Shown in pieces: positions 1 through 64,000 of a stretch of 64,000 bases of DNA. Under the pieces are notes generated by a model. The model did no database searches, was not told the DNA's origin, and worked only from the letters and a program-made list of their open reading frames with translations. The stretch is taken from positions 1-64,000 of the forward strand of contig NZMG01000035.1 in NCBI GenBank assembly GCA_002694465.1. The letters are read 5' to 3'. This DNA comes from Flavobacteriaceae bacterium. GTDB taxonomy: Bacteria > Bacteroidota > Bacteroidia > Flavobacteriales > Flavobacteriaceae. How positions within the stretch are numbered: position 1 is the first letter of the stretch; the number at the start of each line of letters is the position of its first letter. The position numbers were made by a program, and so were the translations under genes.

Positions 1-340
1 GGAGGTCATCCCCCATATACAATACATTTTCGGGTTTAATGTTGTTTTCGGTAAAGTAGTTTTCTAGTGTACCTGTTTTAAAATGAGCTCCTAAATGTAC
101 TTCTTTTACACCCAAACCTTCTAAACGCTTACGCACCCCTTCATTACTTCCACCGCTTATAATACAAAGATTATAGCCTTTATCGATGGCGGTTTTGAGG
201 GCAAAACCGTCTTTAATATTCATATTCCGAAGCATTTCCCCATCGGTGTTTACAATCACGGTGCCATCGGTTAAAACGCCATCCACATCAAAAACAAACG
301 TGGTGATATGCTGTAAGTATTCTTTATAACTTTTTTCCAA
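1..340 (-). CDS. kdsC: HAD-family phosphatase, KDO-8-phosphate phosphatase (KdsC)-like; C-terminus truncated by window edge
   Basis: Minus-strand translation LEKSYKEYLQHITTFVFDVDGVLTDGTVIVNTDGEMLRNMNIKDGFALKTAIDKGYNLCIISGG...VLYMGDDL has the HAD DxDGxxTDG motif; probable TTG start at 340. Confidence 0.8.
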   Translation of the reverse strand, partial: MEKSYKEYLQHITTFVFDVDGVLTDGTVIVNTDGEMLRNMNIKDGFALKTAIDKGYNLCIISGGSNEGVRKRLEGLGVKEVHLGAHFKTGTLENYFTENNIKPENVLYMGDDL

Positions 341-355
341 AATTGTGTCTTTTTA

Positions 356-1099
356 TTAAAATTTACTCTGAATGGATTCAGAAAGTAAGGTATATATTTC
401 TTTATGCTTTGGGTCTTTCAATAAAGCCAAATGAGCTTCCATTGTTTTTATATCGTGTCGTTTGGCTGGGCCTGTTTGCGCTTCCGCTGGGGAAATGGAG
501 TTCAGTTTTTTTACTGTTTCTAGCATTAATGGCTTCAGTAAATCGAAATCTACATTTGCTTCCTTCAAAAAATCTTCGGCTAAATGAAATAAATGATTGC
601 TAAAATTATTTACCCAAACGGCACCTAGATGTAATTCTTGCCTTTTTTCTGTAGAAACTTCTACAACCTTTTTGGATAGTTTCTCGCCTAATTGTTTCAG
701 TAATTGTAAGTCCTCTGTGTTTTCAGCTTCAATGCAAATAGGGATGTTTTTCCATTTTAGCGTTGCATCCTTTGAAAAGGTTTGAGGCGGATAAAAAACC
801 CCACGTCGTTGTTTTGCCGAAATATTCTGTAATGCGGAAGTGCCCGAGGTATGCACTACAAGTCTATTTTCAAAAGGTAATGAGTCCGAAAAGTTGGGAA
901 TGGCATCGTCTTTTATGGCAATGATATAGACATCGACAATGGCTACCTTAGTAATGTCATTAATAAAGTGAGTCCCTTTTATTTCTGAAACTTCAAGCGA
1001 CGGACTATACACCTGGACAACATTCACCTTTCTTTTTTTAAAGGCTTTGTAAAGATGTTGCCCCACATTTCCGAAGCCAAAAATTACCACTGAAATCAT
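356..1099 (-). CDS. Rossmann-like / DUF2520 domain protein (NADP-binding oxidoreductase-like)
   Basis: N-terminal VVIFGFGNVGQHL Rossmann motif; DUF2520-like C-terminus. Confidence 0.75.
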   Translation of the reverse strand: MISVVIFGFGNVGQHLYKAFKKRKVNVVQVYSPSLEVSEIKGTHFINDITKVAIVDVYIIAIKDDAIPNFSDSLPFENRLVVHTSGTSALQNISAKQRRGVFYPPQTFSKDATLKWKNIPICIEAENTEDLQLLKQLGEKLSKKVVEVSTEKRQELHLGAVWVNNFSNHLFHLAEDFLKEANVDFDLLKPLMLETVKKLNSISPAEAQTGPAKRHDIKTMEAHLALLKDPKHKEIYTLLSESIQSKF

Positions 1100-1172
1100 A
1101 TCACGAATTTAAAATATTTATCTTCATGAGTGGCAATTATTGGGTATCTTTATTCACTAAGTTTTCAGTGCC

Positions 1173-1697
1173 TTGGAAATAATTGAAACAAATATTACAG
1201 AAAGAACAGTCAAATATATTGAGTTTGATACATCAATAAATTGTATAAAGCTTCTCCCTTTAGACAACTGGTGTTTAATTATAATCGCTGACGATAAAAA
1301 TCAAATTTTTTTTGAAGAAATAATAGGGCAGTCAATTGACCGAAAAGTGGGCTATATTTTGAGTGTCGGCGAACAATATGATTTTATACACAATTTGGCA
1401 GATGAAATAATTGGGGTTCGTGCTTGTGAAATTGAAGATAATTTTCTGCCGGAGCATGTAATTATGACAGTAGGTGAAAAAGACTTTGAAAATGGTATTT
1501 GGTTTGGACTTTTCTTAACGATGAATAATGAAACTGATATAAATGAAACAATAATCTTAGACTTCACAAAAAGATCAAGAAATCTAATAATCGAATTAAT
1601 TAAAAAAATAGAAAACGGGTATTTACCACCTGATGATATTCCACAAAATAGCTTCAAATCATTTTTAAAGCAGATTAAAACAAAGTTTAGTTTTTAA
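1173..1697 (+). CDS. hypothetical protein
   Basis: 174-aa ORF with plausible composition; TTG start as tracked; no recognised family. Confidence 0.55.
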   Translation: MEIIETNITERTVKYIEFDTSINCIKLLPLDNWCLIIIADDKNQIFFEEIIGQSIDRKVGYILSVGEQYDFIHNLADEIIGVRACEIEDNFLPEHVIMTVGEKDFENGIWFGLFLTMNNETDINETIILDFTKRSRNLIIELIKKIENGYLPPDDIPQNSFKSFLKQIKTKFSF

Positions 1698-1729
1698 TTT
1701 AATAATTCAGAACAAGTTTCAAGGCAATT

Positions 1730-2125
1730 ATGAATCGAGACATTCAAACGAGAGAAGATGTTCACCTACTAGTTACCACTTTCTATGCGAAAGTAAGAAA
1801 GGACGAATTGTTAGCTCCTATTTTTAACCCCATGATTCAAGATTGGGAAGAGCATTTTGAAAAGTTAACCGATTTTTGGGAAGGAAACCTCTTTTTTAAA
1901 AAAAAATATCTTGGAAATCCGCTTGTAAAGCACGTTGAAGTTGATAAATTCCATCATGGAACAATTGAAGCAAAGCACTTTGGCGTTTGGCTAAACTTAT
2001 GGTATGAAACAGTCGATGCCCTTTTTGAAGGGGAAGTAGCGCAAAGAGCAAAAAATCGAGCACGAAATATGAGTACGTTTATCCATTTAAAAATATTTGA
2101 AGCAAGGAATGAATCCTCAAATTAA
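1730..2125 (+). CDS. group III truncated hemoglobin
   Basis: 131 aa, LVTTFYAKVRKDELLAPIF...HFEKLTDFWEGNLF...H motif pattern of truncated hemoglobins. Confidence 0.8.
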   Translation: MNRDIQTREDVHLLVTTFYAKVRKDELLAPIFNPMIQDWEEHFEKLTDFWEGNLFFKKKYLGNPLVKHVEVDKFHHGTIEAKHFGVWLNLWYETVDALFEGEVAQRAKNRARNMSTFIHLKIFEARNESSN

Positions 2126-2172
2126 AATCAATCAATTAACAAATTTTAACCCGCTTTTTTTCACTATTTAGC

Positions 2173-2180
2173 TACCTTTG
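2173..2180 (+). promoter_or_regulatory. Bacteroidota -7 box TACCTTTG upstream of the ResB-CcsA gene
   Basis: Matches TAnnTTTG; the tracked TTG start (2178) lies inside it, so ATG 2196 is the better start. Confidence 0.6.
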
Positions 2181-2195
2181 CACAAAATTATTCGC

Positions 2196-5100
2196 ATGCA
2201 AAAGAAACTTGCCGCAATCCTTTTCTCTACAAGACTTACCGCTATTTTATTTATTGTTTTTGCAACTGCTATGGCGGTAGGAACTTTTATAGATCAAGGC
2301 TACGAACGTCCACCATCACCCTATGCCCGTGAAATGATTTTTAATGCGTGGTGGTTTGAAGCAATCATGGTTTTCTTTGTCATCAATTTCTTAGGGAATA
2401 TGATTCGGTTTAGATTATTCCGAAAAGAAAAATGGGCCACTTTATTACTTCACATTTCTTTTATCTTAATCCTGGTAGGTGCCTTCGTTACAAGATATAT
2501 AGGCTATGAAGGAGTCATGCACATTCGTGAAGGTGCAACCGAAAGTACTTTTCTTTCTGAAAATACCTACCTCACAACCTATATCGATGGGGATTATAGG
2601 GTTGACGGTGTGCAGATGCGTCGATTTTTGGATCCAAAATTACTGCGACTTTCAGAACGATTGAATAATGATTTCAATATTGAAACAGATTATAACAAAC
2701 AGCCCGTAACCATTCAATTTAAGGGGTTTATTGAAAATGCAAAGGAGGATTTAATACCGTCCGAAGAAGGTGATGAGTATTTCAAAATTGTAGAAGCAGG
2801 TGATGGAAATCGACACGAACATTGGCTAAAAGTAGGGGAGGTTGCCAATATTCATAATTTGCTTTTTGCAGTTAATAATGATACTTCTGGCGCTATTAAT
2901 ATAACAGCTACAGATAGCACTTATACCATCGAAAGCCCATTTGGAGGAACCTTTATGCGAATGGCAGACCAGTTTCAAGGAGAAGTTCTTGCCGATACTG
3001 TTCAACCCTTGCAGCTTAGATCATTGTATCAACTAGCAGGTACTGCTTTTGTTTTTCCAGAGCCTGTTACCAAAGGGGATTATGGAATTGTAAAAGCCGA
3101 TAAAACAGATAAAACAGGAACGGATGCCCTTATTTTAGAAGTAAGTTCCAACAATGAAACCAAGACGGTAAATTTGCTGGGAGGCAAAGGGTTAGCGCCA
3201 GAGCCTGTAACCACAGAGGTGGGCGGACTTAAAGTAAGTCTTGCTTATGGTTCCAAAGCTTATAAGTTGCCTTTCAGTATTACGCTTAACGATTTTATTG
3301 CTGATAAATATCCAGGAACTGAAAAGGCCTACGCTGCTTTTAAAAGTAAGATTACCGTAAACAATTCTGAAACAGATTTTTTCGATTATGAGATTTATAT
3401 GAATCACGTGCTCGATCATCAAGGCTATCGATTCTTTCAAGCTTCTTTTGATCCCGATGAAAAAGGAACTGTGCTTTCGGTAAATCACGATTGGTGGGGC
3501 ACTTGGATAACGTATATAGGTTATTTTCTACTTTACATTGGGTTAATGGCTATTTTATTTGCCCCTAATACGCGTTTCACCGATTTAGAAAAAATGCTAA
3601 ATAAGATAAAAAAGAAGAAAAAATCACTTGCTACGCTAATTCTAGTTATTATTTCGTTTTCAGGATTTTCACAAGAATCAGGACAGCACTTACTTCAAAA
3701 AGCAGAAGCAGATTCTGTTATTAAAGCGAATATTGTTTCTGAAGCCCACGCCGCTAAATTTGGACGTTTAGTTATTCAAGATAATGGTAGAATGAAGCCT
3801 ATTAACACCTTTGCTAGTGAATTACTGCGAAAGGTGAGTGGTAAAAACTCTTTTGAAGGCTTAAATCCAGATCAAACATTTCTTTCGATGACCGAATTCC
3901 CAACCTATTGGTACGGAATTCCCATTATTAAGTTAGATTGGAGAAACGATAGTATTAAAAAGATTTTGGGCGTGCCCAAGGATGCTAAAAGTATTTCCTT
4001 AATTGATTTATTTGACGAAAGAGGGAATAATAAAATTGATCCCTATATTCAGGAAGCTTCATCGAAAGTAAACCCCAATCAGTTTGAAAAGGATTTTATT
4101 AAACTTTACGAAAAATCTTATTTGCTCAATGAAGCATTGGGCGGCGGTATTCTGAAAATATTCCCCATCCCAGGAGATTCCAACAATAAATGGCTGTCCT
4201 ATCCAGAATTGGAACAAGCACAATTTAAAGGAATGGATTCGTTGTATGCAAAGAATATTCTTCCGTTGTATTTTGACAGTCTTCGCAATGCAAGAAAAAC
4301 GGGTGATTATAGTAGGGCAGAAGAGTTTTTAGAAAGTATTACAGGCTTTCAGAAACGCTATGGAAGTGAAGTTTTACTTTCCGAAAAGAAGGTAAATACA
4401 GAAATTCTATATAATAAAGTAGACCTTTTTAATAGGCTGTATCACTATTATATTATGTTTGGAGCCTTTATGTTCATCTTTATCATTTTTCAAATTTTTA
4501 AAGAACGAAAGGTTTTTAAATGGCTTATAAAGGTCTGTAAAATTTCAATTTGGGCGTTATTCATATTAATGACTTTCGGGTTGGTGGCGCGATGGTATAT
4601 TAGCGGGCATGCTCCTTGGAGTGATGCCTATGAAAGTATTATTTATGTGAGTTGGGCAACCATGTTCTTTGGGCTTGCCTTTGGAAGAAAAAGTGATTTA
4701 ACCATTGCAGCAACTGCCTTTGTAGCTTCTATGTTGCTATGGGTGGCGCATTTAAGCTGGGTAGATCCCGCCATTGCCAATTTACAGCCCGTCTTGGATA
4801 GTTATTGGCTTATGATACACGTTGCTGTGATTGTAGCTAGTTATGGTCCCTTCACACTCGGAATGATTTTAGGTGCTGTCGCATTGTTACTTATGTTAAT
4901 GACGACGAAGAAGAACAAGCTTAAAATGGATTTAAATATTAAAGAGATTACCACCATTACCGAAATGTCATTAACGGTTGGTTTGGTAATGTTGACTATT
5001 GGAAACTTTTTAGGTGGTCAATGGGCAAATGAAAGTTGGGGACGCTATTGGGGTTGGGATCCTAAAGAAACTTGGGCGTTAATTAGTATTATGATTTATG

Positions 5101-5354
5101 CCTTTGTGATTCATGCAAGGTTAGTTCCGGGATTACGGGGGCGATGGATTTTTAATGTCTTTGCTATTTTTGCCTATGCAAGTATTATGATGACCTATTT
5201 TGGAGTCAACTTCTATCTTACAGGACTACATTCGTATGCTAGCGGTGATGTTCCCGTAACTCCTAATTTTGTGTATTATTTAATAACCTTTTTTGTGTTA
5301 TTGAGTGTTGCATCCTACTTCAGTTATAAAAAGTACTATGTAAAAAAGGGATAA
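2196..5354 (+). CDS. ccsA: cytochrome c biogenesis protein, ResB-CcsA fusion
   Basis: ~1050 aa; ResB-like N-terminus, CcsA-like C-terminus with WGRYWGWDPKETWALI heme-handling motif; start corrected to ATG 2196. Confidence 0.9.
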   Translation: MQKKLAAILFSTRLTAILFIVFATAMAVGTFIDQGYERPPSPYAREMIFNAWWFEAIMVFFVINFLGNMIRFRLFRKEKWATLLLHISFILILVGAFVTRYIGYEGVMHIREGATESTFLSENTYLTTYIDGDYRVDGVQMRRFLDPKLLRLSERLNNDFNIETDYNKQPVTIQFKGFIENAKEDLIPSEEGDEYFKIVEAGDGNRHEHWLKVGEVANIHNLLFAVNNDTSGAINITATDSTYTIESPFGGTFMRMADQFQGEVLADTVQPLQLRSLYQLAGTAFVFPEPVTKGDYGIVKADKTDKTGTDALILEVSSNNETKTVNLLGGKGLAPEPVTTEVGGLKVSLAYGSKAYKLPFSITLNDFIADKYPGTEKAYAAFKSKITVNNSETDFFDYEIYMNHVLDHQGYRFFQASFDPDEKGTVLSVNHDWWGTWITYIGYFLLYIGLMAILFAPNTRFTDLEKMLNKIKKKKKSLATLILVIISFSGFSQESGQHLLQKAEADSVIKANIVSEAHAAKFGRLVIQDNGRMKPINTFASELLRKVSGKNSFEGLNPDQTFLSMTEFPTYWYGIPIIKLDWRNDSIKKILGVPKDAKSISLIDLFDERGNNKIDPYIQEASSKVNPNQFEKDFIKLYEKSYLLNEALGGGILKIFPIPGDSNNKWLSYPELEQAQFKGMDSLYAKNILPLYFDSLRNARKTGDYSRAEEFLESITGFQKRYGSEVLLSEKKVNTEILYNKVDLFNRLYHYYIMFGAFMFIFIIFQIFKERKVFKWLIKVCKISIWALFILMTFGLVARWYISGHAPWSDAYESIIYVSWATMFFGLAFGRKSDLTIAATAFVASMLLWVAHLSWVDPAIANLQPVLDSYWLMIHVAVIVASYGPFTLGMILGAVALLLMLMTTKKNKLKMDLNIKEITTITEMSLTVGLVMLTIGNFLGGQWANESWGRYWGWDPKETWALISIMIYAFVIHARLVPGLRGRWIFNVFAIFAYASIMMTYFGVNFYLTGLHSYASGDVPVTPNFVYYLITFFVLLSVASYFSYKKYYVKKG

Positions 5355-5379
5355 GTTTTTAATCTTATCCCTTTTTTAC
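5340..5379 (+). terminator. intrinsic terminator overlapping the end of ccsA
   Basis: Perfect 16-bp stem GTAAAAAAGGGATAAG / CTTATCCCTTTTTTAC, 8-nt loop. Confidence 0.75.
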
Positions 5380-5396
5380 AATTAACTAATTAACCT

Positions 5397-6737
5397 CTAA
5401 TTATAAATATAGTCTGGTTGCTGTTCAACCATTCTATAGTCTTGTTGGATTTGTTCTCCTATTTCTAGTTTTTCATACAACTCTTTCGTCATATCCTCGA
5501 TATCAGCTTCGGTAGTGTTTAGTTTTCTAGCAATTTTTGCATTGTCTTTTCCTTCTGAAATGTACTGCAACAGCTTTATTTCAAAACCATCTAAATCGTA
5601 ATGCATGATTAGGTTTTCTAAATAGACATCTTCTACCAATTTTTCGGCTTTTTGGCGGGTATTCAGAACTTCTTGTCGTTTTAAGAAGATTCTCATTTCA
5701 ACTTGTCGCAATGCGTTTTCCTCCTTAATAGCCTGCATTCTAAACATATTAGCATAGGTTAGAATGAGCATTTCTGTAATTACTGCTGCCTTTATATGAA
5801 AGGTTTGCGTAGACAAAAATTCGATCCCTATAGGATTTAGAACAAAGAAATCAAAGCAAAATAATAATGGAATAAAGGACGCAATCACATAGAATTTTGC
5901 ATAATTCTTTCGGCTAAATAAGTACACTCCTGCATTAAAATATGCAAATAAGACAGTGAATAAAGCAGCATTGGTTATGGTTGAAAATATTTCTTTTTGT
6001 GTGATAGCACTAAACGCAACAGCCACTGCCGCAATACAGAATAAAGGCAGGGTCACCCATTTCATTTTGGGCATAAACTCTTTTAAATTTAAATACCGAT
6101 CGGCAAAAATAGCACTGCAAGCAACGGCAATAAACATGAGTAACGATTGCAGGGTGGGGATTACCTCTTTTACCTCCCAATTCAATAAACTAAATAAGCC
6201 ATCGCTGAAGAATAACAAAATCGCCGTTCCAGTGATGGTGAATGAATAAAAAAGAAATGTTTTTTCATCGAATAAGAAAAAGCAAACCAAGTTTAATAAC
6301 ATAAGGGTGGCCACAAAGCCGTAAAATAGCCCTTGATTAAATATGGTAACAATGTCTGTAGATGCTTTTTCCTGAATTACCGTTTGGTCATCAAAAATAA
6401 CGAAGGATGATCCGCCCCCAGAAGTATTTTTTTTGTAGGAAAATTCTTCATTGTTGAAAAAATGATCAGAAAACAAAAAACTCCCATTGTAATACAACGA
6501 AGCATCAACAGGTGTAATAAAATAGGAAGGATTCATCACTGTATTTGGGCCGTTAAATTCGGCTCCTGATTGCTTGTAAAGCACTGCATTTTCAAGGCTT
6601 TGAAGCGAAATACTGTTTGCCTTAATTTGGGCTTTATAGGTCTTATTTTTGGCAAATGTAGCCGTCGATAAGACCATTAAAAGAAGTAAAATTACTGTCC
6701 TCATAATAAGTAGGTTTAATCTATTTGGGACTACCAA
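5397..6737 (-). CDS. 7TMR-DISM-like membrane protein with C-terminal LuxR-like HTH
   Basis: Multiple TM segments; C-terminus LDGFEIKLLQYISEGKDNAKIARKLNTTEADIEDMTKELYEKLEI resembles LuxR HTH; real start possibly further downstream in the reading direction (ATGAGGACAG near 6704). Confidence 0.65.
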   Translation of the reverse strand: MVVPNRLNLLIMRTVILLLLMVLSTATFAKNKTYKAQIKANSISLQSLENAVLYKQSGAEFNGPNTVMNPSYFITPVDASLYYNGSFLFSDHFFNNEEFSYKKNTSGGGSSFVIFDDQTVIQEKASTDIVTIFNQGLFYGFVATLMLLNLVCFFLFDEKTFLFYSFTITGTAILLFFSDGLFSLLNWEVKEVIPTLQSLLMFIAVACSAIFADRYLNLKEFMPKMKWVTLPLFCIAAVAVAFSAITQKEIFSTITNAALFTVLFAYFNAGVYLFSRKNYAKFYVIASFIPLLFCFDFFVLNPIGIEFLSTQTFHIKAAVITEMLILTYANMFRMQAIKEENALRQVEMRIFLKRQEVLNTRQKAEKLVEDVYLENLIMHYDLDGFEIKLLQYISEGKDNAKIARKLNTTEADIEDMTKELYEKLEIGEQIQQDYRMVEQQPDYIYN

Positions 6738-6793
6738 TATAATTAAAAATTACATTTAATCTAATTTTTTTGCACTTTATCGGGATTTTCGTA

Positions 6794-6821
6794 CAAAAAA
6801 AAGCTGCCCATAGGACAGCTT
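6794..6821 (-). terminator. intrinsic terminator downstream of fumC
   Basis: Minus strand AAGCTGTCC..GGGCAGCTT stem followed by a T8 run. Confidence 0.65.
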
Positions 6822-6844
6822 GTAAATTTGATAAGAACTTAATT

Positions 6845-8239
6845 TTATAATTCGCCTACCATGTCTTCGGGTTTTACCCAAGCATCAAACTCTTCAGCTG
6901 TAAGATACCCAAGGTTAATAGCTTCTTCTTTTAAAGTGGTTCCATTTTTATGTGCCGTATTCGCAATTTCAGCAGCTTTGTAATACCCAATTTTAGTATT
7001 TAATGCCGTAACCAGCATTAACGAATTGTTTAATTGCTTTTTAATAACATCATAATTGGGCTCAATCCCTTGGGCACAATGCTCGTCAAAAGAGACACAG
7101 GCATCCCCTAATAATTGCGCCGACTGTAATATGTTGGCAGCCATCACGGGTTTAAAGACGTTTAATTCGTAGTGGCCTTGCATCCCTCCAACAGTAATGG
7201 CTACATCATTCCCCATTACTTGTGCACAGACCATGGTCATCGCTTCACATTGTGTAGGATTTACTTTACCAGGCATAATAGAAGAACCTGGCTCATTAGC
7301 AGGGATAGTAATTTCTCCAATCCCACTTCTAGGGCCACTCGCGAGCATTCTAATATCGTTGGCAATTTTATTTAAGGATACCGCTAGTTGTTTTAAAGCA
7401 CCGTGAGATTCAACAATGGCATCGTGAGATGCCAAAGCTTCAAATTTATTTTCGGCGGTGATAAATGGCAATCCTGTAAATTGAGCAATATAGGATGCTA
7501 CTTTTTCGGAATAGCCTTTAGGTGTATTAATCCCAGTTCCTACAGCCGTTCCCCCTAATGCCATTTCAGATAAATGAGGGAGCGTATTTTTTAAGGCTCT
7601 AAGTCCGTGGTCCAATTGCGATGCATAGCCACTAAATTCTTGCCCAAGGGTGAGCGGAGTGGCATCCATTAAATGGGTACGTCCAATTTTTACTACTTTG
7701 TTGTATTCTTTTGCTTTTTTCTGAAGCGTTTTCAGTAATTGCTCCACACCCGGGATGGTTACCTCTACAATCTTTTTATAGGCCGCAATGTGCATTCCTG
7801 TAGGAAAGGTATCGTTAGACGACTGAGATTTGTTTACATCGTCATTTGGCTGCAGCGTTTTATCGCCCTCACCAATAGCTTTTCCGGCAAGTTGGTGGGC
7901 ACGATTGGCAATTACTTCGTTTACATTCATATTACTTTGCGTACCGCTTCCCGTTTGCCAAATCACCAACGGAAATTGGTCGTCGTGTTTTCCTGCTAAA
8001 ATCTCATCACATACTTGGGTGATTAGATCTCTTTTTTCTTCAGGAAGGACCCCCAACTCATAGTTGGTATACGCGGCGGCTTTCTTTAAATACGCAAAGC
8101 CATACACCACCTCAAGTGGCATAGAAGCTGGGCTTCCTATTTTAAAATTATTACGAGAACGCTCTGTTTGCGCACCCCAAAGTTTATCGGCAGGGACTTG
8201 CACCTCGCCCATGGTATCTTTTTCAATTCGGTAGTTCAT
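6845..8239 (-). CDS. fumC: class II fumarate hydratase
   Basis: [20 protein letters not shown] signature; start corrected to [16 protein letters not shown] at 8239. Confidence 0.95.
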
Positions 8240-8320
8240 AATACTCTTTTTAAAGCTTTGCAAAGGTACGAATATTGCCTGTTTTACTAAAGTGAGAAAC
8301 TGTTTAATTATCTGTAATGG

Positions 8321-8398
8321 ACATCCCACCCCTAACCCTCCCTTCGAAGGGAGGGGCGAAATATAATTCCCCCTTTGAAGGGGGATTAAGGGGGATGT
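8321..8398. repeat. REP/BIME-like palindromic intergenic element
   Basis: ACATCCC...GGGATGT outer ends enclosing two hairpins, CCCTCCCTTCGAAGGGAGGG and CCCCCTTTGAAGGGGG; the halves are diverged inverted copies. Confidence 0.75.
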
Positions 8399-8477
8399 TA
8401 TAAATGTATAAAACAGAATTAATTGTTGTTGTTTTCTGAAAAAAAGCTGTTATATTTGCACAACAAAACACGTTATT

Positions 8478-8648
8478 ATGTTTGAATTTGATCAATACCT
8501 CGGATTTTTAGCCTTTTTAACCATTTTAACCATTGGATTTTGGTTGATGATTTTCTTAATTTCATTTATGCCATATTGGATTACTGGTTATTTAATTGAG
8601 AATTACAAACTAAAGCGTGAAGCAAAAAAGAAAGAACTAGAAGGATAA
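8478..8648 (+). CDS. small membrane protein (56 aa)
   Basis: MFEFDQYLGFLAFLTILTIGFWLMIFLISFMPYWITGYLIENYKLKREAKKKELEG; TATATTTG box upstream and a terminator directly downstream; below the ORF-track cutoff. Confidence 0.7.
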   Translation: MFEFDQYLGFLAFLTILTIGFWLMIFLISFMPYWITGYLIENYKLKREAKKKELEG

Positions 8649-8667
8649 TTTTCTTCTTTATGATATT

Positions 8668-8697
8668 AAAAACCCAGCCTAACGGCTGGGTTTTTTT
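8668..8697 (+). terminator. intrinsic terminator, possibly bidirectional
   Basis: AACCCAGCC-taac-GGCTGGGTT followed by a T-run; adjacent to the convergent CDS ending at 8696. Confidence 0.8.
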
Positions 8698-10084
8698 ATT
8701 GTTTTACAATTTTTATTATTTCAATTTCTCCAATATCATTAAATATTTTCACCAAATAAATTCCACTATTTAGAGAATTCAAATCCACTTTATTTTGGAA
8801 TAGGAAAGTTTTTAATTTTTGCCCATTGAAATTGAGAATCTCAATTTTATCTATTTGTTGATTAGTATTAATAGTCAGTACATCTTTTACCGGATTAGGA
8901 TATACTTCAATTTTATTTAAAAAATTATCACCGATTCCCAAAACTCCTAAATTTTCATACCAAGCAATTTTATTGTCATTTGAAGAGGCAGATAGGACAT
9001 CAATCCTATTATCACTATTTATGTAAGCTACTGAAATTTCTTGTGGAGTATCTACTAATTGTGTTACAGTAATTGGATTTTCAAAACTTCCATTATCATT
9101 TCTTATCCAAAATATCTCATCTTCCCCACTATTAGGACTACTGCTATATAGAATATCAATAAAACCATCGTTATTGACATCTGCCAATTCACTAGAAGCA
9201 ATATTAGAGTCCCAATTGATTTCATTATTACTCCAATTTTGACCTAATCCGTCTAGATTTTCAAGCCATAGAATTAATGAAGCTCCAAAATCAGTATCTT
9301 TTACAAATACAATATCATTATCTCCATCTAAATCAATATCATGGAGATGTATACCACCCTCATGTTCTAAATTGTGATATAAAAAGATTTGCTTTACTTC
9401 ACTAAAATTACCCATTCCATCTAAATTTTCGTACCAGCATACACCACTAAAACTTCCGAATCCCCTTCTAGCAATTACGATATCATTATCTCCGTCTCCG
9501 TCTAAGTCACCTGAAACTAAATACCTCATTAGTGGATATAAATTCTCATCGACAACTTGTTTATTTCCGAAAGTCCCAGAATTACTTAAGTTTTCGAACC
9601 AAATAATTTCTGATCCAAATTCTACATTAGAACATATAATATCCAGATAATTATCACCATTTACATCTTTTAAAATGAAGGAAACAACAAAATCTTCACT
9701 TTCAAAAATTGTATGAAATGTTTCAAAAAGACCTAAACCATTCATGTTTTCAATCCAATAAATATTTCCCGATGTTTGAAAAAGAATATCCTTATCCTCA
9801 TCACTGTCCATATCCCGAGCAATTATATTTATTATATTTTCAGTTAAATTATTTATGATAGTATTTTCACTTCCAAAATTACCTTCTCCGTCAATATTCT
9901 TGTACCAAGAAAGATGTCCTTGATAGTGCACAATTACATCTTCAAAAGAATCACCGTCTAAATCACCGCTTTTTACCCTAAATGCTTCTATTGCTGTATT
10001 AGAGATAACTTGCTGCTCTCCAAACTGAGCCAGAATGGTATTCGTAAATACCAAAAGTGTTATAATAAGTATTTGAATTTTCAT
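8696..10084 (-). CDS. secreted FG-GAP/VCBS repeat protein with T9SS type A sorting domain
   Basis: Repeated DxDGDxDxD blades; C-terminal VYPNPVKDVLTI...GIYLVKI; signal peptide. Confidence 0.88.
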   Translation of the reverse strand: MKIQILIITLLVFTNTILAQFGEQQVISNTAIEAFRVKSGDLDGDSFEDVIVHYQGHLSWYKNIDGEGNFGSENTIINNLTENIINIIARDMDSDEDKDILFQTSGNIYWIENMNGLGLFETFHTIFESEDFVVSFILKDVNGDNYLDIICSNVEFGSEIIWFENLSNSGTFGNKQVVDENLYPLMRYLVSGDLDGDGDNDIVIARRGFGSFSGVCWYENLDGMGNFSEVKQIFLYHNLEHEGGIHLHDIDLDGDNDIVFVKDTDFGASLILWLENLDGLGQNWSNNEINWDSNIASSELADVNNDGFIDILYSSSPNSGEDEIFWIRNDNGSFENPITVTQLVDTPQEISVAYINSDNRIDVLSASSNDNKIAWYENLGVLGIGDNFLNKIEVYPNPVKDVLTINTNQQIDKIEILNFNGQKLKTFLFQNKVDLNSLNSGIYLVKIFNDIGEIEIIKIVKQ

Positions 10085-10140
10085 TGAAATCTTATTTTGT
10101 CTAATATTTTCTTGGGGAGATACTCAAAGGTAACAAAAAT

Positions 10141-10218
10141 GTCAATTAGAATGAGCACTACTACGTGAAGAATCTGAACAATGAGATTCCTCACTACACC
10201 CAGAATGAAAGGTGAATC
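10141..10218. repeat. degenerate inverted pair of a GAATGAGC..GAAGAATCT-type dispersed repeat
   Basis: GAATGAGCACTACTACGTGAAGAATCT followed by AGATTCCTCACTACACCCAGAATG in opposite orientation. Confidence 0.6.
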
Positions 10219-10346
10219 TAGAATATAAAAATTAGATTTTATCTAATTCTTTAATCATTTCTTCTAAAATTTCAAATTAGCATTTCATCTCTTACCCAAA
10301 AGTAAACTGCAATTGTTACCTTTGCACCTCACAAAAAAGTAACACA

Positions 10347-11279
10347 ATGCAAGACGGTATTTACGCAAAAATCAATACGCCAAAAGGTGCTATTACTATA
10401 CAATTAACATACGATGTAACTCCAGGAACGGTGGGGAACTTTGTAGCCTTAGCCGAGGGAAACCTTGAAAATTCAGCCAAGCCACAAGGAACACCCTATT
10501 ACGACGGGTTAAAATTCCACCGAGTAATTCCAGATTTTATGATTCAAGGAGGTGACCCAGCAGGAACAGGAAGTGGTGGCCCAGGTTATAACTTTGATGA
10601 TGAGTTTCATCCTACCCTTCGGCACGATGGTCCAGGGGTATTGTCGATGGCAAATGCAGGTCCGGGAAGTAATGGAAGTCAGTTTTTTATCACACACGTA
10701 GCAACCCCATGGTTGGATAACAAACACACCGTATTTGGAAATGTGATAGAAGGACAAGATGTGGTAGATAGCATTGCACAAGGCGATACCATGGATACCA
10801 TAGAAATTATTAGAGTTGGGGCTGACGCTGAAAAGTGGAATGCCGTGGAAGCTTTTAGAAGTTTTAATGGAGCCAAAGCCGAAAGAGAAGCAGCGGCTAA
10901 AAAAGCACAGGAAGAATTGCTAACTAGCATTTCAGAGGGTTTTGAACAAACCGAAAGCGGACTCCGTTACCAAATCATACAAAAAGGGAATGGTGCCCAA
11001 GCCGAAGCAGGTAAAACGGTAGCTGTTCATTACAAAGGGATGTTTGCCGATGGGGGTGAGTTCGACAATTCCTTTAAACGTGGAGAACCTATCGAATTCC
11101 CTGTAGGAATGGGCAATGTGATTGCTGGATGGGATGAAGGAATTCAGTTGTTAAAAGTAGGAGACAAGGCACGATTTGTTATTCCGTCGCACTTAGCCTA
11201 CGGAAGTCGTGGAGCAGGAGGGGTGATTCCGCCAGACGCTACTTTGGTTTTTGATGTAGAATTAATGGATGTAAAATAG
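10347..11279 (+). CDS. dual-domain peptidylprolyl isomerase, N-terminal cyclophilin and C-terminal FKBP
   Basis: Cyclophilin [25 protein letters not shown] and [28 protein letters not shown]...[23 protein letters not shown]. Confidence 0.93.
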
Positions 11280-11280
11280 T

Positions 11281-11307
11281 TGTCATTCAGAGCGAAGCGA
11301 AGAATCT
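11281..11307. repeat. dispersed repeat monomer TGTCATTCAGAGCGAAGCGAAGAATCT
   Basis: Related to the inverted pair at 10141-10218. Confidence 0.6.
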
Positions 11308-11363
11308 AAAAAAATAACCCAAAAATGCCTTTCAAAACGAGGGGCATTTTTTATTTTAGCAAG

Positions 11364-11900
11364 ATGGATATAGAACAATTAAAATTCCCCATTGGGAGAT
11401 TCAAAAAGCCAGAAACAATTTCGGCAGAAGACCTCAACGAAGCCATTAAAGTACTTCAAATTTTTCCAGAACAATTAAAGCTAATTACCTTAAATTTAAG
11501 GGAAGAGGTATTGGATAGTCCGTATCGTCCAGGAGGATGGACCATTCGCCAACTCATTCATCATATTAGCGATAGCCATCATCATTGTTACAATCGAATC
11601 CGTTGGACCCTAACCGAAGATAAACCTACCATAAAAGCATATAACCAAGATTCCTTTGCTAAAATGTTCGATTACCAAAAAGCGCCCATAGCTTGGTCCT
11701 TATCGCATATTGAAGCGGTGCATCAAAAGATAGTGTATATCCTTCAAAATCTTACAGACGAGCAGTGGGAGCGAGTTTTTATTCATCCTGAAAGCAAAGA
11801 AGAGGTCGGAATGAAACACTTAGCGATGCTATATTCATGGCATAGTATGCACCATTTTACGCACATTAAGAATGCATTGTTGATGTTGGGGAATGGGTGA
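11364..11900 (+). CDS. DinB/YfiT-like putative metal-dependent hydrolase
   Basis: FPIGRFKKPE...RPGGWTIRQLIHHISDSHHHCYNRIRW, YSWHSMHHFTHI; start moved to ATG 11364 because the tracked start lies in a terminator-like hairpin. Confidence 0.85.
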   Translation: MDIEQLKFPIGRFKKPETISAEDLNEAIKVLQIFPEQLKLITLNLREEVLDSPYRPGGWTIRQLIHHISDSHHHCYNRIRWTLTEDKPTIKAYNQDSFAKMFDYQKAPIAWSLSHIEAVHQKIVYILQNLTDEQWERVFIHPESKEEVGMKHLAMLYSWHSMHHFTHIKNALLMLGNG

Positions 11901-11964
11901 AGGGTAAAGGGTAAAGGGTAAAGGGTGAAGGGTGAAGGGTGAAAGGTGAAGGGTTAAAGGTGAA
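11895..11964. repeat. tandem heptamer array, ~10 units of GGGTRAA
   Basis: gggtgaa gggtaaa x3 gggtgaa x3 aggtgaa gggttaa aggtgaa; first unit contains the upstream stop codon. Confidence 0.9.
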
Positions 11965-12037
11965 ATCCAAATTAAACTAACTATTCTTAATTCTAATAAA
12001 ATAGTAGTATTGTATCTTGTAGCGTATCGGTCTTACA

Positions 12038-12592
12038 TTACTTCCACTTAATATTACAACCCATACTGGGTTTTTGGTCTTTACGCTGGGGATGATTATT
12101 AAGAATGTTATCCATGGCTTCACGTAAATCTCTACCGTTAAGTGGGATGCTATTTCCAGGGCGGGAATTATCTAATTGGCCTCGATACACCAATTTTAAT
12201 TCGGCATCAAATAAATAAAAATCGGGTGTGCAGGCAGCGTCATAGGCTTTTGCTACTTCCTGGGTTTCGTCGTATAAATACGGAAAGTTGTATCCTTCTT
12301 TTTGTGCGTGACGATACATGGCATCTGGACCGTCTTCAGGGTATTTTGAAGCATCATTACTACTTATTGCCACAAAGCTAAAACCGGTAACGCGATAGTC
12401 ATTACAAACTCTTATCAGTTCTTCATTTACATATTTTACATACGGACAATGATTGCAAATAAACATAATCACCGTGCCCTTTTCACCTCTTAATTGTTGA
12501 AGGGAATAGGTGTCTTTGGTCACAGTATCTACCAAAGAAAAGTCTGGAGCTACTGTACCTAATGGAAGCATATTGGAAGGAGTGAGTGCCAT
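12038..12592 (-). CDS. thioredoxin/AhpC-TSA family protein
   Basis: APDFSLVDTVT...GTVIMFICNHCPYVKYV. Confidence 0.85.
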   Translation of the reverse strand: MALTPSNMLPLGTVAPDFSLVDTVTKDTYSLQQLRGEKGTVIMFICNHCPYVKYVNEELIRVCNDYRVTGFSFVAISSNDASKYPEDGPDAMYRHAQKEGYNFPYLYDETQEVAKAYDAACTPDFYLFDAELKLVYRGQLDNSRPGNSIPLNGRDLREAMDNILNNHPQRKDQKPSMGCNIKWK

Positions 12593-12699
12593 AGTTTTTC
12601 TTTATTAGTTGAAAAGTACGAAGAAAGTTACAGCTAAAGAAATACTAAAGATTTGTTTGTACCATTTAATTGAAGTATCTTTTTGGTAATCAATATCGT

Positions 12700-13011
12700 A
12701 TGAAAAATTCATATAACACATTAGTAGAAGCTATAAAGGACCTTCAGGAAAGAGGTTATACAGTCGATTTTAATCTTCATGATGAAGGGCTTGAATCGAA
12801 AGATCAAAAGAAAATTTGGTGCTCAGACGATCTAGAAGTAGTTAAATACTATCGTTTTGAAGGAATGACGAGCCCCGATGACAGTTCCATATTATATGTT
12901 ATAGAAACCTGCGATTCACAAAAAGGATTGCTCGTAGACTCTTATGGAGCCACAGAAAGCAACGTCTCTCCCGAGATGATTAAAAAACTACGAATCACCC
13001 ATAGAGAATAG
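12700..13011 (+). CDS. conserved small flavobacterial protein (function unknown)
   Basis: MKNSYNTLVEAIKDLQERGYTVDFNL...; ATG 12700 preferred over the tracked 12670. Confidence 0.65.
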   Translation: MKNSYNTLVEAIKDLQERGYTVDFNLHDEGLESKDQKKIWCSDDLEVVKYYRFEGMTSPDDSSILYVIETCDSQKGLLVDSYGATESNVSPEMIKKLRITHRE

Positions 13012-13012
13012 A

Positions 13013-14629
13013 CTATACTTCGGCATCCAATAAATCGGTTACCACATGATAGCGTGGATCGTCAATGGCATTTTCGATAATAGTTTCAAACTCTGGATTC
13101 CACTTCAGCAATAGTATTTTACAATCGGGACTTAGGTGGGTAAGTTTAATGCTTTTCCCTTGTTCTAAATATTTATTAGCAACATTCCGAAGTGCTTCTA
13201 CACCCGAATGATCTGAAACTTTCGATTCCATAAAATCAATTTCAACATTCTGTGGGTCGTTTGCAATATCAAACTTTGAATTAAATGCCGTAGTAGAACC
13301 GAAAAATAACGGACCCCAAATTTCATAGACTTTAGTGCCATCTTCTTTGATGCTTTTACGTGCACGAATCATGGTGGCACTTTTCCATGCAAATACTAAT
13401 GCCGAAATTATTACCCCTGCAATCACTGCTACGGCTAAATCTTGCCAAACCGTGATGGCAGAAACTGCCAATAGTACAAAGGCATCGGACAAAGGAATTT
13501 TATGCAAAATTCGAAAACTACTCCAAGCAAATGTTCCAATAACCACCATAAACATTACACCAATCAGCGCCGCAATAGGAATTTGTTCAATTAAAGAAGA
13601 ACCAAAAAGAATAAAACACAGCAGGGCGATAGCCGCTATTGCACCCGATAGACGTCCGCGACCTCCTGAAGTAACATTAATAATCGATTGACCAATCATA
13701 GCACAACCTCCCATTCCGCCAAAGAGTCCGTTTAAGATGTTAGCGCCTCCTTGTGCTAAGCATTCACGGTTTCCACTTCCACGAGTTTCGGTGAGTTCGT
13801 CAATGAGGTTTAGGGTCATTAAGGATTCAATTAATCCAATAGCAGCTAAAATAAAGGCTGTAGATAGGATTAAATCCCAGTATCCTGTTATAGTACTGGT
13901 AAATTCGAAAAGCCCGTATTGAAAGGAGGGAAGCGATCCTTTTAATCCTTCACCGCCACCGTCTTTTATAAAGGAACCAACCGTGCTAACGTCTAGACTT
14001 CCGAAGATGGTAATACAAGCCACCACAATAATGGCAATTAAAGCAGCAGGAACTTTTTTGGTAAGTTTGGGTAAACCGAACATAATTCCCATTGTTAGGG
14101 CTATTAAGCCCAGCATGGTCCACAATTCGGCCCCTTGAATCCAATGAGTAGTGCCATCAACATTTTCTTTAAACATTCCCAGTTGCGACAGGAATATAAC
14201 TATAGCCAACCCGTTTACAAATCCCATCATCACAGGATGCGGAATCAATCTAACAAATTTTCCAAGCCGGAAAAGCCCCGCCAATATTTGAATAGCTCCC
14301 ACAAATAGCAGGGTGATAAATAGCCATTGTAATCCTAGGTTTTCGACAGGATTGTCCAGTGCGAGACCTACTTCATTTCCCTTTTGGATAAGATGGACCA
14401 TCACCACTGCCATAGCACCTGTTGCACCACTTATCATCCCTGGTCGACCACCAAACAGGGCAGTAACAATTCCCATCATAAAAGCTCCATAAAGCCCTAC
14501 GAGAGGGTCAATTCCTGCTACAAAGGCAAAAGCCACGGCTTCCGGAACTAAGGCTAATGCAACGGTAAGTCCCGAAAGAATATCATTTTTTGGGTTTTGC
14601 GTAAAATTTTTAATGGTGTTTTGCCACAT
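13013..14629 (-). CDS. SulP-family inorganic anion transporter with STAS domain
   Basis: SGLTVALALVPEAVAFAFVAGIDPLVGLYGAF and C-terminal STAS region. Confidence 0.92.
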   Translation of the reverse strand: MWQNTIKNFTQNPKNDILSGLTVALALVPEAVAFAFVAGIDPLVGLYGAFMMGIVTALFGGRPGMISGATGAMAVVMVHLIQKGNEVGLALDNPVENLGLQWLFITLLFVGAIQILAGLFRLGKFVRLIPHPVMMGFVNGLAIVIFLSQLGMFKENVDGTTHWIQGAELWTMLGLIALTMGIMFGLPKLTKKVPAALIAIIVVACITIFGSLDVSTVGSFIKDGGGEGLKGSLPSFQYGLFEFTSTITGYWDLILSTAFILAAIGLIESLMTLNLIDELTETRGSGNRECLAQGGANILNGLFGGMGGCAMIGQSIINVTSGGRGRLSGAIAAIALLCFILFGSSLIEQIPIAALIGVMFMVVIGTFAWSSFRILHKIPLSDAFVLLAVSAITVWQDLAVAVIAGVIISALVFAWKSATMIRARKSIKEDGTKVYEIWGPLFFGSTTAFNSKFDIANDPQNVEIDFMESKVSDHSGVEALRNVANKYLEQGKSIKLTHLSPDCKILLLKWNPEFETIIENAIDDPRYHVVTDLLDAEV

Positions 14630-14693
14630 GATTTTGCCGTTTAAAAAGCGGCAAAGGTAGGGGTTTCAAATAGGAGAGCCAATCAATTAGCGG

Positions 14694-15233
14694 CTAATTT
14701 ATGTAAGATTTAAACTCTTGAGAGAGCTCATTCTTAAGGTTTTTTACAGCACTTCCAAGGGCTATTTTGGAAATGAATAGGAAAATAAAAATGTAAATAA
14801 ACATTACTAGAATTGAAATTAGTAAAGGAGACGTATCTCCATCTTGAAACAAAAAAACAACTTGGGAAAGCACGGCAATACTTAGAAAAATCGAAAAGAA
14901 AATGATAAACGTTTTAATGTAGCCTCTAAAAGCATTAATAACGCAGGTGATGGTTATATCTCCATTATTCTCTTGAATACTTCCATCGGCAACGGCTAAA
15001 CCTCTTAAGAATTTAAATATTCTACGAAACCTCTTTATTTCAAATGTGTTTGTAGAGGTAATATTTCCTTTAAATGGTGTTTTATGGGAAGTAAAAGGTT
15101 CAAACCATTCTGCTACAAAATTAATTTCACCAGCCGTGGTGTTATTTTTAAATGACTCTAAGAATTTCTGTTTTGAAATAGGTAATTCCATTTCTAAGGT
15201 TTCTGAAGGAAAAAGTTTTTCAAAAATTTTCAT
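14694..15233 (-). CDS. hypothetical membrane protein
   Basis: 179 aa with two hydrophobic segments. Confidence 0.6.
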   Translation of the reverse strand: MKIFEKLFPSETLEMELPISKQKFLESFKNNTTAGEINFVAEWFEPFTSHKTPFKGNITSTNTFEIKRFRRIFKFLRGLAVADGSIQENNGDITITCVINAFRGYIKTFIIFFSIFLSIAVLSQVVFLFQDGDTSPLLISILVMFIYIFIFLFISKIALGSAVKNLKNELSQEFKSYIN

Positions 15234-15238
15234 ATAAC

Positions 15239-17758
15239 TTACATTTCATTGCCAAAGAAAATAGCATTCATCAACAACTTATTAGTTCCATACCAGAAGG
15301 CTCTAAAGTTGGTATTATCTGTAAAATATATTACACGCCCTCTTCCCAATCGATCTGTTTTAAAAGGCACTGTGTTTTTTAACAAGGATATATTTTTTGA
15401 AGAAATATACCCACTCAATAATGGACTTGAAGTATATTGAATAGGATTGTTATAACTGTCTTTATCTGCTTTTACAAACATAGTGGTGTTTCTAAAAAGG
15501 GGAAGTGTACTGTTTTTATACCCAAATGCAATTGGGTGGGAACGATCTAGTTTGGCTTCAAAAATAGCACCACCAATAACTTGAGCTCCGTAATAATCAC
15601 CTCGTTGTTCAAATGAAATGTTTTGTGCTGTATCCTTTTCAGTTTTTAATTCCATTTTTAGCAATTCGTTGCTGTTAAGCCATTTTCCAGAGTTTCTAAA
15701 AGCAATAAGATTTCCACCATTCTTGGTCCAGTCTTTTAATTTTTCGGTGGTGTTTTTGTCGGGACCACTGCCCCAAGTAGCTGGTAAAATGATATCGGTG
15801 TATTTGTTTAGATTCGTTCTGGAAAGATCATTGACATCTAATTTCGTAATTTTCATTTGGTAACGTGTGTCAAACAAATGCCAGATTTCGCCTGCATCAT
15901 ACGGATTAATTCCATCACCCACTAGCACAGCCACATTTTGAGGAGTAATCGCTCTAAATTCTCCACTGCCTAAATCAATACCTTGCGTTAATCCTGTAGC
16001 TACAGAAGTTATCGATACGCTAGCATCGCTACTTACTCTTTTTATAAAATTGAAAAGCTCCGCATCATTTAATTTCTGATTTTGAACAGGAATTAAAATA
16101 GTGCCATAATCATACTTCTTTCCTTCCACTGTAAAAGGCTGCATCGCTACTTTTACTCGAATATCATTTTCCAAAAGGGCATTTAAAGCCTTAGGGGCAT
16201 AGTACTCATGCCATTCCATTAAATAGGCATAAGCATTAGGGTTTGGAAGGGTTGGGGTTGGTAATTTTAAATCGGTAACTTCTAATCCCATTTGTACCGT
16301 GGAAGATTCTTCGAAATCTAAATTAAATGCCAGCGGAAACGACCAAGCGCTAATGTCGTAAAACAAGCTATCTTGAAAGGTAGTACGTTTCTCAAACATC
16401 GCATTGATTAAGCGAGATTGTTTTTGATTCTTTGGAATGGCAAAAGCATATCCCTTTTTAAAAGTCTTCCCTTTGAACGTGTAATCGGAATACAATTCAC
16501 GAAACTTAATTTTATGTCTTTGAAGGATTTCGGCCAAATGATAGGTTTTGGAGGCATCTTTTTCGTCACCAAAAACGATAACACGATTATCTTTTGAAGC
16601 TTCAGAACGAGCATTTGCATAAAAATCTCGCTGATAGTTTAGCATTTTGGTTCGCATACTTACAGCAGCTTCCAAGGTAGAAAGCGCGGCTGTAAATTGA
16701 TTCCGAATGGTATATGGAAAGGTTAAAATTCCGTTGTCACTTTCCTGTGCATGTCCGCGTGAAGAACCTTGTTCAAACAAAATTCCTACTGCTCCGTTAA
16801 TGTCTGGGAAGGTTGAGCCTTTACCGTAGTAAAAGTCATCGTAGTCTTCTTCGGTGTAATAAAAACTACCTAGTTTGTTAAATGCTTTTGCATGGAATTT
16901 ACCAATGGCCGCAGTTAATTCTTGGTTTTTCTTTGGTGTTAGTGGATGCGTTCTACTAGGAATCCCAGGTTGAAAGAAAAAGGTAGAATTAGTCCCCATC
17001 TCGTGATGGTCAGTTAAGATATTTGGATACCAATCGTGAAAGGTTTTAATACGTGCACGGCTTTCAGGTAATTGCGCAGGAAGCCAATCTCTGTTTAAAT
17101 CGAACCAATAATGGTTGGTGCGCCCACCTGGCCAAACCTCACTATATTCTCTATCGTTTGGATCTGGATTAATGTTTTGAGCCTTATGTTGATTCGCCCA
17201 TGTAGAAAAACGTTGGAGCCCGTCTGGGTTAAAAGAGGGATCAAAAAGAATCATGGTATTATTGAGCAGTTCATCAATTTTAGGACCTTGTGCTGCCGCT
17301 AAATAGTAGGCTACGGCTAAAGCGGCATTACTTCCGCTAGGTTCGTTTCCGTGGATGGAAAACCCTTGGTAAACCACAATAGGCATTGACTCTGTGGCTA
17401 AAGCATTAGAACCATTTTCGGTAAGTGCAACATGTTGTGCTTTTAGGGTTTCAATATTGTTATGATTGGAAGGCGAGGTTATGGTTAGCAGTAGGATAGG
17501 TCTACCTTCAAAGGTAGTACCGCGGCTTTCAATGGTTATTCGGTCACTCGCTTCAGCAAGAGCATACATATAATACACTAACTTGTCGTGGGTGATATGC
17601 CATTCGCCAACTTCGTGTCCTACAATACTTTTTGGGGTAGGAATATTTGGATTGTAGGTTACATCGGTTGGTAAATAGTACGATAAGTCGATTTTTTTGT
17701 CTTGCGAGTTTACTAAAATTGAAAAAAGTAAAACAAAAGCGAGTATAAATTTCTTCAT
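15239..17758 (-). CDS. M14-family zinc carboxypeptidase, secreted
   Basis: Signal peptide; HGNEPSGSNAAL, NPDGLQRF, DLNRDW, TDHHEMG M14 motifs. Confidence 0.9.
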   Translation of the reverse strand: MKKFILAFVLLFSILVNSQDKKIDLSYYLPTDVTYNPNIPTPKSIVGHEVGEWHITHDKLVYYMYALAEASDRITIESRGTTFEGRPILLLTITSPSNHNNIETLKAQHVALTENGSNALATESMPIVVYQGFSIHGNEPSGSNAALAVAYYLAAAQGPKIDELLNNTMILFDPSFNPDGLQRFSTWANQHKAQNINPDPNDREYSEVWPGGRTNHYWFDLNRDWLPAQLPESRARIKTFHDWYPNILTDHHEMGTNSTFFFQPGIPSRTHPLTPKKNQELTAAIGKFHAKAFNKLGSFYYTEEDYDDFYYGKGSTFPDINGAVGILFEQGSSRGHAQESDNGILTFPYTIRNQFTAALSTLEAAVSMRTKMLNYQRDFYANARSEASKDNRVIVFGDEKDASKTYHLAEILQRHKIKFRELYSDYTFKGKTFKKGYAFAIPKNQKQSRLINAMFEKRTTFQDSLFYDISAWSFPLAFNLDFEESSTVQMGLEVTDLKLPTPTLPNPNAYAYLMEWHEYYAPKALNALLENDIRVKVAMQPFTVEGKKYDYGTILIPVQNQKLNDAELFNFIKRVSSDASVSITSVATGLTQGIDLGSGEFRAITPQNVAVLVGDGINPYDAGEIWHLFDTRYQMKITKLDVNDLSRTNLNKYTDIILPATWGSGPDKNTTEKLKDWTKNGGNLIAFRNSGKWLNSNELLKMELKTEKDTAQNISFEQRGDYYGAQVIGGAIFEAKLDRSHPIAFGYKNSTLPLFRNTTMFVKADKDSYNNPIQYTSSPLLSGYISSKNISLLKNTVPFKTDRLGRGRVIYFTDNTNFRAFWYGTNKLLMNAIFFGNEM

Positions 17759-17785
17759 AGGTTATTTTATCAAAAGTTTTAAAGA

Positions 17786-17818
17786 TAAAAAAACCGCCCC
17801 AAAATGGAGGCGGTTTCA
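17786..17818 (-). terminator. intrinsic terminator
   Basis: AAACCGCC...GGCGGTTT with A/T tracts between 15239-17758 and 17842-18219. Confidence 0.6.
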
Positions 17819-17841
17819 TAATATTTTAAGATTTACTAAGA

Positions 17842-18219
17842 CTAAATGTCATCAAATTCGATATCGGTAAAGCTTGAAGTTTCGGTTGAAGCTTTTTCAG
17901 TTTCTTCGGTATCATCTTCTCTTTTGTAATCTTTTTGGTGTCTTTCACTAATCACTTCATCACCTTTTTCATCAAGGATGTACTGAATCATCTCTTCTAA
18001 ATTAGCTTTAAAATCGGTAAAGTCTTCTTTGTACAAATAAATCTTGTGTTTTTTGTAGTGAAAAGATCCATCGTCATTGGTAAATTTCTTACTTTCTGTA
18101 ATGGTTAAATAATAATCACCTGCTTTGGTTTCACGTACATCAAAAAAATAAGTGCGTCTTCCAGCACGCATCACTTTTGAATAAATTTCTTCTTGCTCCA
18201 TCATAAATTGCTGACTCAT
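17842..18219 (-). CDS. PUR-family DNA/RNA-binding protein (DUF3276)
   Basis: YSKVMRAGRRTYFFDVRETKAGDYYLTITESKK...HKIYLYKEDF. Confidence 0.85.
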   Translation of the reverse strand: MSQQFMMEQEEIYSKVMRAGRRTYFFDVRETKAGDYYLTITESKKFTNDDGSFHYKKHKIYLYKEDFTDFKANLEEMIQYILDEKGDEVISERHQKDYKREDDTEETEKASTETSSFTDIEFDDI

Positions 18220-18286
18220 AAATTGGTTAATTTTCCTTTAGCTTTTGCCAAAAATCTAAAAAAAAACCAAATAAGCAAAGGAAAGA

Positions 18287-20038
18287 TTACATTTCTTTTT
18301 CCAAAAGTTGCTTATGGTACAACTCTTTATAATAACCATCTGTGTTTAAAAGCTCTGTATGAGTGCCTTGCTGAATGATAATTCCATTTTCAAGTACCAG
18401 AATCGTATCTGCATTTTTTACTGAAGACAATCGATGGCTAACAATAAGTGTGGTTTTATCTTCCGAAACCTTTTGAAAGTTTTGCAGAATCTCTTCTTCG
18501 GTTTCAGTATCTACCGCACTTAGACAATCATCGAAGAGTAAAATTTTAGGCTCTTTTATAATGGCTCGTGCAATAGAAACACGTTGTTTTTGTCCTCCGC
18601 TCAAGGTAATACCTCGTTCCCCTAAAACCGTTTCATATTTATTTTGGAACTCATCTATATTTCTATGCACGGCGGCATATTTTGCTGCTGCAATCACTTC
18701 TTCATCGGTTGCATCTGCCTTCCCAAATTTGATGTTATTTTTTATTGAATCGCTAAACAAAAAAGCATCTTGAGGCACATAACCAATGGCGTTTCGCAAG
18801 CTTTTTAGGTTTAAATCTTTTAAATCAATATCATCTACTTTAATAGCACCTTGCTGAACGTCATACAATCGGCCAATGAGCTCAAGAATCGTGGATTTCC
18901 CTGAACCTGTATTACCAATAATACCCAATGTTTCTCCTGGCTGAATGGTAAACGATACGTTTTTTAGTGCTGTAATCTGAGTGTCGGGATACGTGAAAGT
19001 GACGTTGTCAAAAGCAATTTTCCCAATAATTTCTGAAGAAGCTTCGTTGTAATTTTTTATTTGTGGCTCTTCTTTTAAAAATTCATTGATACGTTTTTGC
19101 GAAGCTTCTGCTTGTTGCACCATAGAGGATACCCAGCCTACAATGGCGACTGGCCAAGTAAGCATATTTACATAAATTAGGAATTCGACAATGGTTCCAA
19201 ATTCTATTTCGCCGTTGATGAATTGATTTCCGCCAACGTAAATTACTAAAATGTTGCTTATTCCAATGAGTAATGCCATTACAGGGAAAAAGAGTGCTTG
19301 TACCTTGGTGAGGTCTATGTTTTTGTCTTTGCTAATGTTTGATAATTCTATAAACTGGGCATTTGTACGAGGTTCTATTCCATAGGCCTTTATCACAGCA
19401 ATACCACTAAAGCTTTCCTGTGTAAAGGTTGTGAGTTTAGATAAATACTGTTGTACAATGGAACTCCTTTTATGAATTGCAATACTCAACTTATAAATAC
19501 CAATTGACAAAATAGGTAAAGGTGCAACAGCATAAAGGGTTAGAAGTGGTGCCGTATAAATCATATAGGAAAGCGCAACGATAAAAAGCGTTACGGTTGT
19601 TGTGCTATACATTAATGCAGGGCCAGCATACATACGAACTTTGGAAACGTCTTCGCTAATTCTACTCATTAAATCTCCTGTCCGATTTTGTTTGTAGAAA
19701 TTTAAAGAAAGTCTTTCGTACTGTTTAAAAACTTCATTTTTTAAGTCAAACTCCACATATCTTGAAACTACTATGATGGTTTGTCGCATCATAAAAGTAA
19801 ATAATCCCGAAAGTAATGCTGCTCCAATAATGATGAGGATATCAACAAATAATTGAGATTTTAACACTTCATAAGTAATTTCACCCTTAAAATAGGATTG
19901 AACAGAATTTACAGAATCACCAATTTTGGAAGGCACCACAATTCTAAAGATGGTAGCAACGGCCGTAATGACAAGCCCAATGAGCAATCGACCACGATAT
20001 TTATAAAAGTATTTATTAAGAAAACGTAATTCCTTCAT
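18287..20038 (-). CDS. ABC transporter ATP-binding/permease protein
   Basis: Walker A GNTGSGKST, signature LSGGQKQRVSIARAI, Walker B ILLFDDCLSAVD. Confidence 0.93.
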   Translation of the reverse strand: MKELRFLNKYFYKYRGRLLIGLVITAVATIFRIVVPSKIGDSVNSVQSYFKGEITYEVLKSQLFVDILIIIGAALLSGLFTFMMRQTIIVVSRYVEFDLKNEVFKQYERLSLNFYKQNRTGDLMSRISEDVSKVRMYAGPALMYSTTTVTLFIVALSYMIYTAPLLTLYAVAPLPILSIGIYKLSIAIHKRSSIVQQYLSKLTTFTQESFSGIAVIKAYGIEPRTNAQFIELSNISKDKNIDLTKVQALFFPVMALLIGISNILVIYVGGNQFINGEIEFGTIVEFLIYVNMLTWPVAIVGWVSSMVQQAEASQKRINEFLKEEPQIKNYNEASSEIIGKIAFDNVTFTYPDTQITALKNVSFTIQPGETLGIIGNTGSGKSTILELIGRLYDVQQGAIKVDDIDLKDLNLKSLRNAIGYVPQDAFLFSDSIKNNIKFGKADATDEEVIAAAKYAAVHRNIDEFQNKYETVLGERGITLSGGQKQRVSIARAIIKEPKILLFDDCLSAVDTETEEEILQNFQKVSEDKTTLIVSHRLSSVKNADTILVLENGIIIQQGTHTELLNTDGYYKELYHKQLLEKEM

Positions 20039-20142
20039 TCAGAAAGTGAAACTTATTAACAGATTGTCAATTTTAAGATATTTTTTTTGTGGGATATGTA
20101 CCAAAAAGGTAATTTTGCCCGTTCTTTTTAACAAATTCGTAA

Positions 20143-21240
20143 ATGATAACAGACATAGTAAGTCCAAAAGAATTAAAAAAAATTGCCCCAGTTTTTGGGC
20201 AACTCTCATTCGATAATCACGAACAAATTGTTTTTTGTAACGACAAAGATACAGGTTTAAAAGCAATAATTGGAATTCATAATACGGTTTTGGGTCCTGC
20301 TTTGGGAGGTACTAGAATGTGGAAATATGACACTGAGTGGGATGCGTTAAATGATGTGTTGAGACTTTCTCGCGGGATGACCTATAAATCTGCCATCACG
20401 GGTTTAAACTTAGGTGGTGGTAAAGCTGTTATTTTAGGAGATGCAAAAACGCAGAAAACGCCAGAGCTAATGCTTCGTTTTGGTGAGTTTGTTCATTCTT
20501 TGGGGGGACGTTATATCACTGCAGAAGATGTAGGGATGGCAACAAGCGATATGGATTTGGTTAGAACTGTAACGCCTTACGTAACAGGTATTTCTGAAGA
20601 TAAAGGAGGCGCTGGTAACCCGTCGCCAATAACCGCTTACGGAGTTTTTATGGGAATGAAAGCCGCTGCAAAATTTGCCTACGGAAGTGATATCTTGGAA
20701 GATAAAAAAGTATTTGTTCAAGGAATTGGAAATGTTGGGGAAGCATTGGTTGAGCATTTATCCAACGAAGGTGCCAATGTCTTTATTACAGATATAAGTC
20801 GAGAGCGATTAGAAAATGTACGAGATAAATATCACGCTACCATTTATGAAGGTGATAATTTGTATGGTGAAGAAATGGATATTTATGCTCCATGTGCTTT
20901 AGGTGCTACCATTAGCGACGAAACCATTGATCAATTAAAAGCTAAAATTATTGCGGGTGCGGCTAACAATCAGTTAGCTGAAGAACAAAAACATGGAAAA
21001 ATTCTACGCGATAAAGGAATCGTATATGCTCCGGACTTTTTAATTAATGCAGGCGGGATTATAAATGTTTATGCAGAATTGGAAAATTACGGAAAGCAAG
21101 AGATTATACGTAAAACAGAAAATATCTACAATACAACACTTGAGATATTATCTAAAGCCCATGCTAAAAATATAACTACATTTAATGCAGCTTTCGAAAT
21201 TGCTCAAGCAAGAATCGATGCTCGAAAAAATGAAAAGTAA
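20143..21240 (+). CDS. Glu/Leu/Phe/Val dehydrogenase (leucine dehydrogenase-like)
   Basis: GPALGGTRMW, LSRGMTYKSAITGLNLGGGKAVI. Confidence 0.9.
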   Translation: MITDIVSPKELKKIAPVFGQLSFDNHEQIVFCNDKDTGLKAIIGIHNTVLGPALGGTRMWKYDTEWDALNDVLRLSRGMTYKSAITGLNLGGGKAVILGDAKTQKTPELMLRFGEFVHSLGGRYITAEDVGMATSDMDLVRTVTPYVTGISEDKGGAGNPSPITAYGVFMGMKAAAKFAYGSDILEDKKVFVQGIGNVGEALVEHLSNEGANVFITDISRERLENVRDKYHATIYEGDNLYGEEMDIYAPCALGATISDETIDQLKAKIIAGAANNQLAEEQKHGKILRDKGIVYAPDFLINAGGIINVYAELENYGKQEIIRKTENIYNTTLEILSKAHAKNITTFNAAFEIAQARIDARKNEK

Positions 21241-21257
21241 TTATAAAGATTAATGCC

Positions 21258-21265
21258 TATATTTG
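21258..21265 (+). promoter_or_regulatory. TATATTTG -7 box upstream of nusB
   Basis: Matches TAnnTTTG; abuts a perfect 11-bp hairpin. Confidence 0.5.
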
Positions 21266-21299
21266 CAACGCACAAGAATTTCCTTGTGCGTTGTTTGTT
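21266..21299 (+). terminator. perfect 11-bp hairpin plus T-rich tail
   Basis: CAACGCACAAG-aatttc-CTTGTGCGTTG followed by TTTGTTTT. Confidence 0.65.
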
Positions 21300-21321
21300 T
21301 TATACTAAAGTTCTTTAAAAT

Positions 21322-22266
21322 ATGCTTACAAGAAGACATATAAGAGTAAAAGTTTTGCAGTCGTTATATGCGTTTTTTCAGTCTAATGAACAAGATCTTG
21401 ATAAGCAAGAAAAATTCCTTCACTTTAGCATTGCACAAATGCAAGATTTGCAGGCATTAATGCTTCAGTTAATGGTTGCTCTTAGAGATCACGCAGATAT
21501 ATTTCTTCAGAAATCACAAAAAAAACATTTAGCTACCCAAGTTGAAAAAAACCCAAGCCGTGCTTTTATTGATAATAAAGTGATCGAAATGATTTCCGAA
21601 AACAGTAATCTTTCAGAATACCTAAAAAATAAGAAGCTAAATTACTGGAATCTAGACGACGAGTATGTTACTATTCTTTTTAATGAATTAAAACAGCAAG
21701 ATTGGTACGATGGTTATCTTCAAAAGGAAAGTCCAAGTTTTGCAGATGATAAGGAAATGGTCATTAGACTTTACAAGGAGGTTATTGCGCCCAACGAAAA
21801 ATTATACGAATACCTAGAAGACAAACGATTAACATGGTTGGATGACTTTCCGTTGGTGAATACTTCAATTGTTAAGATGTTGAATAAACTTACCGAAAAA
21901 AGGGAGGCTTCTATTTTTAATCCACAAGTTTATAAGGATGAGGAGGACAAAGAGTACAGTGTTCAACTTTTGCGAAAAGTGATTCTAAATGACGATACAC
22001 TATCTAAAGAAGTTGATGGAAAAACACCTAATTGGGATACCGAGCGAATTGCCGATATTGATTTAATTATTTTAAAAATGGGGATTGCAGAGTTTCTCTA
22101 TTTCCCTTCCATGCCTATACGGGTAACCATTAATGAATATTTAGAAATTTCTAAGGAATATTCCACGCCAAAAAGCAGTTTCTTTATTAATGGAATTTTA
22201 GATAAATTGGTTAAGGAATTTTCTGATGCAGGAAAATTGAATAAAATTGGTCGCGGACTTACATAG
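21322..22266 (+). CDS. nusB: transcription antitermination factor NusB
   Basis: MLTRRHIRVKVLQSLYAF and C-terminal NusB domain. Confidence 0.88.
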   Translation: MLTRRHIRVKVLQSLYAFFQSNEQDLDKQEKFLHFSIAQMQDLQALMLQLMVALRDHADIFLQKSQKKHLATQVEKNPSRAFIDNKVIEMISENSNLSEYLKNKKLNYWNLDDEYVTILFNELKQQDWYDGYLQKESPSFADDKEMVIRLYKEVIAPNEKLYEYLEDKRLTWLDDFPLVNTSIVKMLNKLTEKREASIFNPQVYKDEEDKEYSVQLLRKVILNDDTLSKEVDGKTPNWDTERIADIDLIILKMGIAEFLYFPSMPIRVTINEYLEISKEYSTPKSSFFINGILDKLVKEFSDAGKLNKIGRGLT

Positions 22267-22334
22267 AAGTAAAAAAATACCTATTTTAGCCACGCTTTAA
22301 AAATGAATAAAATTTTAATTTAAAAATAAGTACT

Positions 22335-22814
22335 ATGAAAAAAACCATTTTTCTATTAGCCTTAACCACCGTTTTTGCTTTTACTTCTTGTAAGGAAAAT
22401 GCTGCGGACAAAGTAAGTGAAGAAAATGTAGCGGCAGCTGCAGAAAGAGACGCAGAATCTGGAAAATATCCAGTAATGACTTTCGCTGAAAGTTCATTCG
22501 ATTTTGGAACTATTGACCAAGGAACAAACGTAGAACACCTTTTTACATTTACAAACACAGGAGAATCTGATCTTGTCATTGTAGATGCAAAAGGAAGTTG
22601 TGGATGTACTGTTCCAGAATATTCTAAAACTCCAGTAGCTCCAGGAGCTCAAGGAGAGTTATTAGTGAAGTTTAATGGAAGCGGAAAAAACCAAGTAAGT
22701 AAAACAGTGACAATCACTACAAATACTGAAAAAGGAAAAGAGGTGCTTACTATTAAAGCTTTTGTAAATCCTAAAGAAGGAGCCGCTGCTGGATCTCCAA
22801 TTAATGTACAATAA
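22335..22814 (+). CDS. DUF1573 lipoprotein
   Basis: Lipobox TSC; FDFGTIDQGTNVEHLFTFTNTGESDLVIVDAKGSCGCTVPEY. Confidence 0.9.
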   Translation: MKKTIFLLALTTVFAFTSCKENAADKVSEENVAAAAERDAESGKYPVMTFAESSFDFGTIDQGTNVEHLFTFTNTGESDLVIVDAKGSCGCTVPEYSKTPVAPGAQGELLVKFNGSGKNQVSKTVTITTNTEKGKEVLTIKAFVNPKEGAAAGSPINVQ

Positions 22815-22833
22815 CTTTTAGGAAACCCTTTTT

Positions 22834-23115
22834 ATGGAACAATTACAGAGCTTTGCTCCTTTAATTTTAATGTTTTTGGTAGTGTATCTTTTTATGATAC
22901 GCCCACAAATGAAACGTAGTAAACAAGAAAAACAGTTTGCTGCAGATCTTAAAAAAGGAGATAAAGTAGTCACCAAAAGTGGATTACACGGAAAAGTTTT
23001 GGAATTAAATGATGACGGAACTTGTATCATTGAATCTGGTGCCGGGAAAATGAAATATGAACGCTCTGCCATTTCTATGGAATTGAGCAAAAAACAAAAT
23101 GCTCCCGCCAAATAA
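22834..23115 (+). CDS. yajC: preprotein translocase subunit YajC
   Basis: VVYLFMIRPQMKRSKQEKQF...GDKVVTKSGLHGKV. Confidence 0.92.
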   Translation: MEQLQSFAPLILMFLVVYLFMIRPQMKRSKQEKQFAADLKKGDKVVTKSGLHGKVLELNDDGTCIIESGAGKMKYERSAISMELSKKQNAPAK

Positions 23116-23131
23116 TAAATTTTAGATTAAT

Positions 23132-23166
23132 AAAAAAGCCTTCAGTTTAACTGAAGGCTTTTTTTG
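23132..23166. terminator. bidirectional intrinsic terminator
   Basis: AAGCCTTCAG-tttaa-CTGAAGGCTT with A and T tracts, between convergent genes. Confidence 0.85.
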
Positions 23167-23180
23167 TTATAAGTGGTTTA

Positions 23181-24416
23181 TTATTTTTCTGCTACTAATT
23201 GCGCAATATTTACGATGACCTCGATGGCTTTTTGCATGCTTTCAACGGGAACATATTCAAACCTGCCGTGAAAGTTGTGTCCGCCAGCAAAGATATTAGG
23301 GCAGGGAAGGCCCATATAGCTCAATTGAGAACCATCGGTCCCACCACGAATAGGTTTAATAAGTGGTTTTATACCTGCTTTTTTCATGGCTTGTTCAGCA
23401 ATATCTACAATATGCATAACAGGCTCAATCTTTTCGCGCATGTTGAAATATTGATCTTTAATTTCAACCGAAACTCTATCTGTTCCGTATTGAACATTTA
23501 GTTCGTCAGCCAATTTTTGCATCATTTCCTTTCGAGCTTCAAAATGGACCTTATCGTGATCTCGTATAATATATTGAAGCTTGGTGCTGTCTACTTCCCC
23601 CTTCATATTATGTAGGTGAAAAAATCCTTGACGACCTTCGGTATGTTCTGGCGTTTCTAGTCTAGGAAGGGAATTGATATAATCCATTGCGATGTACATA
23701 CTATTGATCATTTTTCCTTTAGCATATCCTGGATGTACAATTTTCCCTTGAACAGTTACCACAGCACCAGCAGCATTAAAGTTCTCATACTCTAATTCAC
23801 CAACTTGGCTTCCGTCCATGGTGTAGGCCCAATCGGCACCAAATTTTTTGACGTCAAATTTATGAGCTCCTCGTCCAATTTCTTCATCTGGGGTAAAACC
23901 AACACGTATCTTACCGTGTTTTATTTCGGGATTCTTTAGTAAATATTCCATTGCCGAAATAATTTCTGCAATTCCCGCTTTGTCATCTGCCCCCAATAGC
24001 GTAGTACCGTCTGTTGTAATTAACGTTTGCCCTTTGTACATCAATAAATCATCGAAATCTTTTGGAGAAAGAATAATATTTTCATCCTTATTTAAAACGA
24101 TATCTCCGCCATCGTAATCTTCAACAACTTGAGGCTTTACATTAGCTCCTGTAAAATCCGGTGAAGTGTCGTAATGCGAGATAAATCCAATGGTTGGAAC
24201 TTCAGTAGCTACATTACTTGGAAGCGTCGCCATCACATACCCATTTGTATCGATGGTTACTTCAGACATTCCAATTTCAATCAATTCTTTTACCAGTGCA
24301 TTGGCTAAAACCCATTGTTTAGCCGTGCTAGGGGTAGTATCCGAAGTTGGGTCACTTTCGGTATCGATGGTAACGTAGCTTGTAAATCTTTTTATGAGGT
24401 CGTATTTTGTAATCAT
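23181..24416 (-). CDS. pepT: peptidase T
   Basis: [55 protein letters not shown]. Confidence 0.95.
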
Positions 24417-24502
24417 GTGATTGTAATTTCTTCACAAATTAACGGAATAACCCTCTAAAAAATAAGTGTTTTAATAGTATTTTTGCAATAGAATAAAAGC
24501 CT

Positions 24503-25516
24503 ATGTATAAATTCCTACTTCGTCCATTTCTCTTCTTGTTTGACCCTGAGGAAGTGCACCACTTCACGTTTAGAATAATTCGATTTTCTCACAGTATTGG
24601 ACTTGGGGGTGTTTTTAGAAACTGTTATGCCGTAAAAAATAAAAAATTGGAAAGGAAATTATTTGGGTTAACTTTTCCAAATCCAGTGGGACTTGCAGCA
24701 GGTTTTGATAAAGACGCCAAATTATATACGGAACTCTCCAATTTTGGTTTTGGCTTTATTGAAATAGGAACCGTAACACCCAAACCTCAAGATGGAAACC
24801 CAAAAAAGCGACTTTTCAGGTTAAAGAGTGATAGTGCGATCATCAATAGAATGGGGTTTAATAATGGCGGTGTAGCTGTAGCCGTAGAAAGATTGAAAAA
24901 AAACAAAGGTGTTTTAATAGGAGGAAATATTGGAAAAAATAAAGTGACACCCAATGAAGAGGCTGTCAATGATTATTTGATATGTTTTGAAAGCCTATTC
25001 CACTATGTAGATTATTTTGTGGTAAATGTAAGTTCGCCTAATACCCCTAATTTAAGAGCGCTTCAGGATAAAGAACCCCTTACTAACTTATTAAACACAT
25101 TAAAAACTGAAAACTCAAAAAAAGATAACCCGAAGCCTATTCTTTTAAAAATTGCCCCAGATTTAACCGATACCCAATTGATGGATATTATCGATATTGT
25201 TAATGAAACCAAAATTGATGGGGTTATTGCCACAAATACAACCATTTCTCGCGAGGGATTGACTTCAGGAAATAAAAAAGAGATGGGAGGTTTAAGCGGA
25301 AAACCATTGACAAAAAGAGCTACAGAAGTAATCCGCTTTCTTTCTGTAAAAAGCAATAATGCTTTTCCAATTATTGGTGTAGGAGGAATTCACTCTGTAG
25401 AAGATGCCATGGAAAAATTGGATGCGGGAGCAAGTTTAATTCAGTTGTACACTGGCTTTATTTATGAAGGCCCAGTGCTTGTAAAAAAAATAAACAAAGC
25501 ACTCTTAAAAAGATAG
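24503..25516 (+). CDS. pyrD: quinone-dependent dihydroorotate dehydrogenase
   Basis: [35 protein letters not shown]. Confidence 0.95.
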
Positions 25517-25517
25517 T

Positions 25518-26132
25518 ATGTGGGAGCAACTCCTTTCTTTTTCTTTTTTTACGATGCTTTTGGCACTCTCACCAGGCCCCGATAATATTTTTGTCCTAAC
25601 CCAGTCTTTAGTGAACGGTTCAAAAAAGGGGATCGCAACAACTGCTGGACTAATTTCTGGTTGCATAGTACATACCACTTTTTTAGCATTTGGAGTTTCA
25701 GCTATTATTGCGGCTTCTCCACTGGCTATTTTGGGTATTAAAATTATTGGAGCCGCCTATCTTTTATATTTAGCAATCAAAGTTTTTCGTAGTCCATCCA
25801 CGATTGACCTATCTCAAAATGTTTCTTCAAAAAGTAATTGGGAACTCTTTAAAATTGGGGTGATTATGAATTTGGTAAACCCTAAAGTGCTACTGTTCTT
25901 TTTAGCTTTTTTTCCATCTTTTTTATGGAATCCAGACGAGGGTACTGTAATACAATTTTATATTTTAGGAATCACTTTTATGATGGTTTCTTTTATCATT
26001 TTTAGTAGTATTGCTCTCTTGGCTGGGGGTATTTCTTCATTTATATTGAAACATAAAAAGGCTGGGTTTTATCTAAAATGGCTTCAAATATTTGTGTTTT
26101 TAGGAATTGCAGTTTTTATTCTTTTTGCATAA
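25518..26132 (+). CDS. LysE-family translocator
   Basis: LALSPGPDNIFVL motif, multi-TM. Confidence 0.88.
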   Translation: MWEQLLSFSFFTMLLALSPGPDNIFVLTQSLVNGSKKGIATTAGLISGCIVHTTFLAFGVSAIIAASPLAILGIKIIGAAYLLYLAIKVFRSPSTIDLSQNVSSKSNWELFKIGVIMNLVNPKVLLFFLAFFPSFLWNPDEGTVIQFYILGITFMMVSFIIFSSIALLAGGISSFILKHKKAGFYLKWLQIFVFLGIAVFILFA

Positions 26133-26197
26133 ATTTTTCAGAATATTTTAGAGCGTAAAAGGCAAGTGCATCCTTCGGAATTTATATCTTTACAGTA

Positions 26198-27061
26198 ATG
26201 CAAAAAGTTAAGATTATAGAATGCCCCAGAGATGCTATGCAGGGTATAAAAGATTGGATTCCTACCGAAAAGAAAATCCAGTACATCCAATCATTATTAA
26301 ACTGTGGTTTTGACACTATCGACTTTGGTAGTTTTGTTTCCCCTAAGGCAATTCCACAAATGCAGGACACTGCCGATGTACTTCGAGGTTTAAATCTTTC
26401 AAATACGCAAAGTAAATTATTAGCAATCGTCGCCAATCTTCGCGGGGCAGAAGCCGCTGTTCAGTTTCCTGAAATTCAGTATTTGGGTTATCCTTTTTCT
26501 ATTTCAGAAAATTTTCAAATGCGTAATACGCATAAGACTATAGATCAATCTATTGAAGTACTACTGGAGATTTTAGAATTGGCTGAAAAGAATAACAAAG
26601 AAGTGGTAACCTATTTATCCATGGGCTTTGGGAATCCCTATGGGGATCCTTGGAATGTGGAAATTGTAGGCAATTGGGCCGAAAGATTAGCTGGAATGGG
26701 GGTGAAAATTCTATCCTTAAGCGATACCGTAGGTACCTCCACTCCCGAGGTGATTGACTATCTTTTTTCTAACTTAATACCCAAGTATCCCGAAATTGAG
26801 TTTGGAGCACATTTACATACAACTCCTACCAAATGGCACGAAAAAGTTGATGCGGCATTTAAAGCCGGTTGTCGTAGATTTGATGGGGCGATTCAAGGTT
26901 TTGGGGGATGTCCCATGGCAAAGGATGAGCTCACGGGGAATATGCCTACCGAAAAATTACTAAGCTATTTTACGGTAGAGAAAGTAAATTCAAATTTAAA
27001 TCCAATGGCTTTTGAAAGTGCCTATAACGAAGCCTCGAAAATATTTCTAAACTACCATTAA
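26198..27061 (+). CDS. hydroxymethylglutaryl-CoA lyase
   Basis: IIECPRDAMQGI, LSLSDTVGTSTPE, GCRRFDGAIQGFGGCPMAKDELTGN. Confidence 0.9.
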   Translation: MQKVKIIECPRDAMQGIKDWIPTEKKIQYIQSLLNCGFDTIDFGSFVSPKAIPQMQDTADVLRGLNLSNTQSKLLAIVANLRGAEAAVQFPEIQYLGYPFSISENFQMRNTHKTIDQSIEVLLEILELAEKNNKEVVTYLSMGFGNPYGDPWNVEIVGNWAERLAGMGVKILSLSDTVGTSTPEVIDYLFSNLIPKYPEIEFGAHLHTTPTKWHEKVDAAFKAGCRRFDGAIQGFGGCPMAKDELTGNMPTEKLLSYFTVEKVNSNLNPMAFESAYNEASKIFLNYH

Positions 27062-28602
27062 TGATGAAAAAATATTTTGTAATTCTATGTACACTTTTAT
27101 TAATTGTCTCTTGTAAAACCACAGATCGCGTTAAAAAGGACAAGAAAGATGATGGGATTATAACCTTCAAGTTTGTGCAACTTAACGATGTCTATGAAAT
27201 TGCCCCTTTGGGTGACGGAAAGTATGGCGGCATGGCACGTGTGGCACATGTGGTGGATTCTATTAAAAAAGTAGAGCCTAATACTTACTTGTTTATGGCA
27301 GGTGATTTTTTAAACCCATCGCTATTGGGGACCATTAAATACAACGGTGAACGTATTTACGGAAAACAAATGATTGAAGTGATGAACGCCATGGATTTTG
27401 AACTTGTAACATTCGGGAATCATGAGTTTGATATAAGTGAAGAAGCGCTTCAGCAGCGGTTGAATGAATCTAACTTTTATTGGACCTCGGCAAATGTGTT
27501 TCAGCAATTGGAAGATGGACCACGTTCCTTTCATTTTGAAAGAGGTGGAGATACCATTTACATTCCAGAAACCTATACAATCAATATGATGGATGCAGAT
27601 AGCACTAAAGTGGAGGTAGGATTTTTTAGTGTGACTTTGCCATCAAATTCACGGGATTATGTGTACTATAGTGATGTGATGTTAGAAGCTGGGAGTGCTT
27701 ATAGTGCGCTTCAGTCTCAGCAGGTGGATATCATAATGGGACTAACACATGTAGAAATTTCTGAAGATATTGAGATTGCCAAAAAGTTCGCAGACATATC
27801 ATTTATCATGGGTGGTCACGAGCATAATAATATGCTTAAAGAAGTAGGAAATACTAAAATTGCAAAAGCGGATGCAAATGCAAAAACCATTTACATTCAT
27901 ACGTTCACCTTTAATAAAAACGATAATTATTTAAAGATAGATTCCAAACTATTCCCCATTGACGATAAAATTGCCGAAAAGCCTTCTGTGAAAGCCATAG
28001 TCGATAAATGGAATACCATTTTAACAACCGAAATAAAGCAAGTAGTTGATAGCCCTAATGAAGTAATTTATTACGCCAATCCGCCGCTCGATGGAACCGA
28101 CAGCGCCAATAGGGGGATTCAAACTAATTTAGGAGATATCATAACACAGGCTATGGCATTGTCCTTTAAAGAATCTGTGGATGCTGCCCTGGTTAATGGA
28201 GGTTCAATTCGTATAGACGATATGCTGGAAGGCGATATTACTAGTTTGGATATTTTTAGAGTATTACCCTTTGGAGGAAGCGTGCTAAAAGTCGATATAA
28301 AAGGGAGCCTGTTAAAGGACGTATTGGACTACGGAAAGGAATACGCTGGAACAGGTGCGTACTTACAGCGCTATAATATAAGGGAAGGGTCTCGTGGTGC
28401 TTGGCTTTTGGAAGGCAATTATATTGATGATGAAACCGTTTATAAAGTAGCCTTTAGTGACTTTTTACTAAAAGGGTATGATATTCCCTTTTTAACACCC
28501 GAAAATGAAGGTGTTTTAAAAGTGTATGAGCCCACAAAAGAGGAGAATGCTCACGATATAAGAAAAGCCATAATTGTGTATCTTAAATCACTTAAAAAAT
28601 GA
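27061..28602 (+). CDS. 5'-nucleotidase / metallophosphatase lipoprotein
   Basis: FVQLNDVYEI, FGNHEFD, MGGHEHN; 5'-nucleotidase C-terminal domain; lipobox. Confidence 0.85.
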   Translation: MMKKYFVILCTLLLIVSCKTTDRVKKDKKDDGIITFKFVQLNDVYEIAPLGDGKYGGMARVAHVVDSIKKVEPNTYLFMAGDFLNPSLLGTIKYNGERIYGKQMIEVMNAMDFELVTFGNHEFDISEEALQQRLNESNFYWTSANVFQQLEDGPRSFHFERGGDTIYIPETYTINMMDADSTKVEVGFFSVTLPSNSRDYVYYSDVMLEAGSAYSALQSQQVDIIMGLTHVEISEDIEIAKKFADISFIMGGHEHNNMLKEVGNTKIAKADANAKTIYIHTFTFNKNDNYLKIDSKLFPIDDKIAEKPSVKAIVDKWNTILTTEIKQVVDSPNEVIYYANPPLDGTDSANRGIQTNLGDIITQAMALSFKESVDAALVNGGSIRIDDMLEGDITSLDIFRVLPFGGSVLKVDIKGSLLKDVLDYGKEYAGTGAYLQRYNIREGSRGAWLLEGNYIDDETVYKVAFSDFLLKGYDIPFLTPENEGVLKVYEPTKEENAHDIRKAIIVYLKSLKK

Positions 28603-29075
28603 AAAAAATTCTGAAGTATTTTTTGATTCTCGCCTTAGTAGCCTTGGTTGTTATTCAATTTATACGTCCCGAAAAAAATTTAGGTGGCTATGAAAGTGTC
28701 GCCTTTTTTGAATCTGAAACAAAACCTTCACAAGAGGTTCGAGGTATCTTAAAGAACAATTGTTACGATTGCCATAGTAACCACACAAACTACCCTTGGT
28801 ATGCTGAAATAGCTCCGTTTTCCTTTTACTTAGATGATCATGTTAGGCATGGTAAGGGAGACTTAAACTTTTCAGAATGGGAGAATTTTTCTGCAAAAAA
28901 GAAAGATCACAAATTGGAAGAGGTTTTCGAAGAAGTTGAAAAAGGGGAAATGCCACTAGATTCTTACACTTGGATACACGGAAATCTTTCCAAAGAAGAT
29001 CAAAAATTGTTAATGCAATGGGCACAATTAGCGCGAATGCAGTACTCAAATCAAATAGAAGTTTCTGGTAAATAA
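28599..29075 (+). CDS. heme-binding domain protein
   Basis: CYDCHSNHTNYPWYAEIAP CxxCH motif; N-terminal TM; 4-bp overlap with upstream gene. Confidence 0.85.
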   Translation: MKKILKYFLILALVALVVIQFIRPEKNLGGYESVAFFESETKPSQEVRGILKNNCYDCHSNHTNYPWYAEIAPFSFYLDDHVRHGKGDLNFSEWENFSAKKKDHKLEEVFEEVEKGEMPLDSYTWIHGNLSKEDQKLLMQWAQLARMQYSNQIEVSGK

Positions 29076-29147
29076 TTGCATTTCAATTCATTATTATTTT
29101 TATTTAAAATAATTCTAAATAAGCTTGTCAAATAATTTTTTGGATAC

Positions 29148-29155
29148 TATTTTTG
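29148..29155 (+). promoter_or_regulatory. TATTTTTG -7 box upstream of porin
   Basis: Matches TAnnTTTG. Confidence 0.5.
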
Positions 29156-29198
29156 CGACTGAATAAACATCTATTTATAATCAGTCTAAATTAATATA

Positions 29199-30374
29199 AT
29201 GAAAAAATTAGCCCTATTTATTTGTTTCCTTATTACAGGAATTATGTTTTCACAAACAGCTCAAGATTCTATTACATTTAATCCTCAACAACAACTCAAC
29301 GCAGCGCAAAGAATACTTTCTGGAAATTATGGGAAAGCCGTAACCGTAGGTGCCTATGGTGAGATGACGTATAATCAGCCTGAAAGCGATAATGGTGAAT
29401 TAGATGTACAGCGTTTGGTGTTACTTTTTGGATACAAATTCAATGACAAAACCCAATTTGTAACAGAGGTAGAATTTGAACATGTAGAAGAAGTTTTTAT
29501 AGAACAAGCTTTTGTTAATTATGCTGTCGGAGATAACTTAAGTCTTCGTGGAGGACTTATGTTAGTACCTATGGGAATTGTAAACGAATTTCACGAACCT
29601 ACTACCTTTAACGGTGTTGAGCGTCCAGAAGTAGATAATGTTATTGTGCCAACCACTTGGCGTGAATTGGGGGTAGGGGTCACTGGAAGATTTCCAGATG
29701 CTTCTTTAAGTTATCAAGCCTATATTTTTAACGGTTTTAAATCGGTTACTACAAGTGGAGATGATGTGGTTGGATATCTTAACGGAAGTAGCGGTCTAAG
29801 AGGTGGGCGACAAAAAGGAATTAAATCGACAGTGGATAGCCCTACATTTTCAGCAAAATTAGATTATTATGGCTTACCAGGACTACGTTTAGGACTTTCG
29901 GGTTATTTTGGAAAAACTCAAGCCCCGGATGATTTAGAAGAACTGGATGGTGCTAATGTTGGTATTTCTATGGTTGGATTCGATGCACGGTATGCCTTTC
30001 AAAAATTTACAGCTAGAGGACAATTTATCTATACAGCCCTAAGCGATACTGAAGATTACAACGCCTTAACTGGAAATAATTTAGGAAGCGCCCTAATGGG
30101 ATACTATGCAGAAGCAGGTTACAATCTTTTACCTCTTACGGCTAAGCAAAAACTATTTGCTTTTGCTCGCTATGAAAATTATAACACCCACGCAGATACA
30201 GCGGGTAGTTTGGAAAAGAATGATGCTTATAATCGTACCGATATAACCACAGGATTAAGCTATCATATAGCCCCAGGGGTAGTCATAAAAGGCGACTATC
30301 AATTTAGAGATAACGATGCAGAAAATGCAGATGTAGATAACAGGTTAAACTTCGGAATAGGAGTTTGGTTTTAA
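29199..30374 (+). CDS. outer-membrane porin (OprO/P-like)
   Basis: Signal peptide, beta-barrel pattern, C-terminal LNFGIGVWF. Confidence 0.8.
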   Translation: MKKLALFICFLITGIMFSQTAQDSITFNPQQQLNAAQRILSGNYGKAVTVGAYGEMTYNQPESDNGELDVQRLVLLFGYKFNDKTQFVTEVEFEHVEEVFIEQAFVNYAVGDNLSLRGGLMLVPMGIVNEFHEPTTFNGVERPEVDNVIVPTTWRELGVGVTGRFPDASLSYQAYIFNGFKSVTTSGDDVVGYLNGSSGLRGGRQKGIKSTVDSPTFSAKLDYYGLPGLRLGLSGYFGKTQAPDDLEELDGANVGISMVGFDARYAFQKFTARGQFIYTALSDTEDYNALTGNNLGSALMGYYAEAGYNLLPLTAKQKLFAFARYENYNTHADTAGSLEKNDAYNRTDITTGLSYHIAPGVVIKGDYQFRDNDAENADVDNRLNFGIGVWF

Positions 30375-30386
30375 GTTAGTTTGTTG

Positions 30387-30418
30387 AAAGCCTTTTGTGT
30401 ATACAGAAGGCTTTTTTT
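30387..30418 (+). terminator. intrinsic terminator after porin
   Basis: AAAGCCTT...AAGGCTTT plus T-run. Confidence 0.75.
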
Positions 30419-30442
30419 GTTTTAATGTAATACCTTTGTACC

Positions 30443-30973
30443 ATGCTGAAACAATTATTTATTGTGAGCTTTTTTAGTCTATTGTTGACTTCTTTTTTAG
30501 TACCCGAAAAGGTTGAAAAAAAGGCAAACAAAGAGATTGAGAAATTCTTTGAAGTTGATAAATTTTCAAAGGAGTATATTTCTATTTCGACTAAGATTTC
30601 GGAAAAAATTCCAGCTTCGTTTTCAGAAAATAATTTTTTCAGAATAAAAAAAGGAAATACTTTATTAGGCTATGGTTACATTGGGAATGCCCCAAGTAAA
30701 ACGGCAACGTTTGATTATTTAGTCTTATTTGATAAAGACTTTATAATTACAAAATCAAAAGTACTTATTTATAGAGAGGAATATGGTGGAGAAATAGGAA
30801 GCAAAAGATGGTTAGAACAATTTGAAGGAAGCTCTTCAAAAACTCCAGAATTAAAACTGGTGAAAGACATTATTCCTATTTCTGGGGCAACTATTTCTGC
30901 ACAGTCCATGACCAAAGCGATTAATCAATTACTGGAAAGTATAAAAATACTGAAACAAGAAAACCATATTTAA
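30443..30973 (+). CDS. FMN-binding domain protein with flavinylation-like motif
   Basis: KDIIPISGATISAQSMTKAI matches the S/T-GAT-x-S/T motif of covalent FMN attachment; signal peptide. Confidence 0.8.
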   Translation: MLKQLFIVSFFSLLLTSFLVPEKVEKKANKEIEKFFEVDKFSKEYISISTKISEKIPASFSENNFFRIKKGNTLLGYGYIGNAPSKTATFDYLVLFDKDFIITKSKVLIYREEYGGEIGSKRWLEQFEGSSSKTPELKLVKDIIPISGATISAQSMTKAINQLLESIKILKQENHI

Positions 30974-31461
30974 TGCAATTCCACGGACTCATCCACACAT
31001 TTCCCAAGTATATAAAAAACTTTATTGCTGCGTTTGTGGTTGTGCTTAGCATTGGGTATGGTTCGGGTTTATTATTTGTTGGACAAACCAATTCTCACCA
31101 GCCACAAGGGATGGAGGAAAATTATTTGGGGAACGAAGACCAAGAAGATGCCGAAGTAATGAAGTTTAAAAAAGGAGAGCGCGAAATGCTCACTATTTTG
31201 CATACGCATATCCTGTCCATTTCCTTTATATTTTTTCTTTTGGGAGGTTTGGTAGCCATTACATCGTTGCCAAAAAAACTAAAAGCTTTTTTAATGATTG
31301 AGCCTTTCTTTTCTATCATTATCACCTTTGGAGGTATTTATTTACTTTGGAATGGAATGCTTTGGATGAAATGGATTGTTATGCTTTCTGGAATTGTGAT
31401 GACCGTTGTTTTTGTGGTGAGTGTTATGGCTGTATTAATTCAGTTGTATAAAAGAAAATAA
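30973..31461 (+). CDS. hypothetical membrane protein, coupled to FMN-binding gene
   Basis: Four hydrophobic segments; ATG overlaps the upstream TAA stop (TAATG). Confidence 0.7.
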   Translation: MQFHGLIHTFPKYIKNFIAAFVVVLSIGYGSGLLFVGQTNSHQPQGMEENYLGNEDQEDAEVMKFKKGEREMLTILHTHILSISFIFFLLGGLVAITSLPKKLKAFLMIEPFFSIIITFGGIYLLWNGMLWMKWIVMLSGIVMTVVFVVSVMAVLIQLYKRK

Positions 31462-31477
31462 ATCCAACAATTTATAG

Positions 31478-31485
31478 TATATTTG
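31478..31485 (+). promoter_or_regulatory. TATATTTG -7 box of guaB
   Basis: Matches TAnnTTTG. Confidence 0.6.
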
Positions 31486-31488
31486 CAC

Positions 31489-31538
31489 GCAATTAAATAG
31501 TAACCCCTTTCCGGCGCTTCGGAATTAAATTTAATTGC
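31489..31538 (+). promoter_or_regulatory. structured 5' leader of guaB (nested stem-loop)
   Basis: GCAATTAAAT (31489-31498) pairs with ATTTAATTGC (31529-31538); inner TTCCG-gcgctt-CGGAA; ATG at 31540. Confidence 0.65.
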
Positions 31539-31539
31539 T

Positions 31540-33012
31540 ATGACTGCACACAATCACAAAATCTTAGGAGAAGGCTTAACTTACGACGATGTACTTTTAG
31601 TGCCTGCTTATTCCGAAGTTCTACCTCGAGAGGTTTCTATTATAACCCAATTTTCTCGAAACATAACCCTAAATGTCCCCATTGTATCCGCTGCGATGGA
31701 TACCGTGACCGAAAGTGCTATGGCAATAGCTATGGCTCGCGAAGGAGGTATAGGAGTTCTGCATAAAAACATGACCATCGAGCAGCAAGCTGCCGAGGTT
31801 CGAAAAGTGAAACGTGCAGAAAGTGGTATGATTCAAGATCCCGTTACCCTGAAAAAGGATAATACTGTTGGGGATGCTCAAAACACCATGCGTGAATATA
31901 GTATAGGAGGAATACCCATTATTGATGATAATCATAAATTAATTGGCATTGTAACCAACAGAGATTTGCGCTTTGAAAAGGATTTTAAAAGAAAATTAGA
32001 AGATATTATGACTTCTAAAAATTTGGTTACCGTAAAAAAGGGGACCTCTTTAAGAGAAGCCGAAATAATATTACAGCAAAACAAGATTGAAAAATTACCT
32101 GTGGTTGAAGAAAATGGAACCTTATTAGGTTTAATTACATTTCGTGATATCACCAAACTCACTCAAAAACCAATTGCCAACAAGGATGAATACGGGAGAC
32201 TTCGTGTGGCAGCTGCTTTAGGAGTGACCCCAGATGTTGTTATGAGGGCAGAAGCCCTCGTCCACGCTCAAGTGGATGCAGTTATTGTTGATACCGCGCA
32301 TGGACATACCAAAGGGGTGGTTTCAGTTTTAAAAGAATTAAAAGAAAAGTTTCCGAAATTGGATGTAGTTGTTGGTAATATTGCTACGGCCGAAGCTGCG
32401 AAGTATCTTGTGGAAGCGGGAGCCGATGCAGTAAAAGTGGGAATTGGACCAGGTTCTATTTGTACCACAAGGGTTGTGGCTGGAGTTGGTTTTCCGCAGT
32501 TTTCTGCTGTATTGGAAGTTGCCGCAGCCATTAAAGGAAGTGGTGTTCCTGTGATTGCCGATGGTGGAATTCGATATACAGGAGATATCCCAAAAGCGAT
32601 TGCCGCTGGAGCCGACAGTGTCATGCTTGGTTCTCTTCTAGCCGGCACAAAAGAGTCACCTGGTGAAACGATTATTTTTGAAGGAAGAAAATTCAAGTCG
32701 TATCGTGGTATGGGAAGTGTTGAAGCCATGAAACAAGGATCGAAAGATCGTTATTTCCAAGATGTAGAGGACGATATAAAAAAATTAGTGCCTGAAGGAA
32801 TTGTAGGCAGAGTTCCTTATAAAGGAGATTTAGTTGAAAGTATGACCCAGTTTATTGGCGGATTACGAGCTGGAATGGGTTATTGTGGTTCGAAGGATAT
32901 CAAAACATTAAAGGAAACAGGGAAATTTGTAAAAATTACAGCTTCCGGAATTCACGAAAGTCACCCGCACGACGTAACCATTACAAAGGAAGCACCTAAT
33001 TATTCTAGATAA
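31540..33012 (+). CDS. guaB: IMP dehydrogenase
   Basis: [21 protein letters not shown] domains, [17 protein letters not shown]. Confidence 0.97.
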
Positions 33013-33041
33013 AAAAAGAGGTTCCTTAGGAACCTCTTTTT
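33013..33041. terminator. bidirectional intrinsic terminator
   Basis: AAAAGAGGTTCC-tta-GGAACCTCTTTT. Confidence 0.85.
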
Positions 33042-33062
33042 AATTTATAAAAAGTCGATTTT

Positions 33063-33596
33063 TTATTCTTCCTCTTTAATCTCAATCCCCATTTCTTTTA
33101 ATACAGCAAGTGTAAGGTCAAAGCGATTATCCACATACACTACGCTGTCATCACGAAGTAATACCTGCGTATATTCCCCTGCGGCGGCTACTTTTTCCAA
33201 GGCATTTCCTACTTTATCATACAATGGGCGCATATATTCTTCTTGTTTAATAAGAATAAGCTGATTTCCATTTTGCTGAAATTTTGCAATGTCATTCTCC
33301 ATCGCCAACAAAGAATCCTGCTTCGTTTTTCTCTGGTTAAGTGTATAGGTTGTTTCATTTTGTTTGTAAACAGCAACGCCATCCTCTAGTGCTTTCATCT
33401 TTTTTTGTAAATCGGCCTCCAATCCTTTGGTGTAGGTTTGTACTTGCGTTTGCACGTTGGCCAATTCTGGCATTTTACTTAGTATAAAATCAATATCGAT
33501 TGTACCGACTTTCGAGTTTTGGGAAAACCCTGTTACACATATAAATAGAGCTAATAACTTTAAATACTTCATCATTTTTGTTTTTATGGTAGGCAA
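33063..33596 (-). CDS. OmpH/Skp family periplasmic chaperone
   Basis: KVGTIDIDFILSKMPELANVQTQVQTYTKGLEADLQKK; real start likely MMKYLKLL. Confidence 0.85.
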   Translation of the reverse strand: MPTIKTKMMKYLKLLALFICVTGFSQNSKVGTIDIDFILSKMPELANVQTQVQTYTKGLEADLQKKMKALEDGVAVYKQNETTYTLNQRKTKQDSLLAMENDIAKFQQNGNQLILIKQEEYMRPLYDKVGNALEKVAAAGEYTQVLLRDDSVVYVDNRFDLTLAVLKEMGIEIKEEE

Positions 33597-33651
33597 TATT
33601 ACTACAATTTTAGAATAATTGAAATAATTTATCGTCTTGTTAACAAGTGTT

Positions 33652-33891
33652 TTAGCTTTCTGTATACCGTTGTCCTCTGTGAGGTTTTAAGATAGCACGT
33701 AATGCGTCAACATCGTTAGGATAAACAATCATTATGGCAGTGTGGTGCATTTCTGATATAATTTCGTTTCCTGTGATAATATCTTTCAGCTTTTCTTTTA
33801 GGATAAATTCGTCCAAATGAATTTTATGATGTTCTGCTATTTTTTGTGCATTGGGACCTCTAAAATCCCAAATCATTTTTACTCGTTCCAT
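33652..33891 (-). CDS. hypothetical protein (79 aa)
   Basis: Compact ORF 3 bp downstream of the SRPBCC gene on the same strand. Confidence 0.6.
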   Translation of the reverse strand: MERVKMIWDFRGPNAQKIAEHHKIHLDEFILKEKLKDIITGNEIISEMHHTAIMIVYPNDVDALRAILKPHRGQRYTES

Positions 33892-33894
33892 ATA

Positions 33895-34371
33895 TTATTG
33901 AGCGACAGATTCTCCTTTTTCAGCAAAGTTTTTAAAATCATTTAAATACTTCATAGATTGCTTTTTGAAAGCACCTGGAATTAACCAACCCATAAGTTTC
34001 ATTCCAAATCCTTGAAACTGAAATTCGCTTTCGCTAACCCATTCAGTAGTATTTTCGTCTACAATATTAAAAAAGTTACGCTGAATGTTATGCACGCCTT
34101 TGGCATCATAGGTGGTATGAAATTTATTTGGGAAATTATTTTCAATAACAGTTTCAATCATGGAGAGCTTTCTTTTTCCCATTTGGTAATCTAGTCTCAT
34201 TTTGGCTCCAGGTTGTCCTGGAGAACCATCTTGTTGTTCATATGCTATAAGCCCTCGTTGCCAGTGCTTCATGTTTTCTGCGTTGTCCAATTTCTTTATA
34301 ACTTCCTCTCTAGGTAAGTTAATGATGATTTTTGAGGTGTATTTCATAGTGGCATACTTTATGGGATACAA
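33895..34371 (-). CDS. SRPBCC-family protein
   Basis: SKIIINLPREEVIKKLDNAENMKHWQRGL START-like pattern; MKYTSK start preferred. Confidence 0.75.
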   Translation of the reverse strand: MYPIKYATMKYTSKIIINLPREEVIKKLDNAENMKHWQRGLIAYEQQDGSPGQPGAKMRLDYQMGKRKLSMIETVIENNFPNKFHTTYDAKGVHNIQRNFFNIVDENTTEWVSESEFQFQGFGMKLMGWLIPGAFKKQSMKYLNDFKNFAEKGESVAQ

Positions 34372-34484
34372 TGTACAAAATTCATATATTTTTTGTTAAC
34401 CAATTTATTTTATAACGTTCTGTTAAGTTACTTGTATTACCCTATGTTTTTTATATTTTTGCGAGGCTTTAAAAAAATAAACCA

Positions 34485-36440
34485 ATGAAAAGAAATCTCA
34501 TTTTATCTGTTATTATTATTCTTTTTTCACTTAGTTCTTATGCTCAAAAGGACAAAGAGGCATTAATGACTATTAATAATGAGCCCATTTATGCTAAGGA
34601 GTTTAAAAGAGTTTATAAAAAGAATTTAGAATTAGTTCAAGAAGAATCTCAAAAATCTGTAGATGGATATTTAGATTTATTTATAGATTATAAAATGAAA
34701 GTGGCCGAAGCTTATGCACAAAATTTGCATAAGAATAAGGAATACGTCAAGGATTTTGGAAAGTATGAAGAACAACTTTCACGAAACTATATCTTCGATA
34801 CAAACATTACAGAAGAGATTATAAAAGAAGCCTATAACAGAAGTTTAGAAGAAGTTGAAGCTTCGCATATTCTTATTAAAACTAGCTGGGACTCATTTCC
34901 GCAAGACACCTTGGTAGCCTATAATAAGATAGAGCAAATTAGAAAACGAGCATTAGCTGGGGAAGATTTTAATGAACTTGCTAAAAAGACTTCAGAAGAG
35001 CCAGGATCTGATGAAAGAGAAGGAAGATTAGGATATTTTTCTGCTTTCGATATGGTATATCCTTTTGAAAGTGAAGCCTACAATACCCCGGTAGGTGGGG
35101 TGTCTAATATTATTAGGACTCAGTTTGGGTACCACATTATAAAAGTAACCGATAGAAGAAAAAAGGCAGCTCCTATTGTTACTTCTCATATCATGCTTTC
35201 TACAATGAAGGACACTTCTGCGGCAAACGCAAAAGATAGAATTAATGAAATTTATGGATTGCTTCAACAAGGTGAATCCTTTGAAGACCTTGCAAAACAA
35301 TATTCAGACGATAAAGCTACTGGATTAAATGGAGGTAAAATGCGCCCATTTAGTAAAGGACAACTTAAAGCGCCGCCTTTTGAGGAAGCAGCTTATGCTT
35401 TAAAAAATCCTGGGGATATTTCTAAGCCCGTTCAAACACGCTTTGGATGGCACATTATAAGACTTGAAGAAAAATTGGTAATACCTTCTTATGAAGACCA
35501 AGTAAATGAATTGGAAAAAACAATTAAGGGAAGTGACAGATTAAAATCTATTACAAGTGCGGTTAATAATAAAATAAAAAAGAAGTATGGTTTTGAATCC
35601 TACGATTACCTTCCCTTCTTTGAGACCTTTGTTACTGATAGTATCCTAAAAAAGAAATGGAAATATACACCACTCCCTAAAAAAGAAGATAGGCCTATTT
35701 TCAAAATAGGAGATAAAGTCTATACATTTAATGACTTTGCAGCCTATCTTTCAGAAAGACAACCAAAGCTTAAAACTTTTAAATATAAAGGGGCGCTTAT
35801 TGAAGCTGTTTACGATGAGTTTGAAACCAATGAGCTAAAAGATTATTTTAAACAAAATCTTGAAATGGAAAATGAGGAGTATGCAGGAATTATTCAAGAA
35901 TATAGAGACGGCTTACTCATTTTTGAAGTAATGGCTAAGAATGTTTGGAACAAAGCGAAAAATGATACTTTAGGACAAAAGGCTTTCTACGAAAAAAGCT
36001 TAGACAAATATAAATCTCAAAGTCAATTGAACGGGGCTATTTTTACTTCGAGTCAAGAAGACATTATTAATCAAGTTGCCGACTTGTTAAACCAAGGGGT
36101 TTCTCCTACCGAAATTAAGGAGCAAATTAACACAGAGGGCAAAACCAATGTACTAGTGACGTTAGGGTATTTTGATATTAATAGTACCGAATTACCAAAA
36201 AACATCGAGTTAAAAGAAGGCGTTTCAGAAATATATAGAGGGGATACTACGTTTACCATAGTGAAAACAAACTTTATAGCTCCCCCTAGATTAAAAGGTT
36301 TTAATGAAGTAAAGGGTAGGGTGATGAGTGATTTTCAAAATGAATTGGAGAAAGAATGGATGAAATCCTTAAAAGAAAAATATACAGTTAAGGTTAATGA
36401 AAAAGCCCTCAAAAAATTAAAAAAAGAACTCGGTTCGTAA
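34485..36440 (+). CDS. parvulin-type peptidylprolyl isomerase with two PPIC domains
   Basis: Repeated ASHILIKT.../TSHIMLST..., GGLNGGKMRPFSKGQ, FGWHIIRL. Confidence 0.9.
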   Translation: MKRNLILSVIIILFSLSSYAQKDKEALMTINNEPIYAKEFKRVYKKNLELVQEESQKSVDGYLDLFIDYKMKVAEAYAQNLHKNKEYVKDFGKYEEQLSRNYIFDTNITEEIIKEAYNRSLEEVEASHILIKTSWDSFPQDTLVAYNKIEQIRKRALAGEDFNELAKKTSEEPGSDEREGRLGYFSAFDMVYPFESEAYNTPVGGVSNIIRTQFGYHIIKVTDRRKKAAPIVTSHIMLSTMKDTSAANAKDRINEIYGLLQQGESFEDLAKQYSDDKATGLNGGKMRPFSKGQLKAPPFEEAAYALKNPGDISKPVQTRFGWHIIRLEEKLVIPSYEDQVNELEKTIKGSDRLKSITSAVNNKIKKKYGFESYDYLPFFETFVTDSILKKKWKYTPLPKKEDRPIFKIGDKVYTFNDFAAYLSERQPKLKTFKYKGALIEAVYDEFETNELKDYFKQNLEMENEEYAGIIQEYRDGLLIFEVMAKNVWNKAKNDTLGQKAFYEKSLDKYKSQSQLNGAIFTSSQEDIINQVADLLNQGVSPTEIKEQINTEGKTNVLVTLGYFDINSTELPKNIELKEGVSEIYRGDTTFTIVKTNFIAPPRLKGFNEVKGRVMSDFQNELEKEWMKSLKEKYTVKVNEKALKKLKKELGS

Positions 36441-37292
36441 ATGAAGAATCTTCTTTGGTTGTCCATATTGGTGGTTACAGTGACCTCTTGCGATTATTTT
36501 AAGCAAGAAGTGTCGGGAAATCCTGTAGCCAGGGTAAACCAATCGTATTTATATAAAGCAGATTTAAATGACCTATTTTCTGAAACTTCACAACTAGAAG
36601 ATAGTGCGCAATTGGTAAATAATTATATTAACAGGTGGGCAACACAGCAATTGTTAATAGATAGGGCGAAAGTAAATCTCACCCAAGAACAACTTGATGA
36701 GTTTGAACACTTGGTAAATCAATATAAAATAGATTTGTACACACAGGCCTATAAAAACAATATTGTGTCTCGAGAACTCGATAGTTTAGTTAGTAAGCCT
36801 GAATTGCTTACTTTTTACGAGCTTAATAAAGAGAATTTTAAACTTAACGACCCTTTATTGAAGCTGCGCTATGTTCATGTGGGAAATAATTTTTCGAAAT
36901 TAAATTCTCTGGCTGAAAAGCTAAAGCGATTCAATAAAGAAGACAAGAAAGAGCTAATGGAGATGAATATTCAGTTTAAATCGTATAACCTAAACGATTC
37001 TACATGGATAAAAAGAGATAGGTTACTTGAGAGTCTTCCTATTCTAGCAACTCAATCCCAAGTGTTAAAAAAATCCAATTTTGCTCAATTACAAGACTCA
37101 TTAGGAGTATATTTACTGCAAATTGAAGATTTTCTGGATAGAAATGATACTGCGCCGCTTCAACATGTTGAAAACACTATCATTCAGATAATTTTAAATC
37201 AAAGAAAGCAAGAGCTAATTAAAAAACTTGAAAAGGACATTACCAAAGATGCAATTAAAAATAAAACGTTTGAAATATATCCCCAACAGTAA
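36441..37292 (+). CDS. SurA/PpiC-like lipoprotein lacking a clear PPIC catalytic domain
   Basis: Lipobox TSC; parvulin N-terminal pattern VARVNQSYLYKADL; starts immediately after the preceding stop. Confidence 0.7.
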   Translation: MKNLLWLSILVVTVTSCDYFKQEVSGNPVARVNQSYLYKADLNDLFSETSQLEDSAQLVNNYINRWATQQLLIDRAKVNLTQEQLDEFEHLVNQYKIDLYTQAYKNNIVSRELDSLVSKPELLTFYELNKENFKLNDPLLKLRYVHVGNNFSKLNSLAEKLKRFNKEDKKELMEMNIQFKSYNLNDSTWIKRDRLLESLPILATQSQVLKKSNFAQLQDSLGVYLLQIEDFLDRNDTAPLQHVENTIIQIILNQRKQELIKKLEKDITKDAIKNKTFEIYPQQ

Positions 37293-38712
37293 ATTCGGTT
37301 TACTACTTGTATTCCTTTCATTTCTTTCGCTTCAAGCGCAAGAAGTTGTCATTGATAGCACCAATGTTATAAAAGAAGAAATCGGTGTTAAACCTAAAGT
37401 GAATGATACGGTTAAACCATTTACGCGTTTTAAAGCAGAAGGTGTTTCTGCTGTAATTGGAGAATACGTTGTGCTGGATAGCGATATCGATAAAGGATAT
37501 TTGGAATTACAGCAACAAGGGATTTCTATAGAAGATGTTACGCGTTGCCAACTATTAGGAAAACTAATGGAAGATAAACTGTATGCACACCATGCGAAAG
37601 TAGATAGTTTGATTGTGTCTGATGATGAAGTGAATCAAACACTCGATCAACAATTGGCGTATATCATTAATCAATTTGGTGGTGACGAAGATAAAGTAGC
37701 ACAATTTTATAAAAAGGAGAGCATTCAGGAACTACGAGACGAACTTTTTAGTACGAACAAAACCATTATGTTAGGTAATAGAATGCAACAAAAGGTAGTG
37801 GAGGATGTTGAGGTGACACCAGAAGAAGTTCGCCAGTTTTTCTTTTCCATTCCTGAAGATGACAGACCTATTTTTAGTGCCGAAGTGGAGGTGGCTCAAA
37901 TTGTTATAGAACCCGAAATAACCGAAGCTGCAAAAAAGAAAGTAATCGATAAGCTTAATGAGTTTAGGAGAGATATTGTGGAAAACGGTTCCAGTTTTGC
38001 AACCAAAGCGGTGCTATATTCCAAAGATCAATCTGCTTCTCGTGGAGGACTTATTGAAGGAATTAAAAAGAATTCTCCTTATGCCAAGGAATTTAAAGAC
38101 GTTGCCTTTTCATTATTAGAGGGCGAAGTAAGTGAGCCTTTTGAAACCGAATTTGGTTTCCATATTGTAACCGTGGATAAAGTACGAGGACAAGAAATAG
38201 ATGTGCGTCATATTATTCTTTTTCCAGATGTGTCGCAAGATGTTATTGATAAGGCTAGAGCAAAAATAGATTCTATCCGGGCAGAAATTGTAGCTGGCAA
38301 TCTAGAATTCGCTGAAGCCGCTAGAAAGTTTTCAAATGAAAAGGAAACAAAAAATAATGGAGGTCAGCTTGTAAATCCAGTGTCCTTTGATACGCGATTC
38401 GATTTAACTAAAATGGATCCCACGCTAAGTGCTCAAGTTTACAATCTTGAAGAAGGGGAAGTTTCCAAAGTATTTACCGATAGAGACTATACAGGAAAGA
38501 GTAAATTTAAGATTTTAACGGTGACAAAGAAATATGCCGAACATCCAGCCGATTATAGTAAAGACTATGAAAAAATTAAGGAACTGGCGTTAAAAGAAAA
38601 ACAAATTCGAGCCATTGAAAAGTGGCAGGATAAAAAAATAAAAGAAACCTACATTAACGTTAATAGAGATTATTACGATTGCCAATTTTCTAGTAATTGG
38701 CTTAATAACTAA
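37249..38712 (+). CDS. surA: SurA-like peptidylprolyl isomerase
   Basis: Two PPIC-like regions (RHIILFPD; RGGLIEG; FGFHIV); probable ATG 37249, overlapping upstream ORF by 44 bp. Confidence 0.85.
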   Translation: MQLKIKRLKYIPNSKFGLLLVFLSFLSLQAQEVVIDSTNVIKEEIGVKPKVNDTVKPFTRFKAEGVSAVIGEYVVLDSDIDKGYLELQQQGISIEDVTRCQLLGKLMEDKLYAHHAKVDSLIVSDDEVNQTLDQQLAYIINQFGGDEDKVAQFYKKESIQELRDELFSTNKTIMLGNRMQQKVVEDVEVTPEEVRQFFFSIPEDDRPIFSAEVEVAQIVIEPEITEAAKKKVIDKLNEFRRDIVENGSSFATKAVLYSKDQSASRGGLIEGIKKNSPYAKEFKDVAFSLLEGEVSEPFETEFGFHIVTVDKVRGQEIDVRHIILFPDVSQDVIDKARAKIDSIRAEIVAGNLEFAEAARKFSNEKETKNNGGQLVNPVSFDTRFDLTKMDPTLSAQVYNLEEGEVSKVFTDRDYTGKSKFKILTVTKKYAEHPADYSKDYEKIKELALKEKQIRAIEKWQDKKIKETYINVNRDYYDCQFSSNWLNN

Positions 38713-38731
38713 CCCATAGAAAATAAAACCT

Positions 38732-39685
38732 ATGTCTGATGTTGCTGCTGTGGAACAGTTAGTTTCCAAATACAATGCATTAAAAACCGAAATCAAAAAA
38801 GTAATCGTTGGTCAAGACGAAGTGGTGGAGCAGGTATTGCTTTCCATTTTTTCTGGCGGACACGCGTTATTAATTGGTGTGCCAGGACTTGCCAAAACAC
38901 TTTTAGTAAATACGGTAGCAGAAGCATTAGGACTTAAGTTTAAGAGAATTCAGTTTACACCAGATTTAATGCCGAGTGATATTTTGGGTTCCGAAATTTT
39001 GGATAATAACCGCGAATTTAAATTCATTAAAGGGCCAATTTTCGCCAACATTATTTTGGCAGATGAGATTAACCGTACCCCGCCAAAAACACAGGCAGCA
39101 TTACTAGAAGCGATGCAGGAACGTGCTGTTACCGTTGCAGGACACCATTACAAACTGGATTTGCCTTATTTTGTATTGGCAACCCAAAACCCTATTGAGC
39201 AAGAAGGAACTTATCCATTACCAGAAGCACAGTTAGACCGATTTATGTTTGCTATTAACCTCGATTACCCTTCTTTTTCTGAAGAAGTAGAAGTGGTTAA
39301 GGCCACCACTGCTGATAATGATTACCAAGTAAATCCTTTATTTACTGCCGAAGAAATTATAAAATATCAGCATTTAATACGAAGAATCCCTGTAGCAGAT
39401 AACGTAATTGAATATGCGGTTACTCTTGTGGGAAAAACACGCCCCAAGAGTGATGCTGCCCCACAAATGGTAAAAGATTATATCGATTGGGGAGCAGGGC
39501 CACGTGCCTCGCAAAACCTTATTTTGGCAGCCAAGGCGAACGCTGCATTACACGGAAAGTTTTCGCCAGATATCGAAGATGTGCAAAAAGCAGCCATTGG
39601 TGTGCTTCGTCATCGTCTTATCAAAAATTACAAAGCCGAAGCCGAAGGCCTAACTATTGAAGGGATTATTCAAGGATTGTATTAA
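38732..39685 (+). CDS. MoxR-family AAA+ ATPase
   Basis: GHALLIGVPGLAKTLLVNTVAEALGL, ADEINRTPPKTQAALLEAMQE. Confidence 0.95.
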   Translation: MSDVAAVEQLVSKYNALKTEIKKVIVGQDEVVEQVLLSIFSGGHALLIGVPGLAKTLLVNTVAEALGLKFKRIQFTPDLMPSDILGSEILDNNREFKFIKGPIFANIILADEINRTPPKTQAALLEAMQERAVTVAGHHYKLDLPYFVLATQNPIEQEGTYPLPEAQLDRFMFAINLDYPSFSEEVEVVKATTADNDYQVNPLFTAEEIIKYQHLIRRIPVADNVIEYAVTLVGKTRPKSDAAPQMVKDYIDWGAGPRASQNLILAAKANAALHGKFSPDIEDVQKAAIGVLRHRLIKNYKAEAEGLTIEGIIQGLY

Positions 39686-39735
39686 TTTCCTTTAGCCATT
39701 TTCAGTATATTCGTTAAAACTGAAATGACTTCCTC

Positions 39736-40884
39736 TTGAAAATAGACTATTCCAAACGAATATTTGGACTCGATATCATGCGAACTATCGCCATATTATT
39801 TGTGGTGTGTTCTCACGCATTATGGGTTTTCCCAGATACGGAAGGCTCATTCTATTCATTATTGAGGCTAGCAGGAGTAATGGGAGTAGAAATATTTTTT
39901 GTGTTAAGTGGGTTTCTTATAGGAAGGATCCTTTTCAGAATATTTACCAACGAACATTTTAAACCTTCACACTTATTTTACTTTCTTATTAGGCGCTGGT
40001 TTAGAACACTTCCCAATTACTACCTCATTTTGGTACTCAATATATTTGTGGTGTTTTATTTGGGAAGAGAACTCCCAGAAACTCTATGGATGTATTTTGG
40101 TTTTATTCAAAATACCACCTTTGGCATGGACATTTTTTTTACAGAATCGTGGAGTCTACCCATTGAAGAATTTGCCTATATATTAGGTCCGATACTATTG
40201 TATTTACTAGCGCTTCCTAAATTTAAAATTTCTAGAAAAACCATCTTCCTCTTCGTAACGCTCTTTATAATTTTGTTCTTTCTTGCAACCAAATTTATCT
40301 ATAATAATACCCACGGAGCCTCTTCCTTAGAATTCTGGAATATCAATTTAAAAGCGGTTGTGCTTTATAGAATTGATGCTATTTATTATGGGGTATTAGC
40401 GGCGTTTATTTCTTTGTCATTTCCTAAAAGCTGGAATTCATTTAAAAGCTTTTTCCTCTTTTTGTCCCTTTTCTTATTTGCTGGAATGCACGTTATCATA
40501 GGACAGTTGGGAATGAACTCAGAAACCACCCCACTTTTTTTGAATGTTTTTTACTTGCCGATTTGCTCTATTTTTATCGCGTTTTCGTTACCCGTTTTGT
40601 CGAATATAAAATCAGCTTCAGCCCTTATTTTAAAACCCATTACGTTTATCAGTATCATTTCCTATTCTATGTATTTACTGCATTACTCGATCATTCTTCA
40701 GTTAATGCATTTTATTCTTGAAATGGATGAGAATACCATGTGGTATAAACTCGTTTTTTCAATAGGATATCTAATTATTACCATCGTGCTTTCGTATGGG
40801 TTATATCGTTTTTATGAAAAACCGCTTATGGATATACGAGATAAACCCTTTTTTAAGAATTTAACGGCTAAGTCAAAATTGTGA
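39736..40884 (+). CDS. acyltransferase family 3 membrane protein
   Basis: GLDIMRTIAILFVVCSHALWVFP, multi-TM. Confidence 0.88.
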   Translation: MKIDYSKRIFGLDIMRTIAILFVVCSHALWVFPDTEGSFYSLLRLAGVMGVEIFFVLSGFLIGRILFRIFTNEHFKPSHLFYFLIRRWFRTLPNYYLILVLNIFVVFYLGRELPETLWMYFGFIQNTTFGMDIFFTESWSLPIEEFAYILGPILLYLLALPKFKISRKTIFLFVTLFIILFFLATKFIYNNTHGASSLEFWNINLKAVVLYRIDAIYYGVLAAFISLSFPKSWNSFKSFFLFLSLFLFAGMHVIIGQLGMNSETTPLFLNVFYLPICSIFIAFSLPVLSNIKSASALILKPITFISIISYSMYLLHYSIILQLMHFILEMDENTMWYKLVFSIGYLIITIVLSYGLYRFYEKPLMDIRDKPFFKNLTAKSKL

Positions 40885-41048
40885 ATTTGATAAAATTCAT
40901 ATATAATATTTATCTATTATCTAAAAATAATCACTAAATATTGCTATTTATTGAATTATAATCATCAAACAATCGATTTTGTTGTATTATTTTTAAAGTA
41001 TTAGTAATTTTTGTAAATTTGCGGGACTTCAAAAAAACGACTAAACCT

Positions 41049-43319
41049 ATGGCATTTGACATCGATATGATTAAAGAGGTGTATTCCAAATTCCCTCAAC
41101 GTGTAAATAAAGCGCGCGAAATTGTTGGAAAACCTTTAACCCTTTCAGAAAAAATATTATACAGTCATCTTTGGGATGGAAATCCTTCCAAAGTCTATCG
41201 ACGTGGTAAAGATTACGTTGATTTTGCGCCCGATAGAATTGCGTGTCAAGATGCTACAGCACAAATGGCGTTGCTTCAGTTTATGCAAGCAGGGAAGCCA
41301 AAAGTTGCCGTGCCTACCACGGTACATTGTGATCACTTAATTCAGGCAAAATCTGGAGCAGCACAAGATCTAAAATCGGCCTTGTCTTCTAGTAACGAAG
41401 TGTTTCATTTTCTTGAATCTGTTTCCGATAAATACGGAATAGGATTCTGGAAACCAGGTGCTGGGATTATTCACCAAGTAGTGTTAGAAAATTATGCCTT
41501 CCCTGGCGGAATGATGATTGGTACCGATTCGCATACCGTAAATGCTGGCGGATTGGGAATGGTTGCCATTGGAGTTGGAGGTGCTGATGCGGTAGATGTG
41601 ATGGCCGGAATGGCTTGGGAATTAAAATTCCCGAAACTTATTGGAGTGCGTTTAACCGGAAAACTTTCAGGTTGGACCGCACCTAAAGATGTGATTTTAA
41701 AAGTAGCCGAAATTCTTACCGTAAAAGGTGGAACTGGGGCCATTGTAGAATATTTTGGGCCTGGGGCACAGTCAATGTCGTGTACAGGAAAAGGAACCAT
41801 TTGTAATATGGGTGCCGAAATTGGTGCGACGACTTCTACCTTTGGATACGACGAATCTATGGATCGTTACTTACGTGCGACCGATAGACCCGATGTCGCT
41901 GATGAAGCCAATAAAATTAAAGAATACTTAACGGCAGATCCAGAGGTGTATGCTAATCCAGAGCAATACTTCGACCAAGTAATCGATATTAATTTAGATG
42001 AATTAATGCCGTTACTAAACGGTCCTTTTACTCCCGATTTAGCCACACCCGTAGGAACGATGCACGATAAAGCCATTAAAAATGATTGGCCGTTAAAAGT
42101 GGAGTGGGGATTAATTGGTTCGTGTACCAACTCTTCGTATGAAGATCTTTCTAGAGCGGCGTCTATCGCACAACAGGCTCTAGATAAAAAACTAAAAACC
42201 AAAGCCGAATTCGGGATTAACCCAGGATCGGAGCAAGTTCGTTATACGGCAGAACGTGACGGTATCCTTCAGGTGTTTGAAAAGTTGGATGCTAAGATAT
42301 TCACGAATGCGTGTGGACCTTGTATTGGACAGTGGGCACGATATGAAGATCCGAAAAATGCTCCTAAAAACTCCATCGTACACTCGTTTAACCGAAACTT
42401 TGCAAAGCGAGCCGATGGAAACCCAAATACCCATGCGTTTGTGGCATCGCCCGAAATTACAGCTGCGATAGCCATTGCAGGGCGTTTGGATTTTAACCCA
42501 ATGACCGACAAGTTAATTAACGAAGATGGAGAAGAAGTGATGTTGGACGAACCAACAGGATGGGAATTACCTCCAAAAGGCTTTGAAGTAAAAGACAATG
42601 GGTATTTAGAACCTGTCGAAGACGGAAGTGGTGTGGTAGTAAAAGTGGATACTTCTTCGGAAAGATTACAACTGCTAGAGCCGTTTGTACCGATTCAAGA
42701 TGCGGAATTACAAGGCGTAAAACTATTGATAAAAGCCTTTGGAAAATGTACTACAGACCATATCTCGATGGCGGGACCTTGGTTACGTTTTAGAGGACAT
42801 TTGGATAATATTTCCAACAACACGCTTATTGGAGCGGTGAATGCCTTTAATAAGAAAACCAACTTTGTGAAAAGTCAGTTGGATGGAGAATATGGCGGTG
42901 TGCCAGATACACAAAGAGCCTACAAAGCACAAGGCATTAAAACCATTGTGGTAGGAGACCACAACTATGGTGAAGGTTCTTCTAGAGAGCACGCGGCTAT
43001 GCAGCCACGTTTCTTAGGAGTAGCTGCCGTATTGGTAAAATCCTTTGCGCGTATTCACGAAACCAACTTAAAAAAGCAAGGAATGTTGGGTTTAACTTTT
43101 GCCAATGAAAATGATTACGACTTAATACAAGAAGACGATACCTTTAACTTTGTAGATATCGCCAATTTTGCTCCCGATACACCATTAACCATTGAAGTGG
43201 TACACAAAGACGGAAGCAAGGATATAATTAAAGCCAATCATACCTATAACAAAGCACAAATTGATTGGTATCGAGAGGGCTCTGCTTTAAACTTGATTAA
43301 AAAGCAAAATGCTAAATAA
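41049..43319 (+). CDS. aconitate hydratase
   Basis: [51 protein letters not shown]; start corrected to ATG 41049. Confidence 0.96.
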
Positions 43320-43323
43320 ATAG

Positions 43324-43350
43324 AAAGCCCCAGATTGGGGCTTTTTTTTG
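43324..43350 (+). terminator. intrinsic terminator after aconitase
   Basis: AAGCCCCA-gat-TGGGGCTT plus T-run. Confidence 0.85.
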
Positions 43351-43378
43351 TAAGAATTGTGAACGATTTTATATGTTA

Positions 43379-43400
43379 TATACGGGTGTTGTGCAAAGTT
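43379..43400. repeat. left copy of inverted repeat flanking a lone hypothetical gene
   Basis: TATACGGGTGTTGTGCAAAGTT. Confidence 0.6.
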
Positions 43401-44024
43401 TCACTCAATTTTATATACCAAATCATTCAAATATTCACCTTTTAACGGTTCCGCATTGTATTTAATGTTGTTAAAAATAATCATATCACCTTTTTCAAGT
43501 TGAGATAAAAGTTTCTTTATATCCTCTGTAAACGGATTTTTTTGATTTATAAACTTATTGATTTTTGTTCCATTTATAATGGTTAAATCGTAGATTAAGT
43601 ATGAATCATCAACATTCCAGCATACTAATGCGTCATTTTCTGTTCGTAAACCAGAAGAAAGCACTACAATTTGTTTCCTATCTAATTCTGTTCTATTTTC
43701 TCGGTTTAGTTTGACATTTGGAATCGGGAATTTCTCAACTCTGACCTTTATTGTGTCAGATAGGTTTGAAATTTGATGGTGAACAATAATATCTATATAT
43801 CCGATCTTTTCCGTAATAATACTATACTTTCCCAAACCTTGTTTAGTAATAGTTGCATCTTTTGATGATAATTTAATATCATTCAAATTTTCACAATAGT
43901 TAATGTCGAGAGGATTTGGTATGTGAGAAAATATATAGTCAGTAACTGGAAATTTAATATGATAGTCTTGAGAAAAACAAAAGAAATGTATTATTGAAAA
44001 AATTGTTGCTAAAAAGTATTTCAT
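43401..44024 (-). CDS. hypothetical secreted protein
   Basis: MKYFLATIFSIIHFFCFSQ signal peptide; no recognised family. Confidence 0.6.
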   Translation of the reverse strand: MKYFLATIFSIIHFFCFSQDYHIKFPVTDYIFSHIPNPLDINYCENLNDIKLSSKDATITKQGLGKYSIITEKIGYIDIIVHHQISNLSDTIKVRVEKFPIPNVKLNRENRTELDRKQIVVLSSGLRTENDALVCWNVDDSYLIYDLTIINGTKINKFINQKNPFTEDIKKLLSQLEKGDMIIFNNIKYNAEPLKGEYLNDLVYKIE

Positions 44025-44036
44025 TTTTCTTTTAAA

Positions 44037-44058
44037 TTTTGCACAACTCGTTATATAA
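44037..44058. repeat. right copy of inverted repeat
   Basis: TTTTGCACAACTCGTTATATAA vs reverse complement of left copy CTTTGCACAACACCCGTATATAA. Confidence 0.6.
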
Positions 44059-44076
44059 TCTATTTTGTCGTTGATA

Positions 44077-44126
44077 TACGGTAACATAGCCCTGCTATCG
44101 ACAGTTTTTTGTCGTCGTTATCCGTA
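44077..44126. other. predicted three-way-junction nucleic-acid element
   Basis: Outer stem TACGGTAAC/GTTA(t)CCGTA, inner hairpins ATAGC-cct-GCTAT and CGAC-agtttttt-GTCG. Confidence 0.55.
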
Positions 44127-44142
44127 AAGATATTTAAAACAA

Positions 44143-44958
44143 TCATTTGTTTTTAAGATATTGTTCCACTTTTTCTATATCCTCTCCCAATGTTAAATCA
44201 GGTACGTGTTCTTTTAATGGGATTGCTTTTACCAAAATTCCCGCTTTAACCATATGTAAAACAGCATTGGGTAATTCTTTTTCGTTTCGGGTAGGGTGTA
44301 AGGGACAATCTCTTAAATATGTATAGGAATCTTTGCCGTGTAATTTCCAGAGATTCATACTTACCCGTAAAACGCCCTGTGCATCTTTATAATTTTCAGA
44401 AGCTTCCACAGTGGGTTTTTCTATAATAGCTACCAAATACCCATCCTCATTTAAAACCACCAAGGCAAATGATAAAATCTTTTCTTGAGGGAATTGCAAG
44501 CCCTCTCTGTCATAACTAATAAACGCATTGGGTGTTGGCTCATCTCTTAACCATTGCAATGCCTTCACCGAATACAAATTATCGCTATTACATACCGTAA
44601 AAGCTTCCTCTTTCAATTCGGGGTATTGCTCCATGGTTTGGAAGAGGGCATCCGCAGTCCCCAAGGGTTTTACTCGGTCTTTGGGAATCTCCTGAGTAGC
44701 AAATACAATTTCGATTTCATCGAATCCCTTTAGATTTTTTATAAAACTCTTAAACGCTTCAGCATCTTTGCCCACCACCAAAATGATTTTTTGATAACCC
44801 GCTTCTTTTGCGTTGTTAAGCAAATACGTAAGCACGGGCGGTTTTCCTTTTCCCAAAGGCATCAAGGCTTTTCCTTTAAAATTTTTAGGGTCGTTTAAAG
44901 ACTTTTTCATTCGTGAGGAGGCGCCTGCGGCTAATATGATAAGGCTGTTATGCTTCAT
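44143..44958 (-). CDS. sugar nucleotidyltransferase (NTP_transferase-like)
   Basis: LIILAAGASSRMKKS...KALMPLG...LTYLLNNAKEAGYQKIILVVG. Confidence 0.8.
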   Translation of the reverse strand: MKHNSLIILAAGASSRMKKSLNDPKNFKGKALMPLGKGKPPVLTYLLNNAKEAGYQKIILVVGKDAEAFKSFIKNLKGFDEIEIVFATQEIPKDRVKPLGTADALFQTMEQYPELKEEAFTVCNSDNLYSVKALQWLRDEPTPNAFISYDREGLQFPQEKILSFALVVLNEDGYLVAIIEKPTVEASENYKDAQGVLRVSMNLWKLHGKDSYTYLRDCPLHPTRNEKELPNAVLHMVKAGILVKAIPLKEHVPDLTLGEDIEKVEQYLKNK

Positions 44959-46072
44959 GAGTGACCAAACTTCCGTTAGAAATTGAAACAGGGTAGGCTG
45001 CTTTGGCTCCTGCTTGTAAAAAGGCTTGTATGATGGCTTCTTCCTTTTCTTTGGGTGCTAATACCACCGCACAACCGCCACCGCCAGAACCTACAATTTT
45101 TCCTCCGTAAGCACCTGCTCGTATAACAGCTTCTAGCATCGTGTCGATCTTGAGATGTGAGACCTGTAATTGCTCCTTTAAAATGGAGTGGTGTTGCGAC
45201 ATCAGTGTTCCCAAGAGCACTTCGTTGGGGGCGTCTTTTTGAAACTCTATCAATGCCTGATGCGTGATGAAATGGTTGGCAACAGCGGCATAAAAATAGG
45301 GTTGTAGTTCAGCTTCCAAAACGGTGTTGTAGTTAGAAATTTCTGAAAGTATCGCTTTTTCAATAGCAAAGGAGGGATGGTGTTGTGTTACTTTTTTAAT
45401 GGCTTTTTCGGCAAGTATGCGCGTGTTTTTAAGTGTCCCTATGGTTTCTTTCGAAATACCCGATTCAGCCAAAATAAGTCCCTTCATTTTGGAGCCCAAT
45501 GGCTGAAATTTAGATTTTTGACCTGTTTCCAAATAAATCGTATTTCCCAAGGCAATGGTATATTGATCCATTTTTCCGCCAGGGGAGTTGTGTTCTACTA
45601 CTTCGGCTTCGTAAGCTAATTGGGCTATCAATTCTGGAGTAATTTCTTCCGAAGCTCCAAAGGTTTTCAGAAGAAAGTGAATCCAACCTACATTCAGGGC
45701 CGAAGAACTGGAAACTCCTGCATTTATGGGAATATCACTAGTGATTGTGACAGTAAATCCTTCCGAAGGAATACATCCGTAGCGCTTCACCACCCTAAGT
45801 CCAGACAGTAAAAAATCGTGAGTACCTATAATTCCTTCGAAATCATCATTCAGTTGAATAATCCTAACTTCCTGAATATCGGGCATAGCGATTTCAAAAT
45901 AAGTTTTGCCATTTTTTCTGCCGTCAAAAGTCATATACTTATTGATAGCACAAGCAATAATCGGTAGTCCCAAATAGTCCTGATGATCTCCAAAAAGGCA
46001 GATTCGCGCTGGCGTTTGTACTTTGATATGATTAGGAATTTTATGCAAGATTAATAAGAATCTTTCATCCAA
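44948..46072 (-). CDS. GHMP-family sugar kinase
   Basis: TPARICLFGDHQDYLGLP, INAGVSSSSALNVG, GKIVGSGGGGCAVVL; exact start uncertain. Confidence 0.82.
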   Translation of the reverse strand: MDERFLLILHKIPNHIKVQTPARICLFGDHQDYLGLPIIACAINKYMTFDGRKNGKTYFEIAMPDIQEVRIIQLNDDFEGIIGTHDFLLSGLRVVKRYGCIPSEGFTVTITSDIPINAGVSSSSALNVGWIHFLLKTFGASEEITPELIAQLAYEAEVVEHNSPGGKMDQYTIALGNTIYLETGQKSKFQPLGSKMKGLILAESGISKETIGTLKNTRILAEKAIKKVTQHHPSFAIEKAILSEISNYNTVLEAELQPYFYAAVANHFITHQALIEFQKDAPNEVLLGTLMSQHHSILKEQLQVSHLKIDTMLEAVIRAGAYGGKIVGSGGGGCAVVLAPKEKEEAIIQAFLQAGAKAAYPVSISNGSLVTHEA

Positions 46073-47463
46073 TTATAGGGTGTTCTTTTTACCCAGTTCC
46101 CACGTGTGAAATCGGGAAAATCTTGTACTTCGCCACCGTTGGCAATAGACACTTCCGAAAGCGGAGTGATGGCACTCCAAGCAGCGGCATCGTAGGCATC
46201 GAGGGGAGGAGCGATATTCTTTTTAGCACTTTCTACAAAAGCTTGTAACACAAAGAAGTCCATACCGCCGTGACCCGAGCCTTCGGCAGTTTCGGCATAT
46301 TTTTTCCACAACGGGTGATCGTATTGCTCCAACCATGCCGTTGCTTCATCCCATTGATGGGGTTTTGAAGTTTTGTCCTCGATGTAAATTCGGTTACCAT
46401 CTACCTCCCAAATACCTTCACTGCCTTGTACTCTAAATCCGAGTGAATAGGGACGAGGCGAATTACAATCATGAGTCACAATGATGGTTTCTCCATTGGC
46501 TGTTTCAATCATAGAGGTAATAATGTCGCCTTGTTTAAACTTCAGCTTTGCATTGGGGTGATCTTTTCCGCCATGTTTTACAATATAATTATGAAGCCCA
46601 ACGCCTTTAGAAGCCATAGAGGAAATACTAACAAATCGGTTGCCGCGATTGATATCACTCATTACAGCGATGGGCCCTATACCGTGGGTGGGATACACAT
46701 CCGCATTGCGAAGAAGCGAATGTTGTGTTCTCCAAGCCGATTCAGAAATCCCTTTGTCACCAAATTCTACCCCTTTTCCGTAGGCTGTTTTTCCGTCGTT
46801 AAATTTCACAAAACGTAAATCGTGTTGGTAGCCACAACGAAAGTGTAAGAGTTCTCCAAAGAGATTTTGTTTCACCATGTTCAATACCGCCATAATATCG
46901 CGACGATAGCAAACATTTTCTAAAATCATAAGATGACTACCTGTCGCTTCGTGGGTATTAACCAAATCCCAACATTCTTCCATGGTATTTGCGGCAGAAA
47001 CTTCCAAACCAGTGTATTTTTTGGCTTTCATGGCATCTACCGCCATCCGCGTATGCCAAAGCCAAGGGGTAGAAATAATAACTGCATCAACACTTTCTAG
47101 CTTTAAAAGATTTCGGTAATCATATTCATCTTTACCAAAGACCTTGGGTTTTGCCATTCCTGCTTTCGAAATTAAATCCAGCGCGATGGTATTTCGTCTT
47201 TCATCGATATCACAAATGGCCGTAATAATACAGTCATTTCGGTATAAAATATTTTGTAAGTGATTGGTACCACGCAGGCCAACCCCAATAAGGGCAATAT
47301 TTAATTTTTCTTTGGAAGGGGAAAAATTTTCAGCAAAGGTAAATTGGGGAGCTAGGGTAATTCCTGCACCGAGGATAGCCGATTTTTTAACGAAATCTCT
47401 TCTGGAGCTCATAGTTTTTTGGTTTTGCATAAAAGTACTATTTTTTTGAAATCCTAAAGGCAT
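46051..47463 (-). CDS. Gfo/Idh/MocA-family oxidoreductase, Tat-type leader
   Basis: SSRRDFVKKSAILGAGITLAP leader; IALIGVGLRGTNHLQNI Rossmann motif; likely start MQNQKTMSSRRDF or MSSRRDF. Confidence 0.85.
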   Translation of the reverse strand: MPLGFQKNSTFMQNQKTMSSRRDFVKKSAILGAGITLAPQFTFAENFSPSKEKLNIALIGVGLRGTNHLQNILYRNDCIITAICDIDERRNTIALDLISKAGMAKPKVFGKDEYDYRNLLKLESVDAVIISTPWLWHTRMAVDAMKAKKYTGLEVSAANTMEECWDLVNTHEATGSHLMILENVCYRRDIMAVLNMVKQNLFGELLHFRCGYQHDLRFVKFNDGKTAYGKGVEFGDKGISESAWRTQHSLLRNADVYPTHGIGPIAVMSDINRGNRFVSISSMASKGVGLHNYIVKHGGKDHPNAKLKFKQGDIITSMIETANGETIIVTHDCNSPRPYSLGFRVQGSEGIWEVDGNRIYIEDKTSKPHQWDEATAWLEQYDHPLWKKYAETAEGSGHGGMDFFVLQAFVESAKKNIAPPLDAYDAAAWSAITPLSEVSIANGGEVQDFPDFTRGNWVKRTPYNWMKDSY

Positions 47464-47492
47464 AAAAAAAAGGCCTATATGGCCTTCTTTTG
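47463..47492 (-). terminator. intrinsic terminator after the C1q-like gene
   Basis: Minus strand GAAGGCCATATAGGCCTTTTTTTATG. Confidence 0.7.
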
Positions 47493-47512
47493 AAATAAAA
47501 GTTGGTTAGTAA

Positions 47513-48184
47513 TTATCGGATTTGGTTTATTGTAAAAAAGCTATTAAAACTTTGACCACTTAAATTTACAGTACCCAAGGCAATATCGCCATCTAGATTA
47601 AAGGAAATGGTATCTCCTTGAGCAATTTCTATAAAAGTGGAGGTATTCCTAAAAGGGGGTGTTACATTCACACCTAAAACACCTACATTGGCAAAATTGG
47701 AAGTGGCAATGACAGTGCCATTATGCCTAATGGATATCCCAAAATTAGTGGCAACTCCAATGGCTGTTTGAGTTTCAATTTGTACATAGACTTGATAAAT
47801 CCCATCGTCCTTTGCAGTAAAAGTATACGTGCCAGTATCGTATTCGTCATTTAAATCAAAGCTTTCATTGTCGAAGGGAATAATACTTGAACCCGATAAT
47901 AATGAGACAGCTATAGCCCCTGTGGTAGAAAAATTACCTTTAGCGATAGATGGAATTCCTTTATTAACTACATCATTAGCAGATATCGTTTTTATCATTC
48001 CATCGGTTGAAATTACCAATATTGAATCCTTAGCGATATCTTTGTTGGTTTCAACGGGTACTGTTCGAATGGCTAAATTTCCATTAATGTCTAGTGTTGC
48101 TAGAGGATTTGTGGTATTAACACCCACTTGCGAAAAAGCGGTTATTGTTATAAATAACATGCCTAATAATAGATTGTCTCCCAT
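47513..48184 (-). CDS. secreted protein with GVNTTNPLATLDI collar motif and C1q/TNF-like C-terminus
   Basis: GVNTTNPLATLDINGNLAIRT; beta-rich C-terminal half. Confidence 0.6.
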   Translation of the reverse strand: MGDNLLLGMLFITITAFSQVGVNTTNPLATLDINGNLAIRTVPVETNKDIAKDSILVISTDGMIKTISANDVVNKGIPSIAKGNFSTTGAIAVSLLSGSSIIPFDNESFDLNDEYDTGTYTFTAKDDGIYQVYVQIETQTAIGVATNFGISIRHNGTVIATSNFANVGVLGVNVTPPFRNTSTFIEIAQGDTISFNLDGDIALGTVNLSGQSFNSFFTINQIR

Positions 48185-48302
48185 GACCTATAGTATTAGA
48201 TTAAATATTAAAATTATCGATAAAGTGTAAACTTTATACGATTAAATGTAATGAAATAATTTTTATTAACAAAAGTTTTACAAAAAAAATAATATAAAAT
48301 TG

Positions 48303-48863
48303 ATGGTACCCTTTAAAAAACACGGAAGCACTATTTTACTACTTGTCTTGGTAGCACTACTGTTTATACCACAAACAGGGATGCCTATTAAGGTTTTTTT
48401 TAACAGACTAATTTCTTTTAGTCCTTCTGAAATAAAGGTTGAAAAAAGAGAAACTATACATGATTTTGATTGGCAATTGGAAGATTTAGAGGGTACTAAT
48501 ATTAATTTTAACCAGTCTGAAGGAAGGGTAACTCTTGTTAATTTTTGGGCTACGTGGTGCCCCCCTTGCATTGCTGAAATGCCTTCCTTTCAAAGTCTAT
48601 ACGACGTATTTAATGATAGTGTAGATTTTTACTTTGTTTCTTTAGAAAGTCCTGAAACACTTATAAAATTCATTCAGAAAAAAGGATATCGATTGCCTAT
48701 CTATATTCCACAAGAACAATTACCTGATGGCTTGGAGACAAACTCTTTTCCAACCACCTATCTAATTTCAAAAAGGGGAGAAATTGTCATTGATAAAGTA
48801 GGTGCTGCCGATTGGGATAGTGAAAAAACCAGGAAGATTATTGAAAAACTTTTAGCGGAGTAA
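48303..48863 (+). CDS. TlpA-like thioredoxin-family protein
   Basis: VTLVNFWATWCPPCIAEMPSFQSLY. Confidence 0.9.
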   Translation: MVPFKKHGSTILLLVLVALLFIPQTGMPIKVFFNRLISFSPSEIKVEKRETIHDFDWQLEDLEGTNINFNQSEGRVTLVNFWATWCPPCIAEMPSFQSLYDVFNDSVDFYFVSLESPETLIKFIQKKGYRLPIYIPQEQLPDGLETNSFPTTYLISKRGEIVIDKVGAADWDSEKTRKIIEKLLAE

Positions 48864-48876
48864 CTATTTTTGCCAA

Positions 48877-49347
48877 ATGAAGTACAGCCTACTCACTAAA
48901 GAACAATTTGAGGAACTCCATCCAGAATTCATCAACTTTTTAGCCACCCAGACTATTACCAAACAAGAATGGGATATTATTAAAGAAAAGCAACCTGAGG
49001 TGGCAAAGCAGGAAATGGAAATCTTTAGCGATTTGGTTTGGGAAGGTGTTTTACAAAAAGCTGCTTATCTCGAAAATCATTCGCCAGACCAGCTGTTTCT
49101 TTTTAAGATAGAAGCTTCGGAAATGCGACTCATCGTAGTAAAAGTTTCTAGTGATAAAATTGACCTCACTACAAAAGATGGATTAGCTTGGCTTCAGGAG
49201 AATATTCATTCAGACGAAGTAGCATTGTTCACGGCTTCAAAAGGCTATTCTGAAGATAAGAACCTCGATATATTTAAACTGATCCAACAGGGTGCTAATA
49301 TCTCTAAAGGCATTTTATTTGAGGCCTTTCTGAAAATCTTACCGTAA
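48877..49347 (+). CDS. conserved flavobacterial protein (DUF6495-like)
   Basis: MKYSLLTKEQFEELHPEFINFLATQTITKQEWDIIK; family assigned from memory. Confidence 0.65.
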   Translation: MKYSLLTKEQFEELHPEFINFLATQTITKQEWDIIKEKQPEVAKQEMEIFSDLVWEGVLQKAAYLENHSPDQLFLFKIEASEMRLIVVKVSSDKIDLTTKDGLAWLQENIHSDEVALFTASKGYSEDKNLDIFKLIQQGANISKGILFEAFLKILP

Positions 49348-49349
49348 TA

Positions 49350-50591
49350 TTATTCGTAGCGTAAACTTTCAATAGGGTCTAGCTTTGCAGCCTTGCTAGC
49401 AGGGTAGGAGCCTGCAATTACTGCGACCACAAAGGAAATGAGCACGGAGGCAAACATCGCCATCCAGGGAAGCGTATATTCAAAATCTACTACTTTGGCA
49501 AAGATGAAGCCAGTGAGAATCCCTAGGATTATTCCAAGAATGCAACCAAATTGCCCAATGACAATCGTTTCGATAAAAAATTGGGTAGAAATGGTAGAAC
49601 GTTTGGCTCCCATGGCTTTTCGCACACCAATTTCACGCGTACGATCGGTAACCGAAACCAGCATAATATTCATTAAGGCAATAGAGGAGCCCAAAATGGT
49701 AATGATGCTAATAATCCAACCAGCGGTTTCCAAAACACCTGTAATTTCTGCAATTCGGTTAATAAGGTCGTCACTGCGTTCAATCCCAAAGTTATTTTTT
49801 TCGACAGGATTCAAACGGCGAATGTTTCTAAAAGTAACAATAGCGGCATCTTCAGCCTCTTGCATAAAATCTTTATTATCTACTTTTATGCTTATGGTGT
49901 AATTGATATTGGGTTGCGTAAAAATTCCGCGTGCTGCTTGAATAGGGATGAGTACTTTTAAATCTTGGTTGTTTCCGAAGGTAGATCCCTTTTCTTCCAA
50001 AACGCCTACTACTTTAAATTTTACACCACGAACACTTATGGTTTTTCCAACGGGGTTTTCCGTTTCAAATAGACTTTTAAGGTAATCGGAACCAATAAGG
50101 CATACTTTGTTGTTATTCTGAATATCAAAAAAGTTGAATTCACGCCCCATTTGAACTTTTGTACCTGTATTTTCAAGATAATGCTCATTGACTCCAAAAA
50201 CTTGCGCTTCGGGGTCGGTTTTTTCATTTTCGTACTTTATTTCGGCAGCATTGGTTCCCATAAAGGAAACCGATGTTTGGGTAAGAGGATAATCGTATGT
50301 ATCGATAAACTCTCGAATATTATCGTAGCTTATAATGGGGTTTATTTTTTGGCGTTCTCTCCCGCCTTGTTGCTGGGTTTCAAATTCATATCGCTGAATA
50401 TTAAAAGTGTTAGAACCCATAGAAGCAAAACTGCCCGAAATAGTATTTTCCAACGCTTTTACAGCGCTTAAAATACCTACCAGCGCCCATATTCCAATCC
50501 CAATAATAACAATAGTTAAAATAGTACGAAGCAACTGCGATTTAATAGAATCCAGCGCAATACGTACATTTTCCCAAAAGAGTTTAAACAT
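49350..50591 (-). CDS. ABC transporter permease (MacB/FtsX type)
   Basis: LLRTILTIVIIGIGIWALVGIL...REIGVRKAMGAKRSTI...ASKAAKLDPIESLRYE. Confidence 0.92.
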   Translation of the reverse strand: MFKLFWENVRIALDSIKSQLLRTILTIVIIGIGIWALVGILSAVKALENTISGSFASMGSNTFNIQRYEFETQQQGGRERQKINPIISYDNIREFIDTYDYPLTQTSVSFMGTNAAEIKYENEKTDPEAQVFGVNEHYLENTGTKVQMGREFNFFDIQNNNKVCLIGSDYLKSLFETENPVGKTISVRGVKFKVVGVLEEKGSTFGNNQDLKVLIPIQAARGIFTQPNINYTISIKVDNKDFMQEAEDAAIVTFRNIRRLNPVEKNNFGIERSDDLINRIAEITGVLETAGWIISIITILGSSIALMNIMLVSVTDRTREIGVRKAMGAKRSTISTQFFIETIVIGQFGCILGIILGILTGFIFAKVVDFEYTLPWMAMFASVLISFVVAVIAGSYPASKAAKLDPIESLRYE

Positions 50592-50720
50592 GCTGTGGTG
50601 CGTTATTGTAGCATTAGACTACAAACAAAGCATAAAGTTACCATTAATTTGAAAATCCTTATAATTTCCCTCATAAATTAAGATATTTGTACTTCAATAA
50701 AACTATTTAAAAAAAGCATC

Positions 50721-52091
50721 TTGGCACAAAAACCTTCCATACCCAAAGGAACTCGTGATTTTTCACCCGAAGAAGTGGTGAATCGTAATTATATCATGGA
50801 TACCATTAAGCGTTGTTTTACGACCTACGGATTTCAACCCATCGAAACCCCAAGTTTTGAAAACAGCGATACCCTTATGGGAAAATATGGGGAAGAAGGG
50901 GACCGATTGATTTTTAAGATTTTAAATAGTGGGGATTATTTAAATAAAGTCACAGAGGATATTTATTCAGAAAAGGATAGTCTAAAAATGACTTCCTCAA
51001 TTTCTGAAAAAGCCCTTCGCTACGACCTTACTGTTCCTTTTGCCCGTTACGTGGTGCAACACCAAAACGATATTACTTTTCCTTTTAAGCGTTACCAAAT
51101 GCAACCCGTTTGGCGGGCAGATCGTCCTCAAAAAGGGCGTTTTAGAGAGTTTTATCAGTGTGATGCCGATGTGGTGGGGAGCGATTCTTTATGGCAGGAA
51201 GTTGAGTTGGTGCAATTATACGATGCGGTTTTTTCGGCATTACAACTGAAAGGCACTACCATTAAAATGAACAACCGCAAAGTGTTGAGCGGTATTGCGG
51301 AAGTGATTGGCGAAGCCGATAAATTGATCGATTTTACGGTGGCGTTGGACAAGTTAGATAAAATAGGCGAGGAGGGCGTAAAGAAAGAAATGCGTGAAAA
51401 GGGAATTTCTGAAACAGCTATCGATAAGGTACAACCTTTATTTACCGCTAGTGGAAATGCCACAGATAAGTTGAATTTACTAAGCGATTTACTTTCCACT
51501 TCCCAAGTGGGAATGAAAGGAGTAGAGGAGCTTACCTTTATTGTGAATTCGGTGGAGACACTTGGGTTGCAATCGGCTAGTTTGGAAATTGATGTGACAC
51601 TCGCCCGCGGATTGAATTACTATACAGGCGCTATTTTTGAAGTTTCCGCTCCCGATGGTGTTGCTATGGGAAGTATTGGTGGTGGCGGTCGTTATGACGA
51701 CTTAACAGGAATTTTTGGGTTAAAAAATATGAGTGGTGTGGGGATTTCCTTTGGCCTGGACCGAATCTATTTGGTGTTGGAAGAATTAAATCTGTTCCCT
51801 GATACGGCAACAGCCAATACCAAAGTATTGTTTATCAATTTCGGCGAAACGGAAGCTTTATATGCTATGAAAGCTATTACGAAGTTACGTCAGCAAGGCA
51901 TTTCTGCCGAGTTATACCCGGATGCCGCCAAAATGGGCAAACAAATGAGCTATGCCGATAAGCGAAACATTCCGTTTACGGTGTTGGCAGGTGCCAGTGA
52001 AATGGATGCTTCCCAATACACTTTAAAAAATATGAAAAGCGGCGAGCAGATTTCATTAGACTATGAAGGGCTTGTAAGAAAACTACAATAA
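50721..52091 (+). CDS. hisS: histidyl-tRNA synthetase
   Basis: [33 protein letters not shown] start. Confidence 0.96.
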
Positions 52092-52144
52092 AAGCGACTT
52101 AGTTTTCGTATAATTTCATTTAAAATCAGAAAGGAAAAAACAGT

Positions 52145-52609
52145 ATGCTTACTTGGAAAGAGGTCATTAATTTTAGTGTTAACGGTAATCCAGTTCCCGA
52201 CAAGCGCGTTGATAAATCGGATGCCGAATGGCAAGAAATTCTTACCCCAGAGCAATTCAGAATTACACGATTAAAGGGCACCGAAAGACCCCATTCTGGA
52301 GCGCTGTGCAGTATTCACGAAGCTGGGCAATACAATTGTGTGTGCTGTAACACTCCTCTCTTCGATTCCACCATCAAATTTGAATCGGGCACAGGTTGGC
52401 CAAGTTTTACCCAACCCATAAAAGAAAATGCCATAAAATACCACAAAGACACTTCGTTTGGTATGGTGCGTGTGGAAGTGATGTGTAATACCTGTGATGG
52501 ACATTTAGGACATGTGTTTCCAGATGGCCCTGAACCCAGTGGATTGCGGTATTGTATCAATTCAGAATCGATGGTGCTTCAAAAAGAGGAGATTTCACAT
52601 GGCGAGTAA
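52145..52609 (+). CDS. msrB: peptide-methionine (R)-S-oxide reductase
   Basis: CVCCNTPLF, GTGWPSF, GHLGHVFPDGP, RYCINS. Confidence 0.95.
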   Translation: MLTWKEVINFSVNGNPVPDKRVDKSDAEWQEILTPEQFRITRLKGTERPHSGALCSIHEAGQYNCVCCNTPLFDSTIKFESGTGWPSFTQPIKENAIKYHKDTSFGMVRVEVMCNTCDGHLGHVFPDGPEPSGLRYCINSESMVLQKEEISHGE

Positions 52610-53138
52610 AGTTGAAGTCATGACTTTTGGTGGTGGATGTTTTTGGTGCACCGAAGCCGTTTTTCAACAAGTAAAAGGAGTTGAAAAAGTGGTGTCTGGA
52701 TATTCCGGTGGCACTGCTCCCGGTAAACCTACGTATCGAGAAATCTGTTCAGGCTTAACGGGTCATGCAGAGGTAGTGCAAGTGACTTTCGATCCTTCTG
52801 TAATTACCTATGAAGAATTACTCGTTATTTTTATGACTACGCATGACCCCACTACGTTGAACAAGCAAGGTGCCGATGTGGGGACGCAATATCGTTCTGT
52901 GATTTATTACCATAATGAAACGCAGCAGGCCATTGCCCATGAAGTCATAAAGCAAGTAAGTAATTATTACGATAAGCCTATTGTTACTGAGATAAGTCCT
53001 TTAGAAATATTTTATGAAGCTGAAGATTATCATCAAAACTACTACAATCAAAATAGTGATCAAGGGTACTGCAGCTATGTCATTACTCCTAAATTGGCAA
53101 AGTTGAGACAATTGTATGCAGAGAAACTGAAATCCTGA
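52599..53138 (+). CDS. msrA: peptide-methionine (S)-S-oxide reductase
   Basis: GGGCFWCTEAVF; ATG 52599 overlaps msrB by 11 bp. Confidence 0.95.
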   Translation: MASKVEVMTFGGGCFWCTEAVFQQVKGVEKVVSGYSGGTAPGKPTYREICSGLTGHAEVVQVTFDPSVITYEELLVIFMTTHDPTTLNKQGADVGTQYRSVIYYHNETQQAIAHEVIKQVSNYYDKPIVTEISPLEIFYEAEDYHQNYYNQNSDQGYCSYVITPKLAKLRQLYAEKLKS

Positions 53139-53220
53139 TATGATATTTTTAATTTCAGTGTTTAAAATTATTGTATTTTAGATAACAACTTAGTCAAATC
53201 TAATTTAAAGCCTTTCAATT

Positions 53221-53778
53221 ATGGGATTATTACTACTATTAGGAGCCATTATCTTAATTGGCTTATTTGCCGTTTCCATCTTTAATCGTTTTATAAAAAA
53301 CAAAAATCAAGTAAAAGATGCCTGGAGTAATATTGATGTTGCTTTAAAAAGGCGTTACGACCTTATTCCAAATTTGGTAGAAACGGTAAAAGGGTACGCG
53401 GCTCATGAAAAGGATACTTTGGAACGGGTGATACAAGCTCGAAACGCTGCGATGTCTGTACCAAGTGATGATATTAATGCACAGATTAAAGCCGAAAATC
53501 AGTTACAACAAACGTTACGCAGCATATTTGCTCTTGGAGAAGCATATCCAGATTTAAAAGCAAATCTTAATTTTATTGACCTTCAGAAAAAATTAAGTGA
53601 AATTGAAGAAGCACTTGAGCGTAGTCGGAGATTTTATAATAGTACTGTTAGAGAAAATAATACCTATGGGGAGAGCTTTCCAGGGGTTATTTTTGCTGGG
53701 ATGATGCCTTACCAATCTTTTAACTATTTTGAAGTTGATGCCGCTGAGCGCGAAAATGTAAAGGTAGATTTTTCGTAG
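53221..53778 (+). CDS. LemA family protein
   Basis: VKDAWSNIDVALKRRYDLIPNLVETVKGYAAHE. Confidence 0.95.
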   Translation: MGLLLLLGAIILIGLFAVSIFNRFIKNKNQVKDAWSNIDVALKRRYDLIPNLVETVKGYAAHEKDTLERVIQARNAAMSVPSDDINAQIKAENQLQQTLRSIFALGEAYPDLKANLNFIDLQKKLSEIEEALERSRRFYNSTVRENNTYGESFPGVIFAGMMPYQSFNYFEVDAAERENVKVDFS

Positions 53779-53781
53779 GTT

Positions 53782-55476
53782 ATGAAGGGTATGCTTCGTT
53801 TTTTAGTCATTTTTCTTGTATTTGCATCTTCTGTTCATGCACAAGACTTTATAGTCAACAATTATTCGGCAGAAATTTTTATCAAGAAAGAGGGATATTT
53901 TACAGTAAGCGAGCAGTATGCTCTTACTTTTCGAACCTATAAACACGGAATTTATAGAAACATTCAACTTGCATACGATCTTTTAACCGAAAAAGGAACG
54001 CAAGAAAAACGAAAAATAAAAGTAAAAAATGTAAAAGTACCTGGTCGTACCTTTACTACTTCCGGAAAAATTGCTAATGACCTTACGGGTGAACTTGAAA
54101 TTAAAATTGGGGATAAGGATAAAACTATTACGGGACCTCAGGAATATACCATCAATTATCAAGTTGAAAATGCCTTTCTTTTTGAAGAAAAGGCTACACA
54201 ATTTTATTGGAATTTAAAGCCTCCTGGATGGTATGCAAATTTTGAATCGATGCAGTTCACCATTCATTTGCCTGAAGGTGTTCAGATTACCAAAGACGCT
54301 ATAAAATTATATTCAGGACACATAGGGAATACGAATGAAAGTGAAAATTTTGTTGTCGATTACCAAGAAGGGGTTATCCGTATTACAAGTAAAAAGGATT
54401 ATATATCGAGGTACGGGGAAAGTGTTACGCTATTGGTAAGTTTACCCCCAAATGTCATAACCGAGATAAAACCGTTTTGGCCATTTGGTGCTAGATATGG
54501 CTGGACTATTATCATAGCCACATTATTTGTAGGTTTCTATGTGACATGGCGAATCTATGGAAAAGATGATAAAGTAATTTCTGCCACGAGTTATTATCCA
54601 CCAGAGAACATCGACCCAGCCATGGCAGGATACCTTATTGATGATAAAAGCGATACTTCCGATTTAATTTCATTACTTCCTTATTGGGGCTCCCAAGGGT
54701 ATATAACCATCAAAGAAATTGAGAAAAAGGGACTGTTTCAAAAAAATGACACCCAATTAAATAAACTTAAAGATCTTCCTAATACCGCAGCCTCTTACGA
54801 ACGGAAAATGTTTAAGAATTTGTTTAAAGGCTCGAGAGATGTAGTATTAATTAGTAGTTTAAAAGATAGTTTTTATACTACAATGAGAGAAGCCAAAGAA
54901 TTGTTGAAGGAAGAGGCACAACCATATTATTTACCTAAATCAAAGGCAGTGAAAAAAATAGTTGCTGGCGTGTTAGTGGTACTCCTTTTTCTATTAACTG
55001 GCATTGTTTTATATGTTTGGGGGTTATTGGCGGCTGGTTTAACTATTTTTTCGTGTGTCATTTTGTTACTTCTTAATTTTTTTATGATCAAGAAAAACAC
55101 CAAAGGGAATGATGCCTTTGCACACTTAAAGGGATTTAGGAATTTTGTAAAACTTGCCGAAACCAAACGACTTGGAGTGCTTTTAAATGAAGATCCTCAT
55201 TATTTTGAAAATACCATGGCATATGCCTTGGCCTTTGGTTATTTTGATAAATGGGCGGGTAAGTTTAAAGGACTAGATGTACAACCGCCAGATTGGTATC
55301 ACACGACATCAAATAGACCTTTTTCGATGCATAGTTTTTCAAACTCTTTTGATAGTGCTATGAGTTCAACAAGATCCACCATGGTAAGCTCACCTAGTTC
55401 ATCGGGTAGTAGTGGTGGAGGTGGTGGTGGATTTAGCGGAGGCGGTTTTGGTGGCGGCGGAGGCGGAAGTTGGTAG
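53782..55476 (+). CDS. DUF2207 membrane protein with Gly-rich C-terminus
   Basis: Adjacent to LemA; DUF2207-like ectodomain, TM, SSGSSGGGGGGFSGGGFGGGGGGSW tail. Confidence 0.88.
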   Translation: MKGMLRFLVIFLVFASSVHAQDFIVNNYSAEIFIKKEGYFTVSEQYALTFRTYKHGIYRNIQLAYDLLTEKGTQEKRKIKVKNVKVPGRTFTTSGKIANDLTGELEIKIGDKDKTITGPQEYTINYQVENAFLFEEKATQFYWNLKPPGWYANFESMQFTIHLPEGVQITKDAIKLYSGHIGNTNESENFVVDYQEGVIRITSKKDYISRYGESVTLLVSLPPNVITEIKPFWPFGARYGWTIIIATLFVGFYVTWRIYGKDDKVISATSYYPPENIDPAMAGYLIDDKSDTSDLISLLPYWGSQGYITIKEIEKKGLFQKNDTQLNKLKDLPNTAASYERKMFKNLFKGSRDVVLISSLKDSFYTTMREAKELLKEEAQPYYLPKSKAVKKIVAGVLVVLLFLLTGIVLYVWGLLAAGLTIFSCVILLLLNFFMIKKNTKGNDAFAHLKGFRNFVKLAETKRLGVLLNEDPHYFENTMAYALAFGYFDKWAGKFKGLDVQPPDWYHTTSNRPFSMHSFSNSFDSAMSSTRSTMVSSPSSSGSSGGGGGGFSGGGFGGGGGGSW

Positions 55477-55678
55477 GTGAGGTCTTTGTAGGAAATTCCC
55501 GCAACAGCACATAGGAAAAATCTTAGGAAATATTAGATGATCCTCGATGAAACCAACTTTTTATAGGACAAAGGAAAAAAATTGTTGAAAAATTTGTTGA
55601 TACTTTAAAAATATTGAATTAATTTTCAGCCCCTTAAAGGGTATCTTTCGGTTTTATTAATATAAACCTATAAAACCG

Positions 55679-55840
55679 ATGAGACATTTAAAAACAATTT
55701 TAGCCGCAGCCTCTGTTGTATTATTTTTAGCAAGTTGCACCCCCGAAAATCAGAGTGTAGATGAATATCAAACCGAGAAAGACAAAAATTGCCCGCCTAA
55801 CGATACCAATTGTAACGGCATACCAGACAATCAGGAATAG
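55679..55840 (+). CDS. small lipoprotein (53 aa)
   Basis: MRHLKTILAAASVVLFLASCTPENQSVDEYQTEKDKNCPPNDTNCNGIPDNQE; lipobox LASC; below the ORF-track cutoff. Confidence 0.7.
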   Translation: MRHLKTILAAASVVLFLASCTPENQSVDEYQTEKDKNCPPNDTNCNGIPDNQE

Positions 55841-56345
55841 TGCAATTGTCTATTTTTTGATTGCCTTTTCTGGTCCTTTCCTGCATTTATTTGGAAATCC
55901 AGAGGCAAAAGGCCCATTTCATTGGCGTTGGATGATTTCCTTTTTAGACGCACTTGGATGGGCCTTATTTCCCTTTTTTATGGGGCTAGGCTTGCTGTCA
56001 TTGAGCAAGAAATTACCTTTCGATTTTAGAAATGCCATACAATCCATAGCCTTTGTTTCAATTTCAATAGGAGGCTTTTACATTGCCTATTGTTTAATTC
56101 CCATAAAGGATTTTTCCAATTTTGAATATTATGTCATGCTATCGTTTATTGGCATAGGAACTTCGGTGGTATGTCATCATTTATTAAAGTTGGCCAATTA
56201 TGCCGAGGACAAGCTAAAAGCTGCTTTGGACCGACTTATAACCTTTATTGTAAAGGCCGAGGATAAGTACGTTCCCAAGGAAAAGAAAGAAGGATATTTT
56301 ACCAGCTATATAGATGAACTCAACCAGATAAATAAAAATTTATGA
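55761..56345 (+). CDS. hypothetical membrane protein; N-terminus uncertain
   Basis: Multi-TM ORF; tracked start overlaps the lipoprotein CDS in another frame and no clear alternative ATG follows. Confidence 0.5.
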   Translation: MNIKPRKTKIARLTIPIVTAYQTIRNSAIVYFLIAFSGPFLHLFGNPEAKGPFHWRWMISFLDALGWALFPFFMGLGLLSLSKKLPFDFRNAIQSIAFVSISIGGFYIAYCLIPIKDFSNFEYYVMLSFIGIGTSVVCHHLLKLANYAEDKLKAALDRLITFIVKAEDKYVPKEKKEGYFTSYIDELNQINKNL

Positions 56346-56506
56346 CTTTACAAGAATGGGAGAAGCTTGTAAGTGAACTGCAAGACAAAGGTATTTTAAG
56401 GAACTTTTCCACGATCACCCTCCTAACCCAAAAGCTTGCCTACTACTTTACCGATTCCGTCCAAAACGACCCACCTACCTTTCGAAATAATTTGTTGATG
56501 TTGTAA
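56342..56506 (+). CDS. small ORF, coupled to upstream membrane protein
   Basis: MTLQEWEKLVSELQDKGILRNFSTITLLTQKLAYYFTDSVQNDPPTFRNNLLML; ATGA overlap with preceding stop; may be a truncated gene. Confidence 0.4.
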   Translation: MTLQEWEKLVSELQDKGILRNFSTITLLTQKLAYYFTDSVQNDPPTFRNNLLML

Positions 56507-56704
56507 GGAAGCAGTGTGGAGTGTGTTGGATTGAATCTTGGCCCTGCAATTCGACTTCAAGACTTTTAAAACGGTCTATCGAATGGTTTTGTAAGTCTAG
56601 CGATTTTTATTTTTTTGGGCAATACAAAAAAGTAAGGAACGAAGAAATATACATACGAATAGAAAATATTCAGCTTTCTTATCTTTACGCTTTAAACTAC
56701 TACG

Positions 56705-56995
56705 ATGTCCTCAAAAAACAAAGGTCTGGCGACAGCCATCCAACAACTTATAGAAGCTATTTTAAAAGCCTTGGGAAAGAGCGGTAGCCGCAACCGAACT
56801 TGGCATCAGCATGTAGTACCCTATGAAGGAGATTGGGCGGTACGAAGAGAGGGAAATAAACGTATTACTTCCAAACATAGAAAACAAAGCACTGCCATAA
56901 ATAAAGCCAAAACCCTAGCCAAACGGTATAAGGCCGATGTGATTATTCACAGAGAAAGTGGGGGTATTCGAGAACGGATTAGTTATTCAGAATAG
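56705..56995 (+). CDS. DUF2188-like protein
   Basis: HVVPYEGDWAVRREGNKRITSKHRKQSTAINKAKTLAKRYKADVIIHRESGGIRE. Confidence 0.75.
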   Translation: MSSKNKGLATAIQQLIEAILKALGKSGSRNRTWHQHVVPYEGDWAVRREGNKRITSKHRKQSTAINKAKTLAKRYKADVIIHRESGGIRERISYSE

Positions 56996-57017
56996 TAATC
57001 AGAATTTTGCTGAATAA

Positions 57018-57044
57018 AAAACCCAACACATTATGTTGGGTTTT
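57018..57044 (+). terminator. intrinsic terminator
   Basis: AACCCAACA-catta-TGTTGGGTT plus T-run. Confidence 0.85.
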
Positions 57045-57050
57045 ACTTTG

Positions 57051-57096
57051 TAGCGAGATCGAGACTTGAACTCGAGACCTCCGGGTTATGAATCCT
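57051..57096 (-). other. 3' half of tRNA-Met(CAT), putative attachment site
   Basis: Minus strand GGATTCATAACCCGGAGGTCTCGAGTTCAAGTCTCGATCTCGCTA: anticodon loop TTCATAA, variable loop, T-arm TCGAG-TTCAAGT-CTCGA, acceptor 3' strand; no D-arm or 5' acceptor. Confidence 0.75.
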
Positions 57097-57153
57097 AGAC
57101 TATATTTTAAATATATTGATTATCAGGATTTTACAAATACTTAAATTTGAAAA

Positions 57154-57183
57154 CGTATTCAAAATCGTATGCTAAACGTATGC
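57154..57183 (+). repeat. three CGTATKC heptamers spaced 12 and 11 bp
   Basis: CGTATTC (57154), CGTATGC (57166), CGTATGC (57177). Confidence 0.65.
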
Positions 57184-57553
57184 AGTTTTAGATTTTCAGA
57201 TTAAACTTATAAAGTATAAAAATAGAAGATAAAATGTTGTTGAGCAAGTGAATATTTGAGACAGGTTATAGTGGGTTGTTACAGGGGTGGAACTTTGGGG
57301 TTTGTGAAATAAAAAAAAAGGGGTATGTGCTGTTGGGTTGTAAGATGCTGAATCTTCTTAAAAGAATTTCTATTATCATCAAAATAAAATTTCAATATGT
57401 TTAAAAAAATCCAACCTTTAAAATCTCTTTAGATTTTCCATATATATTTGATTACATAAAAATTCTGGGCTTATAGGCATAATTACTTTTTTAGGTTACA
57501 GACATCGTTTATTTGATTTAGCCACATTTAAGGGTATCGTACCTATTTTAAGC

Positions 57554-57613
57554 CCTGAAAGGGAAGGTTTGGAAATTTTTGGTTGGTTTTAAAAAACTCC
57601 TTCCCTTGTCAGG
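57554..57613 (+). promoter_or_regulatory. long stem-loop upstream of the efflux operon
   Basis: CCTGAAAGGGAAGG / CCTTCCCTTGTCAGG (one bulged C), 31-nt loop, then a T-rich tract. Confidence 0.6.
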
Positions 57614-57685
57614 CACTATTTTTTCTTGAAAATTATTCCTAAAAAAATTCTAATTAACTTTACCTTATTAATTTAAAAAATTAAA

Positions 57686-58966
57686 TTGAAGCAATTATTA
57701 ATTCTTGTTTTTGTATTTCTTTCAAGTTCTTTTGTTGTGGCTCAAGAGAATGCTACACTGGACTATTTTGTAATTAAGGCAAAAGAAAATGCCCCTATTC
57801 TTAGAGAGAGTGTCAATCTTCTCAAGATTGGCGAACTTCAAAATAGTATCATTCTTGCACAAAACAAAGCCTTTCAGGTTAATGCCACTTCGGAAGTTTT
57901 AGTAGCACCTTACTTTAATAATAATGGGAAGATTATAGATGTTACCACAACACCATCTGCTAATGCTTTTGGTTATGATTTGGGTATAACAAATGGGGGT
58001 CTGTATTCTGCTCAAATCAATGTGACCAAAAATCTTTTCAATCAAGCAATTACAGATAATTTGTTGTTTCAAAATAAAATACAAAACAACACCATTGCAC
58101 TTTCTTCAGAAGAAATCCAGCATAACATTATTAAAAATATTACAGACGCTTATATACTGACCTATCAATTACAGTTGCAAGAAGATTTTACCAAAGAAAT
58201 TCTGAAAGACCTTGAGAAACGATTACAAGTAGTTGAGTTATTAGTGAAGCGTGCTGTTTTGATGGAAAGTGATTACTTGCTGTTGCAATTAGATATTGAA
58301 GGGAAAAAATTAGAACTTCAACAAATACAAAACAACCTTGAAGCAGCGATTATCCAATTGTATAGTTTAAGCGGTACGCCAATTGAAACTATTGAAAAAT
58401 TGGAAGCACCTAATTTTAATAGTGCTTTAACACCTTTACAGTTTTTTTACGAGAAAAAATTCGAGAATGACAGTCTACAAATCGTAGCCAATCAAAAGGT
58501 TTTTGAAAACCAATACAAACCGCAAGTTACAGCTTATGCCAATACAGGCTTAAATGCCGTTGAAATTCCTAATATCTATAGAAGATTTGGGGCAAGTGCT
58601 GGACTGCGGTTAACGATTCCTATTTATGATGGAAAGCAACGTAAATACAATGCTCAGCAAAGCCTTTTAAAAGCCGAAAGTTTAGCGTTTTATAGAGAAA
58701 ACGCTAAAATACAGCTAGATAACAATCTAAAAAGTATTGAACAACAAATACAAGCATTGAATAATAATATGATGCTACTTGACAAGCAGCTCAAAAAGCA
58801 ACAAAACGTGTTAGAAATCTATAAAGGAAAATTAGTCCAAGGTCAAATTTCCATTGTGGATTATCTCAATGTCATTCAGAATTATAAGCTTAATAGCTAC
58901 ACTAAATTACAAATGCAAACCAACTACTGGTTATTACAAAGCCAGTATAATTATATAAATTGGTAA
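57686..58966 (+). CDS. TolC-family outer membrane efflux protein
   Basis: Signal peptide; TolC-like coiled-coil repeats; TTG start. Confidence 0.85.
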   Translation: MKQLLILVFVFLSSSFVVAQENATLDYFVIKAKENAPILRESVNLLKIGELQNSIILAQNKAFQVNATSEVLVAPYFNNNGKIIDVTTTPSANAFGYDLGITNGGLYSAQINVTKNLFNQAITDNLLFQNKIQNNTIALSSEEIQHNIIKNITDAYILTYQLQLQEDFTKEILKDLEKRLQVVELLVKRAVLMESDYLLLQLDIEGKKLELQQIQNNLEAAIIQLYSLSGTPIETIEKLEAPNFNSALTPLQFFYEKKFENDSLQIVANQKVFENQYKPQVTAYANTGLNAVEIPNIYRRFGASAGLRLTIPIYDGKQRKYNAQQSLLKAESLAFYRENAKIQLDNNLKSIEQQIQALNNNMMLLDKQLKKQQNVLEIYKGKLVQGQISIVDYLNVIQNYKLNSYTKLQMQTNYWLLQSQYNYINW

Positions 58967-58972
58967 TGGATT

Positions 58973-59893
58973 ATGAACAAACACTATTTTAAATATATAG
59001 CTGTATTATTATTAGTTACAAATTTTTCTGCTTGTAAGAAAAACGATAAAACAATTTCAGACAAAAAAGCACCAATTAGTGTCAATGTGGTTGCCGTTCA
59101 GCAAAACGATATTAAAGAATTCCTCACGTTTAATGGCGTTACACAATATCAAAAAAAAGAAAATATCCGTTCTAATGTGACTGGTTATATTTCTTGGATG
59201 AAATATAAGATTGGTGATAACATTCACAATGGGCAAACCTTTGCGTCGGTGAGAACCAAAGAGCAAGATGCTTTAAAGGAAGCAGTTAAAATAGACAGTT
59301 CTTTGGGTAAATTTATTAGTCCAATAACAATACGAAGTAATGCTACAGGTATTATAAACACTCTGAATATAACAACCAATGACTATGTTGCTGAAGGCGA
59401 TATTTTAGCAACAGTAGTTCAGCCAAAATCCTTGACTGTGCAAGTTAATGTGCCGTATGAGTACGAAGATTTTGTGGATATAGGAACAAATTGTGAGATT
59501 CTACTTCAAAATGAAGAAACTATAACTGCAAAAATTACAGGAAAGCTACCGACTATAGACCCTTTGGCACAATCACAAATCTTTTTAATCGCATTGCCAG
59601 ATATTGATTTGCCGGAAAACCTTAATGTACAGGTAAAAACTATTTACAGGGAAGACACAACCGCCATAACCATTCCTAAAACTGCATTACAAACTAATGA
59701 GTTGCTAACTGATTATTGGGTAATGAAGATCTTTAACGATTCACTTGCTATTAAACAAAAAGTGGTGCCACAACTGAAAAACGATTCTCTGGTACAAATA
59801 CAATCCAATACTTTAAAAATTGGTGATTTGGTCATCACAAAGGGTGCATATCAAATGCAGGACTCAACTATTGTAAGCTTTAAAAAACAATGA
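58973..59893 (+). CDS. RND efflux periplasmic adaptor (HlyD/MFP family) lipoprotein
   Basis: Lipobox SAC; YKIGDNIHNGQTFASV and barrel-sandwich pattern; between TolC and RND genes. Confidence 0.85.
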   Translation: MNKHYFKYIAVLLLVTNFSACKKNDKTISDKKAPISVNVVAVQQNDIKEFLTFNGVTQYQKKENIRSNVTGYISWMKYKIGDNIHNGQTFASVRTKEQDALKEAVKIDSSLGKFISPITIRSNATGIINTLNITTNDYVAEGDILATVVQPKSLTVQVNVPYEYEDFVDIGTNCEILLQNEETITAKITGKLPTIDPLAQSQIFLIALPDIDLPENLNVQVKTIYREDTTAITIPKTALQTNELLTDYWVMKIFNDSLAIKQKVVPQLKNDSLVQIQSNTLKIGDLVITKGAYQMQDSTIVSFKKQ

Positions 59894-62889
59894 AAAAACT
59901 GCATTCCAATTATAAGTTTCCGCTACTTGCTATAGGTATTATTCTACTTTTAGGAGGCGTTTTTGCCTATCAAAATTTAAAAACAGGCTTATTTCCAGAT
60001 ATTACCTTTCCAAAGATTAAGGTCATTGCAGATGCAGGACAGCAACCTGTGGATAAAATGATGACTACGGTAACTATTCCATTAGAGAATATCATTCGTC
60101 GTACTGAAGGCCTGCAATACATACGCAGCACTACGTCCAGAGGAAGTTGTGAGATTTCGGTGTTTTTGGATTGGAGTACTGATATTGATGTTGCCAAATC
60201 ACAGATAGAATCCTTTATCAATCAATCGCAGGGAAGCATCCTTCCCAATACGGTGTTTTCTGTTGAAAAAATGAACCCGTCTATCTTACCAGTAATGGGT
60301 TATTCGTTGGAAGGCGATGGGCTTTCACAAGTCGATTTAAAAAAAATAGCGAAGTTCCAGATTAAACCCTATCTGGCAGCTACCAAAGGTGTGTCTGACA
60401 TAGCCGTTATTGGTGGTAAAGACAAAGAGTTTCAGGTGGTTTTAAGACCAGACATCATTAAATCTTTGGGTATTTCCATAGCTACGATTCAGAATGCCAT
60501 TGTGAATTCAAATTTATTGCAATCCAATGGATACATCACAGATTTTAATAGAATGTACCTAACCCTTACGGACAATGCTGTAGATGATATTGATGACTTG
60601 CAGAATTTAGTTATCATCAACAGTCCCAATCGATTGATTCGATTAAAAGATGTGGCTACGGTTGAAGTTAATGAGGTAAAGGAATATGTGAAAATATTGG
60701 CCAATGGTAAAAATGTGCCAATCATAGCTATTATAAAACAGCCCAATGCCAACCTTATTGAAGTCAATAAAAATATTGAACAAAAAGTTGCTGAACTATC
60801 TACAATACTTCCAAAAGGTGTCGTATTAAAACCCTATTACAAACAAGCCGATTTTGTAACCACGAGTATTGCGAGTATTAAAGATGTTCTTTGGATTGGG
60901 TTGGTATTAGCCCTTTTGGTCGTGATTTTCTTTCTACGTTCATTCTCGGCGAGTTTGGTAGTACTCTTTACCATTCCTGTATCCTTATCCTTAACACTTA
61001 TTGTATTGGATGCCATAGGCTACACCTTCAACATTATGACTCTCGGTGCTATTGCCGCTGCCATAGGATTGATGATTGATGATGTGGTCATTATCATTGA
61101 GCAAATTCATAAAATACGAGAGGAACACCCAAAAGAAAAAATGGATTGGGTAGCCCACGAAGCTATTACCCACTTATTGCCGGCAATGATAGGCTCTTCG
61201 TTAAGCACTCTGGTTATTTTTATACCATTTGTGTTAATGACAGGTGTCGCCGGAGCGTATTTTAAGGTGATGGCCTTTAGTATGATTATAGCGCTGGCAG
61301 CTTCGTTTTTGGTGACTTGGTTGTTAGTACCTGTGCTGTCTATCGTCTTCACAAAGAATAAAGAAATAAACCACAAACATCAACCAAAAACCAAATGGAT
61401 TCATAATATTTTGGGAAAACCCATTATCGGGATTGCATTTTTATTGATTTGTGTGGGAATACTTGTGGTGATTCCGTCCAAATTACCTTCCGGATTTTTA
61501 CCAGAAATGGATGAAGGAAGCATCGTTTTGGATTTTAATAGTCCATCAGGAACCACTTTAGAAGAAACCGACAGGATGCTTCAAATCGTAAATGGCGTTC
61601 TGGACACACAGCCTGAAGTAGAAGCCTATTCAGCACGATTAGGAACGCAAATGGGCTTTTTTATTACCGAACCCAACCGAGGCGATTATCTAATTAAACT
61701 GAAGGATAAACGAAACAAAACTACTACTCAAGTTTCGGACGAAATCAGAAAACGTGTTGAAGAAAAAGCCCCACAATTAACCATAGATTTTGGTCAGGTG
61801 ATTGGTGATATGTTAGGAGATTTAATGAGTTCGGTACAACCCATAGAGATAAAAGTCTTTGGCACTAATATCAATACCTTGGAAAACTTATCACAAGAAA
61901 TAGCGAGACAAGTTGAGACGGTACAGGGAACAGCTGATGTAAATGATGGTATTATAGTTGCTGGCCCAAGTTTATCTATAGTGCCCAATGTTCCCAAACT
62001 AGCACAATTAGGAATGACTGTGGCCGATTTTCAATTGCAATTACAGACGCAAGTTGAGGGAACGCTGGTAAGCTCTATGATAGACAAAGAGCAAATGATA
62101 GATATACGTCTTATTTATCCTGATGCGCTAAAAACATCTGTATCTGATATTAGAAATACGGTTATTTTATTACCAAGCGGTTCAAGTGTGCCTATTAATC
62201 AAGTGGCAAGTATTGAAATGGGTAAAGGTGTTGCTGAAATCAACCGTGAAAATCAAAAATCGATGGGTGTGATTACCGCACGACTCAACAATCGTGATTT
62301 AGGCTCTACCTTAAAGGATATTCAAAGCCATCTTACAAAAAACCTATCGCTTCCGGCTGGTTATACTATTGAGTATGGAGGGGCATACCAAGAACAACAA
62401 AAGGCGTTTAAGGAATTAATGATGATTTTAATTTCGGCGATATTACTGGTTTTTGTGGTTATTCTGTTCTTGTTTAGAAAGCTTAAAATAGCATTGGCCA
62501 TTATTGTGATTGCTGTATTGGGTGTGGCAGGAAGTTTATTAAGCCTGTACTTAACAGGAACACCACTAAACGTAGGGAGTTATACCGGAATTATAATGAT
62601 TGTCGGCATCATTGGAGAAAATTCGATTTTTACCTACAGACAGTACCAAGAAAGTGATACCTCGTTATCACATATTGAAAAAATTGAATATTCCATTGCA
62701 GCACGTTTACGCCCAAAATTGATGACAGCATTGGCTGCAATAATGGCATTAACACCCTTGGCTTTGGGTATTGGCGCTGGTGCGCAATTGCATCAACCTT
62801 TGGCTATTGCTGTTATTGGAGGGTTGTGTTTTGCTTTACCGTTGTTGCTGATAGTGCTACCAACAATTATGAAGATAATTAAAGAATAG
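59890..62889 (+). CDS. efflux RND transporter permease (AcrB/CusA superfamily)
   Basis: 999 aa; AIGLMIDDVVIIIEQIHK TM4 motif; ATGA overlap with adaptor. Confidence 0.93.
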   Translation: MKKLHSNYKFPLLAIGIILLLGGVFAYQNLKTGLFPDITFPKIKVIADAGQQPVDKMMTTVTIPLENIIRRTEGLQYIRSTTSRGSCEISVFLDWSTDIDVAKSQIESFINQSQGSILPNTVFSVEKMNPSILPVMGYSLEGDGLSQVDLKKIAKFQIKPYLAATKGVSDIAVIGGKDKEFQVVLRPDIIKSLGISIATIQNAIVNSNLLQSNGYITDFNRMYLTLTDNAVDDIDDLQNLVIINSPNRLIRLKDVATVEVNEVKEYVKILANGKNVPIIAIIKQPNANLIEVNKNIEQKVAELSTILPKGVVLKPYYKQADFVTTSIASIKDVLWIGLVLALLVVIFFLRSFSASLVVLFTIPVSLSLTLIVLDAIGYTFNIMTLGAIAAAIGLMIDDVVIIIEQIHKIREEHPKEKMDWVAHEAITHLLPAMIGSSLSTLVIFIPFVLMTGVAGAYFKVMAFSMIIALAASFLVTWLLVPVLSIVFTKNKEINHKHQPKTKWIHNILGKPIIGIAFLLICVGILVVIPSKLPSGFLPEMDEGSIVLDFNSPSGTTLEETDRMLQIVNGVLDTQPEVEAYSARLGTQMGFFITEPNRGDYLIKLKDKRNKTTTQVSDEIRKRVEEKAPQLTIDFGQVIGDMLGDLMSSVQPIEIKVFGTNINTLENLSQEIARQVETVQGTADVNDGIIVAGPSLSIVPNVPKLAQLGMTVADFQLQLQTQVEGTLVSSMIDKEQMIDIRLIYPDALKTSVSDIRNTVILLPSGSSVPINQVASIEMGKGVAEINRENQKSMGVITARLNNRDLGSTLKDIQSHLTKNLSLPAGYTIEYGGAYQEQQKAFKELMMILISAILLVFVVILFLFRKLKIALAIIVIAVLGVAGSLLSLYLTGTPLNVGSYTGIIMIVGIIGENSIFTYRQYQESDTSLSHIEKIEYSIAARLRPKLMTALAAIMALTPLALGIGAGAQLHQPLAIAVIGGLCFALPLLLIVLPTIMKIIKE

Positions 62890-62890
62890 A

Positions 62891-64000
62891 ATGAAAACAC
62901 TAAAAATTATCACCCTATTGTTGTTTTCTTCCCCAGTATTCGCCCAAGTGGGAACCAATGGCCAGGATAGAAAAGAAGAAGGAAGACCTATTAAGGAGTA
63001 TAACCTAACCATTGAAGAAAATGAAATGACACTCGCTGGTGTAACCGCAAAAGCAATGACCATTAACGGGAGTATACCCGGACCGGTCTTGGAATTTACT
63101 GAAGGTGACCTCGCCCTTATCAACGTCACCAATAAAATGGACGTGGAAACTTCTGTACATTGGCACGGACTGATACTTCCCAATTTTTATGACGGTGTGC
63201 CCTATCTGACCACGCCACCGATAAAACCAGGAACTACTTTTCAATATAGAATCCCAATCAACCAATCCGGCACCTACTGGTACCATTCGCACACAATGTT
63301 ACAGGAACAAAAGGGTGTTTATGGCTCAATTATGATTCACCCCAAGGAAAAAACTTTGGAATATGATAAGGATTTAGTCGTGGTACTCTCTGATTGGACG
63401 AACGAAAAACCAATGAACGTACTGCGAAACTTAAAGCGTGGAAATGAGTGGTATCAGGTCAAAAAAGGTACGGCGGTTCCTTTGAGCAGAGTAATAAAAG
63501 AAGGGGCGTTTGGCGCTCAGCTCAAGTTTTGGCGCGACCGTATGGAAGGTGCAGATATTGCCGATATTTATTACCCTGCATTTCTAACCAATGGAAAGTC
63601 GTTAGCAGAATATCCCGAATTCAAATCAGGTGAAAGGGTACGGCTTCGCTTTATCAATGCATCTGCCTCTACCTATTACTGGATGGACTTTGGTGGTGGC
63701 GACCCAATGGTCGTTTCAGGCGACGGTATCGATGTGGAACCTGTATCCAAAAGCCGATTTCTATTTGGTATTGCCGAAACCTACGATGTTATCGTAACCA
63801 TTTCCGATGGCACTTTAGAAGTTACCGCCACCGCTCAGGACGGTTCTGGAAGCACTTCCTTACAATTGGGACAAGGAACGATATATCCAGCCAAAAGAAT
63901 GGAGAGACCTGACAAGGTGGCAATGATGAAACAAATGGCCAAAATGGATATGAAGATGGGTGCACCGGCAATGGTCGGTAACAAAAAGAAGAACACACCC
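62891..64000 (+). CDS. multicopper oxidase (CopA-like), truncated by window end
   Basis: SVHWHGLILPNFYDGVP, GTYWYHSHTMLQEQKGVYG, Met-rich MMKQMAKMDMKMGAPAM; open at window edge, hence absent from ORF track. Confidence 0.9.
   Translation, partial: MKTLKIITLLLFSSPVFAQVGTNGQDRKEEGRPIKEYNLTIEENEMTLAGVTAKAMTINGSIPGPVLEFTEGDLALINVTNKMDVETSVHWHGLILPNFYDGVPYLTTPPIKPGTTFQYRIPINQSGTYWYHSHTMLQEQKGVYGSIMIHPKEKTLEYDKDLVVVLSDWTNEKPMNVLRNLKRGNEWYQVKKGTAVPLSRVIKEGAFGAQLKFWRDRMEGADIADIYYPAFLTNGKSLAEYPEFKSGERVRLRFINASASTYYWMDFGGGDPMVVSGDGIDVEPVSKSRFLFGIAETYDVIVTISDGTLEVTATAQDGSGSTSLQLGQGTIYPAKRMERPDKVAMMKQMAKMDMKMGAPAMVGNKKKNTP

Follow-up and report, generated by a model that had tools for sequence, protein, structure and literature searches.

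The window analysed here, positions 1-64000 of the 173-kb contig C35 (NZMG01000035.1) of a Flavobacteriaceae bacterium, contains near its right end a gene for a 96 aa protein (56705-56995, plus strand), a terminator at 57018-57044, part of a tRNA gene on the minus strand, and an efflux operon that starts at 57686; the stretch between the tRNA fragment and this operon contains no large ORF. The terminator and the gene-free stretch had been recognized in the initial annotation, which also identified the fragment as the 3' half of a tRNA-Met(CAT). This identity holds, but the proposed coordinates (57051-57096) are one base off, the tRNA-derived portion lying at 57050-57095. It spans the region from the anticodon stem-loop to the CTAC end and is devoid of a D-arm and 5' acceptor. 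As expected for a fragment, no tRNA was called within the 64-kb window either by ARAGORN or at Rfam gathering thresholds, and an Rfam E-value scan of the window recovered matches at chance level only.

When the 3.24-Mb genome was searched with a 43-nt pattern from the fragment, allowing up to 3 mismatches, only two sites matched, both exact and on the same strand, namely the fragment itself and C35:90370-90412; as a reversed control pattern gave 0 matches, a chance match can be excluded. The second site belongs to an intact elongator tRNA-Met(CAT) gene (C35:90370-90444, minus strand, ARAGORN), which has the orientation of the fragment and is found on this contig 33.3 kb farther to the right. 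Including 3 additional nucleotides, the repeat amounts to 49 identical base pairs (57047-57095 and C35:90367-90415, minus strand). Next to the intact tRNA is a gene for a tyrosine integrase of 444 aa (C35:88981-90315, minus strand, PF00589), which starts 54 bp past the tRNA 3' end on the side facing the fragment. The full tRNA-Met with a matching 3' end and the adjacent tyrosine integrase that had been predicted to lie to the right are thus both present, and the island, which the initial annotation took to be unclosed, closes on the same contig, the window being merely too short to contain it. It extends over 33.3 kb (C35:57050-90412), with its left 6.95 kb (57050-64000) inside the window and its distal att site at 57047-57095.

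The comparison with relatives is consistent with this picture. In the congener Halomarinibacterium sedimenti CAU 1614 (G002) both flanks are 88-100% identical; the 96 aa protein is 98% identical at the same place, and the terminator occurs at the same position with nearly the same sequence. The genes of the left flank (88-98% identical) lie beside the outermost fragment of the congener itself, which bears out the earlier assignment of chromosome to the left and element to the right. At the same tRNA the congener has four exact copies of the fragment spaced 24, 33 and 12 kb apart, which form a tandem array; its integrase is 98% identical, and its cargo is unrelated to that of the C35 island. 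Judging from the translations, right-flank genes retained in all or most of nine relatives encode START-domain-like, aminotransferase, YqgE-like, HU, Fmt and RecQ proteins, and hisS with its neighbours on the left is common to several relatives. In other genera the tRNA-Met is empty. Thus G029 has an empty site, with hisS on one side, the START-domain and aminotransferase genes on the other, and between them a single tRNA-Met directly followed by its own terminator; G033, G009 and G010 likewise have one tRNA-Met copy each, then a terminator. Joining the two chromosomal flanks of the C35 island sets the terminator directly after the tRNA, and hence 57018-57044 fits as the terminator that the tRNA-Met gene had before the insertion, now stranded at the distal end, where it also serves the 96 aa gene. 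The initial annotation had named two findings that would speak against an island, namely the same fragment in island-free relatives and the lack of a full tRNA-Met downstream, and neither was encountered. Taken together, the exact repeats, the intact tRNA, the integrase, the array in the congener and the empty sites imply that an island was inserted into tRNA-Met.

The cargo appears, from its protein families, to be a metal, efflux and envelope-stress gene set. Inside the window it comprises, all on the plus strand, an outer membrane efflux protein (57686-58966; PF02321, E 8.9e-19), a HlyD/CusB-like membrane fusion protein (58973-59893; PF13437, PF16576), an RND efflux pump (59890-62889; PF00873, ACR_tran, E 2.3e-201) and an 800 aa multicopper oxidase-like protein (62891-64000, continuing to C35:65293). 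Of the efflux/multicopper oxidase operon originally proposed, the efflux part is thus supported by the OEP, HlyD and ACR_tran Pfam matches, and the oxidase by copper-site motifs detected by eye. Further products recognized with Pfam are a VIT-family transporter, a P-type ATPase, a DUF4010/MgtC protein, an FAD monooxygenase, a DedA-type VTT protein, two DUF1003 proteins, a patatin, an MscS channel, an amino-acid permease, a response regulator with a kinase, several PepSY-like proteins, a fatty acid hydroxylase, a DUF5686 protein and two PAP2 proteins. Of 300 family genomes 8 have the DUF4010 gene, and the congener lacks it, a patchiness that is expected of accessory DNA. Among the 30 cargo proteins searched with Pfam there were no conjugation or mobilisation families, and hence no indication of an ICE; nor did the Pfam matches of the cargo include phage structural or lysis families that would point to a prophage. 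The GC content of the island (33.8%) differs little from that of the flank (36.7%), which counts against the island reading. The evidence nevertheless supports 57047-57095 as the distal end of a tRNA-borne genomic island that is ordinary in kind. Such islands are catalogued in Islander (PMC4383910), and the C35 island shares with them the tyrosine integrase, the split and restored tRNA and the displaced 3' fragment at the far end, with nothing different at the level of the island. The 10K genomic island of Riemerella anatipestifer, whose integration and excision were shown experimentally (PMC6764341), likewise combines a host from Flavobacteriia with a tyrosine integrase adjoining a tRNA, although it uses tRNA-Arg instead of tRNA-Met.

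Relatives of the integrase were recovered in 86 of 399 family genomes (E 1e-20 or better), and in a class-wide sample all matches below 1e-40 came from Flavobacteriaceae; plasmids yielded distant relatives only. Each of the 47 distinct related integrase genes is preceded by a tRNA-Met core, which is an intact elongator tRNA in 26 cases, an intact initiator tRNA in 11 and a displaced fragment in 10. Across the family the gap between the tRNA end and the integrase ATG measures 50-56 nt and contains a 10-12 bp stem with a T-run directly before the ATG. Pairing in this stem is kept across 22 different 5' arms, and the hairpin probably restores a terminator to the tRNA and shields int. The gene following the integrase, orf2, directly follows it in 21 of 21 homologs; its product gave no convincing Pfam family and no PDB fold match, and a role in directionality is a guess. 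Compared with the congener, orf2 of the C35 island has a frameshift caused by an additional A in a stretch of eight; either the island may be immobile or this base may be a sequencing error. As no conjugation gene was recognized and orf2 is frameshifted, the island may now be grounded.

Lambda-type integrases bind, with their N-terminal domain, arm sites that lie on both sides of the core. In a predicted model of the congener integrase (98% identical), which was built on 20 sequences and is of modest confidence (pTM 0.51), residues 1-25 are disordered (pLDDT about 30) and are followed by a domain at about 27-116 and then by the core-binding and catalytic domains. The integrase profile retrieved no PDB entry at the sequence level; in a fold search of the model the best solved match was lambda Int (PDB 1z1b), which aligned over the arm-binding, core-binding and catalytic regions at a sequence identity of about 14%. 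On this predicted model the integrase thus has all three domains of the lambda type, together with a disordered N-terminal tail for which this comparison shows no counterpart in lambda Int.

The codons for this disordered segment, ahead of the predicted arm-binding domain, contain direct repeats. Codons 11-21 (C35:90255-90285), which fall inside the first 70 bp of int and encode the peptide AYDSAYESAYD, contain GCATACG three times at 12-bp spacing and in frame. The same repeats recur on the minus strand at 57154-57183, some 70 bp inward of the distal att site, as GCATACG (57177-57183), GCATACG (57166-57172) and GAATACG (57154-57160) with spacings of 11 and 12, the last being 69 nt from the core; sequence repeats of the arm type thus occur on both sides of the core. 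Upstream of distal arms TAnnTTTG-like stretches were noticed by eye, which are a candidate promoter driving int in a circular form.

The correspondence between the two ends extends to the family. Copies of the tRNA 3' end were located in 33 genomes, and the sequences of many far ends were retrieved. In 30-35 related elements the repeats on the int side and those at the far end are of one motif type, vary in concert and remain in frame: codons of the GCATACG type are accompanied by GCATACG at the far end, GAACACG codons (EHDL) by GAACACG and GTACAC codons (VH) by GTACAC, and one element, whose distant integrase shows about 33% identity, carries GTACCTAAAAC (VPKTVPKT) at each end. The int repeats mostly start near +82, +94 and +106, nearly all in frame 0, and the distal repeats of the main class mostly lie 68-72 nt from the core, those of the GTACAC class at 58-60. 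Of 35 elements, 32 had at least one 9-mer in common between int side and far end, where shuffling gave a mean of 16.9, and the shared 9-mers totalled 243 against a maximum of 153 in 20,000 shuffles, in a set that includes a few elements of another class with intergenic tRNA-side repeats (GTACAACAT, GTACAGAAT, spacing 11). No 9-mer is shared in G279#2, nor in G214, which nevertheless contains comparable repeats spaced by 12 bp. Within tandem arrays of mixed type the matches fall mainly on the diagonal, as in G063, with a matrix of [[3,0],[0,8]], and in element 2 of the congener array, with 12 against 0-2. The repeat tests were devised after the pattern had been noticed and the elements are mutually related, and hence the within-array comparison and the synonymous-codon controls given below are the stronger ones.

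Could the repeats be a feature of the protein, a repetitive peptide tail of which the repeated DNA is merely a consequence? They are in frame, and peptide repeats such as AYES and EHDL recur, as this explanation would have it. However, the far-end copies match at the DNA level, and synonymous positions in the repeats are nearly fixed: in int codons 8-26 the TAC:TAT ratio for Tyr is 79:1 as against 265:722 elsewhere in the same genes, and that of CAC:CAT for His 56:4 as against 99:248. Synonymous recoding of int abolished the match: the shared 9-mers, 189 with the native codons, averaged 21 and did not exceed 50 in 2,000 trials. It is thus the DNA and not the peptide that matches the far end, and we consider an origin at the protein level highly improbable. 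Still more remote is a decayed tRNA pseudogene or local duplication with no island involved; the window alone does show just half a tRNA, but this account is contradicted by the 49 bp that agree without mismatch with an intact, integrase-adjacent tRNA 33 kb away, by the empty sites in relatives and by the congener, which has other cargo at this site.

The alternative that deserves most attention is that the 12-bp repeats are operators, bound by an element-encoded regulator or by Int acting purely as autorepressor, and not arm-type recombination sites. There is precedent in the KplE1 IntS protein, which represses its own gene through binding at the att site (PMC2951348), and the position of the int-side repeats near the start of the gene would suit repression. 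Against this, the far-end copy is 30 kb from int in the integrated state and keeps a fixed distance from the core, a placement which arm sites predict and for which an operator has no need. We therefore regard a purely regulatory role as unlikely, though not negligibly so. The two roles of the repeats can coexist. The best explanation of the whole, and one we hold with high confidence, is that of a lambda-type integrase island in tRNA-Met with predicted arm sites at its distal end and within the int codons. We infer that the repeats are arm-type sites of Int embedded in its coding sequence.

By this reading the lambda-type integrase would insert the element into the elongator tRNA-Met gene, within its 3' half. 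Recombination would take place inside the block of identity that runs from the anticodon to the 3' end, so that the chromosomal 5' half and a 3' half brought by the element would together make a whole tRNA. The 3' half formerly present would be displaced and left, with its terminator, at 57018-57095, and in place of that terminator the element would contribute a terminator hairpin of its own, behind the reconstituted tRNA and ahead of int; the tRNA would now read into this hairpin. Like lambda Int, the integrase would bridge the core and its arms, here 57154-57183 and int codons 11-21. The arm sites may have come to lie within the coding sequence for want of space, only about 53 nt being available between the tRNA and the ATG, and the frame stays open because 12 bp make four codons.

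The island itself is ordinary; what appears new is the shift of the presumed arm sites into the int coding sequence, of which we found no published description in the open-access literature. The closest arrangements differ in just this respect. The intS/attL region of E. coli KplE1 (PMC2951348) resembles the C35 island in having the tRNA first, int in the same orientation and an att region with arm sites over the int start, but there the arm sites overlap the int promoter, whereas the C35 repeats are in-frame 12-bp units inside the coding sequence. The attP of the cluster K mycobacteriophage CrimD has paired 11-bp arm sites on both sides, with the int N-terminus proposed as their reader (PMC3203893); as in the C35 island, the core is 5' of int and a stem-loop terminator separates it from the int-side arms. 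By our own reading of its sequence, the int-side repeats of CrimD are inverted and end about 14-17 bp before the annotated int, unlike the direct repeats within int codons of the C35 island. The same plan with another motif (IANKIANK codons) is seen in the Leeuwenhoekiella phage Arctus_1, whose integrase is 33% identical and whose core lies at the record end, with a near-matching distal copy of the repeat at -68. Five integrases from viral contigs (L206, L208-L210 and L212) also start with 12-bp in-frame repeats, and those that are 27% identical lack the tail. This raises the possibility that a large Flavobacteriaceae integrase family at tRNA-Met, together with more distant phage integrases, has its int-side arm sites in the form of in-frame 12-bp repeats in the first codons of int, that the DNA site and a dispensable peptide tail co-evolve while the distal arm tracks them, and that bound Int also blocks its own transcription from within the gene; we offer this generalization tentatively, judging it slightly nearer to doubtful than to probable.

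With such an att layout, sequence would be enough to deduce the arm-site specificity of an integrase. Every element displays the arm motif in two places, the int codons and the far end, and thereby offers a natural pair of arm-binding domain and DNA motif; together these pairs form a covariation resource for Int specificity. The repeats also help to delimit islands on either side in many genomes of Flavobacteriaceae, and they appear to provide an example of a gene whose codons are constrained by the probable binding sites of its own protein.

The 96-aa gene at window positions 56705-56995, which adjoins the distal att site of the island, gives a hit to PDC-S16, a candidate family of PADLOC, at E 6e-20. 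This gene is common to the congener Halomarinibacterium sedimenti CAU 1614, where it occupies the same place, and is therefore probably chromosomal or a remnant of an older insertion. Past the outermost att copy, on the 3' side of the distal copies, four loci (L130, L154, L156 and L183) contain remnants of integrase gene 5' ends with stops or frameshifts, which look like scars of earlier islands at the same site.

Some of the elongator tRNA-Met genes display an ATCGTGC T-loop in place of TTCRANN, for example those at L038:9873-9947, L082:1367-1441 and L094:1370-1444, with others besides. On the face of the sequence it is as if the T54-A58 pair had been swapped to A54-T58, and ARAGORN still calls these genes tRNA-Met.

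A further class of elements, found at initiator or elongator tRNA-Met genes, has intergenic repeats of the motif GTACAACAT or GTACAGAAT at each of the two ends, with 11-bp spacing, and lacks an integrase gene start on the tRNA side (G145:C1:1666222-1715253, G154:C1:734499-778989 and G397:C1:4156050-4252940).

The congener (G002) bears three elements in tandem at the same tRNA-Met as the island (C8:141222-210225; L021-L025): one with integrase A, which is metal-efflux-like, a second with a different integrase, a type III restriction-modification system and a ZorB-like protein, and a third with a distal end of the integrase-A type and no recognised integrase. In a genome of another genus (G030:C2:213784-227806; L032, L033), a 14-kb island at this tRNA-Met carries a type I restriction-modification system; hence, the site also hosts defence islands.
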